This document shows, piece by piece, positions 1 through 64,000 of a stretch of 64,000 nt of DNA; the stretch's first letter is position 1; every line of letters begins with the position of its first letter. The notes beneath the pieces are model-generated. The model saw only the letters and a program-made list of their open reading frames with translations. It did not search any database and was not told the origin of the DNA. A program made the translations under genes and the position numbers. Source of the stretch: Akkermansiaceae bacterium. Its GTDB lineage: Bacteria; Verrucomicrobiota; Verrucomicrobiia; Verrucomicrobiales; Akkermansiaceae. The stretch spans positions 372,001 to 436,000 of the forward strand of contig JABDRB010000003.1 of NCBI GenBank assembly GCA_013041925.1. Reading direction: 5' to 3'.

Positions 1-1
1 C

Positions 2-958
2 AGCCTGATGAAAACACTCAAGACAGGCCACCACAACGTCCAACTCCCCCAAGACGAATGGCGAGCCTTCGCCGCGTGGATCGACTGCAACGCCCCCTAC
101 TACGGTGACTTCCAAGAAATCATCACCATCAAAGACCTCGCCCCCCCATCCGACCCATCCACCCCCCCATCCCCACAGCGGTCCTTCGCTGTTACCGACC
201 TCCGCCGCAACGAGGCCCTCATCATCCGCAATGGCAAAATCCTCTGGAGCTACCCGATGCATGCCGCCACAGAAATCAAAGCCTACCCAGATGGTGCCTA
301 CCTGATCTCAGGTCAAAATCAGGTTGTCATGGTCGACCGAGCCAAGCACACCCGCTTCCAATTCACCGGCGACGACCTGTTTTCGACCGAACGCATGCCC
401 AACGGCAACTTCTTGATCAACGATAACACCAGCCACTCCCTCATCGAACTCACCCCCACCGGCCAAGAGGTCAAGCGAACCCCCACCACCATCAAAAACA
501 GCAAGGTCAGCAAACACCACCACGCACTCCATTTCCAACTCCTTGCCAACGGCAACCGCTGGGTCGCCCACCGCGACAACCAATTTGCACGGAAATACGA
601 CCCCCACGGAAAAATCCTGCGCACCCTCCACATGCCCTGCTCCGTCACTTCCGTCCAAGAACTCGCCAACGGAAACGTCCTCATCGCGGGCGGTCAACCC
701 GCGCGCCTCAGCGAATTTGACCCCCACGGAAAAGAAATCTGGTCCCTCACCGCCAACGATGTCCCCACCGCCCACCTCATGACCATCTGCGGATTTCAAC
801 GCCTACCCAATGGCAACACCATCCTGACCAACTGGACTGGCCACCACTTCAAAGGGAAATACCTCCCCATCATCGAGGTCAATAAAAAGAAAAAAATCGT
901 CTGGTCCTTCTCTGACACTGCGCTCACCCCCGAGCCCATTAGTATCCAAGTCCTCTAG
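2..958 (+). CDS. C-terminal part of a hydrazine-synthase-alpha-like / beta-propeller protein (5' truncated)
   Basis: The frame is open to the left edge, so the true start lies outside the window; the ATG at 8 is probably internal. The first residues contain WIDCNAPYYGD, which resembles the end of the middle domain of hydrazine synthase alpha-like proteins common in PVC bacteria. After a proline-rich linker there are at least five beta-propeller-type repeats built around a P(N/D)GNxLI motif (PDGAYLI, MPNGNFLI, LANGNVLI, LPNGNTIL), of the kind seen in PQQ-like and arylsulfotransferase-like propellers. The role is not known; it is probably secreted and may bind or modify a polysaccharide or redox partner. 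The 3' end is followed at once by a dispersed repeat. The domain name rests on motif recall only. Confidence 0.6.
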   Translation, partial: SLMKTLKTGHHNVQLPQDEWRAFAAWIDCNAPYYGDFQEIITIKDLAPPSDPSTPPSPQRSFAVTDLRRNEALIIRNGKILWSYPMHAATEIKAYPDGAYLISGQNQVVMVDRAKHTRFQFTGDDLFSTERMPNGNFLINDNTSHSLIELTPTGQEVKRTPTTIKNSKVSKHHHALHFQLLANGNRWVAHRDNQFARKYDPHGKILRTLHMPCSVTSVQELANGNVLIAGGQPARLSEFDPHGKEIWSLTANDVPTAHLMTICGFQRLPNGNTILTNWTGHHFKGKYLPIIEVNKKKKIVWSFSDTALTPEPISIQVL

Positions 959-1012
959 CCCGTATCGATCACCCACTTGGAGGCGAGCCGCAGTCCCGAG
1001 GCTGGTGATTGA
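959..1012 (+). repeat. Dispersed roughly 55-bp intergenic repeat, copy 1
   Basis: This stretch lies directly after the stop codon at 956-958 and aligns with 47775-47830 on the same strand. Shared blocks are GTATCGA, CCCACTTGGAGG, CGCAGTCCCGA and a degenerate TGATGGATG-like end; most positions match, with a few substitutions and small gaps. No coding role is seen. Confidence 0.6.
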
Positions 1013-1097
1013 TGTGGGTTAGCTAATCCCTTGCCATTCCCCCCATGCAGGTGTATGGAACTCCCCGCGCGAACAACCATCCTGCGCACTCTTTACA

Positions 1098-4000
1098 ATG
1101 CTTAAGTGGACTCTTCAAAAAATCGTCGGCAATAAAAACCAACGCGAGGTCAAACGCCTCCGACCCGTCGTCGCCAAAATCAATCAAATCGAAGAAGCCT
1201 ACAAGCTCGAATCCGATGACTCACTGCGCGAAAAAGTAGCCGAATGGCAAACATACCTGCACCGCTACCTCCCGCTCAAAACTGCCACCGTCCGGGAACT
1301 CGAGCTAATGAACAACGACCAGCTTGCCGATGCTGCCGCCGGCCTCAACGGTCGCCTCGACATACTCCGTGACGAATTCCCGTCACTCCCCAAGGCATCC
1401 TCTGACGTCGAGTCCATCGAGCAAGCCAAAGCAAGCTTCCGCGAAATCGAGGAAAACCAATTCGACGCAGCACGCGCCAAATACCTCGACCAAATTATGC
1501 CCGAGGCATTCGCCGCCGTCAAAAGTGCCGCCCGACGCCTCTGCGGCCAAACCATCACCGTCTGCGACATCCCCCTCCCATGGGAAATGGTCCACTTTGA
1601 CGTCCAACTCGTTGGCGGCATCGCCCTCCACCGCGGTATGATCGCAGAAATGCAAACGGGTGAAGGTAAAACCCTCGTCGCCACCCTGCCCGTCCTGCTC
1701 AATGGCCTCACCGGCATGGGCGTCCACGTTGTCACCGTCAACGATTACCTCGCCCGCCGTGACTCCGAGTGGATGGGCGCCGTCTTCAAATTCCTCGGCC
1801 TCACCGTCGGTTGTATCCAAAGCCAACAACCCGCTCAACTCCGCCGCGAACAATACGAATGCGACATCACTTACGGCACCAACGCCGAGTTCGGCTTCGA
1901 TTACCTCCGCGACAACGGCATGTCATCCTCCAAGGAAGAACAAGTCCAACGCGGCCACTACTACGCCATCATTGATGAGGTCGACTCCATCCTCATCGAC
2001 GAGGCCCGAACCCCCCTCATCATCTCTGGCCCGTCCACCGTCTCTAACACGGAACAATACGGACGCTTCCGCCCACTCATCGAACAACTCGTCAAACGCC
2101 AAAACCTGCTCTGCAACGAACTCGCCGAGGAAGCAAAAACAGCCCAAGAAGCTGGCGACGAAATCGCCGCCGGCCGCGCCATGTTTAAAATCAAACTCGG
2201 CAACCCGCGCAACCGACAACTCATGCGCTTCATGGAGGACCCGGATACCCGCCGCCTCATCGAAAAAACCGAGCTGTCCATGTATCAGGACGCCCAGAAA
2301 CGCGACCTCTTCACCATCAAAGAGGAACTCTACTACACCATCGACGAGAAAGCACACGATGCCGACCTCATGGAAATGGGCCGCGAATACCTCTCCCCCG
2401 ATGACGCGGAAGCCTTTGTCCTGCCGGACCTCGGAACCGAATACGGCGAGATCGATGCCGACCTCACACTCAGCGATCAAGACCGCACCGCCAAAAAGGA
2501 AAAACTGCAACAACGCCTCGATACCCAAGGCGAGAAAATGCACTCGATTTCCCAACTCCTCAAAGCCTACTGCCTCTACGAAAAAGACGTCGAATACGTC
2601 CTCGCAGACAACAAGGTCATCATCGTCGATGAAAACACCGGACGTGAAATGCCAGGGCGCCGTTGGTCCGATGGCCTCCACCAAGCCGTGGAAGCCAAAG
2701 AAGGTGTTGAGGTGGAAGCCGAAACTCAGACCTACGCCACCATCACGATTCAAAACTACTTCCGCCTCTACCAAAAACTCGCCGGCATGACCGGAACCGC
2801 CGAGACCGAGGCCGCAGAATTTCACGATATCTATAAACTCGACGTCCTCCCCATCCCCACCAACGTCGCCAACATCCGCATCGACCACAACGATCAGGTC
2901 TTCAAAACACGCCGGGAAAAATACAACGCCGTCGTCGCTAAAATCCAGGAAGCCCACGATCGCGGACAACCCGTGCTCGTCGGCACAGCCTCCGTGGACG
3001 CCTCCGAACTCCTCGGGAAAATGCTCAAACGAGCCAAAATCCCGTGCAACATCCTCAACGCCAAATACCACCGCCAGGAAGCGGAAATCATCACCAACGC
3101 CGGACAAAAAGGCGCCGTCACCGTCTCCACCAACATGGCGGGTCGAGGCACCGACATCAAACTCGCCCCCGGCGTCCCCGAGGCCGGCGGCCTCTTTGTC
3201 ATCGCCACCGAACGCTACGAATCCCGCCGCGTCGACCGCCAGCTCCGTGGCCGATGCTCACGTCAGGGCGACCCCGGAATGTCCCAGTTCTTTATCTCGT
3301 TTGAGGACGACCTCATGCGCAACTTTGCCGCCGCCGAACGCATGACCAATATGATGGAACGCTTCGGCATGGAAGACGGTGAGGCACTGGAACACAAATG
3401 GCTCAACCGCTCCGTAGAAACCGCCCAAAAACGCGTCGAACAACGGAACTACACATGGCGGAAACGCGTGCTCGATTTCGATGACGTCATGAACAAGCAA
3501 CGCGAGGTTGTCTACGGCTACCGGAACGAAATCATTAACTCAGAGAATCCACGCGAACTCGTCTACGAGGTGATCGAAAAAGCCATCCCAGACGCCGTCC
3601 ACGGGTTCATGGAAGGTCGCGATGAAGGAGCCGCCGACTACGCCGAACTCCTCAATTGGGTCAACACCACCTTCCCCATCCAGCTCAACCTCGATGACAG
3701 TGGTTTCCATGATCGCGATGCCAACGGCAACTCCGAGTTCCTCATCGGCAAAGTCAAACAGGCCTACGAACTCAAAATGCAACACGAGCAACCCGAGATG
3801 CTCGACATGCTCGAACGCCACATCATCCTCACCGGAATCGATAAACTCTGGCAAGAACACCTCTATAACATGGATGCCCTACGCGAAGGTGTTCACCTCC
3901 GCGCCCAAGGCCAAAAAGATCCACTCGTCGAATACAAAAACGAGGCCTACTCACTCTTCGAGACCCTCATGGCAAATATCGAGAGCGAGTCACTCAACAA

Positions 4001-4283
4001 CCTGTTCCGCTCCACCACCAACTTGGAACAGTTTGAAAACTTCATGCGCAGCCTTCCCCAGCAACTCTCCAGCGATGCCACCAGCGGAGGATCCCCCCTC
4101 TCCCAAGCCAATGTTGCGCAGACAGATAACACCAACAACCTCGCCATGACCCCCACCGAGGACGGCCAGCAAATTAAAATCAACCTGCCCAAACGCCGAC
4201 CGACCGTGAAGGTCAACCGCAATGACAACTGCCCGTGCGGATCCGGCAAAAAATATAAAAAATGCTGCGGCCGCGAGGCGTAA
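1098..4283 (+). CDS. secA: Preprotein translocase ATPase SecA
   Basis: SecA drives post-translational export through SecYEG by ATP hydrolysis at the inner membrane. Visible features are Walker A MQTGEGKT at residues 185-192, the Walker B DEVD at 293-296, the helicase-type GRGTDIKL block, the RQLRGRCSRQGDPG block, and a C-terminal SEC-C zinc motif with Cys 1045, 1047, 1056 and 1057 (CPCGSGKKYKKCC). At 1061 residues it is about 160 longer than the E. coli protein. Much of the excess lies between about residues 330 and 470, a charged helical stretch within the first nucleotide-binding region, and in the C-terminal linker. The ATG at 1098 starts the usual N-terminal helix. The gene stands alone, with no terminator seen downstream. 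Confidence 0.97.
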   Translation: MLKWTLQKIVGNKNQREVKRLRPVVAKINQIEEAYKLESDDSLREKVAEWQTYLHRYLPLKTATVRELELMNNDQLADAAAGLNGRLDILRDEFPSLPKASSDVESIEQAKASFREIEENQFDAARAKYLDQIMPEAFAAVKSAARRLCGQTITVCDIPLPWEMVHFDVQLVGGIALHRGMIAEMQTGEGKTLVATLPVLLNGLTGMGVHVVTVNDYLARRDSEWMGAVFKFLGLTVGCIQSQQPAQLRREQYECDITYGTNAEFGFDYLRDNGMSSSKEEQVQRGHYYAIIDEVDSILIDEARTPLIISGPSTVSNTEQYGRFRPLIEQLVKRQNLLCNELAEEAKTAQEAGDEIAAGRAMFKIKLGNPRNRQLMRFMEDPDTRRLIEKTELSMYQDAQKRDLFTIKEELYYTIDEKAHDADLMEMGREYLSPDDAEAFVLPDLGTEYGEIDADLTLSDQDRTAKKEKLQQRLDTQGEKMHSISQLLKAYCLYEKDVEYVLADNKVIIVDENTGREMPGRRWSDGLHQAVEAKEGVEVEAETQTYATITIQNYFRLYQKLAGMTGTAETEAAEFHDIYKLDVLPIPTNVANIRIDHNDQVFKTRREKYNAVVAKIQEAHDRGQPVLVGTASVDASELLGKMLKRAKIPCNILNAKYHRQEAEIITNAGQKGAVTVSTNMAGRGTDIKLAPGVPEAGGLFVIATERYESRRVDRQLRGRCSRQGDPGMSQFFISFEDDLMRNFAAAERMTNMMERFGMEDGEALEHKWLNRSVETAQKRVEQRNYTWRKRVLDFDDVMNKQREVVYGYRNEIINSENPRELVYEVIEKAIPDAVHGFMEGRDEGAADYAELLNWVNTTFPIQLNLDDSGFHDRDANGNSEFLIGKVKQAYELKMQHEQPEMLDMLERHIILTGIDKLWQEHLYNMDALREGVHLRAQGQKDPLVEYKNEAYSLFETLMANIESESLNNLFRSTTNLEQFENFMRSLPQQLSSDATSGGSPLSQANVAQTDNTNNLAMTPTEDGQQIKINLPKRRPTVKVNRNDNCPCGSGKKYKKCCGREA

Positions 4284-4364
4284 ACAACTTAGGCCCTTGC
4301 AGTGATCGGCCATGCGCTTTTAGGTTCACCCTTCTGATTCCCGCCCTTTCAGCGAAAACAACAC

Positions 4365-4415
4365 CGACCCAACATCGTTTTTATGCTGGTAAATGATTAT
4401 GGGCTGGGGTGATCG
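4365..4415 (+). pseudogene. Short remnant of a sulfatase N-terminus in a 350-bp non-coding gap
   Basis: The gap 4284-4635 holds no intact gene. From 4365 one frame reads RPNIVFMLVNDYGLG and then hits TGA at 4410. Dropping one G from the GGGG run just before it restores GD. This resembles the PNIVFxxxDDxGxGD start of type I (formylglycine) sulfatases, with Asn in place of the first metal-binding Asp. No signal peptide precedes it, and the following sequence no longer looks like a sulfatase. Sulfatases often neighbour fucosidases in fucoidan-degrading loci, which supports a deleted sulfatase gene, but the match is only about 17 residues. Confidence 0.4.
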
Positions 4416-4635
4416 ATTAGCGCAGAAGAAATCATGGCTGACAGCTGCAATCCCCCTCGGAGAATTGCTCGACCACCCGAGTGAACGTGTCTTCATTTCG
4501 CCCCCCCATCGCCACACACATCGACCCGCGAGAACCTAACATAACGAAAAGGCATAAAAACCCGCCGCAGAATTCAGTGCCGACTTGCCTCCAACAAAAC
4601 GAATCACAACGATCGAAATCAATTCAAAGATAAGC

Positions 4636-6405
4636 ATGACCTATAAACTTGCAGCAATTCCCCTCATCGCACTTCTAGCGACAACCGCCATAGTTCCGGC
4701 CCAAGAAATGGACAAGATGTGGGGAACATCGGTGGTCAAGTTGCGCGCTGAAAATGCGAAGCGTGGACAACTGTTCGCCGACGGCAATTACGCTATGTTC
4801 ATCCATTGGGGGCTCTACTCCCAATTGGCAAACAAAGTGAATGGCAAAACCTACTACGGCATTGGGGAATGGATTATGAACAAGAACATGGCCAACATAC
4901 CGGTGGCCGAATACAAATCCTTGGCTAAAACATTTAACCCAGTGAAGTTCGATGCGATGAAGATTGCCCAAGTCGCCAAAGATGCAGGCATGAAATACAT
5001 CATCATCACGAGCAAACATCACGATGGTTTTGCAATGTATCACTCGAAAGCCAATGCCTTCAACATTGTGGATGCCACTCCCTTCAAGCGCGACCCCATG
5101 AAGGATCTAGCTACGGCATGCCGAAAGCTGGGATTAGGATTTGGATTTTACTATTCCCACAACCAAGACTGGACTTTCCCAGGGGGGGGTAACGGCCCCA
5201 AAACGGACGAGCAAGGAAACCCCGCTACCTTCGATGATTACTTCGAGAAAAAATGCCTGCCTCAGATCAAGGAAATCACCAGCCAGTATGGACCCATCGA
5301 ACTCGTATGGTTTGACACCCCAGGAAGAATGCCCAAAAAATACGTCGAAGAACTGATCTCCGTCGTACGTAAAAACCAACCCAATGCCCTAATCTCCGGA
5401 CGCGCTGGACATGGATTGGGGGACTATCGAACACTGGGCGATATGGAGATTCCTCGCCAAAATGTCGCTGGCCTGTGGGAGAGCGTTGACACCACTAACG
5501 ATTCTTGGGCCTACGCCTGGTACGACGAATACTGGAAGACCCCGAAGGAAATACTGCGCCGCTTAATTTCCTGTGTTGGTCGTGGTGGGACCTACATGCT
5601 CAACATCGGGCCACGCGGCGATGGTTCAGTGCCTGAACGAGCCACCCGCTCACTACGCCATGCAGGAGAATGGATTCGCCGCTACCCACAGGTGGTCTAT
5701 GCCGCGGATGCCTCGCCATGGAAGCATGCGCTACCATGGGGCGATGTCACCGTGAAAGACAACAAGCTGTTCCTGTCTGTCTTTGAATGGCCCACTTCAG
5801 GCAAGCTCTACTTACCAGGACTCCGATCCAAGATTATTTCAGCTCAGTTACTAGGCGACAAGCAAACAACGGCCATTACACACCAACAATCGAATGGGTG
5901 GACGATTTTCCAACTTCCACCAGTTGCCCCAGAAAAACTTGCCTCCGTGATTGAGGTAAGTCTGGATGGGCATCCTAATGTCGACCCTACTCTCGGGATT
6001 GACCCATCCATCAAGACGGATGTCCTTGCTGAACTCGCCCAGGTCAAAGGGGCGAAACTTGCCCAAAAACATTGGATGGAAAAATTTGGCGAATGGAAGT
6101 GTGTGCACCGTGTCCATCATTGGACACCAGGTAGCAAAGCAACGTGGGAAGTCGATGTCATCATACCAGGCGACTATAACGTCAGCCTGACATATAGTGG
6201 CGAAGGGCGCTTGGTTTGGGGCGTCGATATCAAGGGAGGTGAACATATCCAAAACCAGCAGAACTCCTCGCACAACTACCAGACTTTCCCCATCGGCTGG
6301 CTGAACTTCCCCAAGCCCGGTCGGTATCATGTCAGCGTATCATGCTTGAAGGGCAACACGGAGGCGGCGAGCCTCAAAGCCATTCAGTTTACTCCCATTC
6401 CATAG
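4636..6405 (+). CDS. Secreted alpha-L-fucosidase, family GH29
   Basis: Retaining exo-fucosidase expected to remove terminal alpha-L-fucose from fucose-containing glycans. The start chosen is the ATG at 4636, because it puts a classical signal peptide (MTYKLAAIPLIALLA, cleavage near VPAQ) at the N-terminus; an in-frame ATG at 4585 would add 17 residues in front of it. GH29 hallmarks are FIHWGLYS, SKHHDGFA, the YYSHNQDW segment and the nucleophile region ELVWFDTPG, with Asp near residue 227. The C-terminal 150 residues are beta-rich and probably a carbohydrate-binding or Ig-like module. Codon use is less C-biased than in flanking genes, consistent with an acquired polysaccharide-use island. The next gene starts 71 bp downstream on the same strand. 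Confidence 0.92.
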   Translation: MTYKLAAIPLIALLATTAIVPAQEMDKMWGTSVVKLRAENAKRGQLFADGNYAMFIHWGLYSQLANKVNGKTYYGIGEWIMNKNMANIPVAEYKSLAKTFNPVKFDAMKIAQVAKDAGMKYIIITSKHHDGFAMYHSKANAFNIVDATPFKRDPMKDLATACRKLGLGFGFYYSHNQDWTFPGGGNGPKTDEQGNPATFDDYFEKKCLPQIKEITSQYGPIELVWFDTPGRMPKKYVEELISVVRKNQPNALISGRAGHGLGDYRTLGDMEIPRQNVAGLWESVDTTNDSWAYAWYDEYWKTPKEILRRLISCVGRGGTYMLNIGPRGDGSVPERATRSLRHAGEWIRRYPQVVYAADASPWKHALPWGDVTVKDNKLFLSVFEWPTSGKLYLPGLRSKIISAQLLGDKQTTAITHQQSNGWTIFQLPPVAPEKLASVIEVSLDGHPNVDPTLGIDPSIKTDVLAELAQVKGAKLAQKHWMEKFGEWKCVHRVHHWTPGSKATWEVDVIIPGDYNVSLTYSGEGRLVWGVDIKGGEHIQNQQNSSHNYQTFPIGWLNFPKPGRYHVSVSCLKGNTEAASLKAIQFTPIP

Positions 6406-6476
6406 CTGACATCCCGCATCAGACGATTGCGGCTAGATCGCTGAGAGCGACATCCATTAACTCATCCCATGAAAGT

Positions 6477-8018
6477 ATGATGATCATCCATATCACTCTC
6501 CTCCCTGTTTACTCCGTGCTCGCCATCATGCTGGCCAGCCTGCCACTGGATGCGGCACGCGTTGTTCGCTACAGCGACTTCGGCGCCAAGGGCGACGGCA
6601 AAACCGACGATTCGGCGGCGCTGGTGAAAGCGCACACGTATGCCAATCAAAAGAGGCTGCCCGTGAAGGCAGAGGACGACGCAACCTACTACATCGGTGG
6701 CGCAGCCGAAACAATCCGCATCATGACCAACACGGATTTTGGCTCGGCGTCGTTTATCATCGACGACACCAAACTCAACAACCACCGCGCCGATGTGTTC
6801 GAAGTTCGATCAGCACTTAAACCATTCCCACTCAAGGGGGTCAACGCGCTACGCAAAGGACAGAAGAGCATCAGCGCACGCATACCTAGCCCATGTTTGG
6901 TGATTGCCACCAATTCGAAGATGATGCGCTTCATCCGACGGGGCAACAATGAGAATGCAGGTCGTGCACAGACCGATGTTTTTTTACTGGATCAACGAGG
7001 ACGGGTAAACCCCAACACGCCGATCATTTGGGATTTCGACCCTATCAGCAAAATAGAAGCGTATCCCATCGATCCAAAACCACTGATTCTGAAAGGTGGC
7101 AAATTTACGACGATTGCACACTCAAAAAAGAGCAGCCACTATCACAGCCGAGGGGTCCGCATTCAGCGCTCAAATGTGATTATCGATGGCTTGGAACATC
7201 GAATTAAGGGCGAGGGCAAGGATGGGCCACCCTATAGAGGGTTCATCAACATCACAAAATGCGCCAATGTGCAGATACGCGACACGATTCTCAGTGGCCA
7301 CAAAACCTACCACAAGATCGGATCGGCAGGCAGACGGGTCGCGATGGGGTCATATGACCTCAACATCAACAGTTCATTAAATGTATCCTTGATACGATGC
7401 TCCCAATTCAATGACATCATGGACAAGAACATTTGGGGAATCATGGGCACGAATTTCTGTAAAAACTTGACCCTCGATGGCTGCAAGCTCTCACGCTTTG
7501 ACGCTCACATGGGGGTAACCCATGCCACCATCCGCGATTCCACGCTCGGCTACATGGGGATCAGGCTCACTGGCTTTGGCACGTTCAAGGTTGAGAACAC
7601 CACGGTAAAAGCCGCAGATTTCATTTCTCTCCGACCCGACTACGGCAGCACCTGGCATGGTGAAATCCTGATTCGCGATTGTCGATTCGAGCCGACAACG
7701 AGTCGATCCACGCTCAGCATCATCAGTGGCAGCAACGATGGACAACATGACTTCGGTTACAGCACACACTTGCCGAACCGAGTGATGATCGATGGGCTCC
7801 ATATCGACGATTCCAAACTAGGCAAGGGTTACCGTGGACCAACCGTCTTTGGAAATATCAATCCGCAGATGAAAAACCCATCCTACAAGCCCCCCTACCC
7901 CCAAGTCCTTCCTCAACAAGTCGCCTACCGCAGAGTGAAAACAAAAAGCGGCAAGCCCCTGCGCATGAGCGAGAACCCATTCATGTTTCGTAAGGTGAAG
8001 GTGTACCAAGGGAAGTGA
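6477..8018 (+). CDS. Secreted right-handed beta-helix (pectate-lyase-3-like) protein
   Basis: The start at 6477 or 6480 (paired ATGs) gives a signal peptide (MMIIHITLLPVYSVLAIMLA, mature end near LDAARV). The mature protein opens with RYSDFGAKGDGKTDDSAAL, the pattern of PF12708-type beta-helix proteins, which include polysaccharide lyases, epimerases and phage-type depolymerases. Later strands carry repeated short hydrophobic rungs (VQIRDTILSG, LTLDGCKLS, IRDSTLGYMGI, FKVENTTV). Catalytic residues cannot be assigned by eye, so lyase or hydrolase activity is inference. It sits just downstream of the GH29 gene and is probably co-transcribed with it, suggesting action on the same glycan. About 513 residues. 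Confidence 0.75.
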   Translation: MMIIHITLLPVYSVLAIMLASLPLDAARVVRYSDFGAKGDGKTDDSAALVKAHTYANQKRLPVKAEDDATYYIGGAAETIRIMTNTDFGSASFIIDDTKLNNHRADVFEVRSALKPFPLKGVNALRKGQKSISARIPSPCLVIATNSKMMRFIRRGNNENAGRAQTDVFLLDQRGRVNPNTPIIWDFDPISKIEAYPIDPKPLILKGGKFTTIAHSKKSSHYHSRGVRIQRSNVIIDGLEHRIKGEGKDGPPYRGFINITKCANVQIRDTILSGHKTYHKIGSAGRRVAMGSYDLNINSSLNVSLIRCSQFNDIMDKNIWGIMGTNFCKNLTLDGCKLSRFDAHMGVTHATIRDSTLGYMGIRLTGFGTFKVENTTVKAADFISLRPDYGSTWHGEILIRDCRFEPTTSRSTLSIISGSNDGQHDFGYSTHLPNRVMIDGLHIDDSKLGKGYRGPTVFGNINPQMKNPSYKPPYPQVLPQQVAYRRVKTKSGKPLRMSENPFMFRKVKVYQGK

Positions 8019-8024
8019 TTGCGC

Positions 8025-8309
8025 TCAATTGCCCCTGTTCTCCCGCTCTTCCTTCACCACCGCCAGCATGTCGTAAACCGCTAGCAGGATCACCAGCAGA
8101 CCGTAAACCATCGATGCACCCCACCAGACGAGAAAAAGCCAAATATGGCTACTCAGCCAGTTGGCCAGCGGCCAAGCACCAAACCCTACCAGCAACAACA
8201 ACAACACCAGCAACTGAAACAACAGCTTACGCCGCATCTCACGCGTATGCAAAATCATCCTCGCCAATCCCACACAGACGGCCACCCAGCTTGCTCTCTT
8301 TCCTGACAT
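8025..8309 (-). CDS. Small two-helix membrane protein, unknown function
   Basis: 94 residues from the ATG at 8309 (MSGKRASW). Two strongly hydrophobic segments are visible: LLFQLLVLLLLLVGFGAW, and one around WLFLVWWGASMVYGLLVILL, followed by a charged tail EERENRGN. It is convergent with the beta-helix gene (stops 6 bp apart). An upstream extension in frame is only the heptamer repeat at 8334-8354 and is not credible protein. I do not recognise the family. Confidence 0.6.
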   Translation of the reverse strand: MSGKRASWVAVCVGLARMILHTREMRRKLLFQLLVLLLLLVGFGAWPLANWLSSHIWLFLVWWGASMVYGLLVILLAVYDMLAVVKEERENRGN

Positions 8310-8333
8310 CAAGGGGACTTTAAGAATGAAGCG

Positions 8334-8354
8334 CCAAACTCCAAATACCAAATC
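8334..8354 (-). repeat. Heptamer array CCAAAnn upstream of a start codon
   Basis: Three 7-nt units on the + strand: CCAAACT, CCAAATA, CCAAATC. They lie about 25 bp before the start of the minus-strand gene at 8309. The same unit recurs at 19806-19834. Confidence 0.55.
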
Positions 8355-8460
8355 ACACTTTCTGTGAATTTTTTTATCTCCTGTGGATCAAAAAAAAATT
8401 TGTTCAATTCATGCGATTCGTGATTTAAAAATCACACCAATCCGCTATCACTCCCGCGCC

Positions 8461-9735
8461 ATGCTTGATATCAAAGCCATTCGCGAAGACGCCGCAGCCA
8501 TCAAATCCCGCCTTGCCACCCGTGGCGGCGATGCCCACTTGCTCATCGATGAAGTGCTCGCCTGCGACGAGTCACGCCGTAAAGCAGAGACCGATAAACA
8601 ATCACTCCAGTCGCAACGCAAACAACTCTCGAAACAAATCGGCGCCTTGATGGGCCAAGGCAAGGCCGATGAAGCGGAAACCATCAAAGAGGAGGTCCGC
8701 ACCCTCGGCGACCAAATCAGCAGCATCGACGAAATCTCTGAAACCGCCGGAAATCGCCAAACCGAATTACTCATGAGCATCCCGAACCTCCCCCACGCCG
8801 ATTGCCCGGTGGGAGCCGATGAGGACGCCAACCCCGAACTGCGCGTCTGGGGGGAGAAACCTGCCATCGCCAACCCTCTCGACCACGTCGCCCTCGCCGA
8901 AAAACATGGACTGATCAGCTTCGAAGACGGGACCCGCATCACCGGCTCCGGCTACGTCGTTTACCGTGGCCAAGGCGCCCGCCTCGAGCGCGCCCTGATC
9001 CAGTTCCTCCTCGACACCCAGACCAACGATCACGGCTACGAGGAGGTCAACGTCCCCCACATCATCAAACGCGAGTGCATGGAGGGAACCGGCCAACTCC
9101 CTAAATTTGAGGACGACATGTATGGACTCGAGGACAACGCCCTCTTCCTCGCCCCCACCGCTGAGGTCCCCGTCACCAACCTCTACCGCGATACCTTACT
9201 CACCGAAGACCAACTCCCGGTCAAACTCACCGCCTACACCCCCTGTTTCCGCCGTGAGGCCGGCAGCGCAGGACGCGATAACCGCGGCATCATCCGCATG
9301 CACCAGTTCGATAAAGTCGAGCTCGTGCAAATCGTCCACCCCGATCAATCCGCCACCGTGCTCGAAGATCTCACCGGCCATGCCGAGGCCGTCCTGCAGA
9401 AACTTGGCCTCCACTACCGCGTCATCGAACTCTGCACCGGAGATATTGGGTTTTCCTCCACCAAAACCTACGACATCGAGGTCTGGTCGCCCGGACAAAA
9501 TAAGTTCCTCGAGGTTTCCTCCTGCTCAAGCTTCGCTGATTACCAAGCACGCCGCATGCGCCTCCGCTTTAAGGATTCCGACGGAAAAAACCACATCTGC
9601 CACACCCTCAACGGCTCAGGCACCGCTCTACCACGCCTCTACGTCGCCCTCATTGAGCAATACCAGCAACCCGACGGATCCATCCGCATCCCCGACGCCC
9701 TCTTGCCTTATTTCCACGCCGAGACTATCGGCTAA
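8461..9735 (+). CDS. serS: Seryl-tRNA synthetase
   Basis: Class II synthetase charging tRNA-Ser (and tRNA-Sec where present) with serine. From the ATG at 8461 the product is 424 residues and begins MLDIKAIRED, the standard N-terminus; in-frame alternatives upstream add non-conserved residues. Residues about 25-110 form the charged coiled-coil arm that contacts the tRNA. The catalytic core shows motif 2 (CFRREAGSAGRDNRG) and motif 3 (LNGSGTALPR). The length is normal for the family. It is transcribed alone and followed by a decayed gene. Confidence 0.97.
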   Translation: MLDIKAIREDAAAIKSRLATRGGDAHLLIDEVLACDESRRKAETDKQSLQSQRKQLSKQIGALMGQGKADEAETIKEEVRTLGDQISSIDEISETAGNRQTELLMSIPNLPHADCPVGADEDANPELRVWGEKPAIANPLDHVALAEKHGLISFEDGTRITGSGYVVYRGQGARLERALIQFLLDTQTNDHGYEEVNVPHIIKRECMEGTGQLPKFEDDMYGLEDNALFLAPTAEVPVTNLYRDTLLTEDQLPVKLTAYTPCFRREAGSAGRDNRGIIRMHQFDKVELVQIVHPDQSATVLEDLTGHAEAVLQKLGLHYRVIELCTGDIGFSSTKTYDIEVWSPGQNKFLEVSSCSSFADYQARRMRLRFKDSDGKNHICHTLNGSGTALPRLYVALIEQYQQPDGSIRIPDALLPYFHAETIG

Positions 9736-9746
9736 AACCCAAAATC

Positions 9747-10244
9747 ATGACCTCTCAGGCAACCAAGACCGACGCCCCCCCGCCTTGCTTTAATCGCCTG
9801 CTCGGTCTTTGAGAAAGAAATCGCGCTCCACACCAACAGCTCATCCCCTATTGCTAGAGCGCAATATTTTGAAATGGGGTTGCACGATCGACCCGATATC
9901 CTCCGCAGCACCCTGCAGGAAGAAATCAACCAGATCGATGACATCGATGCCATCATTCTTGCCTACGGCCTCTGCGGCTGTGGCACCGCCGGACTTCACT
10001 CAAAAAACACCGCATCGTCATCCCACGCGGCCACGACTGCATCACCGTTTTTCTCGGCTCCAAAGAACGCTACGCCGACCACCAGAAAAACGGCACCGAC
10101 AACGCTGAAGCCGAGGCCGATTACGCCCAAAAATGCGCCGACTGACTTGGCTGGAAATTTCAACGTCTTCCAGGTGACCCCACCGCCGAAAACTACATGG
10201 CATTCTTCGACGCCTGGAAAGAAGCCAGTAAACGGGCGGTGTAA
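9747..10244 (+). pseudogene. DUF1638-type protein gene, broken by two frameshifts and a stop
   Basis: Joining three frames gives a protein that starts at the ATG at 9747, continues LIACSVFEKEIALHTN, then IDAIILAYGLCGCGTAGLHSK, then IVIPRGHDCITVFLGSKERY and ends AFFDAWKEASKRAV. The YGLCGxGT and PRxHDCIT motifs are those I associate with DUF1638, a family of unknown function. Lesions: one extra C in the C7 run at 9775-9781, one missing A in the A6 run at 10002-10007, and an in-frame TGA at 10143-10145. The two indels are in homopolymers and could be assembly errors. The TGA is not, so decay is more likely. Confidence 0.7.
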
Positions 10245-10304
10245 TGACCTCCGGTCAAAAAAATCACCAGAAGCCGTTCGTCCAGATCAATCGCCTAAGG
10301 TTAC

Positions 10305-10601
10305 TCAGCCATGCTTCCTCCATGGGTGAAGATACTCGTGCCGACCATGCCAATCGGGCAACTCATGCGCCGACCAAGCCACCGCTATCAAATAAGCGAC
10401 AGGCACCACAATGAGAGCCACCCCAAAGGTCGCCAAACTCAGCAATACCGTCACAAAAACCAAGAGAAGGTTGCCTCCGATGAGGATCCCCAATCCCGCC
10501 ATGTAATGGTGTTTATAGAGGTGGCCAACACCAGGCAGCAGACTCATTGCCATCGCAATCAAATCGCGATCTCTTTTTCTCAAATGTATTTCTTCCATCA
10601 T
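10305..10601 (-). CDS. Small membrane protein with two hydrophobic segments, unknown function
   Basis: 98 residues, starting MMEEIHLRKRDRDL. A strong Shine-Dalgarno AGGAGA lies a few bases before the double ATG, which supports the start. A short segment near MSLLPGVGHLYKHHY is followed by a long hydrophobic region (GILIGGNLLLVFVTVLLSLA, then FGVALIVVPVAYLIAVAW) and a His/Trp-rich tail. The GxGHLYxHHYxxGLG pattern is reminiscent of TM2-type small membrane proteins, but this is only a resemblance. It is divergent from mutY. Confidence 0.7.
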   Translation of the reverse strand: MMEEIHLRKRDRDLIAMAMSLLPGVGHLYKHHYMAGLGILIGGNLLLVFVTVLLSLATFGVALIVVPVAYLIAVAWSAHELPDWHGRHEYLHPWRKHG

Positions 10602-10755
10602 TATCTCCTTTTTTATTCTGCACTATAGAACCTACACCCGCAGGCAACAAATTCCAAGAGATAATCACACACAAGCTGAAGACCACCCCCACCCTGCCAC
10701 ATCGGTCTTGGTACTTGATGTTTAATACTCCACGTTTAATGCCTAGGAACACTCT

Positions 10756-11805
10756 ATGCCCGCACGCACACCAACCGATAAACCCATGGCCAGCAAACAC
10801 CCGCTGAAACATCAGCGTGCCTTTCAACAAAAACTCGTCCGCTGGTTTAAGAACGAGGGGAAACCTTACCCATGGCGCGACACCACCGACCCTTGGGCCA
10901 TTCTCGTCTCGGAAATCATGCTGCAACAAACACAGATCGCTACCGTGCTCGGTAAGGGGCATTACGTGCGCTTCATGGCGATCTACCCGACACCCTGCGA
11001 TATGGCGCAGGCGACCGAGCAGGAAATCCTCAAAGCCTGGGAAGGTCTCGGCTATTACCGGCGTGCCAAAAACCTCCACGCAGCGGCACGCGCCATCACG
11101 CGCAACCACAACGGCCATTTTCCCCGTAAGTTCGAAGAAATACGAGCCCTACCTGGGATAGGACCATACACCGCAGGAGCGGTGGCATCATTTGCCTACA
11201 ACGACCCCCAACCGATCGTCGACGCCAACGTTGCCCGCGTTTTTTCCCGCCTGTTCGATTTTCAAAATCGGATCGACACCAGCGCAGGCAACAAACAACT
11301 CTGGCAGTGGGCCGAGGGGCTACTTCCCGCTAAAGCACCCCGCGATTACAACTCCGCCCTGATGGAGCTCGGGCAGACATACTGCTCTAACAAATCACCC
11401 GACTGCGCTCACTGCCCGGTCCAATCATTCTGTCACTGCGCCGATCCCACCTCGCTCCCGATCAAGAAATCCGCCACCAAGGTCACGCGCGTTGATGAGT
11501 TTGCCATCTTCTCCACCGATAGCCATGGACGGATCCTTCTCCAAAAACAACAAGAAGGAAAACGCCGCGCCGGGATGTGGTCGCTGCCACGCAGGGAGCA
11601 CGATCACACCCTCGACCTCGCGCTTTCGCTGAAAACAACCTATGCCATCACCCGTTACCACGTCACACTCAGGGTTTACGCCAGCCATGCCCACCATACC
11701 CAACCTCAGGACAATGAGGCGTGGCATTCTGCCGAGAGCATTGAATCACTCCCCATGCCCAGCCCAGACCGGCGGGCGTTGGAAACAATCTTGAGCCAAG
11801 ACTGA
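10756..11805 (+). CDS. mutY: A/G-specific adenine DNA glycosylase MutY
   Basis: Removes adenine mispaired with 8-oxoguanine or guanine. Visible are the catalytic Glu in SEIMLQQTQ, the helix-hairpin-helix LPGIGPYTAGAV, the catalytic Asp in IVDANVARV, and the 4Fe-4S ligands in the order C-x6-C-x2-C-x5-C (CSNKSPDCAHCPVQSFC). A C-terminal Nudix-like 8-oxoG recognition domain follows (about residues 240-345). 349 residues, normal length. The start could also be the ATG at 10786, which would drop ten non-conserved residues. The leader holds a degenerate TTTAAT-type repeat (about 10711-10745). Confidence 0.95.
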   Translation: MPARTPTDKPMASKHPLKHQRAFQQKLVRWFKNEGKPYPWRDTTDPWAILVSEIMLQQTQIATVLGKGHYVRFMAIYPTPCDMAQATEQEILKAWEGLGYYRRAKNLHAAARAITRNHNGHFPRKFEEIRALPGIGPYTAGAVASFAYNDPQPIVDANVARVFSRLFDFQNRIDTSAGNKQLWQWAEGLLPAKAPRDYNSALMELGQTYCSNKSPDCAHCPVQSFCHCADPTSLPIKKSATKVTRVDEFAIFSTDSHGRILLQKQQEGKRRAGMWSLPRREHDHTLDLALSLKTTYAITRYHVTLRVYASHAHHTQPQDNEAWHSAESIESLPMPSPDRRALETILSQD

Positions 11806-11837
11806 CTCATGTGACCGAGTATAACTCCCACGGGGTT

Positions 11838-12611
11838 TTACTTATCCAGTTTCCCCGCCGACCACAGAATACCACGCGTCAGGAGGTCAAGAAACACAGG
11901 ATCGCCAAAGGTAGCGTCACTGTGCCCAAAGGTCGTTCCAAACACGCGTGTCCCATGAAAATCATTGATCCAAATGACAGGTTGAACGGCTCCGTTTTTC
12001 TCACTCTTCGCTGTCACCAGTGGTGTGGTGGTTTTGGCGACATGTTTCACGATATAGAGTTCATCCTTCGGGGTAACCCAGTCTGAAGGGAAGCCTTTGA
12101 GGGTAGGGTGATCTTTTTTGACCACCTTCACGGGGTAACGACTCTGGTGCTCGTGGTGACGACTGGTCACGCCGAGGAACTGTCGCCAATCGTCAATTTT
12201 TGCATCGCGATATGTGTGCATGGCGCAGTGGATGACCACAGCGGGCACGCCGTTTTTATGGGCCTCGGTAATCTTGCGGATGTAATCGGGGTTTGAGGTT
12301 TTGGCAAAACACTCGTTATGCACCACGACATCGTAGGGTTTTGCCCAGTTAGGATTGTTGTAGAGTTCAATCTCAGCGTGGGTTCCCTTACCTCCCTTAT
12401 TATGAACCGTCCATTCAATGGGGGCTTTCGCCTCGGACGCCATCGTGAGGGCCTTCGACTGGAATTTGTAATTATGGCAGCAACCACCGGTGATCAAAAG
12501 AGCCTTGATTGGCTTACCTTGGTAAAATTGTTGATTGTCCCCTTCGGCCTGCGAAGCCCCTGTGAGCAGAGCGAGTGCAGCGACACATTGAATCATCCAG
12601 TTGAGTTTCAT
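11838..12611 (-). CDS. Secreted ThuA-like domain protein
   Basis: 257 residues with a signal peptide (MKLNWMIQCVAALALLTGASQA, cleavage before EGDNQ). The mature part has the ThuA/class-I-amidotransferase-like fold signature: KALLITGGCCHNY near the start, VVIHCAMHTYRD in the middle and GTRVFGTTFGHSDATF near the C-terminus. ThuA-like proteins of this type are very common in Verrucomicrobia and Planctomycetes, often near glycan degradation genes. Their reaction is not established. It is convergent with mutY (stops 33 bp apart), so it is not in an operon with it. Confidence 0.85.
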   Translation of the reverse strand: MKLNWMIQCVAALALLTGASQAEGDNQQFYQGKPIKALLITGGCCHNYKFQSKALTMASEAKAPIEWTVHNKGGKGTHAEIELYNNPNWAKPYDVVVHNECFAKTSNPDYIRKITEAHKNGVPAVVIHCAMHTYRDAKIDDWRQFLGVTSRHHEHQSRYPVKVVKKDHPTLKGFPSDWVTPKDELYIVKHVAKTTTPLVTAKSEKNGAVQPVIWINDFHGTRVFGTTFGHSDATFGDPVFLDLLTRGILWSAGKLDK

Positions 12612-12691
12612 CGCCTCTAATACCGATCAAAACTGACAGCGCTTTCAACCAATTCTTGATTGTTGTGTTTTATCTCATCATTCTCTCCTCC

Positions 12692-13564
12692 GTGATCAAC
12701 AAGGCATTCATCCTCGGCGCAGGCCTCGGCACTCGACTTCAGCCACTCACTAAGGTGTTACCGAAACCGCTGGTTCCCATTTTCCACGAACCGATGGCGA
12801 ACTACGCTCTGAGGCATTGTCAGTCGGTAGGCATCACCAACTTTGCCATCAATACCCATCACATCCCCGAAGCCTGGCAACAAACCTACCCGAACGGCGA
12901 GTTCAACGGCTCACCCCTCAGTTTTTTCCATGAGGAAGTGCTTCTGGAAACAGGTGGTGGCATCCGTAACATCGCATCCTTTATCGGCGAGGACCCTCTA
13001 CTTGTCTATAATGGCGACATCCTGACCAACATCGACATCAGTGAACTCATCACCAGACACCAGGCATCGGGAAACATCGCCACGCTAGCACTGCGATCCA
13101 GCGGCACGATCTGCAATGTCAATCTATCCGGCGACAAGATCTCTGACATGCGCAATATCCTAGGCAATACTCCCGGCACCCATCAGTTTACAGGTATTTA
13201 TTGTATCGAACCTGAAATCCTCAACCTGATACCTGACGGGGAGGTCGTTTCCATCGTGCCCGCCTTCATCCATCTCATCCAACAAGGGAAGCTGGGTGCC
13301 GCAGTGCTCGACCACGGTGACTGGTTCGATATCGGCAACATCCCAGCCTACCATGCCATCCACCAACACCTGCGCACAGGCCGCGATGACGCCATCCACC
13401 CCGATGCCCAGATTCACCCCGATGCTAGGGTGGAGTCGGATTCCTGCATCATCGGCCCCCAGGCGACAATTGGTGCAGGGGCTCAACTCCAAAATACCAT
13501 CGTCTGGCCAAAGGCGACCGTGGAGGCCAAGAGCACCCTCGATCACGCCATCATCACCAGATGA
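12692..13564 (+). CDS. murU: Nucleotidyltransferase, MurU-like (MurNAc-1-phosphate uridylyltransferase family)
   Basis: N-terminal Rossmann nucleotidyltransferase fold: FILGAGLGTRLQPLT (phosphate loop) with KVLPKPLVPI, and the metal-binding VYNGDILTNID. A C-terminal hexapeptide-type tail follows (IHPDAQIHPDARVESDSCIIGPQATIGAG). The start chosen is the GTG at 12692 (VINKAFILGAG), because upstream in-frame residues only encode a hydrophobic leader from a TTG at 12656. The next gene is an AmgK-like sugar kinase, the usual partner in the AmgK-MurU peptidoglycan recycling bypass. The specific substrate is inferred from this pairing. Other sugar-1-phosphate nucleotidyltransferases share the same motifs. 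Confidence 0.7.
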   Translation: MINKAFILGAGLGTRLQPLTKVLPKPLVPIFHEPMANYALRHCQSVGITNFAINTHHIPEAWQQTYPNGEFNGSPLSFFHEEVLLETGGGIRNIASFIGEDPLLVYNGDILTNIDISELITRHQASGNIATLALRSSGTICNVNLSGDKISDMRNILGNTPGTHQFTGIYCIEPEILNLIPDGEVVSIVPAFIHLIQQGKLGAAVLDHGDWFDIGNIPAYHAIHQHLRTGRDDAIHPDAQIHPDARVESDSCIIGPQATIGAGAQLQNTIVWPKATVEAKSTLDHAIITR

Positions 13565-13567
13565 TAA

Positions 13568-13594
13568 TTCTTGATTCTTATTCTTGATTCTTCA
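13568..13594 (+). repeat. Short TTCTTGATTC direct repeat in a leader
   Basis: TTCTTGATTC occurs at 13568-13577 and 13581-13590, about 30 bp before the kinase start at 13618. A related TTCTTGATT lies at 12653 in the leader of the previous gene. Confidence 0.45.
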
Positions 13595-13617
13595 TTTCCA
13601 CATCCTAAACCCCCCTC

Positions 13618-14583
13618 ATGCCCGCCGACACCCTTCTCACCGCCGTTCGCAATCACCTCCAACTCGGCCCCACGCACAGCTGCATCATGGAACCCATCAC
13701 CAAGGGGGCTTCCGGACGCACTATCATCCGACTAAAACCTGAAGGGTTCCCCACCTACATCGGAATCCATTACACCATGGATCGCAAGGATAACGCGAAC
13801 TACCTGCCCGTTTCTCAGTTTCTCAGCGGCGCTGGGTTCAACGTGCCCGAGGTCATCTACGATAATCCAGGCCGACGCGTCGCACTCGTCGAGGACCTCG
13901 GTGACGTCGACCTCCTCAGCATGAAGGACGAACCGTGGGAAAAACGCGAACCCATCTACCGGTCCGCCTTTGAGCAACTCGATAAACTCTTCTACACACG
14001 CGCCCCCAAGGACCTCGAGTTCCAACCCTCCTTTGACGAGGCCATGTACCGCTGGGAACAGGACTACTTCTACGATCAGGTGGCCGACGAATACCTCAAC
14101 ATGAACCTCGCCGCAGTCGATGAACTCTCCGAGCACCCAGCACTCGCCCAGATGGCCAAAGACCTCGGCGCCTCATCACGCAATCTCGTCCACCGCGACT
14201 TCCAAAGCCAAAACATCATCGCCAATGACGGCAAGGCATGGCTGATCGATTTCCAAGGCATGCGAAGAGGCCGACAAGAATACGACCTCGCATCACTCAT
14301 CTACGACCCCTACATGAACCACTCGGCCGAGGATCGGCAAAAACTTCTCGACCTCTGGGAGGATGTCGCCGAAGAAGAGCCCATCGCCCCCATTCTTCAA
14401 AAGTGTGCCACCCAACGACTGATGCAGGCAATGGGCGCATTCGCCAAACTCGGTCGCCAGCCTCACCACGAGTGGTATCTTCAGCACATTCCCACGGCCT
14501 CTGCCATTCTCCGCGAGGTCATCACAGGATCCGATCTTGAAGAACCCCTCATTCCTGTGCTAGATGAGATCGATTCACTTTGA
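13618..14583 (+). CDS. amgK: Aminoglycoside-phosphotransferase-fold sugar kinase, AmgK-like
   Basis: 321 residues with the APH/choline-kinase fold. Seen: the catalytic loop LVHRDFQSQNI (HxDxxxxN) and the metal-binding LIDFQG. AmgK phosphorylates the anomeric position of MurNAc/GlcNAc in the peptidoglycan recycling pathway that feeds MurU. The adjacent nucleotidyltransferase makes this the best reading, though substrate specificity cannot be read from the motifs. The stop overlaps a TTG start of the next gene by four bases (TTGA), indicating translational coupling. Confidence 0.7.
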   Translation: MPADTLLTAVRNHLQLGPTHSCIMEPITKGASGRTIIRLKPEGFPTYIGIHYTMDRKDNANYLPVSQFLSGAGFNVPEVIYDNPGRRVALVEDLGDVDLLSMKDEPWEKREPIYRSAFEQLDKLFYTRAPKDLEFQPSFDEAMYRWEQDYFYDQVADEYLNMNLAAVDELSEHPALAQMAKDLGASSRNLVHRDFQSQNIIANDGKAWLIDFQGMRRGRQEYDLASLIYDPYMNHSAEDRQKLLDLWEDVAEEEPIAPILQKCATQRLMQAMGAFAKLGRQPHHEWYLQHIPTASAILREVITGSDLEEPLIPVLDEIDSL

Positions 14584-15905
14584 AATCCGCTCACCTCAAC
14601 TCCCGTCTCCTTGTCGCCATCCTCTCCATGGATGTAGGCATCGCCGTATTGCTCTGCGGCCAATTCACCTCGTGGATCCCTGCCCTTGATTACGCCTGCG
14701 TGCAGGCTGCAGCATCCAACAAGGAGGTCCAGGATTTTGACCCAAGCTCGGGCACCATCAGCAGTCACACACTGGCCCAGCAACCCCAAAAAAGCCGAGG
14801 GTTTCAGAGAATCTCCGTCACCGATGACCCAGACCGCACTTTTGAAACCTCGCCCCCCTCGCCTCTCGACTACGCAGTGCTTCTCCAATCCCTGCGCAAC
14901 CGCGGATATAACCATGTCTTGCTCACCACCCGCATGACTTGGGATGACGAACCGGGAATCGAAGCCCGTGCCCTCAGTGACCGGCTCGCCCTGTTCAAAA
15001 AATCCGTCATCGCGCTGCCTGTCACCCGTGGGGCAACCGCCCACCCACTTCCCGCCCCCCTCGTGCGCGCCCTCATCCCGTTTGACCAAATCAAAGGCGA
15101 CCACCAGCTCATCCCAACGGTCAATCAGGTCACGCTCCCTACCCACGTAGACGGAGGCGAGCAGACTTTCGCTGGGTTCCATCGAATCGAGAGCACCCCC
15201 TCATCGCCCGACCACATCCCCATGCTTGCCCACTGGCCGGGGCAGGGGTTGATTCCATCCATCGAACTGCTGGCCATCATGATCAACCACGACATCGACA
15301 TCGCCGACCTCCTCATCGACTGCGGCCAACACATCCGCCTCGGACAAAAAGGCCCCGTAATCCCCCTCGATATTTACGGACAAACCCCCGTCCCCAAGTC
15401 ACCCGCACCAGCCACCAACGAACTCGCCCCCCTTACCGCCGCACAATTGATCAGCCTAAAACCCACCTCCCCTGAGGCGTCCATCACACCTATCGGCCTG
15501 ATTCATGCCACAGGAAAAAATACATCCCCCACCAACACCCTCCACCCTACCCGCTTGACCCAGATTCTCACCTTGTCAAAAACCTTCCTGATACCGGAAA
15601 AAACCACCCACTACCGCAAACTCCCGCTCTGGGCAAATATGACGCTTTTACTCACGATCACCCTCGCTGCCTGCTGGGGTTTAACGTTCCACCCCATCAA
15701 CAGCCTCCTCACAGTCACCACCCTTGCCATCCTATTATTCCCGCTTCTCCTCGCGTTCATGCATCTTACCCACCACTGGTTCGGACTTTCTGCCCCTCTC
15801 GCAAGCTTGATCTCCGCCTACCTCATCCCGATCCGACACCGCAAACGAACCACCCCCATCCAGAAATACCGCACCTCCAAGCCAAAACCTGTCATCCGGC
15901 CATAA
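14580..15905 (+). CDS. Membrane protein with CHASE2-like extracytoplasmic domain, unknown function
   Basis: 441 residues from the TTG at 14580, which overlaps the kinase stop; an ATG at 14628 is a possible alternative. There is an N-terminal hydrophobic segment (VGIAVLLCGQF), a roughly 300-residue extracytoplasmic region, and two or three hydrophobic segments near the C-terminus (WANMTLLLTITLAACWGL, TTLAILLFPLLLAFMHL). The segment with LLQSLRNRGYNHVLLTTRM followed by the D-rich stretch resembles CHASE2 sensor domains. No kinase, cyclase or output domain follows. Tight coupling to the murU/amgK pair may tie it to cell-envelope sensing. That is speculation. Confidence 0.55.
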   Translation: MKSAHLNSRLLVAILSMDVGIAVLLCGQFTSWIPALDYACVQAAASNKEVQDFDPSSGTISSHTLAQQPQKSRGFQRISVTDDPDRTFETSPPSPLDYAVLLQSLRNRGYNHVLLTTRMTWDDEPGIEARALSDRLALFKKSVIALPVTRGATAHPLPAPLVRALIPFDQIKGDHQLIPTVNQVTLPTHVDGGEQTFAGFHRIESTPSSPDHIPMLAHWPGQGLIPSIELLAIMINHDIDIADLLIDCGQHIRLGQKGPVIPLDIYGQTPVPKSPAPATNELAPLTAAQLISLKPTSPEASITPIGLIHATGKNTSPTNTLHPTRLTQILTLSKTFLIPEKTTHYRKLPLWANMTLLLTITLAACWGLTFHPINSLLTVTTLAILLFPLLLAFMHLTHHWFGLSAPLASLISAYLIPIRHRKRTTPIQKYRTSKPKPVIRP

Positions 15906-15955
15906 ACTCGATTTTTGGTGTTTCGTTTATCATGTTTAACGCTTAATAAACCACC

Positions 15956-16834
15956 ATGTCACTGGACGCCACCATCAACAAAGCTTCGGTGCTCATCGAA
16001 GCTCTCCCTTACCTCCAGTCGTTCCGCGGCCACACCTTCCTCATCAAAATGGGAGGTGCCGCCATGGAGGACCCGAACCTCGTGCGCAAGGTGATGCGCG
16101 ACATCGTCTTCCTCGAGGTCGCCGGCATCAACCCCGTGGTTGTCCACGGCGGAGGCAAAGCCATCTCCGCCGCCATGCAGGAAGCCGGACTCAAAGCTCA
16201 GTTCATCGGCGGCTTCCGCGTCACCACCCCTGAAGCCATCGATATTGTCGAACAAACACTCCACGGAACCATCAACGCCGGGCTCGTCGATACCATCAAC
16301 GATTTCGGAGGAAAAGCTACCCCCGTCCACGGATCCTCCATCTTCGAGGCCGAAAAACTCCCCGCAAAAGACGAACAGGGAAACCCCATCGATATCGGAC
16401 AGGTCGGACAAGTCACCACCTGCCACCCCGAGGATATCCTCTACGCCCTCAGCACCAACGTCGTCCCCATCGTTTCACCTCTCGGACAAGACGTCTCAAC
16501 AGGCAACCTGCTCAATATCAACGCCGACCTCGCCGCCGCCGCACTCGCCTGCGCCATCAAACCCACCAAACTCGTCTACCTCTCCGATGTCCCAGGCATC
16601 CTCTCCAACCCCGAGGACGACAGCACCCTCATCCCCTCAATCAACCGCTCCGAAGCCGCCGAACTCATCACCGATGGCACCATCTCCGGAGGCATGCTGC
16701 CCAAAATCAACTCCGCCCTCGACGCCCTCAGCCAAGGCGTCGGCAAGGTCCACTTCATCGACGGCCGCACCCCCCATTCCATGCTCTTGGAAATCTTCAC
16801 CCGCTCCGGAATCGGCACCGAGATCGTCTCCTAA
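15956..16834 (+). CDS. argB: Acetylglutamate kinase
   Basis: Phosphorylates N-acetyl-L-glutamate in arginine synthesis. The amino-acid-kinase fold is evident: FLIKMGGAAM near the start, NPVVVHGGGKAIS, the substrate-binding FIGGFRVT, LVYLSDVPGIL, and GGMLPKINSALDAL near the C-terminus. 292 residues, typical length. The retained N-terminal extension (about 20 residues) before the first strand is seen in arginine-feedback-inhibited enzymes, so feedback control is plausible but unproven. It is preceded by a degenerate TTTGGTG/TTTAACG repeat (about 15911-15950). Confidence 0.95.
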   Translation: MSLDATINKASVLIEALPYLQSFRGHTFLIKMGGAAMEDPNLVRKVMRDIVFLEVAGINPVVVHGGGKAISAAMQEAGLKAQFIGGFRVTTPEAIDIVEQTLHGTINAGLVDTINDFGGKATPVHGSSIFEAEKLPAKDEQGNPIDIGQVGQVTTCHPEDILYALSTNVVPIVSPLGQDVSTGNLLNINADLAAAALACAIKPTKLVYLSDVPGILSNPEDDSTLIPSINRSEAAELITDGTISGGMLPKINSALDALSQGVGKVHFIDGRTPHSMLLEIFTRSGIGTEIVS

Positions 16835-16944
16835 CTCTTGAAATTTAAGGTTGCAACCCCGCCATACAAGGCCTAGTCTCCAGCGTCAGTCTAAGAAATT
16901 CTCGATTTTAAACCGCCCCCTAAGCAACCAACCCACCGAACAGC

Positions 16945-17934
16945 ATGACAAAAACCACACTCCACCGCCTCGGTCTCCTCGCACTCCCCATGCTCATCAG
17001 CGCCTCGCTGAATGCAGCCACGACAACCAACCCCGTGGGCGTTGAGAAAGTCACACTGCAGCCCAATCAATTCAACCTGTTAGGTGTTCGCCTCCATGGT
17101 GAAGTTGTCCTCACCGGCACCTTTGACGCATCTACTGGCAGTTCACTGACTGACACGGGAGCAAGTTTCTCCGGTCTCGTAGCAACCACAGAATACATTG
17201 TCGAACTTGCCGATGGTTCCAATTTTAATATTGTTGGCTCTGATGCTTCAGGCGATACCATTACTCTTCCCACTGTTGATCCTGCCGATGAGCAGGCCTA
17301 TAAAATACGTATAGCAAACACCCTCAACAGCGTTCTCGGAAACCCAACAAATCTCGCTAGCTCCGCAACTGGCAATCCGGCAGGGACTGATAGAGTTTGG
17401 ATTCCTAATGGTACATTATTTGATCAATATTATTACGTTACCCTTTCTGGTTCAGAAGGTTGGTATAAGGTTGGAGCCACGAGTGAAGGCCTAAAAGGGG
17501 ATTCAGTTGTGATCAATCCAGGAGCCGCCATCTATGTTGAGACGCTCGGTTCGACGACCGGCACTACTGACATCATGATTTCAGGGACAGTAAAGACCGT
17601 TCCAACCGCATATACAATTAGCCAAGAGTGGAACCTACTTAGCGGTGAGTATCCTGCGGGTCAAACTTTAGGCAACTCTGGTCTTTCTGCTAATATTGCC
17701 GGCTCTGCAGATGGTAACCCGGCAGGTGCTGACATTCTCTGGGCTCCTAACGGCGTATTATTTGATAAATATTATTACGTTACCCTTTCTGGTTCCGAGG
17801 GTTGGTATAAGGTAGGCGCCACGAGCGAAGGGCTAAAAGGTGACACGGTGCTTCCATCAGGCGTCTATCTCCAAGATGCTGATGCATCTGGTGGTGGTGT
17901 TATCACTCCGCCCACCTCATATAACAATCTCTAG
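16945..17934 (+). CDS. Secreted protein with two near-identical 43-residue repeats (TIGR02597-like)
   Basis: 329 residues with a signal peptide (MTKTTLHRLGLLALPMLISA, cleavage near LNAA). The rest is Gly/Ser/Thr-rich and beta-predicted. Two copies of a block centred on YYYVTLSGSEGWYKVGATSE lie 114 codons apart, each preceded by NPAG-D-W-PNG-LFD. The DNA is also near-identical across the block: 28 bp are perfect (17426-17453 against 17768-17795), then mainly third-position changes. I associate this architecture with a Verrucomicrobia-specific family (TIGR02597) from memory. The function is unknown. GC and codon use are lower and less C-biased than in flanking genes. Confidence 0.7.
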   Translation: MTKTTLHRLGLLALPMLISASLNAATTTNPVGVEKVTLQPNQFNLLGVRLHGEVVLTGTFDASTGSSLTDTGASFSGLVATTEYIVELADGSNFNIVGSDASGDTITLPTVDPADEQAYKIRIANTLNSVLGNPTNLASSATGNPAGTDRVWIPNGTLFDQYYYVTLSGSEGWYKVGATSEGLKGDSVVINPGAAIYVETLGSTTGTTDIMISGTVKTVPTAYTISQEWNLLSGEYPAGQTLGNSGLSANIAGSADGNPAGADILWAPNGVLFDKYYYVTLSGSEGWYKVGATSEGLKGDTVLPSGVYLQDADASGGGVITPPTSYNNL

Positions 17935-17965
17935 TATTAGAGCTTCGCGTCAAATTAAATACAAC

Positions 17966-18559
17966 ATGAAATTTAAATTAACATTCATTGCAATGGCGTT
18001 TAGCGCCTCAACTGCATTTGGAACAACTATACAAATAGATACTGGTGGTGGTTTTGCGCTTGACGACTTAATCGACAGCACATCTACTTCGCTAGATGGC
18101 GCAGGTTTTGCAGCATTCGGAGTCTACGGTGGTGGAGCCATCACGGATCTTGCTAGCTTAGTCTCTCAATTCACCATTGGTAATTTTGACAATGGTTCTG
18201 GCCTAGGCCTCACAACGACTGACATTAAGGAATTCGATGATTTTGGCACTAAAGCGGTTGGTTTCGATACTGGTCCATTTTTAAAATCCTCTACTTCAGG
18301 AGTTACAGGTGAAAACATTGCCGTAGCCTTCTGGAAAGGCGGTAGTGACATATCCACAGCTACAGAAGCCGTGGTATTTGAATTTACCGCTCTTTACGAA
18401 ACTGGTCCTACTCCGGTGTCTATTAACTATTTGGACGAGGCAGGCACATTGGTTTTCGGAAATTCAAAGATACAAACAGCTGTTCTCGTCCCCGAACCAT
18501 CATCCCTCGCCCTGCTTGGACTCGGTGCCACCGCCCTGCTCTTCCGCCGCAGGATGTAG
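17966..18559 (+). CDS. PEP-CTERM sorting-signal protein
   Basis: 197 residues from the ATG at 17966; a signal peptide follows (MKFKLTFIAMAFSASTAFG). The C-terminus is a textbook PEP-CTERM signal: VPEPSS, then a hydrophobic stretch LALLGLGATALLF, then RRRM. Such proteins are processed by exosortases and delivered to the surface or extracellular matrix. The mature region is Gly/Thr-rich with no recognised domain. It starts 31 bp after the preceding secreted-repeat gene, and both are AT-richer than their surroundings, so they look like one transcription and transfer unit. A strong terminator follows. No exosortase is present in this window. Confidence 0.85.
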   Translation: MKFKLTFIAMAFSASTAFGTTIQIDTGGGFALDDLIDSTSTSLDGAGFAAFGVYGGGAITDLASLVSQFTIGNFDNGSGLGLTTTDIKEFDDFGTKAVGFDTGPFLKSSTSGVTGENIAVAFWKGGSDISTATEAVVFEFTALYETGPTPVSINYLDEAGTLVFGNSKIQTAVLVPEPSSLALLGLGATALLFRRRM

Positions 18560-18583
18560 CCGGCCCCCACCATTAAAATATCC

Positions 18584-18616
18584 AAACGGACGTCACCTCG
18601 GTGCCGTCCGTTTTTT
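18584..18616 (+). terminator. Rho-independent terminator
   Basis: Stem AAACGGACG (18584-18592) pairs with CGTCCGTTT (18605-18613), with a 12-nt loop and a T run to 18616. It ends the secreted-repeat/PEP-CTERM unit. Confidence 0.85.
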
Positions 18617-18637
18617 CTGCCTCGGTGTCTGAAATGA

Positions 18638-19789
18638 CTAGAGCCCTGGCGGAGTCATCAGCGAGAAATACCACCCCCACACCTGCCACCCCCAGAAGAT
18701 CCAGCAGACACCACCAAAGGCGAGGCTGGGCCCGAAGGGTAGACGTTGCCCGAATCCCATCCGCCCGAGGACCGCTAGGACAATACTAAACAGGCAGGCG
18801 ACAAAGATCGTAAACAGCACCGACTGCCAACCGAGGCATGCCCCGAGCATTCCCATCAAGTAAACGTCCCCCATCCCCATCGCCTCACGCGGGATGGTCA
18901 CCTTGCGCGCTTTTCCATCGAGCGATTTCATCTCCTCAATCATCAACGTCTTCCCATTCAGCACGACATGGTCACCTTTGATGGTCAGCGTCTTAGCTTT
19001 GATCTTTTTACCATCCACACGAAAGCTGCTGCCTTCGATAATCAACTGGTCGCTATCGCGGTAGAAAAGATCGGACCACCCGTGAGCTTCACCGTCGATG
19101 ACAAAACACAGTTCTTGATCGGGGTCATTTTCGTCCTCGGGTTCGCGTAACATCCAATCGACCGACTTCTCAAACTCCATGTTCTTTTTGCCAAACGCGA
19201 GTTTACCCAATAAAACCACCGCCCACAGGCCACCAAAGCCTGCGAGAAACCCTTTCACCGACATCCATAGCCCATCCTGCCACCCGTGCCTCTGCCCTTC
19301 GAGGTAGAGATGATGTTGCACCAACACGGCGGCAACCACCCCCAGCCCCATCCCCAGCCAGGTCACCTGCAGAGGGATCACCATCAGCTCGGCATCCACA
19401 AAAACCACCACCACCAGCAACGCCATCAGGATCATGTAAAAAAGTGCCTCACCTGGATTCTGCGGAAATGCCATCCACATCAGCAAAAACAACAGCGCAG
19501 TGAGCAACTCAACCGCAAAATACCGAAACGGAATCTTACACTTGCACTCGGCACACTTCCCTCCTTGAGCGAGCCAAGTAAACAGCGGAATGTTCCGATA
19601 CCACGGAATGTCCTTGTTGCAGGTTGGGCAAAATGACCGCTTCGGTTCGTTCACCGACAACCCACGCGGCAGCCGGTAAATGGCAACGTTGAGAAACGAC
19701 CCCACACAGGCACCGAGCACAAAGGCAGAAACAACAAGGATAGGATGCTGCCAGTTGACGGCTTGCATGGATTCAAAAATTGTCGGCAT
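18638..19789 (-). CDS. pilD: Prepilin peptidase (A24 family) with a large cytoplasmic insertion
   Basis: Cleaves and N-methylates type IV prepilins or type II pseudopilins at the inner membrane. Seen: GSFLNVAIYRLPRG, the cytosolic zinc pairs FCPTC and CAECKC, the first catalytic Asp in VVFVDAELMVIP, and the second in GMGDVYLMG (GxGD). At 383 residues it is about 90-100 longer than usual. The excess lies between the two aspartates, about residues 205-315. It is a charged, beta-rich stretch (SFRVDGKKIKAKTLTIKG, VVLNGKTLMI) that would sit in the cytoplasm. No pilin genes are adjacent. Its leader carries a CCAAATA heptamer array. Confidence 0.88.
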   Translation of the reverse strand: MPTIFESMQAVNWQHPILVVSAFVLGACVGSFLNVAIYRLPRGLSVNEPKRSFCPTCNKDIPWYRNIPLFTWLAQGGKCAECKCKIPFRYFAVELLTALLFLLMWMAFPQNPGEALFYMILMALLVVVVFVDAELMVIPLQVTWLGMGLGVVAAVLVQHHLYLEGQRHGWQDGLWMSVKGFLAGFGGLWAVVLLGKLAFGKKNMEFEKSVDWMLREPEDENDPDQELCFVIDGEAHGWSDLFYRDSDQLIIEGSSFRVDGKKIKAKTLTIKGDHVVLNGKTLMIEEMKSLDGKARKVTIPREAMGMGDVYLMGMLGACLGWQSVLFTIFVACLFSIVLAVLGRMGFGQRLPFGPSLAFGGVCWIFWGWQVWGWYFSLMTPPGL

Positions 19790-19805
19790 GCCTCAGTTTT
19801 AGACT

Positions 19806-19834
19806 CCAAACACCAAATACCAAATACCAAAATA
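19806..19834 (-). repeat. Heptamer array CCAAAYA upstream of the prepilin peptidase
   Basis: Units on the + strand: CCAAACA, CCAAATA, CCAAATA, CCAAAATA. They lie 17 bp before the minus-strand start at 19789. The unit matches the array at 8334-8354. Confidence 0.6.
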
Positions 19835-19872
19835 CCGTTAAAAAACATTTACCTACCCATCACGGTGCATAT

Positions 19873-20014
19873 GGAGTGCGGGAGCTTGATCCCGCTTTTT
19901 CCTGAACCGGCTTGACGATTCTGCTCCAGCGAAGCTGCACCTCCCAGCACGATGAAACCCCGCCGCTGTCGTCAAGCCGACCTCCCAAAAAGCTGCGTCC
20001 AGCCGCAGCACTCC
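19873..20014. repeat. 142-bp REP/BIME-like element: two inverted arms, each with its own hairpin
   Basis: This occupies most of the 313-bp gap 19790-20102. The left arm is 19873-19918 and the right arm 19969-20014; the reverse complement of the right arm aligns to the left over about 46 bp. Both begin GGAGTGC and end GGCTTGACGA. Each arm holds a hairpin followed by TTTTT: GCGGGA/TCCCGC (19878-19895) on the + strand, and GCTGCG/CGCAGC in the right arm on the minus strand. The stems differ in sequence but keep pairing, which suggests selection for structure. A frame through it has no plausible protein. Confidence 0.7.
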
Positions 20015-20102
20015 AAAATGCAGCTCAAAATCATTGAGCAAAATTCCGTCAACGAGTCCTCCGAAGCTTTACGCGAAGGGGTATTCCGTCTAAATAAAAC
20101 TC

Positions 20103-21422
20103 ATGCGCGATCTCAAAGCCACTGCCCACGCCACCGCCATGCGCCTTACTGGTGCCGGGCATATCGCCTATTTTGCCGGCGGCTGTGTCAGGGACACCCT
20201 GCTCGGCATCGACCCCAAGGACTACGACATCGCAACCTCCGCCACACCGGATGAGGTGCAAACCTTATTCCCCCAATCCAACGCGATCGGCGCACACTTC
20301 GGGGTCATCCTCGTCAAACAAGGCGGTCACCCGTTCGAGATCGCCACCTTCCGTCATGATGGATCCTACAAGGACGGCCGACACCCAGAATCCGTGACGT
20401 TCTCAACACCGGAGGAGGACGCCCGTCGGCGCGACTTCACCGTCAACGGGCTGTTTCAAGACCCCCAAAACGGAGAAATCATCGACTTCATCGACGGCCA
20501 GACCGACCTCCATGCTGGCCTTCTCCGTGCCATCGGGTCACCCGCCGACCGCTTTCAAGAAGACGCACTCCGACTCATGCGCGCCGTGCGTTTTGCCACC
20601 ACCCTCGGGTTTAACATCGAACCCGACACCTGGTCGGCCATCTGCGCAAAGGCACATACCTTGGAAAAAATAAGCGCCGAGCGCATCCGCGATGAGTTTA
20701 CTCGCATCCTCATATCCAACAACAGAGCCAAAGGTCTTGACCTGCTCACCGAGAGCGGACTCATGCGTCATATCGTTCCGGAGGTTTACGACCTCATCGG
20801 CTGCGAACAACCACCCCAATGGCACCCCGAGGGCGATGTCTATACCCATACCCGCATCATGCTCGAGATGCTGGAAGATGACCCGTCGCCAGAACTCGCC
20901 CTGTCGGTACTGCTCCACGATATCGGCAAACCCGCCACCTACACCTACGATGAATCCGACAACCGGATCCGCTTCAACGGCCACGACCGCGTCGGCGCCG
21001 AGATGACCGAAACCATCTTGCGCCGATTAAAATATTCCAATCACACCATCGATGACGTCTGCGCCATGGTGCGTAACCACATGAACTTCATGAACGTGCA
21101 GCAGATGCGTACCGCCAAGGTGAAACGCTTCATGGCCCGCCCGACCTTTGAGGAGGAAATGGAGCTGCACCGAGTCGATTGCGCCAGCAGCAATGGATTC
21201 ACCGACAACTACGAGTTCCTGCGTGCACGCGAGGAAGAATTTGCCGCCGCCCCCCTCATCCCGCCACCTCTGGTAACAGGCAAAGACCTCATCGACCTCG
21301 GACTCGATCCCGGCCCGCAGTTTAAAGAAATTCTCAGCCAAATCCAGACCGAGCAACTCGAAGGCCGACTGGATGATCGTGAAAGCGCACTGACGTTCAC
21401 ACGTAAAACGCTGGGTTTGTAA
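20103..21422 (+). CDS. cca: CCA tRNA nucleotidyltransferase / poly(A) polymerase family, with HD domain
   Basis: Adds or repairs the 3' CCA of tRNAs. The N-terminal nucleotidyltransferase head shows FAGGCVRDTLLG and the DxD in KDYDIATSA, with EDARRRDFTVNGLF and the RNA-binding ERIRDEFTRIL. The second half has an HD-type phosphohydrolase motif, SVLLHDIGKPATY. 439 residues. Head plus HD is a common bacterial arrangement; poly(A) polymerase activity cannot be excluded by motifs. The ATG at 20103 immediately precedes the conserved head domain. It is convergent with the DUF151 gene. Confidence 0.92.
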   Translation: MRDLKATAHATAMRLTGAGHIAYFAGGCVRDTLLGIDPKDYDIATSATPDEVQTLFPQSNAIGAHFGVILVKQGGHPFEIATFRHDGSYKDGRHPESVTFSTPEEDARRRDFTVNGLFQDPQNGEIIDFIDGQTDLHAGLLRAIGSPADRFQEDALRLMRAVRFATTLGFNIEPDTWSAICAKAHTLEKISAERIRDEFTRILISNNRAKGLDLLTESGLMRHIVPEVYDLIGCEQPPQWHPEGDVYTHTRIMLEMLEDDPSPELALSVLLHDIGKPATYTYDESDNRIRFNGHDRVGAEMTETILRRLKYSNHTIDDVCAMVRNHMNFMNVQQMRTAKVKRFMARPTFEEEMELHRVDCASSNGFTDNYEFLRAREEEFAAAPLIPPPLVTGKDLIDLGLDPGPQFKEILSQIQTEQLEGRLDDRESALTFTRKTLGL

Positions 21423-21447
21423 AATTGGGCGTATCGAGCCCTCCCTC

Positions 21448-21912
21448 TCACAGCTCCTCGCCCGCTTCGCCCTCGGCTTTATTTTTCAGGTCGGCCAAGA
21501 CATCGGACATGTCCTTCAACTCATCCCACACGTGCCGCAGCACAAAAATAGGTGCATCCTGCCTCACACAAAGTGCCAAACAATCACTCGGCCGAGCATC
21601 CATCTCGACCACCTTGCGCTCCATCACTTCATTTTCAGCCACCAACAATAACCGCGCATAAAAAACTTCCCCCTCCGTCTTCACAATGACCGCTCGCTCA
21701 ATCTCAGCACCAAAGGCGTCCAACATCTGGGAAAATAAATCATGTGTCAGTGGCCGCGGTGGCTTCACCCCAGACATCACCGCATTAATCGACGCCCCAA
21801 TCGCCGGCTCAATATAAAATACGATCACCTTCTCCCCATCCCCTAAAAACACAGCACACCCAGCGGAGGTCGGCATCAAGGCCACGGGCTCTACTCTCAC
21901 ATGATCTTTCAT
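21448..21912 (-). CDS. Bifunctional-nuclease-domain (DUF151) protein
   Basis: From the ATG at 21912 the product has 154 residues and begins MKDHVRVEPVALMP. The DUF151/BFN core is recognisable: GEKVIVFYIEPAIGASI, PRPLTHDLFSQML and the conserved ARPSDCLALCVRQDAPIFV. Plant and bacterial BFN proteins have been linked to RNase/DNase activity and stress, but the in vivo role is unclear. A longer reading from 21954 overlaps the preceding gene by 17 bp. The acidic C-terminal tail (NKAEGEAGEEL) is unremarkable. It is probably co-transcribed with the upstream carbonic-anhydrase-like gene. Confidence 0.85.
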   Translation of the reverse strand: MKDHVRVEPVALMPTSAGCAVFLGDGEKVIVFYIEPAIGASINAVMSGVKPPRPLTHDLFSQMLDAFGAEIERAVIVKTEGEVFYARLLLVAENEVMERKVVEMDARPSDCLALCVRQDAPIFVLRHVWDELKDMSDVLADLKNKAEGEAGEEL

Positions 21913-21937
21913 TATCGTATCTTGGGTAATTACTCTT

Positions 21938-22465
21938 TTAAACCTTCCCACCATTCGGTCTGGCCAGAAACTTGCGGGAAACTTTCACGTATTTTTCCGC
22001 CCAATATTTAATCCCCTTCTGCTTCTCCTTATCGAGTGTTTTTACCACTTTGGCAGGACTTCCGAGAACAAGTGACCCAGGCGGTATTTCCATCCCACCC
22101 GTCACCAGCGCATGGGCCCCGATGATGGATCGCTCACCAATCACCGCCCCATCCAGAATACAGGCACCCATTCCCACCAATACCTCATCCTTCACCGTGC
22201 AGGCGTGCACGATCGCTCCGTGACCCACCGTCACCCACTCACCAATGGTGACTCCGTAATCATCCGCCAGATGCACCACCGCATTGTCTTGGATATTGGA
22301 TTTAGGGCCAATCACGATCTCGTTGATGTCGCCGCGTAATGTCGTGTTATACCAGACACTCGCATCTTCTCCGATGCTAACCCGACCAATTACGTCCGCA
22401 CTCCCCGCAACAAAGGCGCTAGGATCGATCTCCGGGGAAATCCCTTCAAATGTTTCAATTGCCAT
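21938..22465 (-). CDS. Gamma-carbonic-anhydrase-like hexapeptide protein
   Basis: 175 residues from MAIETFEG (22465). A left-handed beta-helix is built of hexapeptide rungs (VIGRVSIGEDASVW, EIVIGPKSNIQDNAVVH, VTIGEWVTVGHGAIVHACT). The three metal-binding histidines of the family are present in NAVVH and GHGAIVH. It belongs to the YrdA/PaaY-type group, where carbonic anhydrase activity varies. In-frame codons upstream to 22552 add a non-conserved segment. It is followed by the DUF151 gene, 25 bp downstream of its stop if that gene starts at 21912. Confidence 0.88.
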   Translation of the reverse strand: MAIETFEGISPEIDPSAFVAGSADVIGRVSIGEDASVWYNTTLRGDINEIVIGPKSNIQDNAVVHLADDYGVTIGEWVTVGHGAIVHACTVKDEVLVGMGACILDGAVIGERSIIGAHALVTGGMEIPPGSLVLGSPAKVVKTLDKEKQKGIKYWAEKYVKVSRKFLARPNGGKV

Positions 22466-22606
22466 GCCATCAATGTATCGCGTCTTGCTAGTTTTCACAA
22501 GACGGGTTTTCACCTGTTGCATTCCCCCCATTGCAATGACATACTTCCGCACACCTCCTCTCCGCTTGATTCATCCACATCCGGAAGACCACACCCCCTC
22601 GCCCTC

Positions 22607-23425
22607 ATGAAGGAAATATACACCATCCTCGCCATCGTCATTTTTGCCTATGCACTCCGGTCATGCAAAACGACGATTCTGCGCAAACTCGGCGCGCTCG
22701 TCATGCTCATTGCATCTGGCCTGTGCTTCTACCTCTTAACCGACAGCATCTGGTGGGGGCTCGCTGCTGCCGCAACATGGTTTTTCCTCCCATGGGTCGA
22801 GCTCCTCACCCGCATCCGCAAAATGCGCATGCCCCTCGAAAACAAACTGGAACAACGGTTCTCCACCAATGTCACCGACTTCCCTGATGCCCAAAAACAT
22901 ATTCGCCTGCTCGAACAAGCCAGCTTCGAGCATATCCGAAATTGCAGTTGGAACCTCGGCGGCATGGAACAACTTTATCAACTCTACTGGAATGCCGAGA
23001 CAAGAAGCGTGGTGTCGCTTTGCCTCTGTGAACAATCCAACATCACTTTTTCCTACCTTACCATCACCTCACGAGACATCTGTGATGGTATCTGGCGCAC
23101 CACCAACTTCCCCTTTTCCCCGACCCTCAAACCTACACCTAGTGTCCACTGGAACCAGATCAACTGCGTGCACGACAACCCCCTCAAACTCATCGAGCAC
23201 CACCACCAATTTCTCAGCAGGCAGGGGTTTATTGCGGATGACCTCAGCATCCCAGACCCCGACATCCTCGAGTCAGAAATCGAACACGAACTGCGCCGAC
23301 AAATCGACCACAACCTTCAAAAAGGGATCATCCAGCTCACGGATGATGGTAACTTCCGTTACACCGCCCGCGGACTACTCTACCTCTGGCGCCAGTTCAT
23401 CCGGGATATGATCCGCCTCTGCTGA
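22607..23425 (+). CDS. Membrane protein of unknown function with soluble C-terminal domain
   Basis: 272 residues from the ATG at 22607 (MKEIYTILAIVIF). Two or three hydrophobic segments fill residues 1-65 (YTILAIVIFAYAL, KLGALVMLIASGLCFYLL, SIWWGLAAAATWFFLPWV). A soluble domain of about 205 residues follows, rich in aromatic residues and Cys, and ends in a short helical region (HELRRQIDHNLQKG). I do not recognise the family. It is divergent from the carbonic-anhydrase-like gene and convergent with the phosphorylase homologue. Confidence 0.7.
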   Translation: MKEIYTILAIVIFAYALRSCKTTILRKLGALVMLIASGLCFYLLTDSIWWGLAAAATWFFLPWVELLTRIRKMRMPLENKLEQRFSTNVTDFPDAQKHIRLLEQASFEHIRNCSWNLGGMEQLYQLYWNAETRSVVSLCLCEQSNITFSYLTITSRDICDGIWRTTNFPFSPTLKPTPSVHWNQINCVHDNPLKLIEHHHQFLSRQGFIADDLSIPDPDILESEIEHELRRQIDHNLQKGIIQLTDDGNFRYTARGLLYLWRQFIRDMIRLC

Positions 23426-23438
23426 GCCAAAAAAGACG

Positions 23439-25166
23439 TCAAGAATACATCTTTGTATAATACTCGTCCGCCATCCGGTCGGAGTCGAAGAATGGGACAA
23501 CGTCATTCATGCTGTTGAGCACGATCTTCCACCAGCTCTCTTGGTTATCATAATAAGCAGGAAGAACTTTCGTCTCGAGAAGCTGATAAAATCCGAGCAT
23601 GTCATGCTGGTCTCGTGCATCATCGGAAAGGGATCGGTCAGCCTCGGGGATAATAAAGGAATTATGTCCATCCTTAGCAAACTCACAGACCCAACCATCA
23701 AACGTGGAGAAATTCACGCTGCCATTCATCGCTGCAGACATGCCCGATGTCCCAGAGGCTTCACGAGTGACCACGGGATTATTCAACCAGATGTCTGAGC
23801 CATCTTTGAGCAACTTCGACAGCGACAACTCATAACCTACCACCACCGTGGCATTGGCATATTTTTTGGTCAAATTCACCAAATGATTAAAGGTATCAAT
23901 CGCACCGTAATCCTTTGGATACGGCTTACCCGCCCAAATAATCTGCACCGGGCGGTCCGCATTCTCAAGAATCGCCTCGAAACGCTCGATATCACGTGTG
24001 ATCAAATCCGCACGCTTGTAACCCGCAAAACGACGGGCCCAGACGATTGTCAGATAATCTGGATCCAGAAGCCGACCCGTCTGGTCAGCCACCTCCTTGA
24101 ACAACAACTTCTTAAGTTCACGCTTACGCTTGGCTAGCGCCTTGATATCACCGGCGACACGAGCCGCCTCCAACGCCTCGTCGACCCAGTATTTTTTATT
24201 CTGCGCATTGGTCACATGATCAATTTCACAGATACTATCGTAACCTTTCCACATCTCACGTGAAACTTCCCCATGAAGCTTGGAAACCGCATTCGATTTA
24301 TGACTCATCCTCAGAGCAGCGAGTGAATGGTTAAATTCATCTCCCTCAACCCCCACGAGTTGGCGAACCTCATCCTGTGACAATCCACTGAAAAACGTAA
24401 ACTTACTCAGCAAGTCAAAACTCGACTTCTCATTACCCGCCTCAACCGGCGTGTGCGTCGTAAACACAAAACGCTTTTTCACCTCCTCAAGAGACTGATA
24501 CTTCGCATACACATGAAATGCCGCAGAAAGTGCATGCGCCTCATTCATATGCCACACATCCGGATCAACCCCAAGGTGATCAAGCAGCGTCGCTCCTCCC
24601 ACACCCAGTAAAATATACTGAGCCGTGCGAGTCAGGAAATCAGAGTCGTAGAGGCGGTGCGAAATCGTCCGTGACATCACGTCATTTTCTTCAATATCCG
24701 TCGTCAGTAAAAACATCGGAGCCGATCCAAAGGTATCCGCTGGCAAATACATCACCTTCACCCAAACGTCGTGATCGTGAATCTTAATGGTGAATTTAAT
24801 CCCCGTCTCCTGAAGAAAATGATAAATCTTCCGGCGTGACTGCACCGCCATCTCCCGGTCCTCTCCACGTGCCTGATTGTAATAACCATAAGACCACAGA
24901 ATCCCAATACCAATGAGGTTCTGCTTCAGATCATAGGCACTACGCATGTGCGAACCCGCAAGAAAGCCAAGCCCACCAGAATAGATTTTCAAGGTCTGAT
25001 CAATCGCAAATTCAGAGCTAAAATAAGCAACGCTCTTCGTATACTTCGGGTTGATCTCGTACGGATGCTTGTAAGGTTCGGGTAAAAAACTCATAATGAC
25101 TTGGTGCTGGAACGCTTGATACCGCTCCATCCCCTCTAAGCCAAGAAGGATTTGTGTCTTTTTCAT
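23439..25166 (-). CDS. GT35 alpha-glucan phosphorylase homologue lacking the PLP lysine
   Basis: 575 residues from the ATG at 25166 (MKKTQILLG). It is a short-type glycogen/maltodextrin phosphorylase homologue: VAYFSSEFAIDQTLKIYSGGLG, HMNEAHALSA, VFTTHTPVEAGNE, IVWARRFAGYKRADL and IWAGKPYPKD are family blocks. The cofactor site should read EA(S/C)GxxxMK; here it reads EASGTSGMSAAMN, so residue 477 is Ser (codon at 23736-23738 on the minus strand). Schiff-base formation with pyridoxal phosphate at that position is not possible. It may be a non-PLP glycosyltransferase, a regulatory homologue, or use another lysine. The name phosphorylase should be treated as homology only. Confidence 0.85.
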   Translation of the reverse strand: MKKTQILLGLEGMERYQAFQHQVIMSFLPEPYKHPYEINPKYTKSVAYFSSEFAIDQTLKIYSGGLGFLAGSHMRSAYDLKQNLIGIGILWSYGYYNQARGEDREMAVQSRRKIYHFLQETGIKFTIKIHDHDVWVKVMYLPADTFGSAPMFLLTTDIEENDVMSRTISHRLYDSDFLTRTAQYILLGVGGATLLDHLGVDPDVWHMNEAHALSAAFHVYAKYQSLEEVKKRFVFTTHTPVEAGNEKSSFDLLSKFTFFSGLSQDEVRQLVGVEGDEFNHSLAALRMSHKSNAVSKLHGEVSREMWKGYDSICEIDHVTNAQNKKYWVDEALEAARVAGDIKALAKRKRELKKLLFKEVADQTGRLLDPDYLTIVWARRFAGYKRADLITRDIERFEAILENADRPVQIIWAGKPYPKDYGAIDTFNHLVNLTKKYANATVVVGYELSLSKLLKDGSDIWLNNPVVTREASGTSGMSAAMNGSVNFSTFDGWVCEFAKDGHNSFIIPEADRSLSDDARDQHDMLGFYQLLETKVLPAYYDNQESWWKIVLNSMNDVVPFFDSDRMADEYYTKMYS

Positions 25167-25204
25167 GACTTGCATTCCCACCCATCAATGAGGATACTAC
25201 CCTC

Positions 25205-26029
25205 ATGATGATAAAATGGAAAAAATATCTGATCGGCGAGTGGTCGTGGACACGCCCGATTAAATCACTTTCCTTTATCTACCTTTCCCTGCTCATCGTC
25301 GCCCTCGGATTTTCCGACCTCATCATCTACCAACCACCCACCGCAGGTTACTCGGAAAATGACCCACAAATCCACACGGCGGTATCATCCAGCGGAATAC
25401 GGATCGGGCTGTTTCACCTACCTGCCAAGCCCGGCATGCCCACCCTGCTGTGGTCCCACGGCAATGCCGAGGACATCGGCTACCTGGCAGATCGATTCCA
25501 GAGCTTCCACGCACGTGGATACGGGATCCTTGCCTACGATTACCCAGGCTACGGCATCAGCGAGGGAAAACCCGATGAAGATAACTGCTATGAAGCATGC
25601 CAAACCGCATGGGACCACCTCACCTCCCAACTTAACGTCCCACAAGATCAAATCATCATCTACGGACAGTCGGTCGGCAGCGGCCCGTCCGTCTGGCTGG
25701 CGTCACGCGTTGATACCGCCGGACTGATGCTCGTCTCCCCCTTCGTATCGGCCTTTCGCGCCGTGACACGTATTCCCCTTTTCCCCGGTGATCGCTTTAA
25801 CAACATCCACCGCATCCCCGACATCAAAACGCCCCTGCTTGTCGTCCACGGCGATCAAGACCAGGTCATCGGCCCATGGAATGGCAGGAAGCTCTACAAA
25901 CTCCATAACGGACCCAAAAAATTCCTCAACATCCCCAACGCAGGGCACAACGACATCTACCTCGTCGCAAGCGAGCCAATTCTCGACGCTCTCGACACCT
26001 TGAGATTAAATCACAGCCACACCGAATGA
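25205..26029 (+). CDS. Membrane-anchored alpha/beta hydrolase
   Basis: 274 residues. One N-terminal transmembrane anchor (LSFIYLSLLIVALGFSDL) is followed by an alpha/beta-hydrolase domain of the ABHD13/ABHD17/Bem46 type: LLWSHGNAEDIG (oxyanion strand), AYDYPGYGISEG, and the nucleophile elbow GQSVGSGP with Ser at about residue 156. Asp in VVHGDQDQVI and His in NAGHNDIY complete the triad. The substrate is unknown; thioesterase or lipase activity is possible. It is divergent from the GT35 gene (starts 38 bp apart), and a two-way promoter may lie between them. Confidence 0.85.
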   Translation: MMIKWKKYLIGEWSWTRPIKSLSFIYLSLLIVALGFSDLIIYQPPTAGYSENDPQIHTAVSSSGIRIGLFHLPAKPGMPTLLWSHGNAEDIGYLADRFQSFHARGYGILAYDYPGYGISEGKPDEDNCYEACQTAWDHLTSQLNVPQDQIIIYGQSVGSGPSVWLASRVDTAGLMLVSPFVSAFRAVTRIPLFPGDRFNNIHRIPDIKTPLLVVHGDQDQVIGPWNGRKLYKLHNGPKKFLNIPNAGHNDIYLVASEPILDALDTLRLNHSHTE

Positions 26030-26043
26030 TGCCAAAGACACCA

Positions 26044-26514
26044 TCACAGCCTGACATCAAAAAAATCCAACATCACGGCTCGATACACCTGACGCTTAAA
26101 CTCAGGCAACCACTTTAACTTGAATTCCTCCGGCCAAATCCACCGGTATCGACCAAACTCAGGTGACGGCTGATCCAGATCAATGTCAGGCGCCGACTTC
26201 TTAAGTCGACACAGGTAATAGGTCTGCTCCTGACCATCAAAGTATTTTTTCTGTTTCTTGACCTGATCTGGGTAGAGATAGGTATAACCACTTTGCTTTT
26301 CCAACAATTTGTAACTATTCCAAGGCAGGCCAATTTCTTCCTCCACTTCCCGCGCCAACGCTTTGACGAGTTTCTCACCTTCGTCCACCCCACCTTGAGG
26401 GAACTGCCACGCCCCCTTACTTTTAATACGCTCGCAAATCAGCAATTTCCCCTTCCGGTTTAAGAGCAGAACTGCAACATTCGGTCGATAACGCGCCATG
26501 ACGGCACTTTTCAT
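26044..26514 (-). CDS. rppH: RNA pyrophosphohydrolase, Nudix family
   Basis: Converts 5'-triphosphate RNA (or dinucleoside polyphosphates) to monophosphate, starting RNA decay. 156 residues, the usual length for RppH/IalA. It has the Nudix box GGVDEGEKLVKALAREVEEEIGL in order (G-x5-E-x7-REVEEEIGL), preceded by WQFPQGG as in RppH. The C-terminal WPEEFKLKWLPEFKRQVY matches the RppH tail. The start could be MKSAVMARYRPN or the internal MARYRPN. It is convergent with the hydrolase gene. Confidence 0.9.
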   Translation of the reverse strand: MKSAVMARYRPNVAVLLLNRKGKLLICERIKSKGAWQFPQGGVDEGEKLVKALAREVEEEIGLPWNSYKLLEKQSGYTYLYPDQVKKQKKYFDGQEQTYYLCRLKKSAPDIDLDQPSPEFGRYRWIWPEEFKLKWLPEFKRQVYRAVMLDFFDVRL

Positions 26515-26593
26515 AACGTCTGCTTTTTATTCAATCAAGGTTTTGACGCAACTTTGTTTCTGATGAATAGTTCATACGCAAACCATACATCCC

Positions 26594-27130
26594 ATGAAAC
26601 ATCCAAGCACCTACCTCGCAGCCTTCCTTTTCTGTCTCATCCTGACCCCCACATCACTGCTGGCACAGAATAGTGATAATAATAACTCCTCGGAAAGCTC
26701 GGGCCCACGCAGGTTCTGGCAAGCCAATGTGCCTGGTGGCAACTACATTGTGGCAATCGACCGTATCTCATCCATCAGCAAACACACCTATCTCATCGAT
26801 GGAGGCCTGCGCGTCACCGAGGTCGTCATCGATACCAGCGGAAACTCCCTCGTTCGATTTTATTACATCATCCCCGTAAGCGAGGATTCCAACTCAAACA
26901 TCGGATCAGGACTGACCACACGAGGAAAAGAGTTACTCGACAAGGTAGGTCAACGCACAGGCGCCAATGTCAACTCCGCCGTCGTCAAACAATACCCAGC
27001 CACCACCCACTCCAAAACCGTGGAATTCCGCATTTCCGATGAAGCCGATCTGAATCAATTATACAACAGCGCAAGCAATGCATGGATCAAAGGGACCGGC
27101 CGAAAATTCACCATCAAGGCAGCCCAGTAA
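26594..27130 (+). CDS. Secreted protein of unknown function
   Basis: 178 residues. Signal peptide MKHPSTYLAAFLFCLILTP with likely cleavage after SLLAQ. An Asn/Ser-rich linker is followed by an alpha+beta domain beginning FWQANVPGGNYIVAIDRISSIS, with a basic patch near the C-terminus (WIKGTGRKFTIKAAQ). No known domain was recognised. The ATG at 26594 fits the signal peptide. It is convergent with the AsmA-like gene. Confidence 0.7.
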   Translation: MKHPSTYLAAFLFCLILTPTSLLAQNSDNNNSSESSGPRRFWQANVPGGNYIVAIDRISSISKHTYLIDGGLRVTEVVIDTSGNSLVRFYYIIPVSEDSNSNIGSGLTTRGKELLDKVGQRTGANVNSAVVKQYPATTHSKTVEFRISDEADLNQLYNSASNAWIKGTGRKFTIKAAQ

Positions 27131-27171
27131 GTGGTGGCACCGTCACGATGCATCACGCCCCCACTCCCTGA

Positions 27172-28713
27172 TTACTTGCCTGCACCCGAAGCCCCTGGGA
27201 TTAAATCTAATACACCCCCAAGCCCCTCGCGTATAATCTCAACGCCGCCATCGAGCGGCTTGATATCCTCACCCAACACGCCGCGTCCCGCATCCAAAAC
27301 CGCTTGGGGCAGATCCGTGGCCGTTTCATGTGCAAATTTCAACGCCATCTTTCCCGTTTCAGGAACCAACTCAAACATCCTCTCTCCTGCCGCTACAATC
27401 ATTCTGTTGCTCAAATCCTCCTTGGGATTGTCCAACGTCCCCGTAATACGCAGGGGACTCCACAGCAACCCGTTCTCACCACGGAGAAACACCTTGGTTT
27501 CCGCCCCAGGAATGTGAGCCAAGGTCCCCGGCATGACCCCAACGCGGAATCGCCCGTCCAACCGACCCTCCACCACACTCAAAGCTCCGACCACACGAAC
27601 CAATCCTTCACTTGCAAATACGATCTCCGTGAGCTCCAAACGACTCCCTTTGCGCCAGAACTTCAACCGAGCTTCAGACAAGTTCAACCGGCGAAATCGG
27701 CGTGTGTTGGCATAGGCCGCAATGCGGTCGAGCACGGGTAATGCCGTCAACACGCCCTTCTGGAGCTCCAGCTCACCACGGGTGATCGCCCCGCCTTGGT
27801 CCGATTGCACCTTAAACTTCGTCGTGAGATCTCCCGTAATACGCTTCTGCCAGTCCTCCGGAACCAACTCCTCCGACCTGACATCACTTAAAACACCAAA
27901 AAAACCAAAGTCTCCACCTTCAACCTCACCACGCAGCGTCAATTCTCCACGTTTGTAAACCTTCGACCGAGACTCCGTCAGGAAAACCCGCCCGCTCTTA
28001 TACTTGCCTTGCGCTGAAATCAACTCAAGCGGAGAACCAAACCACGATGTATCCACCACACCACCCGACAACCAGACGTCATACCCCGCTGAAGCGCTCG
28101 CAGCATCAACCCTGACCGCCACATCCTTAGCCGATAACTCTCCACCCGATGTCTTAAGGTCCAAATTCATGCTATTCACCCCCACCGACCCCAACTCCGC
28201 GCGATTAGGCAGCAAACTCTCCAAAAACCCCGGCTTAGCCGACTCCTCCTCATTCGCGGCACCACGACCAGCCTCACCCGCTGCATCACTCTCCTGCGTA
28301 GCATGACCCGTTGTATTCAATACCCAATCCAACTTATTCACCCTCACATCCGAAACCTCCCACACCCCCCGGCGCACCCCGGCAAGACTAAGATTCGCTT
28401 GGATCCCATCCGCCCTCATCCGTTGAATAAAGCCTCCGTCCTCAACCGATAAACCCGCGGTATTCGCACGCATCCCCTGCCACTCAAACAACTCAAACTG
28501 AGCCTCACCTCCCATCACCCCCGCTACCGTATCACTCATAAACACCCGGAAATCATCACTGTGTAAATACGATTTCAACCATGCATAAAGACCAAATCCG
28601 GCAACAATGACAAGCACGGCAAGCATCGCTAAAATACGCACAACCCACCGCCCTCCAGCGCCTCCCGCTTGGCTCGCCCTGCCCCTTTTTCTTCTCTGTG
28701 CGCGTCTCGACAT
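27172..28713 (-). CDS. AsmA-like membrane-anchored protein
   Basis: 513 residues. A very basic N-terminus (MSRRAQRRKRGR) is followed by one transmembrane segment (ILAMLAVLVIVAGFGLYAWL) and a long periplasmic beta-rich region. It reads like AsmA/DUF3971 proteins: repeated short strands such as LTLRGEVEGGDFGFFG and LRITGTLDNPKEDL, the latter typical of AsmA C-terminal modules. These proteins are implicated in lipid transport or outer-membrane assembly. That assignment is from fold resemblance. It is divergent from the ABC exporter, starts about 114 bp apart. Confidence 0.65.
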   Translation of the reverse strand: MSRRAQRRKRGRASQAGGAGGRWVVRILAMLAVLVIVAGFGLYAWLKSYLHSDDFRVFMSDTVAGVMGGEAQFELFEWQGMRANTAGLSVEDGGFIQRMRADGIQANLSLAGVRRGVWEVSDVRVNKLDWVLNTTGHATQESDAAGEAGRGAANEEESAKPGFLESLLPNRAELGSVGVNSMNLDLKTSGGELSAKDVAVRVDAASASAGYDVWLSGGVVDTSWFGSPLELISAQGKYKSGRVFLTESRSKVYKRGELTLRGEVEGGDFGFFGVLSDVRSEELVPEDWQKRITGDLTTKFKVQSDQGGAITRGELELQKGVLTALPVLDRIAAYANTRRFRRLNLSEARLKFWRKGSRLELTEIVFASEGLVRVVGALSVVEGRLDGRFRVGVMPGTLAHIPGAETKVFLRGENGLLWSPLRITGTLDNPKEDLSNRMIVAAGERMFELVPETGKMALKFAHETATDLPQAVLDAGRGVLGEDIKPLDGGVEIIREGLGGVLDLIPGASGAGK

Positions 28714-28827
28714 AAAAAAAAACTAACGCTCATTCTTCATTCCACAAGTTTTCTTCTCGCTTCCTCCTGCATCTTTCTTTATTTCCCTTAGTTATAAAGC
28801 CTCTATTACCTCACACCCTTTCTCATC

Positions 28828-30651
28828 GTGCTCGAACTTAAAGACGTTTGCTTCACCATCCAAAAAGATGGAGAAGACCTCAATCTCATCGATCAAGTCT
28901 CCCTGCAAGTCCCCCGTGGGCACTTCATGGCCATCGTCGGCCCGTCAGGATGTGGCAAAACCACCCTCCTCAAAACCATCGCAGGCCTCAACGAGGAATC
29001 CGCTGGCTCGCTCTTATGGAATGGCCTCGACCTCGCCGAGGAAAAGGACTTCGACCCTGCGGAAATCGGATACGTCCCCCAGTTCTCCATCGCCTATGAC
29101 CAACTCACTGTCGATGAATCCATCGAGTCCGCCACCCGCCTCAGGGTGAAAATCAAAAACTACGCAGAACTCGATAACCGCATCGACCGCACCCTCGAGG
29201 AAACCGGACTCGCCGCCCTCGCAGATCGCCCCGTCCAAGTTCTCTCCGGCGGACAAAAACGCCGACTCGGACTAGCCATGGAGCTTGTCACGGGCCCCCA
29301 CCTCCTCCTCTGCGACGAGGTCACGTCTGGCCTCGATCCGCGCTCCGAGCGCGATATCGTCCGCCTACTCCACCAGCTTTCCAGACGCGACGGCCGCACC
29401 GTCATCTCCGTTACCCACTCACTCGCCCACCTCGAACTCTACGACTCCATCCTCGTCCTCCATGAAGGACGAGTCGCCTACCACGGACCACCAGCCGGAC
29501 TCACCCACTACTTCTCCGTCGAGGACACCGAGGAAGTCTACCCCCAACTCGCTAAACAACGGTCAGAAAAATGGGCTCAATCATGGCTCAAACACCGCGA
29601 GGCCTACTACGGAAAACTCAACAAACGCCGGAAAGAACTCATCAAAAGAGGCGAGCTCTCTGTGCCTGTCGAGGTCGACAACGAGCCAGAACCTACTAAG
29701 AAATCGTCTCAGAAAACAACAGACACCACCCAACTCGAGGACCCCGCGGAGGCACAAACCATCGTCCGTGAACCCGCAAAACTTGTCAAAACTCCAGGCA
29801 TCATCAGCCAGTTTTCAACACTGCTGGGACGACGATGGAAAATCTTCTTCCGCGATCGTGGTCAGGTATTCCTCCAGCTTGCCATCCTCGCCTGTTTCCC
29901 CATCCTTGTCGCCCTCTTCAGCGACCGCGGCAACGAAAACATCAAGCGGTTCTCAGACCGATACGAAGGAACACTGCAGCAGATACAGGAACACACCATG
30001 GTCGAAAAAAGCTACCTCAGCGTAGGCTCCGCCGTCTCAGGCATTGTCATGTTCCAGGTCGTCCTGCTCTCACTCATGGGGTCCAATAACTCAGCGCGCG
30101 AGATCGCAGGTGAACGACTCATCTTTGAAAAAGAAAAATTCGGCGGCATCCGCCCCATCGCCTACCTCGGCAGCAAAGTGGCCTTCCTCGGCAGCCTCAT
30201 CCTGATTCAATCCCTCTGGATGGCCATCTTTGTTCAGCAGTTCTGGAAGTTCCCAGACGGAGCCGAAGCCGGATTCCTCGATCACACCCTCTTTCTCGTA
30301 TTAATCAATGCCGCGATGACCTTCGTCTGCCTCGGAATCTCAGCCTTGATGAAAACCGCCGAACAATCCTCGCTGCTTTCCATCTACCTCGTCGGCTTCC
30401 AGCTCCCGCTCTCAGGTGCCGTTCTCGCCCTCCCCGAAAGCATCGAGTCGATCACTCGTCCGTTCATCTCCGCCTACTGGGCATGGTCCGGAAGCATCGA
30501 CTCCATGAACCCAAGCTACCGCAATGCCATTGATGCCGTGACCGAAACGTCCTTCCAATCATCCAGTGCATGCCATTACCTCCTGATTATTCACATTGCC
30601 ATCGGCCTCATCGCCTCCTACATCGGCATCAAACGTCATCATTGGGACTAG
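28828..30651 (+). CDS. ABCG-type ABC transporter, fused ATPase and permease
   Basis: 607 residues from a GTG start at 28828 that begins exactly at the conserved strand LELKDVCFTI. The ATPase domain (1 to about 225) has Walker A GPSGCGKTT, signature LSGGQKRRLGLAM, and Walker B LLLCDEVTSGLDP. A charged linker of about 90 residues follows, then an ABC-2 permease domain with about six hydrophobic segments (VFLQLAILACFPILVALF, SAVSGIVMFQVVLLSLM, LIINIAIGL-type end). The half-transporter order matches eukaryotic ABCG proteins and suggests a homodimeric exporter, possibly of lipids. The substrate is unknown. Confidence 0.88.
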   Translation: MLELKDVCFTIQKDGEDLNLIDQVSLQVPRGHFMAIVGPSGCGKTTLLKTIAGLNEESAGSLLWNGLDLAEEKDFDPAEIGYVPQFSIAYDQLTVDESIESATRLRVKIKNYAELDNRIDRTLEETGLAALADRPVQVLSGGQKRRLGLAMELVTGPHLLLCDEVTSGLDPRSERDIVRLLHQLSRRDGRTVISVTHSLAHLELYDSILVLHEGRVAYHGPPAGLTHYFSVEDTEEVYPQLAKQRSEKWAQSWLKHREAYYGKLNKRRKELIKRGELSVPVEVDNEPEPTKKSSQKTTDTTQLEDPAEAQTIVREPAKLVKTPGIISQFSTLLGRRWKIFFRDRGQVFLQLAILACFPILVALFSDRGNENIKRFSDRYEGTLQQIQEHTMVEKSYLSVGSAVSGIVMFQVVLLSLMGSNNSAREIAGERLIFEKEKFGGIRPIAYLGSKVAFLGSLILIQSLWMAIFVQQFWKFPDGAEAGFLDHTLFLVLINAAMTFVCLGISALMKTAEQSSLLSIYLVGFQLPLSGAVLALPESIESITRPFISAYWAWSGSIDSMNPSYRNAIDAVTETSFQSSSACHYLLIIHIAIGLIASYIGIKRHHWD

Positions 30652-30748
30652 ACTCCTCCGTCCCCTTGCTCACCAACGCTCACACAGATTTTGTGGAATT
30701 ATTCCCCCATTTCTGCATCATTCTATTCCTCCTACCCTATAACAGCCC

Positions 30749-31168
30749 ATGTCTCGCCGATCCAGATCCTCGTCCAACAATAAAAACAACCTCGCCGTCT
30801 ACATCATCATCACCATGGCGGTCATCGCAGCGCTGGTGGCCGGTAAAGTAATCCTCGATAAAAGAGCTCAACACTTCTCAGGCCTCAGCGAACTTTCCGT
30901 CGCTGACGTCAAAAACAATGCCAACAGCCTCAGTGGTAACGAATACCGCGTGTCTGGAAAAATAACGGAAAAACTCAAATGGACCGCAAACCGCGGCCAA
31001 GTCATCAGCCTCACCGTCGATCAAGGGGAACAAGGAAAAGGAACCATCCCCATCATCGTTCCCGCAGGTATCGACAACGTAAACCTCGAGCGTGGTCACA
31101 GCTACACGTTTAAAGTCGAAATCAACCGCGAGGGTTTACCTGTTGCCCTCGATGTCAAAGCACAGTAG
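30749..31168 (+). CDS. Membrane-anchored small protein with possible OB-fold domain
   Basis: 139 residues. A basic, Ser/Asn-rich N-terminus is followed by one transmembrane segment (LAVYIIITMAVIAALVAG) and an extracytoplasmic beta-rich domain (GNEYRVSGKITEKLKW, VISLTVDQGEQGK, IPIIVPAGIDNV). The alternation looks like an OB fold, an impression only. It lies between the ABC exporter and a large secreted protein, all on the same strand, with gaps of 97 and 57 bp. Confidence 0.7.
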   Translation: MSRRSRSSSNNKNNLAVYIIITMAVIAALVAGKVILDKRAQHFSGLSELSVADVKNNANSLSGNEYRVSGKITEKLKWTANRGQVISLTVDQGEQGKGTIPIIVPAGIDNVNLERGHSYTFKVEINREGLPVALDVKAQ

Positions 31169-31225
31169 AATACTTAGCTGACGCCTCCATCGCGATCGAC
31201 GCCCACCCATCCACACCTTGGAATT

Positions 31226-33178
31226 ATGAAATACCACACGCTCCTTCTCTTGATGACCACCGCGGGACTCACTCTCCCGTCTCAAGCTCAGGTCTACGAC
31301 CCTAATAAAACCGGTGCGTCCAAACCCGCCCCGTCCGGCAATAACGGCGATACCACCATTGTCAGACAACAAAAAAAATCCTCCTCCCCCTACGGAAATG
31401 AGGTTCCCTTCATCGACCCCACCCAAGAAACCATCTCCCTGATGGGGCATACCTTTAGCCTCGGCGACAACCGGCTCGGCGGACAGTTTGATGCCTACCT
31501 GGCCGACACCCCCAACGCATCGCCAGAAGCCAAGGAATACCGCGATACCATTGATGCGATCCTCTCCGCCGTCTCACCACACACCAAAGGTGCCTCCATT
31601 TCCCAAAAACTTCGCAACGGCTTTGCCCTCCTGCCCCGCGCCTCATCATATCCAGGCGACGGCAGAATTTGCGATTCCCTCTCCAATGCCATCTATGCCG
31701 CTATGCTTTCCAAAGGGGCTGTCCGCAGCTCCAAGAATTACATCACGGACCTCGAAAAAGAAAAACAGAGGATCATCCGTAATGCCGACATCGCCGCATC
31801 CAAAAAACAAATCATCAGCGGCAGCGACAACACCCAGTCCGTCGGGCAAGGGAGCAGACGTCAACAATCCACCCTAGAAAAAGCCTCGGGGTCATTCGAA
31901 CTTCAAGATATGCAAAAACGCATCCTTGAAATCGAGGCCCTCAAAAAGCTCCACCAAGCCAAGGATGAGGTCAATACCATCCAAGCCAAAATCCAATACC
32001 AAGCACTGCTCGCCCAGCTTTTCGTCCAGCGCCGCTTCGAACACGTCGTCATCGGAACACGCTTCTACAACCTCATCTTCCGTGACGGCGATAGTAAAAT
32101 GCGCCTCAAAAAAGGCTCCGATGTCTCTAAATTCTTTAGTGAGGGACTCGGTGTCGATCCCACTGTGACCGGCCTTGACTCCGCTGCCAACGAGGCCATG
32201 CGTAAGGTAACCACCTTCGTAGCCGCTTTCCATAACCACATCCGTCACAACGAACTGCACAACGCGTCAAAACGTCTTACCGAGGCCTTCGCCATCGGGG
32301 AGTTCCTCCCCGCCGTCCAAACCGTCCCAGGTGAGGAACGCCGCAAAATCCTCGAGTATGTCCGCGATGGCCATGCTCTCGTCAAGGCCATGGACGTCCA
32401 CGACTATGCCAATGCCGAAATCTTACTCAACGCACTCAAAAAACGCTCATCCGATTTTGACTCGACCAAAGCCGAGGGCGCCATCGCCGCCTACACCCGA
32501 GTATCCAACGGCCACATCCGATCTGCCCAAATCGCACTCTTAAAAGGTGATGAAGCCAAGTTCGAACAGGAACTCCGAAACGCCACCCAAGTCTGGCCAA
32601 CAAACCCCCGACTCAAAGAGGTCGATAAACGCCTCGATAGTATGCTCGAAAAAGGCGATGTCGCAAAAACCTTGCTCGACGATTTTGACCGCTTACTCAG
32701 TGAGAACAATTACCGCGAAATCTTTAAACGCCAATACGAATTTGTCCCCGTCTGCGCTGACGATCCCCAACGCAAGGGTGCCGTCGAGCAGATCATCAAA
32801 AACATCTACCGGATTGACGGGTCGATCATGCAAGCCAGCGAGTTCTCAAAACTTGGTAACGACTATGCGGCTTGGGAGTCGCTTGCCACCCTGCGCGATG
32901 AGTTCCCCAAAGACCCCGAACTCCTCCGCCAATTAGAAAAACTCTCCTCCAAGGTCGCCAACTTTACCGTGGCCCTGACCAAGGCCAAGGAATTTGAGGA
33001 TAACAACCTCAACCCCCAGACAGGATCCTCTCTCACATGGTATCTCGAGGCAAAAAGTATCTACCCAGATAGCAAACACGCTCAAAAAGGGATCGACCGA
33101 CTCATCAAGCGCCTGCTCCCTAACGAGGACGACATCATCGAAGACTCTTCTTCCGCTTCCACCGATAACGCTTTCTAG
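31226..33178 (+). CDS. Large secreted helical-repeat protein of unknown function
   Basis: 650 residues with a signal peptide (MKYHTLLLLMTTAGLTLP, cleavage near SQAQ). An Asn/Ser-rich region is followed by a mostly helical protein. Charged helices such as DLEKEKQRIIRNADIAA and ILEIEALKKLHQAKDEV suggest coiled-coil pieces, and the second half has alternating helices like TPR/solenoid repeats (ALLKGDEAKFEQELRNA, LGNDYAAWESLATLRDEF). A terminator follows at 33204. The role is not known; a scaffold in the periplasm or on the cell surface would fit. Confidence 0.75.
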   Translation: MKYHTLLLLMTTAGLTLPSQAQVYDPNKTGASKPAPSGNNGDTTIVRQQKKSSSPYGNEVPFIDPTQETISLMGHTFSLGDNRLGGQFDAYLADTPNASPEAKEYRDTIDAILSAVSPHTKGASISQKLRNGFALLPRASSYPGDGRICDSLSNAIYAAMLSKGAVRSSKNYITDLEKEKQRIIRNADIAASKKQIISGSDNTQSVGQGSRRQQSTLEKASGSFELQDMQKRILEIEALKKLHQAKDEVNTIQAKIQYQALLAQLFVQRRFEHVVIGTRFYNLIFRDGDSKMRLKKGSDVSKFFSEGLGVDPTVTGLDSAANEAMRKVTTFVAAFHNHIRHNELHNASKRLTEAFAIGEFLPAVQTVPGEERRKILEYVRDGHALVKAMDVHDYANAEILLNALKKRSSDFDSTKAEGAIAAYTRVSNGHIRSAQIALLKGDEAKFEQELRNATQVWPTNPRLKEVDKRLDSMLEKGDVAKTLLDDFDRLLSENNYREIFKRQYEFVPVCADDPQRKGAVEQIIKNIYRIDGSIMQASEFSKLGNDYAAWESLATLRDEFPKDPELLRQLEKLSSKVANFTVALTKAKEFEDNNLNPQTGSSLTWYLEAKSIYPDSKHAQKGIDRLIKRLLPNEDDIIEDSSSASTDNAF

Positions 33179-33203
33179 AGCTTCCGCTGCCTCCTTCCAT
33201 CCG

Positions 33204-33238
33204 CCCCCATGCCACTCCGATGACATGGGGGATTTTTT
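33204..33238 (+). terminator. Rho-independent terminator
   Basis: CCCCCATG (33204-33211) pairs with CATGGGGG (33224-33231), followed by ATTTTTT. It ends the secreted helical-protein unit. The remaining leader to 33431 has no convincing gene. Confidence 0.8.
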
Positions 33239-33431
33239 GGCTCCCCCACCCACGTTAGGCGATACCACCTCACAAAATTCGCTTATCTTTTCCTTGCCAC
33301 CATGTCCGCTCTTCTTATGCTGATCGTCAATACTCAAGAAGTCTCTAGCCTCTCCGATTTTGATGTTCTACCAAAGAGGAGAACGAGTGGGTATTACACC
33401 CCTCAGCAAGACATCTAACTCAACGAACACC

Positions 33432-35498
33432 ATGAACCCCATCATCACCCCCATCGCGGGTCTCGCAGGCCTCGGTATTGCAGGACTCATCCTCGCATCC
33501 ATCCTCAAGCGCTCAGGAGGCGAAGGGAAGGTCAAAGAAATCGCCGAGAAAATCCAAAAGGGTGCCATGGTCTTCATGCGCCGCGAATGCCTCCTCATTT
33601 CATTTTTCGCCATCATTATCGGCGCGCTCCTGTTTTTCTTCCAGGTCCCCGAATACGGCAAACTTCAGGCCCTCGCCTTCTTCCTCGGCTGCATCGCATC
33701 ATCCTTCGCTGGATTCATCGGCATGTTCACCGCCACTCGCGCCAACGTCCGCACCACCATCGCCGCTCGCGATAACGGCCAAGCCGACGCCCTCGGTGTT
33801 GCCTTCTTCGGAGGTTCCGTCATGGGACTCACCGTGGCCTCCATGGGTCTACTCGGACTCGGCAGCCTCTACTACTTCTTTAATGGTAATCCCCACGTGG
33901 CCGAAATCCTCGAAGGCTTTGCCATGGGCGCATCACTCGTCGCACTCTTCTACCGCGTCGGCGGAGGTATCTTTACCAAAGCTGCCGATGTCGGAGCCGA
34001 CCTCGTCGGCAAGGTCGAGGCCGGCATCCCCGAAGATGACCCACGCAACCCTGGTGTCATCGCCGATAACGTCGGCGACAACGTCGGCGACGTCGCTGGC
34101 ATGGGGTCTGATATCTTCGAATCCTATTGCGGCGCCCAAATTGCCACCGTCGCCATCGCCGGGTCCATCGCCGCGAATGCTACCCAAAATACCGCACTGC
34201 TCGAAAAACTCGGCATCACCGCTAACCAAGCCGGTGAACTCATGCAACTCCCGCTCGCCTTAACCACACTCGGACTGCTCTGCTCAGTCCTCGGTATCCT
34301 CCTCGTCAAAATGATGTCCGCAAAAAACCCTGCCAGCGCACTTCGCATCGGCACGATCGGTGCCGCCATCATCTTCATCCTCACCACCCTCGTCTACACA
34401 CGCATTCAAGGGTTCAGCCACAACATCGCCCTCGCCGTCCTCTGCGGAGCTGTCGGCGGCATCGTCATCGGCCTCATCACCGAATACTACACCGGCGGCA
34501 AACCCATCCGCGATATCGCCAAATCGGGGGAGACAGGCGTCGCCACCGTGATGATCAGCGGGCTCTCCGTTGGACTCAAATCCGTTGCCATCCCACTGCT
34601 CACCCTCGCCGCCACCATCTTCATCTCCTACGAGTTTGCAGGCCTCTACGGTGTCGGACTTGCCGCGGTCGGCATGCTCGGCACCGTTGGCATCACCATG
34701 GCCATCGACGCCTACGGCCCCGTCGCCGATAACGCAGGCGGCATCGCCGAAATGAGCGCCATGGGACCAGAAACCCGCAAAATCACCGATGGGTTGGACG
34801 CCGTTGGCAACACCACCGCCGCCATCGGCAAAGGCTTCGCGATCGGTGCCGCCGGCCTCGCCGCACTGGCCCTCATCACCGCCTTCATTAAAAAATCGGG
34901 TGTCGGCGAAGGCTTTAATTTTGCCGATGAAGCCGTGCTACGCACCTTCTTTGTCGGACTCTTCATCGGGGGCATCGTCCCCTTCCTCAATGGTGCCATC
35001 ACGATGGAAGCCGTCGGCAGCGCCGCCTTCGAAATGATCAACGAAATCCGCCGCCAGTTCCGTGAAATCCCCGGACTGCTCGAGGGAACAGGAGAACCAG
35101 ACTCCGATAAATGCATCGACATTGCCACGCGTGCCGCCACCAAACGCATGATCCTTCCCGCCCTGCTCGCCGTCGGAACCCCCATCACCGTCGGCTTCGG
35201 ATTCGAATGGATTGGCGGCGAAGGCACCGGAGCCATCGCCCTCACCGGCACCCTCTGTGGCGCTCTGCTCGGGTGCATCCTCATGGCCCTGTTTATGTCA
35301 AACGCAGGTGGCGCTTGGGACAACGCCAAAAAATACGTCGAGGAAGGCCACTTCGGTGGCAAAAATTCCGAAACTCATAAAGGCTGCGTCGTAGGCGATA
35401 CCGTCGGCGACCCCTTTAAGGACACATCCGGCCCGTCCATGAATATCATCATCAACGTGATGTCGATTGTCAGCCTCGTCATCGCCCCGCTCTTGTAG
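33432..35498 (+). CDS. hppA: Membrane-bound ion-translocating pyrophosphatase, K+-dependent type
   Basis: 688 residues from the ATG at 33432 ([10 protein letters not shown]), with about 16 hydrophobic segments. It hydrolyses PPi and pumps H+ and/or Na+. The PPi/Mg site is intact: [20 protein letters not shown], then [18 protein letters not shown], and the C-terminal [14 protein letters not shown]. The residue after GNTT is Ala ([10 protein letters not shown]), the marker of K+-dependent enzymes; K+-independent ones have Lys there. K+-dependent members include both Na+-pumping and H+-pumping types, so the ion is open. The upstream frame to 33360 adds no conserved residues. Well separated from neighbours. 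Confidence 0.95.
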
Positions 35499-35535
35499 CC
35501 AGTTTAATCGCTCTCGCGCCTGCAGATGAACAAAA

Positions 35536-35568
35536 AAATGGGGACCCGCACGAAGCGAATCCCCATTT
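35536..35568 (-). terminator. Terminator for the outer-membrane protein gene
   Basis: AAATGGGGA (35536-35544) pairs with TCCCCATTT (35560-35568). Read on the minus strand the stem is followed by a T run (A7 at 35532-35538 on the + strand). It lies between convergent hppA and the minus-strand gene. Confidence 0.75.
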
Positions 35569-35608
35569 CCAGACAAACTGAATAAAAGTAATCCAGTTAA
35601 ATTTTTAC

Positions 35609-36349
35609 TTAGAACGTGTAGCTAAGGGAGACACCACCAAGGAAGAGGTCGTCGCTGGTTCCCGTTTCAAAGTCGTTGAGCAGATCGCTACCTGCACCCA
35701 CAAACTTGACGTAAGGAGTCAGCGTGATGTTGTCACGGATCGCCCAAGGAGCAGATACGGAAACGAAGTAGTGGTTGAAGCCGTCAAGGGCACTACCGTC
35801 AACGTCAGCATTGTAGTCGAAGCTCCAAGCTGCACCAACAGCAAGATCAAGGCTGACACATTCGCTCAGCGCGTAGCTCTTGCTGGCTTCAAACTCAAGG
35901 TAACCACCGTCGATGACGTCAATGTCTTCGAAGTAGGTCAGTGACAGACCAAGACCACATGCCAACTCAGTAGAAACACCGAGGTAAACCTCATCCGTGT
36001 TACTTCCGCTGACAGATCCTGGGAAAGCATAGTAAGTGTAACCGACGCTGACATCGAATTGACCAAGGGTCTTGGTCAGGCCAATGTAAAGATCGAGTTC
36101 GTCAAAAGAAGACACTCCAGAGTTACCGTCAGAGTCAGCATACCAAACTCCTCCGCTCAGGGAAAGTCCCTCGGCAAGCTCCGTGCTGAAATCGACTCCG
36201 GCTTCAATCAGGTCATCACCAAAATCCACACCACGGAATTCGTAGATGGAATGGTATCCTGCGTGAACTTCAACTTCGACTTCAGCGTAAGCTGGAACTG
36301 CGGCAAGCATGCTGCCGCCTATCATTAGTGATTTGAGTGTGTTATTCAT
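35609..36349 (-). CDS. Predicted outer-membrane beta-barrel protein (Gcw_chp/TIGR02001-like)
   Basis: 246 residues from the ATG at 36349 (MNNTLKSLMIGGS), with signal peptide cleavage near AYAEVE. The mature protein is all alternating beta strands with aromatic girdles and ends in YTF (terminal Phe), as outer-membrane barrels do. The opening HAGYHSIYEFRGVDFGDD resembles the Gcw_chp/TIGR02001 family, where YxxRG-type starts are common. The family function is unknown. It lies downstream of the minus-strand amt gene but is separated from it by a perfect palindromic terminator. Confidence 0.75.
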   Translation of the reverse strand: MNNTLKSLMIGGSMLAAVPAYAEVEVEVHAGYHSIYEFRGVDFGDDLIEAGVDFSTELAEGLSLSGGVWYADSDGNSGVSSFDELDLYIGLTKTLGQFDVSVGYTYYAFPGSVSGSNTDEVYLGVSTELACGLGLSLTYFEDIDVIDGGYLEFEASKSYALSECVSLDLAVGAAWSFDYNADVDGSALDGFNHYFVSVSAPWAIRDNITLTPYVKFVGAGSDLLNDFETGTSDDLFLGGVSLSYTF

Positions 36350-36416
36350 AATCAGACGTGTTCTAGCAATCATCGTGCCAAGAGCAACCCCTAAATTGAA
36401 TATAATACAAAAAAAA

Positions 36417-36444
36417 AGCCGGAACCTGATATCAGGTTCCGGCT
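36417..36444. terminator. Perfect 28-bp palindromic, two-way terminator
   Basis: A perfect inverted repeat of two 14-nt halves, the left beginning AGCCGG and the centre GATATC. It is flanked by A9 on the left and TTTT on the right of the + strand, so it can stop transcription in either direction. It sits 18 bp after the stop of the minus-strand amt gene. Confidence 0.85.
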
Positions 36445-36462
36445 TTTCTGTCGATTGATCCA

Positions 36463-37758
36463 TCAAGCTTCCCAATTATAGGCTTCCTCACCGTGTTCAT
36501 CACGGTCAAGCCCGCCATTCTCGATTTCCTCCCTGACACGGACACCTCCGCAGAGAAGCTTCGCTACGATCATGGCAACCGTCGCCGCAACACCACTCCA
36601 TACAATAGTAACCACCACACTCTTCGCCTGTATAAGGAACTGCCCCATACCACCAGCGACATCATAACCTTCACGAATAAAGACACCCGTGAGCAGAGCC
36701 CCCACAACACCCCCGACACCGTGGACACCAAAAACATCCAAGCTATCATCGTAGCCAAGCGCATGCTTCAGCTTGGTGGCTGCAAAATAACAAACCACAC
36801 TCGAAATGACACCGATGGCAAGCGCTCCCGCCACGTCGGTTGATCCGGCCGCCGGCGTGATAGCCACCAAGCCAGCAACCGCCCCCGTAGCTGCACCCAC
36901 AGCCGTGGGTTTCTTCGAAATCACCCACTCAAGCCCCATCCACACAACGACCGCCATCGCCGTTGCCACTTGGGTGGTCAGCATCGCCATTCCCGCGCTG
37001 CCATTCGCCCCACCCGCAGAGCCGGCATTAAAGCCAAACCAGCCGACCCAGAGCAAGGCGGCACCAACCAGAACGTAGGGCACGTTATGAGGCACTAAGG
37101 CTGGCCCAGGGAATCCTTTTCTTTTCCCCACAAAGAGACAAGCGACCAATCCAGCGATCCCCGCATTGATATGCACAACGTTTCCTCCGGCAAAATCAAT
37201 CGCACCCCAGTGGTGAAACAACCCTCCCCCCCATGCCATGTGCCACATCGGCAAATAAGAAAGCACCGTCCAAATCACCGTAAAGATAAGCATCGCAGAA
37301 AACTTCATCCGCTCGGCAAAGGCGCCGACAATGATTGCAGGGCTGATAATGATAAACGTCATCTGAAATGTCACCCAGACACTCTCAGGCATCGTTCCCG
37401 CCAGGGTTTCCTCTTGAATGTGGTTCAAAAACAACAAGGTCTTGTCCCAGCCGAAATAAGCACACCCTCCGCTACCGGCCGCGACCGCATAACCAAAAAC
37501 CACCCAGAGAATCGACATCACACCCGCCATCGCAAAACACTGCACAAAGATGCTTAACACGTTTTTCGACCTCACAAGGCCGCCGTAAAACAAGGCAAGG
37601 CCAGGTAAACACATCATCAAAACAAGCACCGTGGAGGTCAACATCCACGCTGTATCCCCTGTATCAAGGACATCTTCTCCAGCCTCTCCGGCATAGGCAA
37701 ACGCTGAACTCATCATCAGCACGATCATCGGTAATATATAGGATTTAAACAATTTCAT
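36463..37758 (-). CDS. amtB: Ammonium transporter (AmtB type)
   Basis: 431 residues from the ATG at 37758; signal-like segment MKLFKSYILPMIVLMMSSAFA, then an 11-helix Amt channel. Conserved Amt blocks: LALFYGGLVRSKNVLS, the pore His in WHMAWGGGLFHHWGAIDFAGG, and the second pore His region GVHGVGGVVGALLTG. It imports NH4+/NH3 across the inner membrane. No glnK/PII gene is adjacent, which is unusual for amtB. The leader carries a sigma-54-type promoter. The gene is divergent from a second Amt gene. Confidence 0.95.
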   Translation of the reverse strand: MKLFKSYILPMIVLMMSSAFAYAGEAGEDVLDTGDTAWMLTSTVLVLMMCLPGLALFYGGLVRSKNVLSIFVQCFAMAGVMSILWVVFGYAVAAGSGGCAYFGWDKTLLFLNHIQEETLAGTMPESVWVTFQMTFIIISPAIIVGAFAERMKFSAMLIFTVIWTVLSYLPMWHMAWGGGLFHHWGAIDFAGGNVVHINAGIAGLVACLFVGKRKGFPGPALVPHNVPYVLVGAALLWVGWFGFNAGSAGGANGSAGMAMLTTQVATAMAVVVWMGLEWVISKKPTAVGAATGAVAGLVAITPAAGSTDVAGALAIGVISSVVCYFAATKLKHALGYDDSLDVFGVHGVGGVVGALLTGVFIREGYDVAGGMGQFLIQAKSVVVTIVWSGVAATVAMIVAKLLCGGVRVREEIENGGLDRDEHGEEAYNWEA

Positions 37759-37851
37759 GGTTTTATCAGGTTGGTAGCACTCGCCATTGAACATGACTCC
37801 GGAAAATTTACTCTCCCGAAATAGTTAAGTGTCGCGCGCGTGAAAAAATTA

Positions 37852-37867
37852 AGCAGTAAGTGTGCCA
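37852..37867 (-). promoter_or_regulatory. Sigma-54-type promoter for the minus-strand amt gene
   Basis: On the minus strand: TGGCACA, four bases, CTGCT, against consensus TGGCACG-N4-TTGCW. GG-to-GC spacing is the required 10 bases between dinucleotides. There are two mismatches. The expected start of RNA is near 37841, giving a leader of about 83 nt to the ATG at 37758. Confidence 0.6.
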
Positions 37868-37905
37868 ATTGTCAGGATTTTTTTTGAGGCCCTCAAAACC
37901 ATTCT

Positions 37906-37921
37906 TGGCACGCAGAGTGCT
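37906..37921 (+). promoter_or_regulatory. Sigma-54-type promoter for the plus-strand amt gene
   Basis: TGGCACG (37906-37912), four bases, GTGCT (37917-37921): one mismatch to TGGCACG-N4-TTGCW, with GG and GC at correct spacing. The RNA start is expected near 37932, about 18 nt before the ATG at 37950. It faces away from the minus-strand copy, with 38 bp between. Confidence 0.7.
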
Positions 37922-37949
37922 TAGGGATGGTGAAATCAGACCACTACCC

Positions 37950-39458
37950 ATGAGAAAAAACACAATCCATACAATTAAATTGGCCCTGTTGTTGACCCTG
38001 TTCGCCTTCATCGGCGGCACATCCACCATCCACGCCGATATCATTGACCCCGCCTCCGAAGACTATCAAGTCACCACCGAAATGCTCGATAGCGATCACG
38101 CAGACTACGACGAAGGTGCCGTCGACCTCGTCGGAAAAAGCATCTACAAGTATATGCAGTTTGGCGGCGACACCTCGGCACTGACCGCCGAGCAAAAAAC
38201 AGCCGCTGAAGGTTACTACGACCGCTATGAAGACGCTCCGTTCTTCGGTCTATCTAACCTCTGGATACTCCTCTGCGCATTCCTTGTGTTTATTATGCAC
38301 CTCGGATTCTCCTGCATTGAGTCCGGCCTCTGCCAGAGAAAGAACACGGTGAATATCCTGTTCAAAAATGTCTTTATCATCTGCGCTGGCCTCGTTCTTT
38401 ATGCCGCGTGGGGATTCAATGCCATGTATCCACTCGGCAACTGGTCCATCGACAACATTTTTGCTATCGGCAGCTCACTTTCCATGAGCGGCAACGAAGG
38501 CAACGACCTTTCCTACGGAGGCACCGGCCTTTGCCAGACTGGCTGGGCAGACTTCATCTTCCAGGCCATGTTTGCCGCCACCGCCGCGACCATCGTTTCC
38601 GGTGCCGTCGCCGAACGTGTCAAACTCACCAGCTTCATGGTATTCGCCGTTCTCCTCGTTGGCTTCGCCTACCCGATCACAGGTGGCTGGAAGTGGGGCG
38701 AGGGCTGGCTCGACGCCCGCGGCTTCTATGACTTCGCTGGATCTTCAGTCGTTCACGCCTTCGGTGGCTTCGCCGCCCTCGCCTGTGTGCTCGTACTCGG
38801 ACCCCGCAAAGGCAAGTTTACCAAAGAGGGCATCAAGCCCATCCTTCCCAGCAATATGCCCCTAGCAACCATCGGAGCATTCCTCCTCTGGTTCGGGTGG
38901 TTCGGATTTAACGGAGGTTCCGTACTCTCCGCCAACCCCGGCGCCATCTCCTACGTCATCGTCACCACATCACTCGGTGCCGCCTGCGGAGGACTCGCCT
39001 GCATGTTCGTCTCTTGGGCCATCCTCAAGAAGCCCGACCTCTCCATGTCCCTTAACGGAATCCTCGCTGGACTTGTCGGAGTCACTGCCGGAGCCGACCA
39101 ACTCTCGCTACTCGGAGCCTCCATTGCAGGAGCCATCGCAGGTGCTCTGGTTGTCTTGTCCGTCCTCTTCTTCGACAAAATCAAGATCGACGACCCCGTC
39201 GGTGCCATCTCTGTCCACGGTGTCTGTGGTATCTGGGGGACGCTCTGCATTGGCCTTCCGTTCCTCACCCTCGATGGAACTGAAACTTCCTTTGGCACTC
39301 AGCTGATTGGAACGCTCGCCATCGGCGCCTTCGCCTTCGTATTCTCCTTCGCTGTCTTCTCCCTCATCAAGCTCGTCATGGGCGTGCGTGTCGATGAAGC
39401 AGAAGAGGCCGAGGGACTCGACGTCGCCGAACACGGTGCCCCAGCCTACAACGGATAA
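37950..39458 (+). CDS. amt: Ammonium transporter (Amt family) with an extra extracytoplasmic N-terminal segment
   Basis: 502 residues from the ATG at 37950. A signal-like start (IKLALLLTLFAFIGG) is followed by about 75 acidic residues (DIIDPASEDYQVTTEMLD and on to EDAPFFGLSN) before the first channel helix LWILLCAFLVFIMHLG. The channel has GFSCIESGLCQRKNTVN, GGWKWGEGWLDARGFYDFAGSSVVHAFGG, WFGFNGGSVL and SVHGVCGIWGTL. It is diverged from the neighbouring AmtB and closer in pattern to the cyanobacterial/eukaryotic Amt branch. The acidic tail EEAEGLDVAEHGAPAYNG is typical of Amt. Sigma-54-type promoter upstream; strong terminator downstream. Confidence 0.93.
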   Translation: MRKNTIHTIKLALLLTLFAFIGGTSTIHADIIDPASEDYQVTTEMLDSDHADYDEGAVDLVGKSIYKYMQFGGDTSALTAEQKTAAEGYYDRYEDAPFFGLSNLWILLCAFLVFIMHLGFSCIESGLCQRKNTVNILFKNVFIICAGLVLYAAWGFNAMYPLGNWSIDNIFAIGSSLSMSGNEGNDLSYGGTGLCQTGWADFIFQAMFAATAATIVSGAVAERVKLTSFMVFAVLLVGFAYPITGGWKWGEGWLDARGFYDFAGSSVVHAFGGFAALACVLVLGPRKGKFTKEGIKPILPSNMPLATIGAFLLWFGWFGFNGGSVLSANPGAISYVIVTTSLGAACGGLACMFVSWAILKKPDLSMSLNGILAGLVGVTAGADQLSLLGASIAGAIAGALVVLSVLFFDKIKIDDPVGAISVHGVCGIWGTLCIGLPFLTLDGTETSFGTQLIGTLAIGAFAFVFSFAVFSLIKLVMGVRVDEAEEAEGLDVAEHGAPAYNG

Positions 39459-39478
39459 TCCCATCATCACTCAACTCC

Positions 39479-39512
39479 ACCGGGTGGGTCGCAAGACCCA
39501 CCCGGTTTTTTT
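39479..39512 (+). terminator. Rho-independent terminator after amt
   Basis: A 12-bp perfect stem, ACCGGGTGGGTC (39479-39490) with GACCCACCCGGT (39495-39506), GCAA loop, then T7. Confidence 0.92.
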
Positions 39513-39576
39513 GTCTCCTTTTTTACATCTGGTACTTCCCATCAGCCGCCTCAGCATCTTATGGTCTCCCCCGACC

Positions 39577-40338
39577 ATGCACACCCTCCTTGTCGACAAC
39601 TCCAATACACGCACCAAGTTTGCGCTTGCCAGCCGTGATGAACTCCTTCCGTGGCGAGCCATCATCCCGACACCTGACATCTCACCGGAGTCATTAGCCC
39701 AAGCCCTCAAGGATGTCACCTGGGATCACTCCATCATCAGCTCCGTCGTGCCTGAAAAAGCAGCCATCCTTGAGACATGGCTTGGTGAAAAACCCTGCCA
39801 CCAACTCAGCTACCAAAGCAAACTCCCGATCGGTATCAACTACCCAGAACCCCAACAAATCGGTGCCGACCGCCTCGCCAATGCCGTTGGCGCCCACGCC
39901 CTCTATGGCAGCCCAAGCATCGTGCTCGACTTTGGCACCGCCGTCACCTTCGACGTCATCGCCCCCAACCATCCAGCGGGCGAATGCGAGAAGAGGCAAG
40001 CGTCCTACCAAGGCGGCGTCATTGCCCCCGGCCTCGCCTCCATGACCGAAGGCCTCGCGCGGCGCACCGCCCTCCTCCCCCACATCGAACTCGAGGAACC
40101 CCACCATGCCATCGGCAAATCCACCGAAGAAGCCATGCTCGCTGGAGCCGTCTACGGCTACCGTGGTCTCGTTCGCGAAATCCTCCGTAACCTCCGTAAA
40201 GAACTCCCCGCCGACCCCATCGTGGTTGCCACTGGAGGTGACGCCCCCCTGATCACCCGAAGCCTCCCTGAAATCAAACATCTCGCCACTCACCTGACCC
40301 TTGACGGCCTCAGAATCATTGCCCAACACAACATTTAA
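39577..40338 (+). CDS. coaX: Type III pantothenate kinase
   Basis: First step of coenzyme A synthesis. 253 residues from the ATG at 39577. The phosphate-1 motif is LLVDNSNTRTKFAL, with Ser where Gly is usual in the DxGNT motif. The phosphate-2 block is IVLDFGTAVTFDVI, the pantothenate-site motif QIGADRLANAVGA, and YQGGVIAPGL. The length matches CoaX. Upstream in-frame sequence belongs to the previous gene and terminator. The next gene starts 3 bp after its stop, so the two are an operon. Confidence 0.92.
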   Translation: MHTLLVDNSNTRTKFALASRDELLPWRAIIPTPDISPESLAQALKDVTWDHSIISSVVPEKAAILETWLGEKPCHQLSYQSKLPIGINYPEPQQIGADRLANAVGAHALYGSPSIVLDFGTAVTFDVIAPNHPAGECEKRQASYQGGVIAPGLASMTEGLARRTALLPHIELEEPHHAIGKSTEEAMLAGAVYGYRGLVREILRNLRKELPADPIVVATGGDAPLITRSLPEIKHLATHLTLDGLRIIAQHNI

Positions 40339-40341
40339 CCC

Positions 40342-41301
40342 ATGAGTCAATCCACGCACACCATCCCCACTTCACTCGGCATCGACTTTGGTGGCACCAG
40401 CGTCAAATTCGGCGTCGTCAGAGGCCAAGAAGTCATTGGTCACGCACCCGCCATCACCACCGAGGATTACCAAGAAGCCGAACCGCTGATTGATGCCATT
40501 GCCTACGTCATTGAAAACCTACGTAATCAATACCCCGAGATTAGCGCCATAGGTGTCGGCGTCCCCGGCTTTGTCGATTTCCCAACCGGCACCATCCACA
40601 ACCTAACCAATGTCCAAGGATGGAAAAACATCCCCCTCCGGGACATCCTACACAAACGCACCCAACTCCCCGTCGTTGTCGAAAATGACGCCAACTGCAT
40701 GGCCTACGCCGAATGGAAAGTAGGGGCGGGTGTCGGCATCGACCACCTCGTCTGCATCACCCTCGGCACAGGCGTCGGCGGTGGCATCATCACCCATGGC
40801 CACATGCTCCGAGGCGCCCGCTCCATCGCCGGCGAACTCGGACAAACATCCATCGACTACCAAGGCCGCCAAGGAGCCTACGGCAACCTCGGCGCACTGG
40901 AAGACTACATCGGCAACAACGAGATCGCCGCCGAAGCCCGCGATGTCTACGCCAGCCACGGGATAAAAAAAAGCATCGCCGACTGCACCCCGGCATCACT
41001 CTCAAAGGACGCGGCCGGTGGTGATGATCTCGCTCTGACCATCTGGACCGGTATCGCCCAAAAGCTCGCCTGCACGATCCTCAACACCTGCTGGATCCTC
41101 AACCCTGCCGCCGTCATCATCGGCGGCGGAGTCGCCAAGGCGGGAGAAATCCTATTTAACCCCTTGAAGGAAAGCATCCAACAGCAGCTCGCACCCTCCT
41201 TCCTTGATGGGCTAAAAATCCTGCCCGCGCACTTCTCCAACAACGCCGGTATCATCGGGGCCGGAGCGCTTGCCCTCGAAGAGGCCAACCAAGCAGAATA
41301 A
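40342..41301 (+). CDS. ROK-family sugar kinase lacking the zinc motif
   Basis: 319 residues. The N-terminal ATP motif is LGIDFGGTSVKFGVV, and the catalytic Asp region VVVENDANCMA is intact. ROK proteins normally bind zinc through GELGH and CxCGxxGCxE. Here the first reads GELGQ and the second AYGNLGALE, so the His and all three Cys are gone. Glucokinase is the default guess (ATP-dependent glucose phosphorylation); N-acetylsugar kinases are also possible. It overlaps no promoter and follows coaX by 3 bp. Confidence 0.85.
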   Translation: MSQSTHTIPTSLGIDFGGTSVKFGVVRGQEVIGHAPAITTEDYQEAEPLIDAIAYVIENLRNQYPEISAIGVGVPGFVDFPTGTIHNLTNVQGWKNIPLRDILHKRTQLPVVVENDANCMAYAEWKVGAGVGIDHLVCITLGTGVGGGIITHGHMLRGARSIAGELGQTSIDYQGRQGAYGNLGALEDYIGNNEIAAEARDVYASHGIKKSIADCTPASLSKDAAGGDDLALTIWTGIAQKLACTILNTCWILNPAAVIIGGGVAKAGEILFNPLKESIQQQLAPSFLDGLKILPAHFSNNAGIIGAGALALEEANQAE

Positions 41302-41375
41302 AAAGCAGATCAGGCGCACATTTAACGTGCCATATCATCGAACCGTGTTTATCCTAAATAGCAGTTCACGTTATC

Positions 41376-42191
41376 ATGAGTTCTATAGGCAATCTCAACC
41401 TCGACCCCTCCGCACCATTTTTCATCCTCGGCCCATGCGCCCTCGAATCCGAGGACTTTGCATGGCAAATGGCCCGATCCCTCAAAGAAATCGCCGACCG
41501 CACCGGTATTCAGTTCATCTTCAAAGCCTCCTATGACAAGGCAAACCGGACATCCATCGGTTCCTTCCGCGGCCCCGGAGTCAAGGAAGGCTGCCGAATC
41601 CTCGGTGAAATCGGCCAAGAACTCGGCGTCCCCGTCACCACTGACGTCCACACCCCAGAGGAGGCCACCATCGCCGCAGAAACCATCGATTTCCTCCAAG
41701 TCCCCGCCTTCCTCTGCCGACAAACGGACCTGCTCGAGGCCTGCGCCAAAACAGGACGCCCCATCAATGTAAAAAAAGGACAGTTTCTCGCCCCTTGGGA
41801 CGTCGAACCCATCGCCGGCAAACTCAAACACTTCAACTGCGAACACTTCTACATCACCGAGCGGGGGACCACCTTTGGTTACAATAACCTCGTGACCGAC
41901 ATGCGGTCACTGCACTGGATGCGTGACATGGGCATGAAAGTCATCTTTGACGCCACCCACTCCGTGCAGCGCCCAGGTGGACTCGGCGGCACCACCGGTG
42001 GCGATGGTGAGTTAGCCCCCGTGCTCGCCCGCGCAGCGGTGGCCACCGGCGTCGATGGCCTCTTTATGGAAACCCATCTCACCCCAGAAAAAGCATTCTC
42101 AGACGGCCCCAACCAAATCCCGCTCGATCAAATCGAAGCCATCCTCACCCGACTACTCGCGGTTCATCACGCAGCGCACGGAGTCTGCTAA
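41376..42191 (+). CDS. kdsA: KDO-8-phosphate synthase, metal-dependent class
   Basis: Condenses arabinose-5-phosphate with phosphoenolpyruvate for the KDO of LPS. 271 residues. Metal ligands of the class II enzyme are all present: Cys in LGPCALES, His in FDATHSVQRPGG, Glu in FMETHL and Asp in SDGPNQ. E. coli type enzymes have Asn at the Cys position. KASYDKANRTS and TTDVHTPEE are also conserved. It starts the LPS block; the LptC/LptA-like gene begins 20 bp after its stop if the CTG start is right. Confidence 0.96.
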   Translation: MSSIGNLNLDPSAPFFILGPCALESEDFAWQMARSLKEIADRTGIQFIFKASYDKANRTSIGSFRGPGVKEGCRILGEIGQELGVPVTTDVHTPEEATIAAETIDFLQVPAFLCRQTDLLEACAKTGRPINVKKGQFLAPWDVEPIAGKLKHFNCEHFYITERGTTFGYNNLVTDMRSLHWMRDMGMKVIFDATHSVQRPGGLGGTTGGDGELAPVLARAAVATGVDGLFMETHLTPEKAFSDGPNQIPLDQIEAILTRLLAVHHAAHGVC

Positions 42192-42211
42192 CACCCGCAC
42201 CTCACAGCAAG

Positions 42212-43639
42212 CTGAACAAGTCGATCCATCTTCTGAAATACAGCACTCGGGCCATCACGCTCGGAGTCTCTGCTGCGGCATTACTTGCATACCCGACCTC
42301 CGCCGCAGAAAAAAATAAACCGGCGCCAAAAACCAAAACCGCCTTCCCCACTCTGGATATCCTTCCTGAAGGAAGCATTCTCCGCCGCGTCAGACTCCCC
42401 CGCTACGATAAGGACTTCAACCCTACTTCGTTATTGTCCGCGGACAAACTCACCGTGCTCGACCACTCACGCATCGAAGGCGAGGGCATCAGCATCGAGA
42501 TCTATCAAACTGATGGCTCCGTCCAAGCACGCACCAAGATGCGTCGCGCTATCTACAACCAGACTAACTCAACCCTCCAAGCCACAGAGGCCATCTATAT
42601 CAAAGGCGAAAGCTTCGCCGCATCCGGAACCGGTCTCACCTTCGATTGGACAAGCAACCGCGGATTTTTGTTTGGCCCCGTTTCCACTCTGTTTCAAACG
42701 CAACAACCTGAGCCAACCACTTCCATGCAACTGCTCCCACCGCTCCGAACCTCACCCACCGCCAGCACCCTCGCCAGCACGATCCTCGCACTCACCACCA
42801 GCATCATGGCGGAGCCCTCACCACGACTCACACCCGACCAACTGGCAGAAATGGATCAGCTCACGGCGCCCACCCGCGAAGAAATCAAACGCCATCAGGA
42901 AGAAACATCCATCGCCCTGACACAGGATACCCAACTTGCAAAAACAGCGGATACCACCATGACCCCGTTCCTCACCAGCATCGGTCAGGCCGCCTTGCTC
43001 GTGCAAACCGCCCCCTCCCCAACATCACCCAAGCCCGCCCAACCAGCCACCCCGAGCGACCAGCCCCCGACCCCTCCAAACAAAGATCAAGACCCCAAAA
43101 AACCTGCCGAAACAACCCTGCGGGTCGAATGCGACGGCGGCCTCTATTTCGACAGCGATACCGGCATCCTCGCCTACCTCAAAAATGTCCGACTCACCGA
43201 ACCTCGCTTCAAACTCTCCTGCAGCCATGAGCTCAAGGTATTTCTTGAACACCCCCCCAAAGAACCGGCCAAAAAACCCAACAAGGCAACCGATCAGCAG
43301 TCACCCAAACCAACCGAAAAAAAAACAAACCCGAAAAAAGAGACCAGCCTCGGGTCGTTTGGTGGACTCAAACGCATCATCGCATCCGGCAACGTCAAGG
43401 TCACTCAGAAGGACGAAAATGGCAAACTCTTCATTGCCACAGCAGAAACAGCAAGTTACGATGCCAAAACGGGTGAAATGATCCTCCGCGGCGGTCGCCC
43501 ACGCCTGCAACAAAGCGCCAACCAATACCTCGAAGCCGTTTCTCCCAACCAATACATCCGCATCTACAAAAATGGCAAACTCGTCACCAGCGATGGCAAA
43601 TGGATCATGCAGATAACCACGAAAAAGCCCACTCGCTAA
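42212..43639 (+). CDS. LptA/OstA-domain protein with an LptC-like N-terminal half; probable CTG start
   Basis: The frame is open well upstream of the first usual start codon (TTG at 42434). From a CTG at 42212 it reads LNKSIHLLKYSTR, then a hydrophobic AITLGVSAAALLAY and PTSA/AEK, a clean signal peptide. No ATG, GTG or TTG lies between the kdsA stop and that point in this frame. Mature: an LptC-like part (LSADKLTVLDHSRIEGEGI, MRRAIYNQTNSTLQATEAIYIKG), a Pro/Lys-rich linker, then an OstA/LptA-like part (RIIASGNVKVTQKDENG, ATAETASYDAKTGEMIL). It is likely a periplasmic LPS-bridge component: it sits between kdsA and lptB, as in E. coli. 475 residues, much longer than LptA. Confidence 0.7.
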   Translation: MNKSIHLLKYSTRAITLGVSAAALLAYPTSAAEKNKPAPKTKTAFPTLDILPEGSILRRVRLPRYDKDFNPTSLLSADKLTVLDHSRIEGEGISIEIYQTDGSVQARTKMRRAIYNQTNSTLQATEAIYIKGESFAASGTGLTFDWTSNRGFLFGPVSTLFQTQQPEPTTSMQLLPPLRTSPTASTLASTILALTTSIMAEPSPRLTPDQLAEMDQLTAPTREEIKRHQEETSIALTQDTQLAKTADTTMTPFLTSIGQAALLVQTAPSPTSPKPAQPATPSDQPPTPPNKDQDPKKPAETTLRVECDGGLYFDSDTGILAYLKNVRLTEPRFKLSCSHELKVFLEHPPKEPAKKPNKATDQQSPKPTEKKTNPKKETSLGSFGGLKRIIASGNVKVTQKDENGKLFIATAETASYDAKTGEMILRGGRPRLQQSANQYLEAVSPNQYIRIYKNGKLVTSDGKWIMQITTKKPTR

Positions 43640-43678
43640 CTCACCCGTCCCCCTATCCCGATTCCCCACCCCGCTACC

Positions 43679-44494
43679 ATGCATCATGTCGAAACAGACC
43701 CCCTGCCCGTGACAACCACGTCCACTGGCCCCGTCCACTTGGGATCGGAATCACGCAGGGTGGCTCCGTCCCTCCTCGAAGCACGCGGGCTCATGAAATC
43801 CTACGGCGGACGCACCGTGGTCAATGACGTCCACCTCAGTGTGCGCGAGGGCGAAATCGTCGGACTGCTGGGACCCAATGGCGCAGGAAAAACCACCAGC
43901 TTTTACATGATCGCCGGACTCATCCCCGCCGACGCCGGCGTCGTTTCCTTCGGTGGCAACGACATCTCCACCCTCCCCATGCACAAACGTGCTCGCCTCG
44001 GCATGGGATACCTCCCCCAAGAAGAATCCATTTTCCGCCACCTCAGCGTCGAGCAAAACCTGCTCGCCGTGCTCGAGACTCGCCATGGCCTCAGCCGAAA
44101 AGAGCGCATCCATCGCTGCGATCAATTGCTCGAACGCTTCGGCATCACCAAACTCCGTAAATCCGAAGCCCTGGCACTCTCAGGAGGAGAAAAACGCCGA
44201 CTGACCATCGCGCGGTCGCTGTGCACCAACCCCACCCTGCTCATGCTCGATGAGCCGTTCAGCGGCGTCGATCCTATCGCCGTAGGCGACATTCAAAATA
44301 TCGTAAGAGGCCTGCGCGATGACGATGGTCTCTCTATTCTCATCACCGATCACAACGTGCGCGAAACGCTGCACATCGTCGATCACGCCTACCTCCTCCA
44401 TGAAGGCCAACTCATCCTCGAGGGTGAGGCCCATGACATCGCCGCCGACCCACTCGCCCGCAAACACTACCTCGGCGAAGACTTCACCCTTTAA
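43679..44494 (+). CDS. lptB: LPS export ABC transporter ATP-binding protein
   Basis: ATPase of LptB2FG, which extracts LPS from the inner membrane. 271 residues. LLGPNGAGKTTSFYMI (Walker A), GYLPQEESIFRHLSV (the LptB Q-loop block), LSGGEKRRLTIARSL (signature), LLMLDEPFSGVDPIAV (Walker B) and ITDHNVRETL (H-loop) are all LptB-like. About 30 extra N-terminal residues precede the family start (LLEARGLMKSYGG); a later start is possible but no clear alternative was seen. lptFG are not in this window. Confidence 0.95.
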   Translation: MHHVETDPLPVTTTSTGPVHLGSESRRVAPSLLEARGLMKSYGGRTVVNDVHLSVREGEIVGLLGPNGAGKTTSFYMIAGLIPADAGVVSFGGNDISTLPMHKRARLGMGYLPQEESIFRHLSVEQNLLAVLETRHGLSRKERIHRCDQLLERFGITKLRKSEALALSGGEKRRLTIARSLCTNPTLLMLDEPFSGVDPIAVGDIQNIVRGLRDDDGLSILITDHNVRETLHIVDHAYLLHEGQLILEGEAHDIAADPLARKHYLGEDFTL

Positions 44495-44557
44495 TCCCCG
44501 CCCATACAAAAATCTCCCGGATAATAAATATTAACCCAAACAAGAAAGGAAAAAACG

Positions 44558-45154
44558 ATGCAATCAGCCAATGCTAATAAACAAATAACCATCACCGTCC
44601 GCCATGAGGATGTCACTGACTCCCTACGCGATTACGCCACTAAAAAAATCGAAGGTCTCCACCTCGATTACCCAAAAATCATCGAAGCCAAGGCGATCCT
44701 CGATGTCCAAAAAAACCGCCACATCGCAGAGATCATTCTCTTCTGCGCCAATCACATCGTGATCGATGCCTCCACCGAAGGACCGGATATGTATGCCGCC
44801 ATCGATGACACCATCTCAAAAATCGCCCGGCGTATGCGCAAACACAAAACGCGCCTCCTGAAAAAACACCGACCCAACAGGAGAAACGACACCATCAGGG
44901 ACCTTGATGAAAAAGTCTACTCGTCCGATTTCCTCGATAACTTGGAAGACAAAGAAACTCCTGCCGAGCACGATCCTGAACCCATGATCGTCCATCGCGA
45001 AAGCTATCACATGCGCACACTTCTCAAGGAGGACGCCATCATGCAGCTGGAGCTCTCTGATAAACCATTCATCATCTATATCAACGAGCGCCGAAACGTC
45101 ACTCAGGTCCTCTACCGCCGCGCCGACGGCGACTACGCCATCATCGAGCCGTAA
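44558..45154 (+). CDS. hpf: Ribosome hibernation promoting factor, long form
   Basis: 198 residues. The N-terminal ribosome-binding domain (ITITVRHEDVTDSLRDYATKKI through ISKIARRMRKHKTR) is followed by a C-terminal dimerisation domain (MIVHRESYHMRTLLKEDAIMQL, PFIIYINERRNVTQVLYRR) that lets one protein pair 70S ribosomes into 100S dimers. A clear Shine-Dalgarno AAGGAA lies before the ATG. In E. coli rpoN lies between lptB and hpf; here they are adjacent with 63 bp between. A strong terminator follows. Confidence 0.93.
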   Translation: MQSANANKQITITVRHEDVTDSLRDYATKKIEGLHLDYPKIIEAKAILDVQKNRHIAEIILFCANHIVIDASTEGPDMYAAIDDTISKIARRMRKHKTRLLKKHRPNRRNDTIRDLDEKVYSSDFLDNLEDKETPAEHDPEPMIVHRESYHMRTLLKEDAIMQLELSDKPFIIYINERRNVTQVLYRRADGDYAIIEP

Positions 45155-45174
45155 CCCGCCTCTGATGATCGTTG

Positions 45175-45206
45175 AAACGGGGGGAGGCTTGTCTCCCCCC
45201 GTTTTT
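45175..45206 (+). terminator. Rho-independent terminator after hpf
   Basis: AAACGGGGGGAG pairs with CTCCCCCCGTTT, 6-nt loop GCTTGT, followed by TTTTT. It closes the kdsA-lpt-hpf unit. Confidence 0.9.
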
Positions 45207-45233
45207 CGCCCCCCCCTTCAAGCCCCCCCTCAA

Positions 45234-45701
45234 ATGAAAACCCTTCTCTTTCTCACCGCCATCCTCATCGGCAGCCTCCATGCCCAGGAGCAAAAACGCC
45301 CCATTGTTTACCCCTTTGATGTCACCATCGGAGGACAAAAAGCCACCATGCTAAAAGGCCATATCCTTTTTGCCACCATCGAAAAACCCGTCAGCTCGGA
45401 CGCCCTCTTGGAGATCGAAAAAGAAGCGCCCATGCTCATCATCAATGCCTTCGCCTGCAAAGAAAATGGTGCGGTCATGGCTCCCGGCCAACAACCAGCT
45501 GTGATCTTCACCCAGAAAACAAAATCCACCAAGCTGAATGCAACCATGGATAAAAAACCCCTCAAACCAGGACGCTATCTCGCTAACATCGTCGCCCACG
45601 GCGCCACCTCACGCGTCGTCTTTGTCGTCGAAGACAAATCGGGAAAACTCAAGATCCCGACCCTCAAACAGGTGGTCGATTTCTTGAAGAAAAAATCATA
45701 A
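45234..45701 (+). CDS. Small secreted protein of unknown function
   Basis: 155 residues from the ATG at 45234. Signal peptide MKTLLFLTAILIGSLHA, cleaved before QEQKRP. The mature domain is beta-rich with a pattern of short strands (YPFDVTIGGQKATMLKGHILF, RYLANIVAHGATSRVVFVV) and a lysine-rich C-terminus. No known family was recognised. It is convergent with the TGA-containing gene (stops 6 bp apart). Confidence 0.7.
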   Translation: MKTLLFLTAILIGSLHAQEQKRPIVYPFDVTIGGQKATMLKGHILFATIEKPVSSDALLEIEKEAPMLIINAFACKENGAVMAPGQQPAVIFTQKTKSTKLNATMDKKPLKPGRYLANIVAHGATSRVVFVVEDKSGKLKIPTLKQVVDFLKKKS

Positions 45702-45706
45702 CCTCG

Positions 45707-45925
45707 CTACGGTTGCCCGTCTGATGGCTCAGCTGATGGATCAGCAGCAGCCTCCGCACCCTTCTTGTTTTCCGTTATCTCCTTTTTCGTTTCCCCCTCA
45801 ACCTTGTCCTCACCCGGAGAACATTTATTCGACATTCATGTGGGGACGCCGAAGGCGGGCAGAATCCATAACTGAAGGGCAAAGTAAACCGCAACAATGC
45901 CGACAAAAAACCAGATGTTGTTCAT
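45707..45925 (-). CDS. Candidate small selenoprotein, or nonsense-interrupted membrane protein
   Basis: From the ATG at 45925 the frame reads one transmembrane segment (IWFFVGIVAVYFALQLWIL), then PAFGVPT, an in-frame TGA (45836-45838), then MSNKCSPGEDKVEGETKK and an acidic tail to TAG at 45707. The 72 codons stay in frame through the TGA. Twelve bases after it a hairpin forms: TGTTCTC (45823-45817) with GAGGACA (45811-45805), 7 bp with one G-U, loop CGGGT. The loop lies 19 nt from the TGA and has G at position 2, as bacterial SECIS elements require in my recollection. It follows the globin gene by 31 bp on the same strand. No clear Shine-Dalgarno. A mutated Cys codon is the main alternative. 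Confidence 0.45.
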
Positions 45926-45956
45926 GCCGATACTATAATCGCGTTGCGCAATAACG

Positions 45957-46328
45957 CTACTGGTTCTTCATATTATTCGCCACCATGGTGAAAAACGTGC
46001 GTAACTCCAACTGGATGGACTCCGGCACCTTGGTCTCCACCATTGCCTCATCCATCAACTCCAGCCAGCGCGTGACTTCAGCATCACCAATGGCAAAAGG
46101 GGCATGGCGCATACGCAAGCGAGGATGCCCCCGCTTCGCCTGATACCTCGGGTCGTTGCCAAACCGAAACAACAAAAAATCACGCAGCCGTTCCTCCGAC
46201 CCCTCCATATCCTCTTCAGGATACATCGGCTTAATCAGATCATCCGTTTTGATCCTCTTATAAAAAGCCGCCACCATCTTGGTGAATCCAGCTTCGCCTA
46301 AAATGGTGTATATAACAGCTTCGTCCAT
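45957..46328 (-). CDS. Truncated haemoglobin (group II-like)
   Basis: 123 residues. The family pattern is visible: a helix with FTKMVAAFYKRIKTDD, MYPEEDMEGSEERLRDFLLFRFGNDPRYQ, and the proximal-His region HPRLRMRHAPFAIG (HP.LR.RH.PF.I is diagnostic). Group II globins bind O2/NO and often act in NO or oxidative stress. Start MDEAVIYTILGEAG. It lies 20 bp after argG and before the TGA-containing gene, all on the minus strand and likely co-transcribed. Confidence 0.9.
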   Translation of the reverse strand: MDEAVIYTILGEAGFTKMVAAFYKRIKTDDLIKPMYPEEDMEGSEERLRDFLLFRFGNDPRYQAKRGHPRLRMRHAPFAIGDAEVTRWLELMDEAMVETKVPESIQLELRTFFTMVANNMKNQ

Positions 46329-46348
46329 GGTGATTGGGCAGTCAAACG

Positions 46349-47635
46349 TTACGCGTCTTGCTGGCGGGCGCTCGCCTTAAGACGAAGTGCATTCAATGAA
46401 ATGAATCCCGTGGCGTCATCCTGATTGTAGGCTTCCTCGGCACCACCTTCCATGGTGGCAATATCCTCGCAGTAGAGTGAGAACGGCGAGCGACGACCGG
46501 CCTGCATGCAGTTTCCTTTATACAGCTTGAGCCTGACTTCTCCAGACACCGTTTGTTGGGTCGAGGTCACGAGTGCCTGAATGGCCTCACGCTCAGGGGC
46601 AAACCAGAAACCGTTGTAGACCAACTGGGCGTATTTAGTGATGAGGTCGTCACGCACATACTGGGCCTCCCGGTCCACCGTCAACGTCTCCAAATCACGG
46701 TGCGCGGCAAGCATGATGGTTCCGCCTGGCGTTTCATAAATCCCGCGCGACTTCATCCCGACAAAGCGGTTCTCCACAATGTCAACCCGACCAATACCAT
46801 GTTTACCGCCAAGGAAGTTTAAGACACGCATCACTCCGTAGGGACTGAGCAGGGTGTAACCGTCTTGTTCTCCGCCAACCTCAAAATCACCCAAGTCAGC
46901 GATCACTTGGTCAAGCCCCTCATACTTGAGGCCAACGATGTCCCCTTTTTCAAACAGGAACTGCACATACTCAGGGGTGTCTGGTGCCTCTTCAGGAGAA
47001 ACAGAAAGCACATACATGTCACGATCAGCTTCACCCGTGGCGTCATACCACGTGTCTTCCAACGCCCCAGCTTCAAAGGAAATATGCAGTAAGTTACGGT
47101 CCATCGAATACGGCTTCTTCTTGGAGGCCGTCACGTCGATCCCGTGCTCTTCACAGTAGGCAATCATTTCGGAGCGCCCTGGGAACTGAGCGCGAAACTC
47201 CGCATCCCGCCATGGAGCAATCATCTTGATATCAGGGGCAAGCGCGGCAACGGATAACTCGAAACGCACCTGATCGTTTCCTTTGCCCGTCGCGCCATGC
47301 GCTATGGCATCGGCACCTTCTTTGATGGCAACATCGACCATCCCCTTGGAAATACATGGACGTGCAATGGACGTGCCCAGCAGGTATCGGCCTTCATACA
47401 GTGCATTGGCTTGGAACATCGGGTAAATGTAGTCGGCGGCAAATTCTTCTTTGAGATCGCCGATGTAACACTTGCTCGCACCCGTGCTCAAGGCTTTCGC
47501 CTCAAGACCGTCAAGCTCCTCGCCCTGACCGACGTCAGCACAATAGGCAATGATTTCAGCATTATACTTTTCCTTGAGCCAGAGAAGAAGAACCGAGGTA
47601 TCAAGACCTCCCGAGTATGCGACAACGATTTTCAT
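46349..47635 (-). CDS. argG: Argininosuccinate synthase
   Basis: Joins citrulline and aspartate in arginine synthesis. 428 residues. The N-terminal ATP pyrophosphatase loop is [17 protein letters not shown], with [31 protein letters not shown] and [26 protein letters not shown] blocks intact. Length is slightly above the typical 400-410. The start ATG is supported by the conserved [10 protein letters not shown]. Its leader has three tandem ATGGATTR octamers (47643-47666). argB lies 30 kb away, so the arginine genes are scattered. Confidence 0.97.
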
Positions 47636-47642
47636 AGTGATG

Positions 47643-47666
47643 ATGGATTAATGGATTGATGGATTA
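47643..47666 (-). repeat. Three tandem octamers upstream of argG
   Basis: ATGGATTA (47643-47650), ATGGATTG (47651-47658), ATGGATTA (47659-47666). They start 8 bp before the argG ATG, within its untranslated leader. Confidence 0.7.
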
Positions 47667-47774
47667 AAATAAACTTTAAAAAAGTGCCCCGCCTCCGAGA
47701 CAGGCGCAGGAAAACATGAGACGCAGCAAGAAGCAAGATGTAAGAGAGATGACGCGCGTCAGCAAACCACTCGA

Positions 47775-47830
47775 CCGTATCGAGCCCGCCCACTTGGAGG
47801 AGAGGCGCAGTCCCGACCTGATGATGGATG
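47775..47830 (+). repeat. Dispersed roughly 55-bp intergenic repeat, copy 2
   Basis: Aligns with 959-1012: CCGTATCGA, CCCACTTGGAGG, then A-GAG-GCGCAGTCCCGAC and a TGATGATGGATG-type end. Like copy 1 it abuts a stop codon (the minus-strand gene ending at 47835). Confidence 0.6.
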
Positions 47831-47834
47831 CCGA

Positions 47835-48353
47835 CTATGCGTCATCCTCACCATCCCGAGCTGCCTCCACATCGGTGGCTATGGCTGCCGGATTTTTACC
47901 CCCTGGCAACACCTTGCGCATGAGCTTTTTTAACCCCCCCTCGGCAGCCTCCTGGCCAGCCTCGGCCTCACGGAGCGCCTTTTCCCAAGCTGAAGCAAAT
48001 CCAGGCGCCTGCTCACGCATGGCACTGACAGCGGATTCCATGACTTGCAAATGACGCAACTCGGCCCGCCCTGGCTTCTGCCGAGCCACATTCAAATTCC
48101 CACGCAACGTCTCATTCTGTCCACGCAGTTCATCCAGCTGATTCTGGAGCTGTTCGTTCCCGGTTGCATTGATCTTGAGCTGGGTGTTGAGATGCCCCTG
48201 AAGATCCTTGTTTTCGCCCTCCAGCCGCTTCTGGTCCTTGCGCAGCATCACAATATCTTTGCGCATCAGCCTCCACATCATCACAAGCAAAAAAAGCCCA
48301 ACAAGAAGCCCCCATGTAAAAGGTTCAGAAATGAGCTGCATCAAAATGTCCAT
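47835..48353 (-). CDS. Membrane-anchored coiled-coil protein, unknown function
   Basis: 172 residues. One N-terminal transmembrane segment (FTWGLLVGLFLLVMMWRL) is followed by a charged coiled coil (about residues 30-90: LRKDQKRLEGENKDLQGHL, LRGQNETLRGNLNV). The C-terminal part is helical and ends in an acidic tail. It resembles small envelope or division-associated coiled-coil proteins but matches no named family. It lies between argG and an M50 protease gene on the minus strand. Confidence 0.7.
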   Translation of the reverse strand: MDILMQLISEPFTWGLLVGLFLLVMMWRLMRKDIVMLRKDQKRLEGENKDLQGHLNTQLKINATGNEQLQNQLDELRGQNETLRGNLNVARQKPGRAELRHLQVMESAVSAMREQAPGFASAWEKALREAEAGQEAAEGGLKKLMRKVLPGGKNPAAIATDVEAARDGEDDA

Positions 48354-48441
48354 GTCATGACCATAGAACAGCCAAGCCAGATATCACAACAGATTTTTTC
48401 CTCCAGAGCCCCAACAATGCCGACGCGACCTCTCCCCCGTC

Positions 48442-49158
48442 CTAAGACCTCGCCTGCTGATATCCCATGTAGTTCTGGTAGGCAAAGTAGGCAAAAAAGA
48501 AAATACCCATGGTCATGTTATTCGATAACATCAGCAGCACGACCACGATGCAGGTGATGATGCTGGCCTTGTGCATCGCCTTGCGCGACTTGACAAACTG
48601 ATCCATGAACTGCCCACCATCGAGAGGAAACACAGGGAGCAGGTTGAGCATTGACCACCAGACATTCACCCAGATCATCGAGTTGAGGAAACCGTAAATC
48701 GGTTTATTTTCAGGGAAAAACCGCAGCATGACCTCATGCGGCACATTGGTGTAGCGCAGGTAGATGCTCAGACGACTCAGCGCCTCCGGCATGGGGAAAA
48801 TAACAAACACGGCCACGATGCTCAAGGCCGCCAGCAACAAGCCGGCACCAGGGCCGGCAAGGATCATGGCACAACGACCACGCCGGTCAAACCGTCCTCC
48901 TTGTTGATAAGCGAGCCCGCCAAATGCCCATAACCGGATCCAGACGGTGCCACCACCCAGCTTCCAGCCCGTCAGGGCATGCCCGAGCTCATGGACGAGG
49001 ATCGAGATAAAACCGGCCAGCATAAACAAAACCACCCCCATATAGAGATCAGGGGAGCTGCTCTGCAATGCGGCAAATCCACCACCAATAAAGGCCATCA
49101 CCAGCCAAAACCATGGTTCGACTTCAACCGGGATTCCAAAAAGAGTAAAACGAAGCAT
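48442..49158 (-). CDS. Site-2 protease-like M50 metalloprotease
   Basis: 238 residues, about six transmembrane segments. The zinc motif HELGHALTG (HExxH) lies in an early helix, and the third-ligand motif NLLPVFPLDGGQF (LDG) comes later. It is likely an intramembrane protease of the sporulation-IVFB/RseP-like group lacking PDZ and CBS domains. Substrates are unknown; regulated release of a transcription factor or of an anti-sigma factor is typical of the family. It lies 21 bp after leuA (minus), so it is probably in the leuA transcript. Confidence 0.88.
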   Translation of the reverse strand: MLRFTLFGIPVEVEPWFWLVMAFIGGGFAALQSSSPDLYMGVVLFMLAGFISILVHELGHALTGWKLGGGTVWIRLWAFGGLAYQQGGRFDRRGRCAMILAGPGAGLLLAALSIVAVFVIFPMPEALSRLSIYLRYTNVPHEVMLRFFPENKPIYGFLNSMIWVNVWWSMLNLLPVFPLDGGQFMDQFVKSRKAMHKASIITCIVVVLLMLSNNMTMGIFFFAYFAYQNYMGYQQARS

Positions 49159-49179
49159 CGTAGGATTAATAATGAAAAT

Positions 49180-50877
49180 TTAGGCGTCTTGTCGGGCAAG
49201 TAAGTTAGCGGCCGAGACCAGAGCCTTGAGGCCCGCCATCTCAATGGAGGGATCAACACCACAACCCCAAACCAACTTCTGACTATCAAGATCCTGCAAT
49301 TGAATATACGCCGCAGAGTCTGCATCCGACCCCCCACGCACCGCGTGTGACCGGTAATCGGTGAGTGTGAACCCCTTCAAGCCATCCTGCTCCAACGCAT
49401 GCACAAATGCATTGATCGGACCATTGCCCAGCCCACTGATTTTTTTCTCCTCACCATGCAGCGAGATCGTTGCGTGGCATGCCACTTCCCCCTGATCACC
49501 TGCATGATGGTCGAGTTCGTAGTCGCACAATGACACGGGCGCGGTGAGATTAACAAACAGTTCCAAAAACGTATCGCGGATTTCATCGGCCGTCAGTTCA
49601 CGCCCCAGCTCATCCGCCAAGGCATAGATGCGCGTCCCCACGACCGGATGCATCGTTTTAGGCAAATCAAATCCATGTTCACGGTCGAGCACGTAGGCGA
49701 CTCCCCCTTTTCCTGACTGCGAGTTAATCCGGATGATCGCTTCATACGACCGGCCGACATCCTGAGGGTCGATGGTAAGGTAAGGAACGGCCCAAGGCAC
49801 GTTGGGATCCTTTTTCAGATCCTCCTTGCGTCGGTCGAGACCCTTTTTAATCGCGTCCTGGTGGGAACCGGAGAAGGCGGTGAACACCAACTCTCCAGCG
49901 TAGGGGTGACGCTCACTCACGGTCATCCGGGTAACACGTTCATACACGGCTCGGAGTGATGGTAAGTCGGAAAAATCGAGCCCCGTTTCTACTCCGTGGC
50001 TGTTCATATTCAGGGCGACGTTAGCAATATCAAGATTACCCGTCCGCTCGCCATTTCCAAAAAGTGTGCCTTCGACGCGATCCGCTCCGGCCATCAGACC
50101 GAGCTCGGTGGCTGCCGTTCCTGTGCCCCGGTCATTATGGGTATGCAGGGAAATAATCACGGAATCACGGCGGTTCAAATGACGCCCCATCCATTCGATC
50201 ATATCCGCATGGATGTTCGGGGTCGTCCACTGCACGGTATCCGGCAAGTTCACAATCATCTTGTTCTCCGGCGTTGGCTGCCAAACATCAATCACAGCAT
50301 TGCAGCACTCCACCGCAAAATCCAACTCCGTGTCCGAAAACGATTCAGGTGAATACTGCAGCACAATCTCCGTTTCAGGGATGGTAGGTGCCAACTCCTT
50401 CACCAGCGTGGCCCCATCAATCGCCAACTGCTTGATCTCCTCACGTGTGGCATCGCCAAAGGTGATCCGGCGCTGGAGCGGTGACGTCGAGTTATAGATG
50501 TGCACAATCACATGCTTGGCTCCCTTAATTGCATCAAAGGACCTACGAATCAGATGCTCTCGCGTCTGCACCAACAACTGAATGGTGACATCCTCCGGGA
50601 TGAGATCATCCTCAATCAGTCGCCGACAAAAATTAAATTCCGTGTCGGCAGCCGATGGAAATCCAATCTCAATCTGCTTGAAGCCCACTCGACAAAGGAC
50701 TTTGAAAAACTCGATCTTTTCCTCAATGGACATCGGCACAGGCAACGCCTGGTTGCCGTCGCGCAAATCCACACTCGCCCAGATGGGTGCGCGGGTAATG
50801 GTGCGCTCCGGCCACTGGCGATCGGGAAGATCAACCGCAGGGAACGCACGGTATTTTTGGATGCTTTCGGTCTTCAT
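49180..50877 (-). CDS. leuA: 2-isopropylmalate synthase (long, LeuA type 2)
   Basis: First committed step of leucine synthesis: condenses acetyl-CoA with 2-ketoisovalerate. 565 residues from MKTESIQKYRAF (50877). The catalytic domain has the ASVDLRDGNQAL motif, HTHNDRGTG (metal site) and LFGNGERTGN. The C-terminal regulatory/dimer domain includes YELDHHAGDQGEVACHA and GNGPINAFVHAL, so leucine feedback is expected. The in-frame upstream extension to 50922 adds a non-conserved MPLAFYLEKLHGSG. It belongs to the yeast/actinobacterial-like form of the enzyme. Confidence 0.94.
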   Translation of the reverse strand: MKTESIQKYRAFPAVDLPDRQWPERTITRAPIWASVDLRDGNQALPVPMSIEEKIEFFKVLCRVGFKQIEIGFPSAADTEFNFCRRLIEDDLIPEDVTIQLLVQTREHLIRRSFDAIKGAKHVIVHIYNSTSPLQRRITFGDATREEIKQLAIDGATLVKELAPTIPETEIVLQYSPESFSDTELDFAVECCNAVIDVWQPTPENKMIVNLPDTVQWTTPNIHADMIEWMGRHLNRRDSVIISLHTHNDRGTGTAATELGLMAGADRVEGTLFGNGERTGNLDIANVALNMNSHGVETGLDFSDLPSLRAVYERVTRMTVSERHPYAGELVFTAFSGSHQDAIKKGLDRRKEDLKKDPNVPWAVPYLTIDPQDVGRSYEAIIRINSQSGKGGVAYVLDREHGFDLPKTMHPVVGTRIYALADELGRELTADEIRDTFLELFVNLTAPVSLCDYELDHHAGDQGEVACHATISLHGEEKKISGLGNGPINAFVHALEQDGLKGFTLTDYRSHAVRGGSDADSAAYIQLQDLDSQKLVWGCGVDPSIEMAGLKALVSAANLLARQDA

Positions 50878-50984
50878 GACGCCGCTTCCATGGAGCTTTT
50901 CGAGGTAAAATGCAAGCGGCAAGCTGATTTGCCCGACTTTTCCTCCTTGCTCTGATCCTCGGGAAAGGGCACTGTGTGGAAAGC

Positions 50985-51674
50985 ATGAAGATCAAACACC
51001 TTATTACCCCCACCGTAACGGCCCTTGCCTGCATAGGCCTGCATTCCTGCACCACGAATCTAGGGTCGACCTCAGGTGGAGGGCTCTCCGCCTACCAGTC
51101 CTACGACCGCCCAGCCAGCCTGCCCACCAACCCGTCAAAGGTCCGCGTCAAGGTATCAACCAGTAAGCAAATCGCCTACGTCATGGAGGGGACCAAACCC
51201 CTGCTCGTCATGCCCGTCTCCGTGGGAACTTCAAGCACCCCAACCCCCAAAGGCACTTTCCGCATCTTTAAAAAAGAACACCGGCACCGTGCAAACAGTC
51301 ACGGATATGCCTACAGCGGCGACAACGTGCGCCAATGCTACCTCAGCAAGAAACCCGGCGGTTGGAGGTTCAAAGGGACTCCCATGCCCTACTGGTGTGA
51401 GTTTAAAGCCAATTACGGCTTTCATACCGGCTGGATGAAACACCATCCTTGCACCCACGGCTGCATCCGCATGCACGAAAACGTCGCACCCAAGTTTTTC
51501 CGCCTCGTCAAAAATGGCACCCCAGTCAACATCGCCACATCTCAACCAGAGGACAGCACCCTAGGCCGCAACGTGCCACGACCACCCGACGCCGGCCCCC
51601 TGCCCGACTACTCGGGCAGTTTCATGTTGGGTGACGGATACTTTAACCGACACCGTTCGGCTAAATTCCAATAA
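50985..51674 (+). CDS. L,D-transpeptidase (YkuD) lipoprotein
   Basis: 229 residues from the ATG at 50985. A lipobox follows the signal peptide (TALACIGLHSC, Cys lipidated), so it is anchored in the envelope. YkuD core: KVRVKVSTSKQIAYVM, PVSVGTSSTPTPKGTF and the catalytic HPCTHGCIRMHE (Cys nucleophile). It crosslinks peptidoglycan (3-3 links) or attaches lipoproteins. It is divergent from leuA, sharing a short 107-bp intergenic region. Confidence 0.92.
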   Translation: MKIKHLITPTVTALACIGLHSCTTNLGSTSGGGLSAYQSYDRPASLPTNPSKVRVKVSTSKQIAYVMEGTKPLLVMPVSVGTSSTPTPKGTFRIFKKEHRHRANSHGYAYSGDNVRQCYLSKKPGGWRFKGTPMPYWCEFKANYGFHTGWMKHHPCTHGCIRMHENVAPKFFRLVKNGTPVNIATSQPEDSTLGRNVPRPPDAGPLPDYSGSFMLGDGYFNRHRSAKFQ

Positions 51675-51703
51675 GCACAACGCGGTTTTTGGCGCGAGAC
51701 ACC

Positions 51704-52516
51704 CTAGACGACCTCGCACGCATTTGCCATGTCAACAAACTCTGTGTAACGAGGCTGCCAGCCAAGTCCGCGGAGTTTTTCATGGGACACCCGTTTACTG
51801 GTATTACCACGCTTGCGAGGCACACCCGCATCCATGCTCCCCGGCATCGGGCAGGAAAACGCCTCTGCCAGCGCCGCATAACAATCATACTGGCGCACCG
51901 GCTCGGACGATACATTATAAATCTCACCCGCTGGAGGAGGTGACAGGGAGCCGAGAAGCAACATCGCTCGCGCTACGTCATCGCGATGAATAAAGTTCAT
52001 GATCCTCTCACCGGCACCGTCGATCCGAGCCGTGCCGCTGATGAGGTTTTTTAAAACATGACATCGCCCTGGGCCATAGAGGCCAGAGAGTCGGGTAACG
52101 ACCCCCCCAGCCGACAGCGTCAACTTCTCAGCCTGCCTCAACACACCCGCCGTAGCCGCAACGGGCTCGGCTGGGCTGATTTCGGTAACCACGGAGTGAT
52201 CGGTCTGCGCGTAAACGGACGTGCTTGAGGTAAAGATCAATGGTGTCGTCGGGAATCGTTTAAGCAGGTTCCGGCAGCCTTCGAGATAGACATTCCGGTA
52301 GGACTCCACACCGCCACCTCCCGAGGCCGCACAGTGGATGATTAAATCGTATTCACCAGCCAATTGCTCAACCTCACCACAAGACGAGATATCGCACTTC
52401 ACACAAGTCCCGCGTCCGCTACGGCTCAGCTTAACCACCTCCCAACCCGCCTCGGAAAACACCTGATCCAAGGCTTCCCCGAGAAATCCGTAACCGGCAA
52501 TAAGCAACCTAGCCAT
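51704..52516 (-). CDS. NAD-dependent epimerase/dehydratase-like (atypical extended SDR)
   Basis: 270 residues. Rossmann start LLIAGYGFLGEALDQVF, then LIIHCAASGGGG, IFTSSTSVYAQTD and LSGLYGPGRC, as in extended SDRs. The usual catalytic YxxxK is not obvious (AGVLRQAEKLTL at its place), so it belongs to the atypical YeeZ-like group and may not be a true epimerase. The start overlaps the map stop by 8 bp, indicating coupled translation of the two. Confidence 0.8.
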   Translation of the reverse strand: MARLLIAGYGFLGEALDQVFSEAGWEVVKLSRSGRGTCVKCDISSCGEVEQLAGEYDLIIHCAASGGGGVESYRNVYLEGCRNLLKRFPTTPLIFTSSTSVYAQTDHSVVTEISPAEPVAATAGVLRQAEKLTLSAGGVVTRLSGLYGPGRCHVLKNLISGTARIDGAGERIMNFIHRDDVARAMLLLGSLSPPPAGEIYNVSSEPVRQYDCYAALAEAFSCPMPGSMDAGVPRKRGNTSKRVSHEKLRGLGWQPRYTEFVDMANACEVV

Positions 52517-53315
52517 GCATCGAAATCCCTAAAAGCTCTTCCGTAGCTTCACGAGGCCGCGCCGTCAGAATATCTGGCTGACCCTGTGTCACCAACACGG
52601 TGTGCTCGAAATGTGATGAGTTTTTTCGGTCATTGGTGATCACCGTCCATCCATCACTCAGAATCGTCACCGCCGGCACACCCGCATTCACCATCGGTTC
52701 AATCGCGAGAACCATCCCAGGGCGAAGCTTCGGAGTGCGCCCCGGTGGGCGGTAGTTTGGAACCTGCGGCTCCTCATGCAGGTCACGCCCGACACCATGG
52801 CCAACGAACTCTCGCACCACCGTAAAATCAAAGGGTTTCACATGAGCCTCTACAGCACCACAAAGGTCAGCAAGATAGTTCCCGCTGCGTGCCTGATCGA
52901 TTGCCTCATAAAGCGACTGCTCGGTGGCACACATCAGGCGTTTGGTTTCGTGATCAATCTCTCCCGCAGGCACCGTGGTGGCATTATCCCCAATCCATCC
53001 ACCCTTGGTGATCCCAACATCGATTTTAAGAATGTCTCCCGGGCGGATCACCGTGTCGGAGCCAATCCCATGAACAACTTCCTCATTCCGAGAAATACAA
53101 ATTTGCCCAGGAAACCCACGGTATCCGAGAAAGGCGCTTTTACAGTCGCGCTCTTTCATCAACTCGGCCGCGTAAGCATCGATCTCACCCGTGGTCTTTC
53201 CAGGTTGCACCGCTTTTGCACAAAGCTGCAGAATTTCACTGGCGGTTTCGCACGCGACACGCATTTTACGAATATCGGCGGCTGTTTTAATAGGTATTCT
53301 GATCTTCCTGGCCAT
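52509..53315 (-). CDS. map: Methionine aminopeptidase type I
   Basis: Removes initiator Met from nascent proteins. 268 residues from MARKIRIPIKTAADI (53315). The five metal ligands are in LKIDVGIT, WIGDNATT, FVGHGVGRDLHEEP, LAIEPM and FEHTVLV, and the conserved His in NEEVVHGIG is present. Upstream in-frame codons to 53456 lack conservation. It is unusual in being coupled to an SDR gene rather than to secY/infA. Confidence 0.94.
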   Translation of the reverse strand: MARKIRIPIKTAADIRKMRVACETASEILQLCAKAVQPGKTTGEIDAYAAELMKERDCKSAFLGYRGFPGQICISRNEEVVHGIGSDTVIRPGDILKIDVGITKGGWIGDNATTVPAGEIDHETKRLMCATEQSLYEAIDQARSGNYLADLCGAVEAHVKPFDFTVVREFVGHGVGRDLHEEPQVPNYRPPGRTPKLRPGMVLAIEPMVNAGVPAVTILSDGWTVITNDRKNSSHFEHTVLVTQGQPDILTARPREATEELLGISMHG

Positions 53316-53448
53316 AGTGATTGCTATTGATAGCCCCGAAACTAGCGATGCTAGATCGAGATGCCGTAGGCTTACGCCCTTTGCCAAAGATGAAAAGAAA
53401 AAAGACCTACAAACACAAATACGCAATCCCTGCGTCAGGCAGCCCCAA

Positions 53449-54807
53449 TCAATCACTGAGGAGCCCTGCAGCCCGTCTGATTACTTTCAGCCCCTCTTTC
53501 CGTTTGACTCCAAGACCTGTGGCATCTTGCCGCTCAATCATATCCACAAGAGAAACAAGCTTGTCGGCATCCAGTTCACCCGATGTCGATCCTCCGCTCA
53601 ATACGATACCACACGCAGAAACAACCGAGGCAAAGCGCAAATCCGAACTCGCCTCAGCCCAATCGACAACAGTCCCCACGGACAAAGGCTTGGATGCAGC
53701 CCCCTGCCCTAACGTCAACGCTGCGATTCGCCCAGACCCTTCCGTTCCTTCAACCACCTCAAGCTCATAAATCACATAATTGCCATGCGATCGGGATGCC
53801 CGATCTGGACCTCCTGACACGACCACGGGCCCCGATTCCTTCAAGCGGGCATAACCGAGCAGACGCACACGCCTCACCCGCTCCGAGTTCAATTCCAATA
53901 TGGCCGACTCCGACGCCAATCCCCCATCAGCCTGCACGTGCACCGCCAGCAATGCCGTGTTCGTGCTCCACGGCACCTTGCAAATTTCCATATCCGCCAC
54001 CCATCCAGCACCGCTGATCATCGTGGGTTTTTTGTATCGGAAATGATTCACCATCTCCTCGATGCGGATGGCCCGACGCGGTGGAAGTTTTTTCTGATCA
54101 AGGATCGAACGCTCCAGCCATGGCCAACTCGTCACACCCGAGGTCATCGGAACCACCAAACGTTGCCCTGAGCGGACTCCCTGCCACCTCTGCCTTGATG
54201 CATCATCAAGCGCAGGCAAACTGTCGCCCGATGCAATTTCGCCCTCTGGCATCAACCTGATACGCGCCTTCACCTCCTCGCGAAACCCCGTGGTGTCATC
54301 ACGCATCGCCTCCCTCATTGGAGTGGTGGCTGCATGAGATGAGCCGTTTGCACCCTCTACCCCAGCATCGGACACCACTGGAGCCGTAAGGTTCTGCATA
54401 TCCACTTGCGTCCAATCCCACTTGGCGGGCGACTCGACCCCACCATCCCCTGAACCTCCACCCGGTCGCCCACCGACGATGAAAATAGCCACGGCAATCG
54501 CTGCCGCAACACCGATCCCCGCTACCGCTGGCCTTTTCCAAAAGGGCACCCTCGCACTGGCTAAATCCGTGATCACGGGGCGTGCCCCTGCACTCCGCAC
54601 CGCCTCACGCTGGCCAGGTGTCAGTAGATGCGCATCGCCATCGCCCAAGATCCCCATGAGCTGAGCCGATGCCTCACGCGCATCGTCAACGGCCATACGG
54701 ACACGCGCATCCATAAGCACTGCACGCGCTATCTCGATGGCATCACTACCCGTCAGCTCTCCAAGAGCAAATGCCGTGATGCGTGGGTCATTGATATCAA
54801 TTTTCAT
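53449..54807 (-). CDS. Membrane protein with anti-sigma-like N-terminus and partial VWA-type (YfbK-like) architecture
   Basis: 452 residues. The N-terminus ITAFALGELTGSDAIEIAR is of the kind seen in ECF-linked membrane regulators. One transmembrane segment (AVAGIGVAAAIAVAIFIVGG, about residues 93-113) follows. Beyond it RIEEMVNHFRYKKP matches the N-terminal module of YfbK-like vWA proteins, and the end resembles DUF3520. The vWA core with its MIDAS DxSxS motif, normally between these, is not there. It lies 29 bp after the ECF sigma gene, so it is probably its cognate regulator. Function otherwise unknown. Confidence 0.7.
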   Translation of the reverse strand: MKIDINDPRITAFALGELTGSDAIEIARAVLMDARVRMAVDDAREASAQLMGILGDGDAHLLTPGQREAVRSAGARPVITDLASARVPFWKRPAVAGIGVAAAIAVAIFIVGGRPGGGSGDGGVESPAKWDWTQVDMQNLTAPVVSDAGVEGANGSSHAATTPMREAMRDDTTGFREEVKARIRLMPEGEIASGDSLPALDDASRQRWQGVRSGQRLVVPMTSGVTSWPWLERSILDQKKLPPRRAIRIEEMVNHFRYKKPTMISGAGWVADMEICKVPWSTNTALLAVHVQADGGLASESAILELNSERVRRVRLLGYARLKESGPVVVSGGPDRASRSHGNYVIYELEVVEGTEGSGRIAALTLGQGAASKPLSVGTVVDWAEASSDLRFASVVSACGIVLSGGSTSGELDADKLVSLVDMIERQDATGLGVKRKEGLKVIRRAAGLLSD

Positions 54808-54836
54808 GGGTTGGGCTGGTTGTTGGAGTAAAAAAA

Positions 54837-55346
54837 TTATTGAAGTTCATCGGGCAGCAGCGCCCTGAGGCGCTTCAATCCAGTGTGAATAAGAAAACCC
54901 ACATTTCCACTGGTCAACCCAGTTTCATCGCTGATTTCCTGATAGCTGTATCCTTTTTCGAATTTGAGAAGTATCACGGTCGCCTGATTCTCGGGTAACC
55001 GTGCAATGTAGCTTTTAACCATCTCAACTCGCTCGTGATCCGCAGCAACTTGATGGGGCGAGGCCACACCGCTGTCTTCGGCAGCGAGAATCTCATCGTC
55101 CACAGCAACAAGACGCTTTTCCTTACGCAAAATATCGAGAGCTCGATTTCTGCATACCGTGAACAACCACGGCTTCAAGCCATCGCGCACCTTGGATACA
55201 TCTTGTTGATAGAGACGAATAAAAGTATCCTGAACAACGTCACGGGCACGATCAAGATCATGGACGATGGTTCGGGCATAACCAATGAGAGGCGACTCAT
55301 ATTCTGAGACCGCCCGTTCAACGAGCTCTGCACTGCTTTCAACCAT
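54837..55346 (-). CDS. ECF sigma factor
   Basis: 169 residues from the ATG at 55346, which has an AGGA Shine-Dalgarno a few bases upstream; an ATG at 55382 would add 12 residues. Region 2 is ESPLIGYARTIVHDLDRARDVVQDTFIRLY and RDGLKPWLFTVCRNRALDILR. Region 4 is ARLPENQATVILLKFEKGYSYQEISDETGL and GNVGFLIHTGLKRLRALL. It directs RNA polymerase to a stress or envelope regulon. Its target promoter is unknown. It is followed by the membrane regulator gene. Confidence 0.93.
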   Translation of the reverse strand: MVESSAELVERAVSEYESPLIGYARTIVHDLDRARDVVQDTFIRLYQQDVSKVRDGLKPWLFTVCRNRALDILRKEKRLVAVDDEILAAEDSGVASPHQVAADHERVEMVKSYIARLPENQATVILLKFEKGYSYQEISDETGLTSGNVGFLIHTGLKRLRALLPDELQ

Positions 55347-55507
55347 ATTCCTGTTTTCTTGACGATCGTTTGCGACGCCCATTTCAGGCACTTTCTACAT
55401 CACAAACGCACACCCTCGAAATTTCTTGGGGGGATTTTACTTTTTTTACCTCCCCATGCGCGACGCGCAAACCACGCATCCCCCGTTGGACTCCTCTGAT
55501 CCAACCA

Positions 55508-56446
55508 TCAAAGGGACGTCCCTGGAGGCGATTGACTGATCAAGTTGGTAATCTCAAGCGCCAGATCAAGTGCCGCCGCCCCTTGCTGACCAGAGACTTC
55601 AGGCACGGCCCCCGCCATGGCACATTCCACAAACGAGGCCAATTCGAGTTTTAACGGCTCATCTTTCTCCACATTCACTTCCACTTTTTCAATGCCCGCG
55701 TCACCCATACGGTACATACCGGCACTCTGCTCTTGGTAATCCAGCGAGAGATAGCAATCCCCCTGAAACACCCGGATCTTACGCATCCGCTCAGGGCTGA
55801 TCCGGCTCGCCGTCACATTGGCAACACATCCATTTTCAAAACGAATCCTTGCATTGGCAATATCTTCCCGTGATGTCATCACCGCCACCCCCACAGCATC
55901 CACACTCACAATCGGCGATCGCACAAGGTGCAAAATGATTTCCAAATCATGGATCATCAAATCCAACACCACCCCGATATCGATACTCCTATTCGGAAAA
56001 GGGGATAATCGATGCGCCTCGATAAACCTTGGCTCACTCAAACGGTCCTCCAGCTCCCGCATCACTGGGTTAAAACGCTCAATATGCCCCACCTGCAGAA
56101 TCTTGCCACATTTCTGTGACGTTTCAATCAAGGCCCGAGCATCGTCCAACGAGTCTGCAATCGGTTTCTCCATCAAGACATGCACACCCATTTCCATCAA
56201 GGCACACCCTACTTCACGGTGCGCAACGGTCGGCACCGCAACCGTGGCCGCATCCACCGCCGCCGCAAAATCATCCAGCGAATCGACGGCAACACCCCCG
56301 AATTCAGCCGCCACCGCCTCGGCCCGCTCTTTATCCTGATCATAGACAGCGGCCAACTCAACTCCATCCAGCAAGGAAAATACCCGTGCGTGATTCCTCC
56401 CCATGGCCCCTGCTCCTGCTACTCCTGCGCGTAAACTCATGGCCAT
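55508..56446 (-). CDS. Gfo/Idh/MocA-family oxidoreductase
   Basis: 312 residues. The NAD(P)-binding start is AGVAGAGAMGRNHARVF; the family EKP motif is HVLMEKPIADSLDDA; and HIERFNPVMRELED plus SIDIGVVLDLMIHDLEIIL mark the substrate-binding C-terminal half. Such enzymes oxidise or isomerise sugars and inositols. The pattern DIGVVLDLMIHDLEI with HIERFNP is shared with UDP-N-acetylglucosamine 3-dehydrogenase-like proteins, so a nucleotide sugar is possible. It stands alone on the minus strand. Confidence 0.87.
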   Translation of the reverse strand: MAMSLRAGVAGAGAMGRNHARVFSLLDGVELAAVYDQDKERAEAVAAEFGGVAVDSLDDFAAAVDAATVAVPTVAHREVGCALMEMGVHVLMEKPIADSLDDARALIETSQKCGKILQVGHIERFNPVMRELEDRLSEPRFIEAHRLSPFPNRSIDIGVVLDLMIHDLEIILHLVRSPIVSVDAVGVAVMTSREDIANARIRFENGCVANVTASRISPERMRKIRVFQGDCYLSLDYQEQSAGMYRMGDAGIEKVEVNVEKDEPLKLELASFVECAMAGAVPEVSGQQGAAALDLALEITNLISQSPPGTSL

Positions 56447-56714
56447 AGAACTAGATCAAAGCAGCCCCAATGACAAGAGTATGAAAAAAAAAGCGCAAAA
56501 AAGCGAATAATAACCTAATATATACTATGCACGATCGTTTCACTTAACATCGCCCCCCGCTTGTCAACCACCCATAAAGCACCCACCCCCACTAAAATCG
56601 GGCAAGGCAACAAGCCACATAAAAAGCCCCAAAGCCTCTCACCACAAGCCCTCTTCTCTCCTCACCCTCTCTACAATAAAACGATGTTCACCGCCCAACC
56701 CACCCCCACCCCCC

Positions 56715-58166
56715 ATGAGCATACACGTCCAACTCGCACCCTCTGCCTTGGCTCGCCTCCACGCCCAGCAGAGAAACTCAACCATCACTAGTATCATCAT
56801 CGCCATCCTGGTTGTCCTCTTGATCGGCATCACCCTCCTTTTCATCCTGCTCCCCCCCCTCAACAACTACACCCCAGAAATCGTCACCTACCAAGCTGGG
56901 GCCGATGACGAGCGGAAGATCCGTAAACCCGATATGACACGAACCATCCAAAGAAAGCCGACGGCTCCCTCGACCTCCATGGTCAAAGTCATCGCCGCCA
57001 ACCTCGCCTCGGCAACGGCCATCCCCATCCCTAAAATTGACGTTCCCGACCCCTCAACGAGTTTTGGTGATGGCGACGACTTCGGGGAGGGCTGGAACAC
57101 CGCTGACGTCGGTGACGGCAGCCATCAATTTGTTAAACTGCCGACGACGATGAGGGAACGCTGTAGCCTCGAAGACCGACTCGCCCGACTCGACGCCAAC
57201 GGCGGTAACCAGCAATGCGAGGCGGCCGTCATGAACGCTCTCCGATGGCTCAAGCAAACCCAGAATGACGATGGCAGCTGGACGCGCAAAAACAAAGGTG
57301 CCATGACCGGCTTTGCGCTGCTTGCCTTCCTCGGCCACTGCGAAACCCCCGAATCGGAAGAATTCGGTGACGCCGTCACCCGCGCCATCGTCTATCTTGT
57401 CAACCTCGGCATGAAAAACGATGGCAAGCTCGCAACATCCCCCGTCAACTCAAACCAATGGGTCTACGAACACGGTATCGCCACCTATGCACTCGCTGAG
57501 GCCTACACCTTCTGCAGCAACCTCGGGCTCAGCCTGCCCAACCTGGCAGAAGTTACCCAACGCGCCGGCGACATCATCATCAAAGGCCAAGGCGAGAGCG
57601 GCGGCTGGGTCTATGGATACAAACCGACCAACAGCGGCGACAACTCCGTCGGGTTCTGGCAAATCCAAGCGCTCAAAGCCTGTAAACATACCCAACTCTG
57701 GGAAGACAAGGACTTCAAAACGGTCTCACGCAAGGCTCTCGAGTGGCTCGACCGTGTCCAAGGGGCCAATGGTGCCATCGGCTACCGTAACAATCCAAGC
57801 GCAAAACCAGGACTCACTGGCGGGGGCATACTCGCCTTCCAAATGTGGGGTCAGGCGCGGTCCAAAAACGTCCGGAATGGCATCAGATACATCCATAAAA
57901 ACACCGCGTTTGACTGGGACGAAAGCGCCAACCTCTACTACCACTACTACAACGCACAGGCCATGATCAACCGCGGCGGGGAGGCCTGGAAGGATTACAA
58001 CGAGATGTTCCGCGATGTATTACTTGAGAACCAAAAAAATGACGGAACCTGGCAGAACACCGTCAGCAAGCACTCCAAAGGCGTCCACATGCAAACCTGC
58101 CTCGCCACATTGATGCTCGAGGTCTACTACCGATTCCTCCCCGCCACCGGTGCTAAAACCCGTTAA
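56715..58166 (+). CDS. Membrane-anchored prenyltransferase/squalene-oxidase-repeat (alpha/alpha toroid) protein, copy A
   Basis: 483 residues. Short cytoplasmic N-terminus, one transmembrane segment (TSIIIAILVVLLIGITLLFI), then a Pro/Asp/Gly-rich linker with PDPSTSFGDGDDFGEGW. The C-terminal toroid (about residues 150-475) carries QW-type repeats: LRWLKQTQNDDGSW, GESGGWVYGY, FWQIQALKACKH and LLENQKNDGTWQ. The DxDD acid motif of terpene cyclases is absent, so it is probably not a cyclase. A binding or scaffold role in the periplasm fits better. It is followed by a paralogue of identical length. Confidence 0.8.
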   Translation: MSIHVQLAPSALARLHAQQRNSTITSIIIAILVVLLIGITLLFILLPPLNNYTPEIVTYQAGADDERKIRKPDMTRTIQRKPTAPSTSMVKVIAANLASATAIPIPKIDVPDPSTSFGDGDDFGEGWNTADVGDGSHQFVKLPTTMRERCSLEDRLARLDANGGNQQCEAAVMNALRWLKQTQNDDGSWTRKNKGAMTGFALLAFLGHCETPESEEFGDAVTRAIVYLVNLGMKNDGKLATSPVNSNQWVYEHGIATYALAEAYTFCSNLGLSLPNLAEVTQRAGDIIIKGQGESGGWVYGYKPTNSGDNSVGFWQIQALKACKHTQLWEDKDFKTVSRKALEWLDRVQGANGAIGYRNNPSAKPGLTGGGILAFQMWGQARSKNVRNGIRYIHKNTAFDWDESANLYYHYYNAQAMINRGGEAWKDYNEMFRDVLLENQKNDGTWQNTVSKHSKGVHMQTCLATLMLEVYYRFLPATGAKTR

Positions 58167-58359
58167 CACCAAGAAAAGTGGCATTGAGAAAAGAAATCCA
58201 TCGTTCCTGATCACCCTGCGCTGCTGCTACGACAATCAAAAACCACCCCCCCATGAACTCCCTCGCATTCCTTAAATTTTTTTTACTGGTCACATCAAAT
58301 TAGCCACTTACATTCTCCCTTAATCGTAACCAAAAACACACCACCCACCTATACCCACT

Positions 58360-59811
58360 ATGAGCCTTCATGCCCAACTCTCACCCGAAGTCCTAGCCCG
58401 CCTCCACGCGCAGCAGAGAAACTCAACCATCACCAGTATCATTATTGCTATCTTGGTCGTTCTCTTGGTCGGAGTCATCCTCCTCTACCTCCTGCTTCCC
58501 GCCGTCAACAACTACACCCCGGAAATCGTCTCCTACCAAGCGGGGGCTGAAAACGAGGACAAGATCACCAAACGCGAGATCACACGGGCCGTGCAACGCA
58601 AACCGTCGGCTCCTTCATCATCGATGGCTAAGGTTATCGCTGCCAACACCTCATCGACCACCGCCATCCCCATCCCCGAATTTGACGTGCCTGACCCCTC
58701 AACGGATTTCGGTAACGGCGACGACTTCGGCGACGGCTGGGGCAGTGGCGAATCAGAAGGCGGCGGCGGCGGCTTCAGCAATATCCCCGCAACCATGAGG
58801 GAACGCTGCAGCCTCGAAGACCGGCTCGCGCGCCTCGAAGCCAACGGCGGCAACGAGCAATGCGAGGAAGCCGTCATGAAAGCACTCCGCTGGCTCAAGA
58901 AAACTCAGAATGCCGATGGAAGTTGGGCAGGGGGCAACAAAGGCGCCATGACCGGCTTCGCACTGCTCGCATTCCTCGGCCACTGCGAAACACCCAACTC
59001 GGAAGAGTTCGGTGACGCCGTCACCCGCGCCATCGTTTACCTTGTCAACCTCGGCATGAAAAACGATGGCAGGCTCGCAACGGCCGCTGCTAAATCGCAC
59101 CACTGGGTCTACGAACACGGTATCGCCACCTACGCCATCGCCGAAGCTTACACCTTCTGCAATAACCTTGGACTCAGTCTGCCCAACCTTGGTAAAGTTA
59201 CTAAACTTGCCGGTGATATCATCATCAAAGGCCAAGGAGAAAGTGGAGGCTGGGTCTATTCATTCAAACCCACCAACAGCGGGGACAACTCCGTCGGTTT
59301 CTGGCAAATTCAGGCGCTCAAAGCCTGCAAGCACACTAAACTCTGGGAAGACAAGGACTTCAAAACAGTCTCCCGCAAGGCTCTCGAGTGGCTCGACCGT
59401 GTCCAAGGAGCCAATGGTTCCATCGGCTACCGTAACAGTCCGGGCGAATTCCATGGATTGACTGGCGGAGGCTTACTCGCCTTCCAAATGTGGGGTCAGG
59501 GGAGATCCAAAAACGTCCGAAAAGGCATCAAACTCATCAGTAAAAAGGCTACATTCGATTGGGACACAACCGCCAACCTCTACTACCACTACTACCATGC
59601 TCAAGCCATGATTAATTATGGAGGAAAAGAATGGAAGGCCTACAACGAGATGTTCCGAGACGTCTTACTCAAGAACCAAAATGAAGACGGAACTTGGCAG
59701 AACAAAGCCAGTAAACACTCTAAAGGAGGTGTCATGCAAACCTGCCTAGCTACGTTCATGCTCGAGGTCTACTACCGCTTCCTACCAGCAACTGGCTCTA
59801 AAACAAAGTAA
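58360..59811 (+). CDS. Membrane-anchored alpha/alpha toroid protein, copy B
   Basis: Also 483 residues and collinear with copy A: the same transmembrane segment (TSIIIAILVVLLVGVILLYLL), linker (PDPSTDFGNGDDFGDGW) and toroid repeats (LRWLKKTQNADGSW, GESGGWVYSF, LLKNQNEDGTW). The linker gains a Gly-rich GGGGGF stretch. Most changes between copies are conservative, and the exposed positions near the linker differ more, suggesting a duplication followed by divergence. It ends in a strong terminator. The 193-bp gap to copy A has no gene. Confidence 0.8.
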   Translation: MSLHAQLSPEVLARLHAQQRNSTITSIIIAILVVLLVGVILLYLLLPAVNNYTPEIVSYQAGAENEDKITKREITRAVQRKPSAPSSSMAKVIAANTSSTTAIPIPEFDVPDPSTDFGNGDDFGDGWGSGESEGGGGGFSNIPATMRERCSLEDRLARLEANGGNEQCEEAVMKALRWLKKTQNADGSWAGGNKGAMTGFALLAFLGHCETPNSEEFGDAVTRAIVYLVNLGMKNDGRLATAAAKSHHWVYEHGIATYAIAEAYTFCNNLGLSLPNLGKVTKLAGDIIIKGQGESGGWVYSFKPTNSGDNSVGFWQIQALKACKHTKLWEDKDFKTVSRKALEWLDRVQGANGSIGYRNSPGEFHGLTGGGLLAFQMWGQGRSKNVRKGIKLISKKATFDWDTTANLYYHYYHAQAMINYGGKEWKAYNEMFRDVLLKNQNEDGTWQNKASKHSKGGVMQTCLATFMLEVYYRFLPATGSKTK

Positions 59812-59838
59812 CCCCAAAATCCAGCGATTCACTCACCC

Positions 59839-59867
59839 AGCCCCTCTCCTGCAGAGGGGCTTTTTTT
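59839..59867 (+). terminator. Rho-independent terminator
   Basis: AGCCCCTCT (59839-59847) pairs with AGAGGGGCT (59853-59861), followed by T7. It ends the toroid gene pair, so the downstream MoxR unit has its own promoter. Confidence 0.9.
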
Positions 59868-59956
59868 GTCGATAATCACAACCCCTCATAAACTTTGCTC
59901 ACTTCTGACCTTGCCCGAAAACAAAACCTCACTAACGTAATTGTAACCCCCTCATC

Positions 59957-61276
59957 ATGGCCGAAAAACAGACATGGCAGCACATTGCTCGGTGCACATC
60001 GCGTAAGATCAACATCGGCTGGTGGCTGCACGTATTAACCACCCCCCTGCTTGTCGCATCTCTGGTCATCGCCTGCACCACACTCATCTCCCGCCGCGAA
60101 CTCAACACCGTTCCCTGGCTAGAGATTGGAGCGGCCACCTGCGCCACCCTGACCCTCACGGGTATCATCTGCTGGTTTGCTGCACGCCACCACTTCGAGT
60201 CACTTCAACAATCGCTCGTCCGCATTGAAGCCGCTATGAAATTGCGGAATGCGCTCACTGCCGCCGACCACGGTGTCGCCCCCTGGCCCGAGGTCCCGGA
60301 TCATATCCACGATGGCATCCGCTGGCAATGGCGCCGACTCATCCCTCCCATCGTTGGGACCATCGTCATCATCACCTGTGGCATCACCATCCCCATCCAC
60401 GCCAAATCCGATCGCCTCGCTCCTCAACAACAACCGAGTGCATGGAACGAACTCGACACCCAGCTCGACCAACTCGACCAGCAGGAAATCGTCCAAGAAG
60501 ATTACCTCGATGCCATGCGGGAAAAACTCGAAAAACTCCGCGCCCAATCCCCGAACGACTGGTTTAGCCACTCGAGCCTAGAAGCCACCGACCACCTCAA
60601 ACAAAGCCACCAATCCGAACAGGAAAACCTGAAAAACAACCTGCAACACGCCGAACGCAGCCTAGACGCTCTCCAACACAAGGCGTCATCCATGAACGCG
60701 GCGCAAAAACAACGACTCCTCAACCAGTTCGACCAAGCGATCCAAAAAATGCAGCAAGGCCAGATGAAACCAAATCAGGAATTGCTCAAACAACTTCATA
60801 ACATCGACCCGAAACAACTCCAAAAACTCACACCAGAACAGCTCGACCAAGTCCGCGAAAACATGCGCCAACACGCACAGCGGCTTCAGCAAAATGGCGA
60901 CAATCCACTCGACGGCGAGCCGGGTGAGGACGAATGGATGGATAATGACGGACTAGGCGAAGACGGCCATGAAGAGGATGGACAGGGTGGCCGAGGCGGC
61001 ATCGACCGCGGACCGGGTCACGCCCCCCGCCCTCTCGGGAAGTCCCACGACGATACCGGAGCGGGTAAGCACGAAGGGTTAAAATCCAACGACCCACGCC
61101 ATGCCCTGCCCGGCGACCTCCTCGAAACCCACGATACCCAACACGATGTCGATCTCACCCAACGTGGACCGACCGCCGGTGGCACCACCCAAGGAAAAGG
61201 TCAAGGCGGCGAGCGCGTCTGGAAAAACTCCCTCTTGCCGAACGAAAAAAAAGCCCTTAAGAAATTTTTCGAATAA
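59957..61276 (+). CDS. Membrane protein with three helices, long coiled coil and Gly-rich tail
   Basis: 439 residues. Three hydrophobic segments (WLHVLTTPLLVASLVIACTT, WLEIGAATCATLTLTGIICW, PIVGTIVIITCGITIPIH) fill residues 1-150. A Gln/Leu-rich coiled coil follows (about 160-300, including LEKLRAQSP and QLHNIDPKQLQKL), then an acidic, Gly/Asp-rich disordered tail (DGEPGEDEWMDNDGL) and a short conserved-looking C-terminus SLLPNEKKALKKFFE. I do not recognise a family. It lies 80 bp before the MoxR ATPase. Confidence 0.75.
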   Translation: MAEKQTWQHIARCTSRKINIGWWLHVLTTPLLVASLVIACTTLISRRELNTVPWLEIGAATCATLTLTGIICWFAARHHFESLQQSLVRIEAAMKLRNALTAADHGVAPWPEVPDHIHDGIRWQWRRLIPPIVGTIVIITCGITIPIHAKSDRLAPQQQPSAWNELDTQLDQLDQQEIVQEDYLDAMREKLEKLRAQSPNDWFSHSSLEATDHLKQSHQSEQENLKNNLQHAERSLDALQHKASSMNAAQKQRLLNQFDQAIQKMQQGQMKPNQELLKQLHNIDPKQLQKLTPEQLDQVRENMRQHAQRLQQNGDNPLDGEPGEDEWMDNDGLGEDGHEEDGQGGRGGIDRGPGHAPRPLGKSHDDTGAGKHEGLKSNDPRHALPGDLLETHDTQHDVDLTQRGPTAGGTTQGKGQGGERVWKNSLLPNEKKALKKFFE

Positions 61277-61355
61277 CCCTTTTCATACTCTCAACTTACC
61301 AACACCCATCAACCCACATGGTTTTTGTCACTTGGTATTAACCCCTTATTCAATC

Positions 61356-62363
61356 ATGCAATTTGCCACCGAATCCGAAGTCGCCGCCGCCAGCCAACAC
61401 GTCCGGTCACTCGCCAGCACCCTCAACCAAGTCCTGTTTGGTCAGGAGGAACTTGTCGATCTTGTCATCACCGGCCTCCTTGCCCGCGGCCACATTCTGC
61501 TCGAGGGACTTCCCGGCCTCGGCAAAACGGAACTCGTCAAAGGCCTCTCCAAAGCACTCAGCCTTGATGCTAAACGTATCCAGTTCACCCCCGACCTGCT
61601 ACCCGGCGATATCACCGGCAACCCCGTCCTTCAGGAAAAAGACGGCCATCGTGAGTTTGTCTTCCAACCCGGCCCCCTGTTCACCAACATCCTGCTCGCA
61701 GATGAAATCAACCGAGCATCACCCAAAACCCAGTCCGCCATGCTCGAAGCCATGCAGGAACGATGCGTTACCGTGATCGGAAAAACCCATGAACTGCCCG
61801 CCCCCTTCTTTGTCCTCGCCACCCAAAACCCGATTGAACTCGAAGGCACCTACCCACTGCCCGAAGCCCAACTCGACCGCTTTCTCTTCAAACTCGAGGT
61901 CAGCCGCAATAACGTCGCCACCTTAGAAAAAATTGTCACCCACCGAGAACTCGGGACCGAGCCCGATATCACCCCCATGATGAATGCCAGCCAACTCGAC
62001 GAAACCCACACCCTCGTCCGCCGCATCTACCTGCCCGATGTCGTTGCCAACTACATCGCCCGCCTCGTCGATGCCACCCACCCAGGCCAGTCGTCCGCAT
62101 CCGCCGGCATCCAATACGGGTCCAGCCCGCGTGCCGCCCTCTCACTGGCATCCGCGGCTAAGGCACGCGCCTTGATCAACGAGCGAACCCACGCCAGCTT
62201 TGAGGACGTCAAGTTCTGCGCCCCCGCCGTGCTCCGCCACCGCATCATTCTCGATTACAATGCCCGCGTCGAAGGCAAGACCACCAACGACACCATCCTC
62301 AATCTCCTCGATGAGGTCCCCTTCCAAGCGCAAGAAACCCCCAAAACCATGGTCAGCCAATAA
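61356..62363 (+). CDS. MoxR-family AAA+ ATPase
   Basis: 335 residues from the ATG at 61356 (MQFATESEVAAAS). Walker A EGLPGLGKTELVKGL, Walker B NILLADEINRASPKTQ, and the MoxR signature ATQNPIELEGTYPLPEAQLDRFL are intact. MoxR proteins act as chaperones for metal insertion or complex assembly and normally pair with DUF58 and VWA proteins. The neighbours here are a coiled-coil membrane protein and a large membrane protein. The DUF58 partner is not within the window. The earlier in-frame codons from 61101 overlap the previous gene and are not real. Confidence 0.93.
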   Translation: MQFATESEVAAASQHVRSLASTLNQVLFGQEELVDLVITGLLARGHILLEGLPGLGKTELVKGLSKALSLDAKRIQFTPDLLPGDITGNPVLQEKDGHREFVFQPGPLFTNILLADEINRASPKTQSAMLEAMQERCVTVIGKTHELPAPFFVLATQNPIELEGTYPLPEAQLDRFLFKLEVSRNNVATLEKIVTHRELGTEPDITPMMNASQLDETHTLVRRIYLPDVVANYIARLVDATHPGQSSASAGIQYGSSPRAALSLASAAKARALINERTHASFEDVKFCAPAVLRHRIILDYNARVEGKTTNDTILNLLDEVPFQAQETPKTMVSQ

Positions 62364-62381
62364 CCCCCCGCTCCTGCTTCC

Positions 62382-64000
62382 ATGTCCCGCCTCCTTATCC
62401 TCGCCCTCATTGGCCTGTTTGCGCTCCCCCAGGCCCGCGCCCAACACCAACTCATCCGTGAGGTTTACGATACCAAGACTAATACCTGGGCACAGGTCAC
62501 ACTCTTGCTCGGTAAACTCCCCGCCCACGGCTATGCCCCAGTCAGAATCAAAATCAATAACGCCAGCAAGACCGACCGCGACCTCACACTGAATTTTACC
62601 TCACGCGATAACACCGCTTACGGCAACGATACCGGAAGTCGCATGACCTCCCGATTCTCATGCTCCTGCGCAGCAGGAAGCGAGGAAACCTACGATTTCC
62701 TCGTCCCTCTCACCACCATTTTTCAGACCGGCTACGGCAGCGGCAGCGAGCTCATGCTCTCACTGACCTGCACAGGCTACCGGGCAAGCACCGGCAGCGT
62801 GACCACGGAAACCAACGACACGTGGCCATCCATCCTCCTGAGTAATGAACTTTTCATCCCGAACGCATCCAGCCTCAATAGCCACATCAGCCCTGCCCAC
62901 TCAAGGTCAGGCGATCTCGAGTTCGCTGGCGATTTTGACCCAAAATCCATGCCCACCGACTGGCGCGCCTACATCGGTCACGACACCATCATGATGACCA
63001 GCCACAACTGGACGCAACTCGACCCCGGTGCCCGCACCGCCATTCTCGACTGGAACCGCCTCGGCGGACATCTCATCCTCTACACCTCCCATGCCTCGGA
63101 TGACCTCGCCACCCTCAACATTGACACCCAACAACTGGGAAAAAAAAGCGCCACCCGCAGTTTGGGCCGAGTCACCTTGACGCCCTTACCACCATCAAAA
63201 CGACTCGACCCCGCCAAAACGCAGAAGCTCGTGCAATCACACAATCCCCGCACAAAGTCACTCCAAGCCGAGCTCCTCCATCACTACGCTAAAAGTTGGC
63301 CACTCCAGATCACATTGGGGGAGAAAAGCTTCAACACCACATTCTTTATCCTCATCCTGTTAGCCTTTGGCATCCTGGTTGGGCCCGTCAATCTGTTTGT
63401 CTTCGCCAAGGCCGGAAAACGCCACAAGCTCTTTATCACAACACCCATCATCTCTCTCGGCGCCAGTGCCATCCTGATCATCATCATCATGTTCCAAGAC
63501 GGCTTTGGCGGCCGCGGCCACCGACTCTTACTCATCGAGGTCCAAACCGATGAGCATAAAGCCTACATCATCCAAGAACAAGCTGCCCGCACAGGTGTCT
63601 TGTTAGGCAATTCCTTTGAGACCTCAGAACCTGCCATGATTTCGCCCGTCGCCCTCGATCCGTCGCGCTGGACACGGGTTGTCACCAATGGCTCCGCCCC
63701 AAGCTCCTACACCGCCAACCACGGTAGTAAGGGCCTTGAGGCCAGCGGCGATTGGTTTCAATCGCGCAGCATCCACGGCCACATCCTGAAATCCGTACGC
63801 CCCACCCGAGGAGGCATCGCGCTCACCCCCCGCGCCGGCGCCCCCCAGCTAACCTCATCCTTCGACTTCGATCTCGGCACCCTTTTCTATCGAGCCAAGG
63901 ACAGCACATGGTGGAAATCCGACACACTCATAAAAGGCGACGCCACAACGCTCACGCCAAGCAGCGCAACCGAGTTTGACCGCTGGGTTAAAACCCAATC
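62382..64000 (+). CDS. Large membrane protein of the MoxR cluster, partial at right edge
   Basis: The frame is open from the ATG at 62382 to the end of the window (539 codons so far, no stop), so the gene continues beyond it. It has a signal peptide (MSRLLILALIGLFALPQARA), a long extracytoplasmic beta-rich region, then two hydrophobic segments around residues 317-337 (FFILILLAFGILVGPVNLFV) and 346-366 (IISLGASAILIIIIMF), followed by a second extracytoplasmic part. This layout fits large membrane proteins found beside MoxR ATPases in Verrucomicrobia and Planctomycetes. The function is unknown. It starts 18 bp after the MoxR stop. Confidence 0.8.
   Translation, partial: MSRLLILALIGLFALPQARAQHQLIREVYDTKTNTWAQVTLLLGKLPAHGYAPVRIKINNASKTDRDLTLNFTSRDNTAYGNDTGSRMTSRFSCSCAAGSEETYDFLVPLTTIFQTGYGSGSELMLSLTCTGYRASTGSVTTETNDTWPSILLSNELFIPNASSLNSHISPAHSRSGDLEFAGDFDPKSMPTDWRAYIGHDTIMMTSHNWTQLDPGARTAILDWNRLGGHLILYTSHASDDLATLNIDTQQLGKKSATRSLGRVTLTPLPPSKRLDPAKTQKLVQSHNPRTKSLQAELLHHYAKSWPLQITLGEKSFNTTFFILILLAFGILVGPVNLFVFAKAGKRHKLFITTPIISLGASAILIIIIMFQDGFGGRGHRLLLIEVQTDEHKAYIIQEQAARTGVLLGNSFETSEPAMISPVALDPSRWTRVVTNGSAPSSYTANHGSKGLEASGDWFQSRSIHGHILKSVRPTRGGIALTPRAGAPQLTSSFDFDLGTLFYRAKDSTWWKSDTLIKGDATTLTPSSATEFDRWVKTQ

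Follow-up and report, generated by a model that had tools for sequence, protein, structure and literature searches.

Gene arrangement at the locus

The stretch of Akkermansiaceae DNA analyzed here (the window, 64,000 nucleotides) carries on its minus strand, at positions 45707-45925, a candidate small selenoprotein gene of 72 residues, wherein selenocysteine (Sec) is assigned to codon 30 and the frame closes with a TAG stop. Translation of 45925-45707 yields MNNIWFFVGIVAVYFALQLWILPAFGVPT-U-MSNKCSPGEDKVEGETKKEITENKKGAEAAADPSAEPSDGQP-stop, with a single in-frame TGA. This TGA (45836-45838) is considered a candidate Sec codon on the basis of the TGA/Cys column in homologues and the co-occurrence of the gene with selA. 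Residues 5-24 (WFFVGIVAVYFALQLWILPA; 45854-45913) form a predicted membrane helix, as judged by eye from hydrophobicity, and the end of this helix is the best-conserved region of the protein in the profile alignment. Beyond the TGA, which is immediately followed by an ATG codon, lies a probable partner Cys codon (45821-45823) in a U-x4-C arrangement that recurs in homologues. A putative bacterial SECIS hairpin with a 7-bp stem and a CGGGU loop spans 45805-45823, an assignment that draws on folding, covariation and a synonymous-recoding control. The original prediction for this locus was that a membrane protein frame continues through the TGA for another 42 codons, and the frame is indeed open over all 72 residues, with a conserved tail.

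Next to this gene on the same strand is a bacterial-like (truncated-type) globin gene at 45957-46328 (PF01152, E 7e-25), the neighbor that had been expected. Judged by their spacing, the globin and selenoprotein genes may form one unit. Farther upstream, at 46349-47635 on the minus strand, argG codes for argininosuccinate synthase and is listed for context. The neighbors seen in the window's genus are argG (10 distinct loci) and the globin (nine distinct loci), and among the 135 distinct loci compared, globin adjacency is found in this genus only.

Distribution of the protein and its TGA/Cys column

Homologues of the protein are found in three bacterial groups. The protein is present in 63 of the 195 genomes of the window's family, and profile searches gave matches in 62 of 386 genomes of its order, in 36 of the 53 from the order of G403, in 47 of the 396 from the order of G404, and in four of 387 genomes of a phylum-wide sample, all four from the window's family; these counts include weak, chance-looking matches (G058 in the family and order searches, G127 in the order search, G772 and G795 in the order of G403, and G930, G1029, G860 and G1086 in the order of G404), two of which are the loci L217 and L218. 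We call the order of G403 Obscuribacterales-type after its member loci from Candidatus Melainabacteria (L085), Candidatus Obscuribacter (L086) and Candidatus Obscuribacterales (L096), and the order of G404 Pirellulales-type after a member locus from Pirellulaceae (L101). Loci of the window's own kind come mostly from Akkermansiaceae, Verrucomicrobiales or Roseibacillus.

All 30 of the best family loci read carry TGA at the Sec column. When duplicates are removed, the column holds TGA in 114 of 135 distinct loci and a Cys codon in the other 21, which is the substitution that had been sought in homologues. The ratio of TGA to Cys is 46 to 1 in the window's family, 9 to 0 in two other families of the same order, 35 to 1 in the Obscuribacterales-type order and 24 to 19 in the Pirellulales-type order. 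The motif filter that defines these 135 loci leaves out, among others, the Cys fragment L153 and locus L106. The former, from genome G756, has TGT at the column and is otherwise near-identical to L165 from G757, which has TGA. Locus L106 (3042-3182) has CGA (Arg) at the column, and its frame closes after another six codons; selA is present in its genome.

The homologues run past the position of the TGA; they either continue in frame through this codon or have Cys in its place. One Pro, one Gly and the Sec/Cys column are invariant in the 27-row profile alignment, and one Gln, one Trp, one Leu and one Thr are each conserved at 90% or more. The tail past codon +12 exhibits a pN/pS ratio of 0.49 (34 overlapping pairs), indicative of purifying selection.

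Co-occurrence with the selenocysteine machinery

The original prediction had proposed searching the genome for selA, selB, selC and selD, and all four genes are present in this 3.28 Mb assembly (98% complete), each above its curated cut-off. The scores are 504 bits for selA (cut-off 268), 324 bits for selB (cut-off 242), 370 bits for selD (cut-off 125), which has an in-frame TGA of its own, and 56.4 bits for tRNA-Sec (cut-off 47), which ARAGORN likewise reports as tRNA-SeC with anticodon tca.

Matches to selA occur in 70 of the 195 genomes of the window's family, 69 of them above the cut-off. A match is present in 58 of the 63 genomes that have the protein versus 12 of the 132 that do not (Fisher 2e-31, uncorrected for kinship). 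The five protein-positive genomes that lack a selA match are G015, which encodes the Cys form, and four with TGA: G052, G095, G106 and G150, whose completeness is 96%, 83%, 70% and 72%, respectively. Genome G015 is 96% complete and has TGT at the Sec column (VPTCASGAC), and of ten genomes checked directly it alone was without selA. In the Obscuribacterales-type order, selA exceeds the cut-off in 32 of 36 positive and six of 17 negative genomes, and a match above the cut-off was not found in the positive genomes G786, G788, G789 and G790. Two genomes, G796 and G756, have Cys at the column, yet selA is present.

Evidence for a bacterial SECIS element

According to the bacterial SECIS model as given in section 5 of PMC13188914, the hairpin lies 16-37 nt downstream of the UGA, has a G among the first loop bases and has a folding energy limit of -7.5 kcal/mol. 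The window hairpin (TGTTCTC-CGGGT-GAGGACA, 45823-45805) begins 12 nt after the TGA, its loop starts 19 nt 3' of the TGA, and the second loop base is G. It passes these constraints in our scan with -8.0 kcal/mol, and a plain 40-nt fold gives -7.0, which misses the limit. Its stability is no better than that of dinucleotide shuffles (z -0.52; 54 of 200 shuffles as good), and 39 of 100 synonymous recodings of the window gene (L021) fold at least as well. The SECIS-like hairpin originally noted holds up in its geometry, spacing, loop G and family covariation, but taken alone it does not rise above chance. As a result, the case is decided by comparison, through the conserved frame, the TGA/Cys column and the covarying stem.

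The family as a whole provides this comparison. The published model accommodates 42 of 44 non-redundant Sec members, whereas over 100 synonymous recodings, in which codons are drawn from the same post-TGA stretches, the number of these members that pass averages 26.7 and never exceeds 35. Two hairpin classes encompass all but four of 56 sequences. In class I (25 sequences; CGGGU, AGGUG and similar loops), 158 of 175 stem cells are paired and 24 cells show double changes, compared to 76-111 paired (43-63%) and 3-16 double changes in slid controls. In class II (27 sequences; CGGUCG loops), the values are 154 of 189 cells with 41 double changes, compared to 71-97 paired (38-51%) and 4-12 double changes. 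Cells are anchored at the loop and related sequences are each counted singly in these comparisons, and because the stem register and the classes are taken from the hairpins themselves, there is a bias in their favor relative to the slid controls.

A strict scan that requires a G[G/U] loop is passed by 108 of 113 Sec members versus 10 of 21 Cys members. Codon choice is also telling: the Val encoded by the loop in SVE, PVG or SVG peptides is specified by GTC in 59 of 59 Sec members, versus 59 of 220 for other Val codons in the tails. Among Cys members, the sole loop Val counted is encoded by GTT, and the uncounted fragment L153 retains GTC.

Partner residues and additional in-frame TGA codons

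The U-x4-C pair that had been proposed for the window protein is the commonest arrangement, although it is not invariant: 91 of the 114 loci with Sec and 17 of the 21 with Cys have a Cys at +5. The remaining Sec loci have a second candidate Sec 9-13 residues on (15 of 114), Cys at +4 or at +6 to +8 (four), Cys only ahead of the Sec, as in LPACGIPTU (three), or neither partner (one). A second redox-capable residue near the Sec, as expected of a two-residue redox relay, is present in all but one of the 114 Sec loci of this protein family.

In 15 distinct loci, another TGA follows no more than 14 codons after the first and the frame stays open past it; this second candidate Sec sits about where other members have the partner Cys. 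Locus L108, of Verrucomicrobiota bacterium JB023, is predicted to encode two Sec residues. Each of the 15 second TGA codons has a hairpin (-7.5 to -17.1 kcal/mol) that passes a looser scan, one permissive enough that the Cys member L109 passes as well. In 13 of the 15, the hairpin has a GGUC loop at 23 nt, and we give more weight to this constant position and loop than to the mere passing of the scan. An even more extensive array is found in L120 (1393-1503, minus strand), where four in-frame TGA codons recur at exact 36-nt steps within a tandem repeat (SQSGSTUGS-like), each with its own hairpin (-9.0 to -13.7 kcal/mol) whose loop is 20 nt downstream. This protein possibly includes four Sec residues within 37 residues.

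Other additional TGA codons are arranged differently. Locus L030 (1492-1704) has a second TGA 29 codons past the first (TAPTUGVKGCPPGEDN) and no Cys near its first Sec. A late, C-terminal second TGA in Roseibacillus-type members (L034, L037, L041, L044 and L046) was considered as a Sec codon and rejected. We regard these late codons as true stops: in L034 the codon (ECAP-TGA) overlaps with the start ATG of the following gene, which is of the TANGO2/NRDE type (a label taken from the Pfam match of the neighbor of L109).

Thioredoxin joins and neighboring genes

At four Pirellulales-type loci, the module is fused in frame to a thioredoxin domain carrying WCGPC. Two of these joins have Sec (L177 and L214) and two have Cys (L181 and L188, the latter scanned as L225). 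The joined domains match PF00085 with E values of 1e-28 to 3e-32, and those of L177 and L181 also match TIGR01068. All four have a Met near the start of the thioredoxin portion, suggesting that thioredoxin might also be made alone and might still be produced at these loci if Sec insertion fails.

Genes of a sulfur-handling type recur near members from the Pirellulales-type and Obscuribacterales-type orders. They include a fusion of an MBL fold with rhodanese, which we read as persulfide dioxygenase-rhodanese, a TauE protein, YgaP-like membrane proteins, an SQR-like flavoprotein whose best NCBIfam match, below the cut-off, is to type III sulfide quinone reductase of the selenoprotein subtype, and a flavoprotein-rhodanese that is near CoA-disulfide reductase, again below the cut-off. 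An SQR-like flavoprotein of that type at L220 (2780-3970, minus strand) has a 397-codon frame with no TGA.

With flanks of mostly about 1.5 kb per side, sulfur-type genes are found near 12 of 43 Pirellulales-type and 11 of 36 Obscuribacterales-type loci, but near only one of 47 loci in the window's family and none of nine other Verrucomicrobiales loci. Among 32 longer loci, chosen from the 79 of both orders after a first look at the neighbors, 11 of the 84 nearest ORFs are of the sulfur type versus one of 95 at 3-6 kb, and all 18 found there share the strand of the module. The counts per locus were made against fixed references. A cluster of neighbors from 23 loci was dropped as a count because single-linkage clustering had lumped together unlike proteins, some with rhodanese and some of other kinds.

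Taken together, the thioredoxin joins and the sulfur-type neighbors suggest that reactive sulfur species (persulfide or polysulfide) are handled at the membrane. The near absence of such neighbors in Verrucomicrobiales makes a sulfur role a weak proposition for the window's own protein.

Interpretation of the locus

Two simpler explanations for the interrupted frame must be weighed. The gene might encode an ordinary 29-residue membrane peptide, with the DNA beyond the TGA being either non-coding or a 42-codon frame reinitiated at the ATG. After all, TGA is a stop codon elsewhere, and ATG is the next codon both in the window and in 79 of the 114 Sec loci. However, the other 35 Sec loci have a different codon there, the Cys homologues read straight on, the stem covaries, and the frame after the TGA is conserved (pN/pS 0.49), leaving this explanation very improbable. 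Alternatively, a Cys gene might have been broken recently by a Cys-to-stop change, as the existence of Cys homologues and the near-identical TGT/TGA pair of L153 and L165 could suggest. Decay of this kind would spare neither the hairpin nor the tail, and TGA is the majority codon in every clade (46/47, 35/36, 24/43 and 9/9) and tracks selA, such that we assign this explanation almost no likelihood. Neither reinitiation nor a broken Cys gene is adequate when TGA is kept in three bacterial groups together with a covarying hairpin. Of the three outcomes that the original prediction had named as refuting it (missing sel genes, homologues that stop short of this point, and a column with neither Cys nor Sec), none was observed.

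The conserved frame, the TGA/Cys column, the covarying SECIS and the Sec machinery, all established computationally, support the original proposal of a small membrane selenoprotein. On these sequence comparisons, we conclude with high confidence that the locus is a real selenoprotein gene of an apparently undescribed family. SelB carrying Sec-tRNA would dock on the hairpin just past the UGA at codon 30 and insert selenocysteine, thereby allowing the ribosome to proceed for another 42 codons; otherwise, a bare membrane helix would be produced. In its mature form, the protein is expected to have one membrane helix and to place its selenol at the membrane face within a (V/I)xTU(M/L)SxxC-like motif. 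Most likely, the Sec and its partner Cys or second Sec would alternate between a reduced state and a selenenylsulfide, diselenide or (per)selenosulfide, and the oxidized pair would be reduced again by thioredoxin. For the family, we consider it reasonable to infer a Sec/Cys relay that is tethered to the membrane and served by thioredoxin, and we hypothesize that the function is that of a membrane-tethered selenol/thiol redox module. Persulfide or polysulfide as the substrate draws its support from the Pirellulales-type and Obscuribacterales-type orders only, and its extension to the window protein is by inference.

A selenoprotein with no role in sulfur chemistry is quite conceivable, if somewhat short of an even chance. 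Such a protein might take part in a membrane peroxide or methionine-sulfoxide relay, bind selenium or a metal, or act with the globin in nitric oxide or oxygen chemistry. The globin adjoins the gene in the window's genus, Verrucomicrobiales members have almost no sulfur-type genes nearby, an AhpC/TSA-family gene adjoins L114 (as read from L253), and the multi-Sec forms could hold selenium or metal. Nevertheless, the globin was seen in a single genus, whereas the thioredoxin joins and same-strand sulfur-type neighbors recur in two other groups. We also entertain, as a tentative proposal that may well prove wrong, the broader idea that the proteins of all three groups are membrane-tethered selenol relays for reactive sulfur, feeding or drawing on thioredoxin, and that Sec plus SECIS serves as a portable cassette from which natural two- and four-Sec proteins have arisen. 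The codons of the hairpin themselves encode the loop peptide (SPGE, PVG or SVEQ), and so copying of the unit would add both a Sec and its own decoding signal.

If these selenoprotein assignments are correct, the double and fourfold UGA/SECIS arrays offer a natural test of serial UGA recoding in one bacterial message, and together with the GTC codon for the loop Val, a test of how SECIS elements constrain peptide sequence. Likewise, the thioredoxin joins and sulfide-type neighbors open to testing a connection between selenium and the handling of persulfide at the membrane. Gene-calling software can be expected to stop at the 29-residue peptide or to omit the gene. The family would also be easily missed by homology pipelines, as its members are very short, no domain model was found for them, and the Cys relatives are mostly elsewhere (19 of 21 in one other bacterial group, the Pirellulales-type).

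Comparison with known systems

The window protein has no match in Pfam, NCBIfam or, as a single sequence or a profile, PDB, and the homologues L226, L085, L047 and L101 likewise have none in NCBIfam. No entry in Table 1 of PMC13188914 (2026), which covers 119 prokaryotic selenoprotein families and subfamilies, fits by name or motif. By these sources and the literature searched, the family is apparently undescribed. An older uncharacterized hypothetical selenoprotein family, GOS_A, is named in PMC2398784.

The gene resembles the bacterial SECIS selenoproteins catalogued in PMC13188914 in its UGA, its hairpin with a G and a 16-37 nt spacing, its Cys homologues and its co-occurrence with selA. 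In that catalogue, TsoB, a rhodanese/DsbD fusion, has the nearest motif spacing (UxxxxU), and those short members that were scanned gave no match to it. Thioredoxin (PF00085, TIGR01068) is joined to the module in four relatives, whereas the window protein lacks a thioredoxin domain. The relatives in the two other orders resemble the YgaP-like membrane domain (PF11127) in that they are small membrane modules beside genes of a persulfide-handling type. Sulfide-oxidation clusters (MBL-rhodanese, SQR-like and TauE) provide a similar context for these relatives, but one that is nearly absent in the window's clade.

Finally, the multi-Sec forms would parallel vertebrate selenoprotein P and the prokaryotic proteins with two or three Sec residues in carrying several Sec per chain. 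The SECIS elements of selenoprotein P reside in the 3' UTR. In contrast, the forms described here have tandem hairpins, one per UGA, and in L120 four UGA codons follow one another 36 nt apart.
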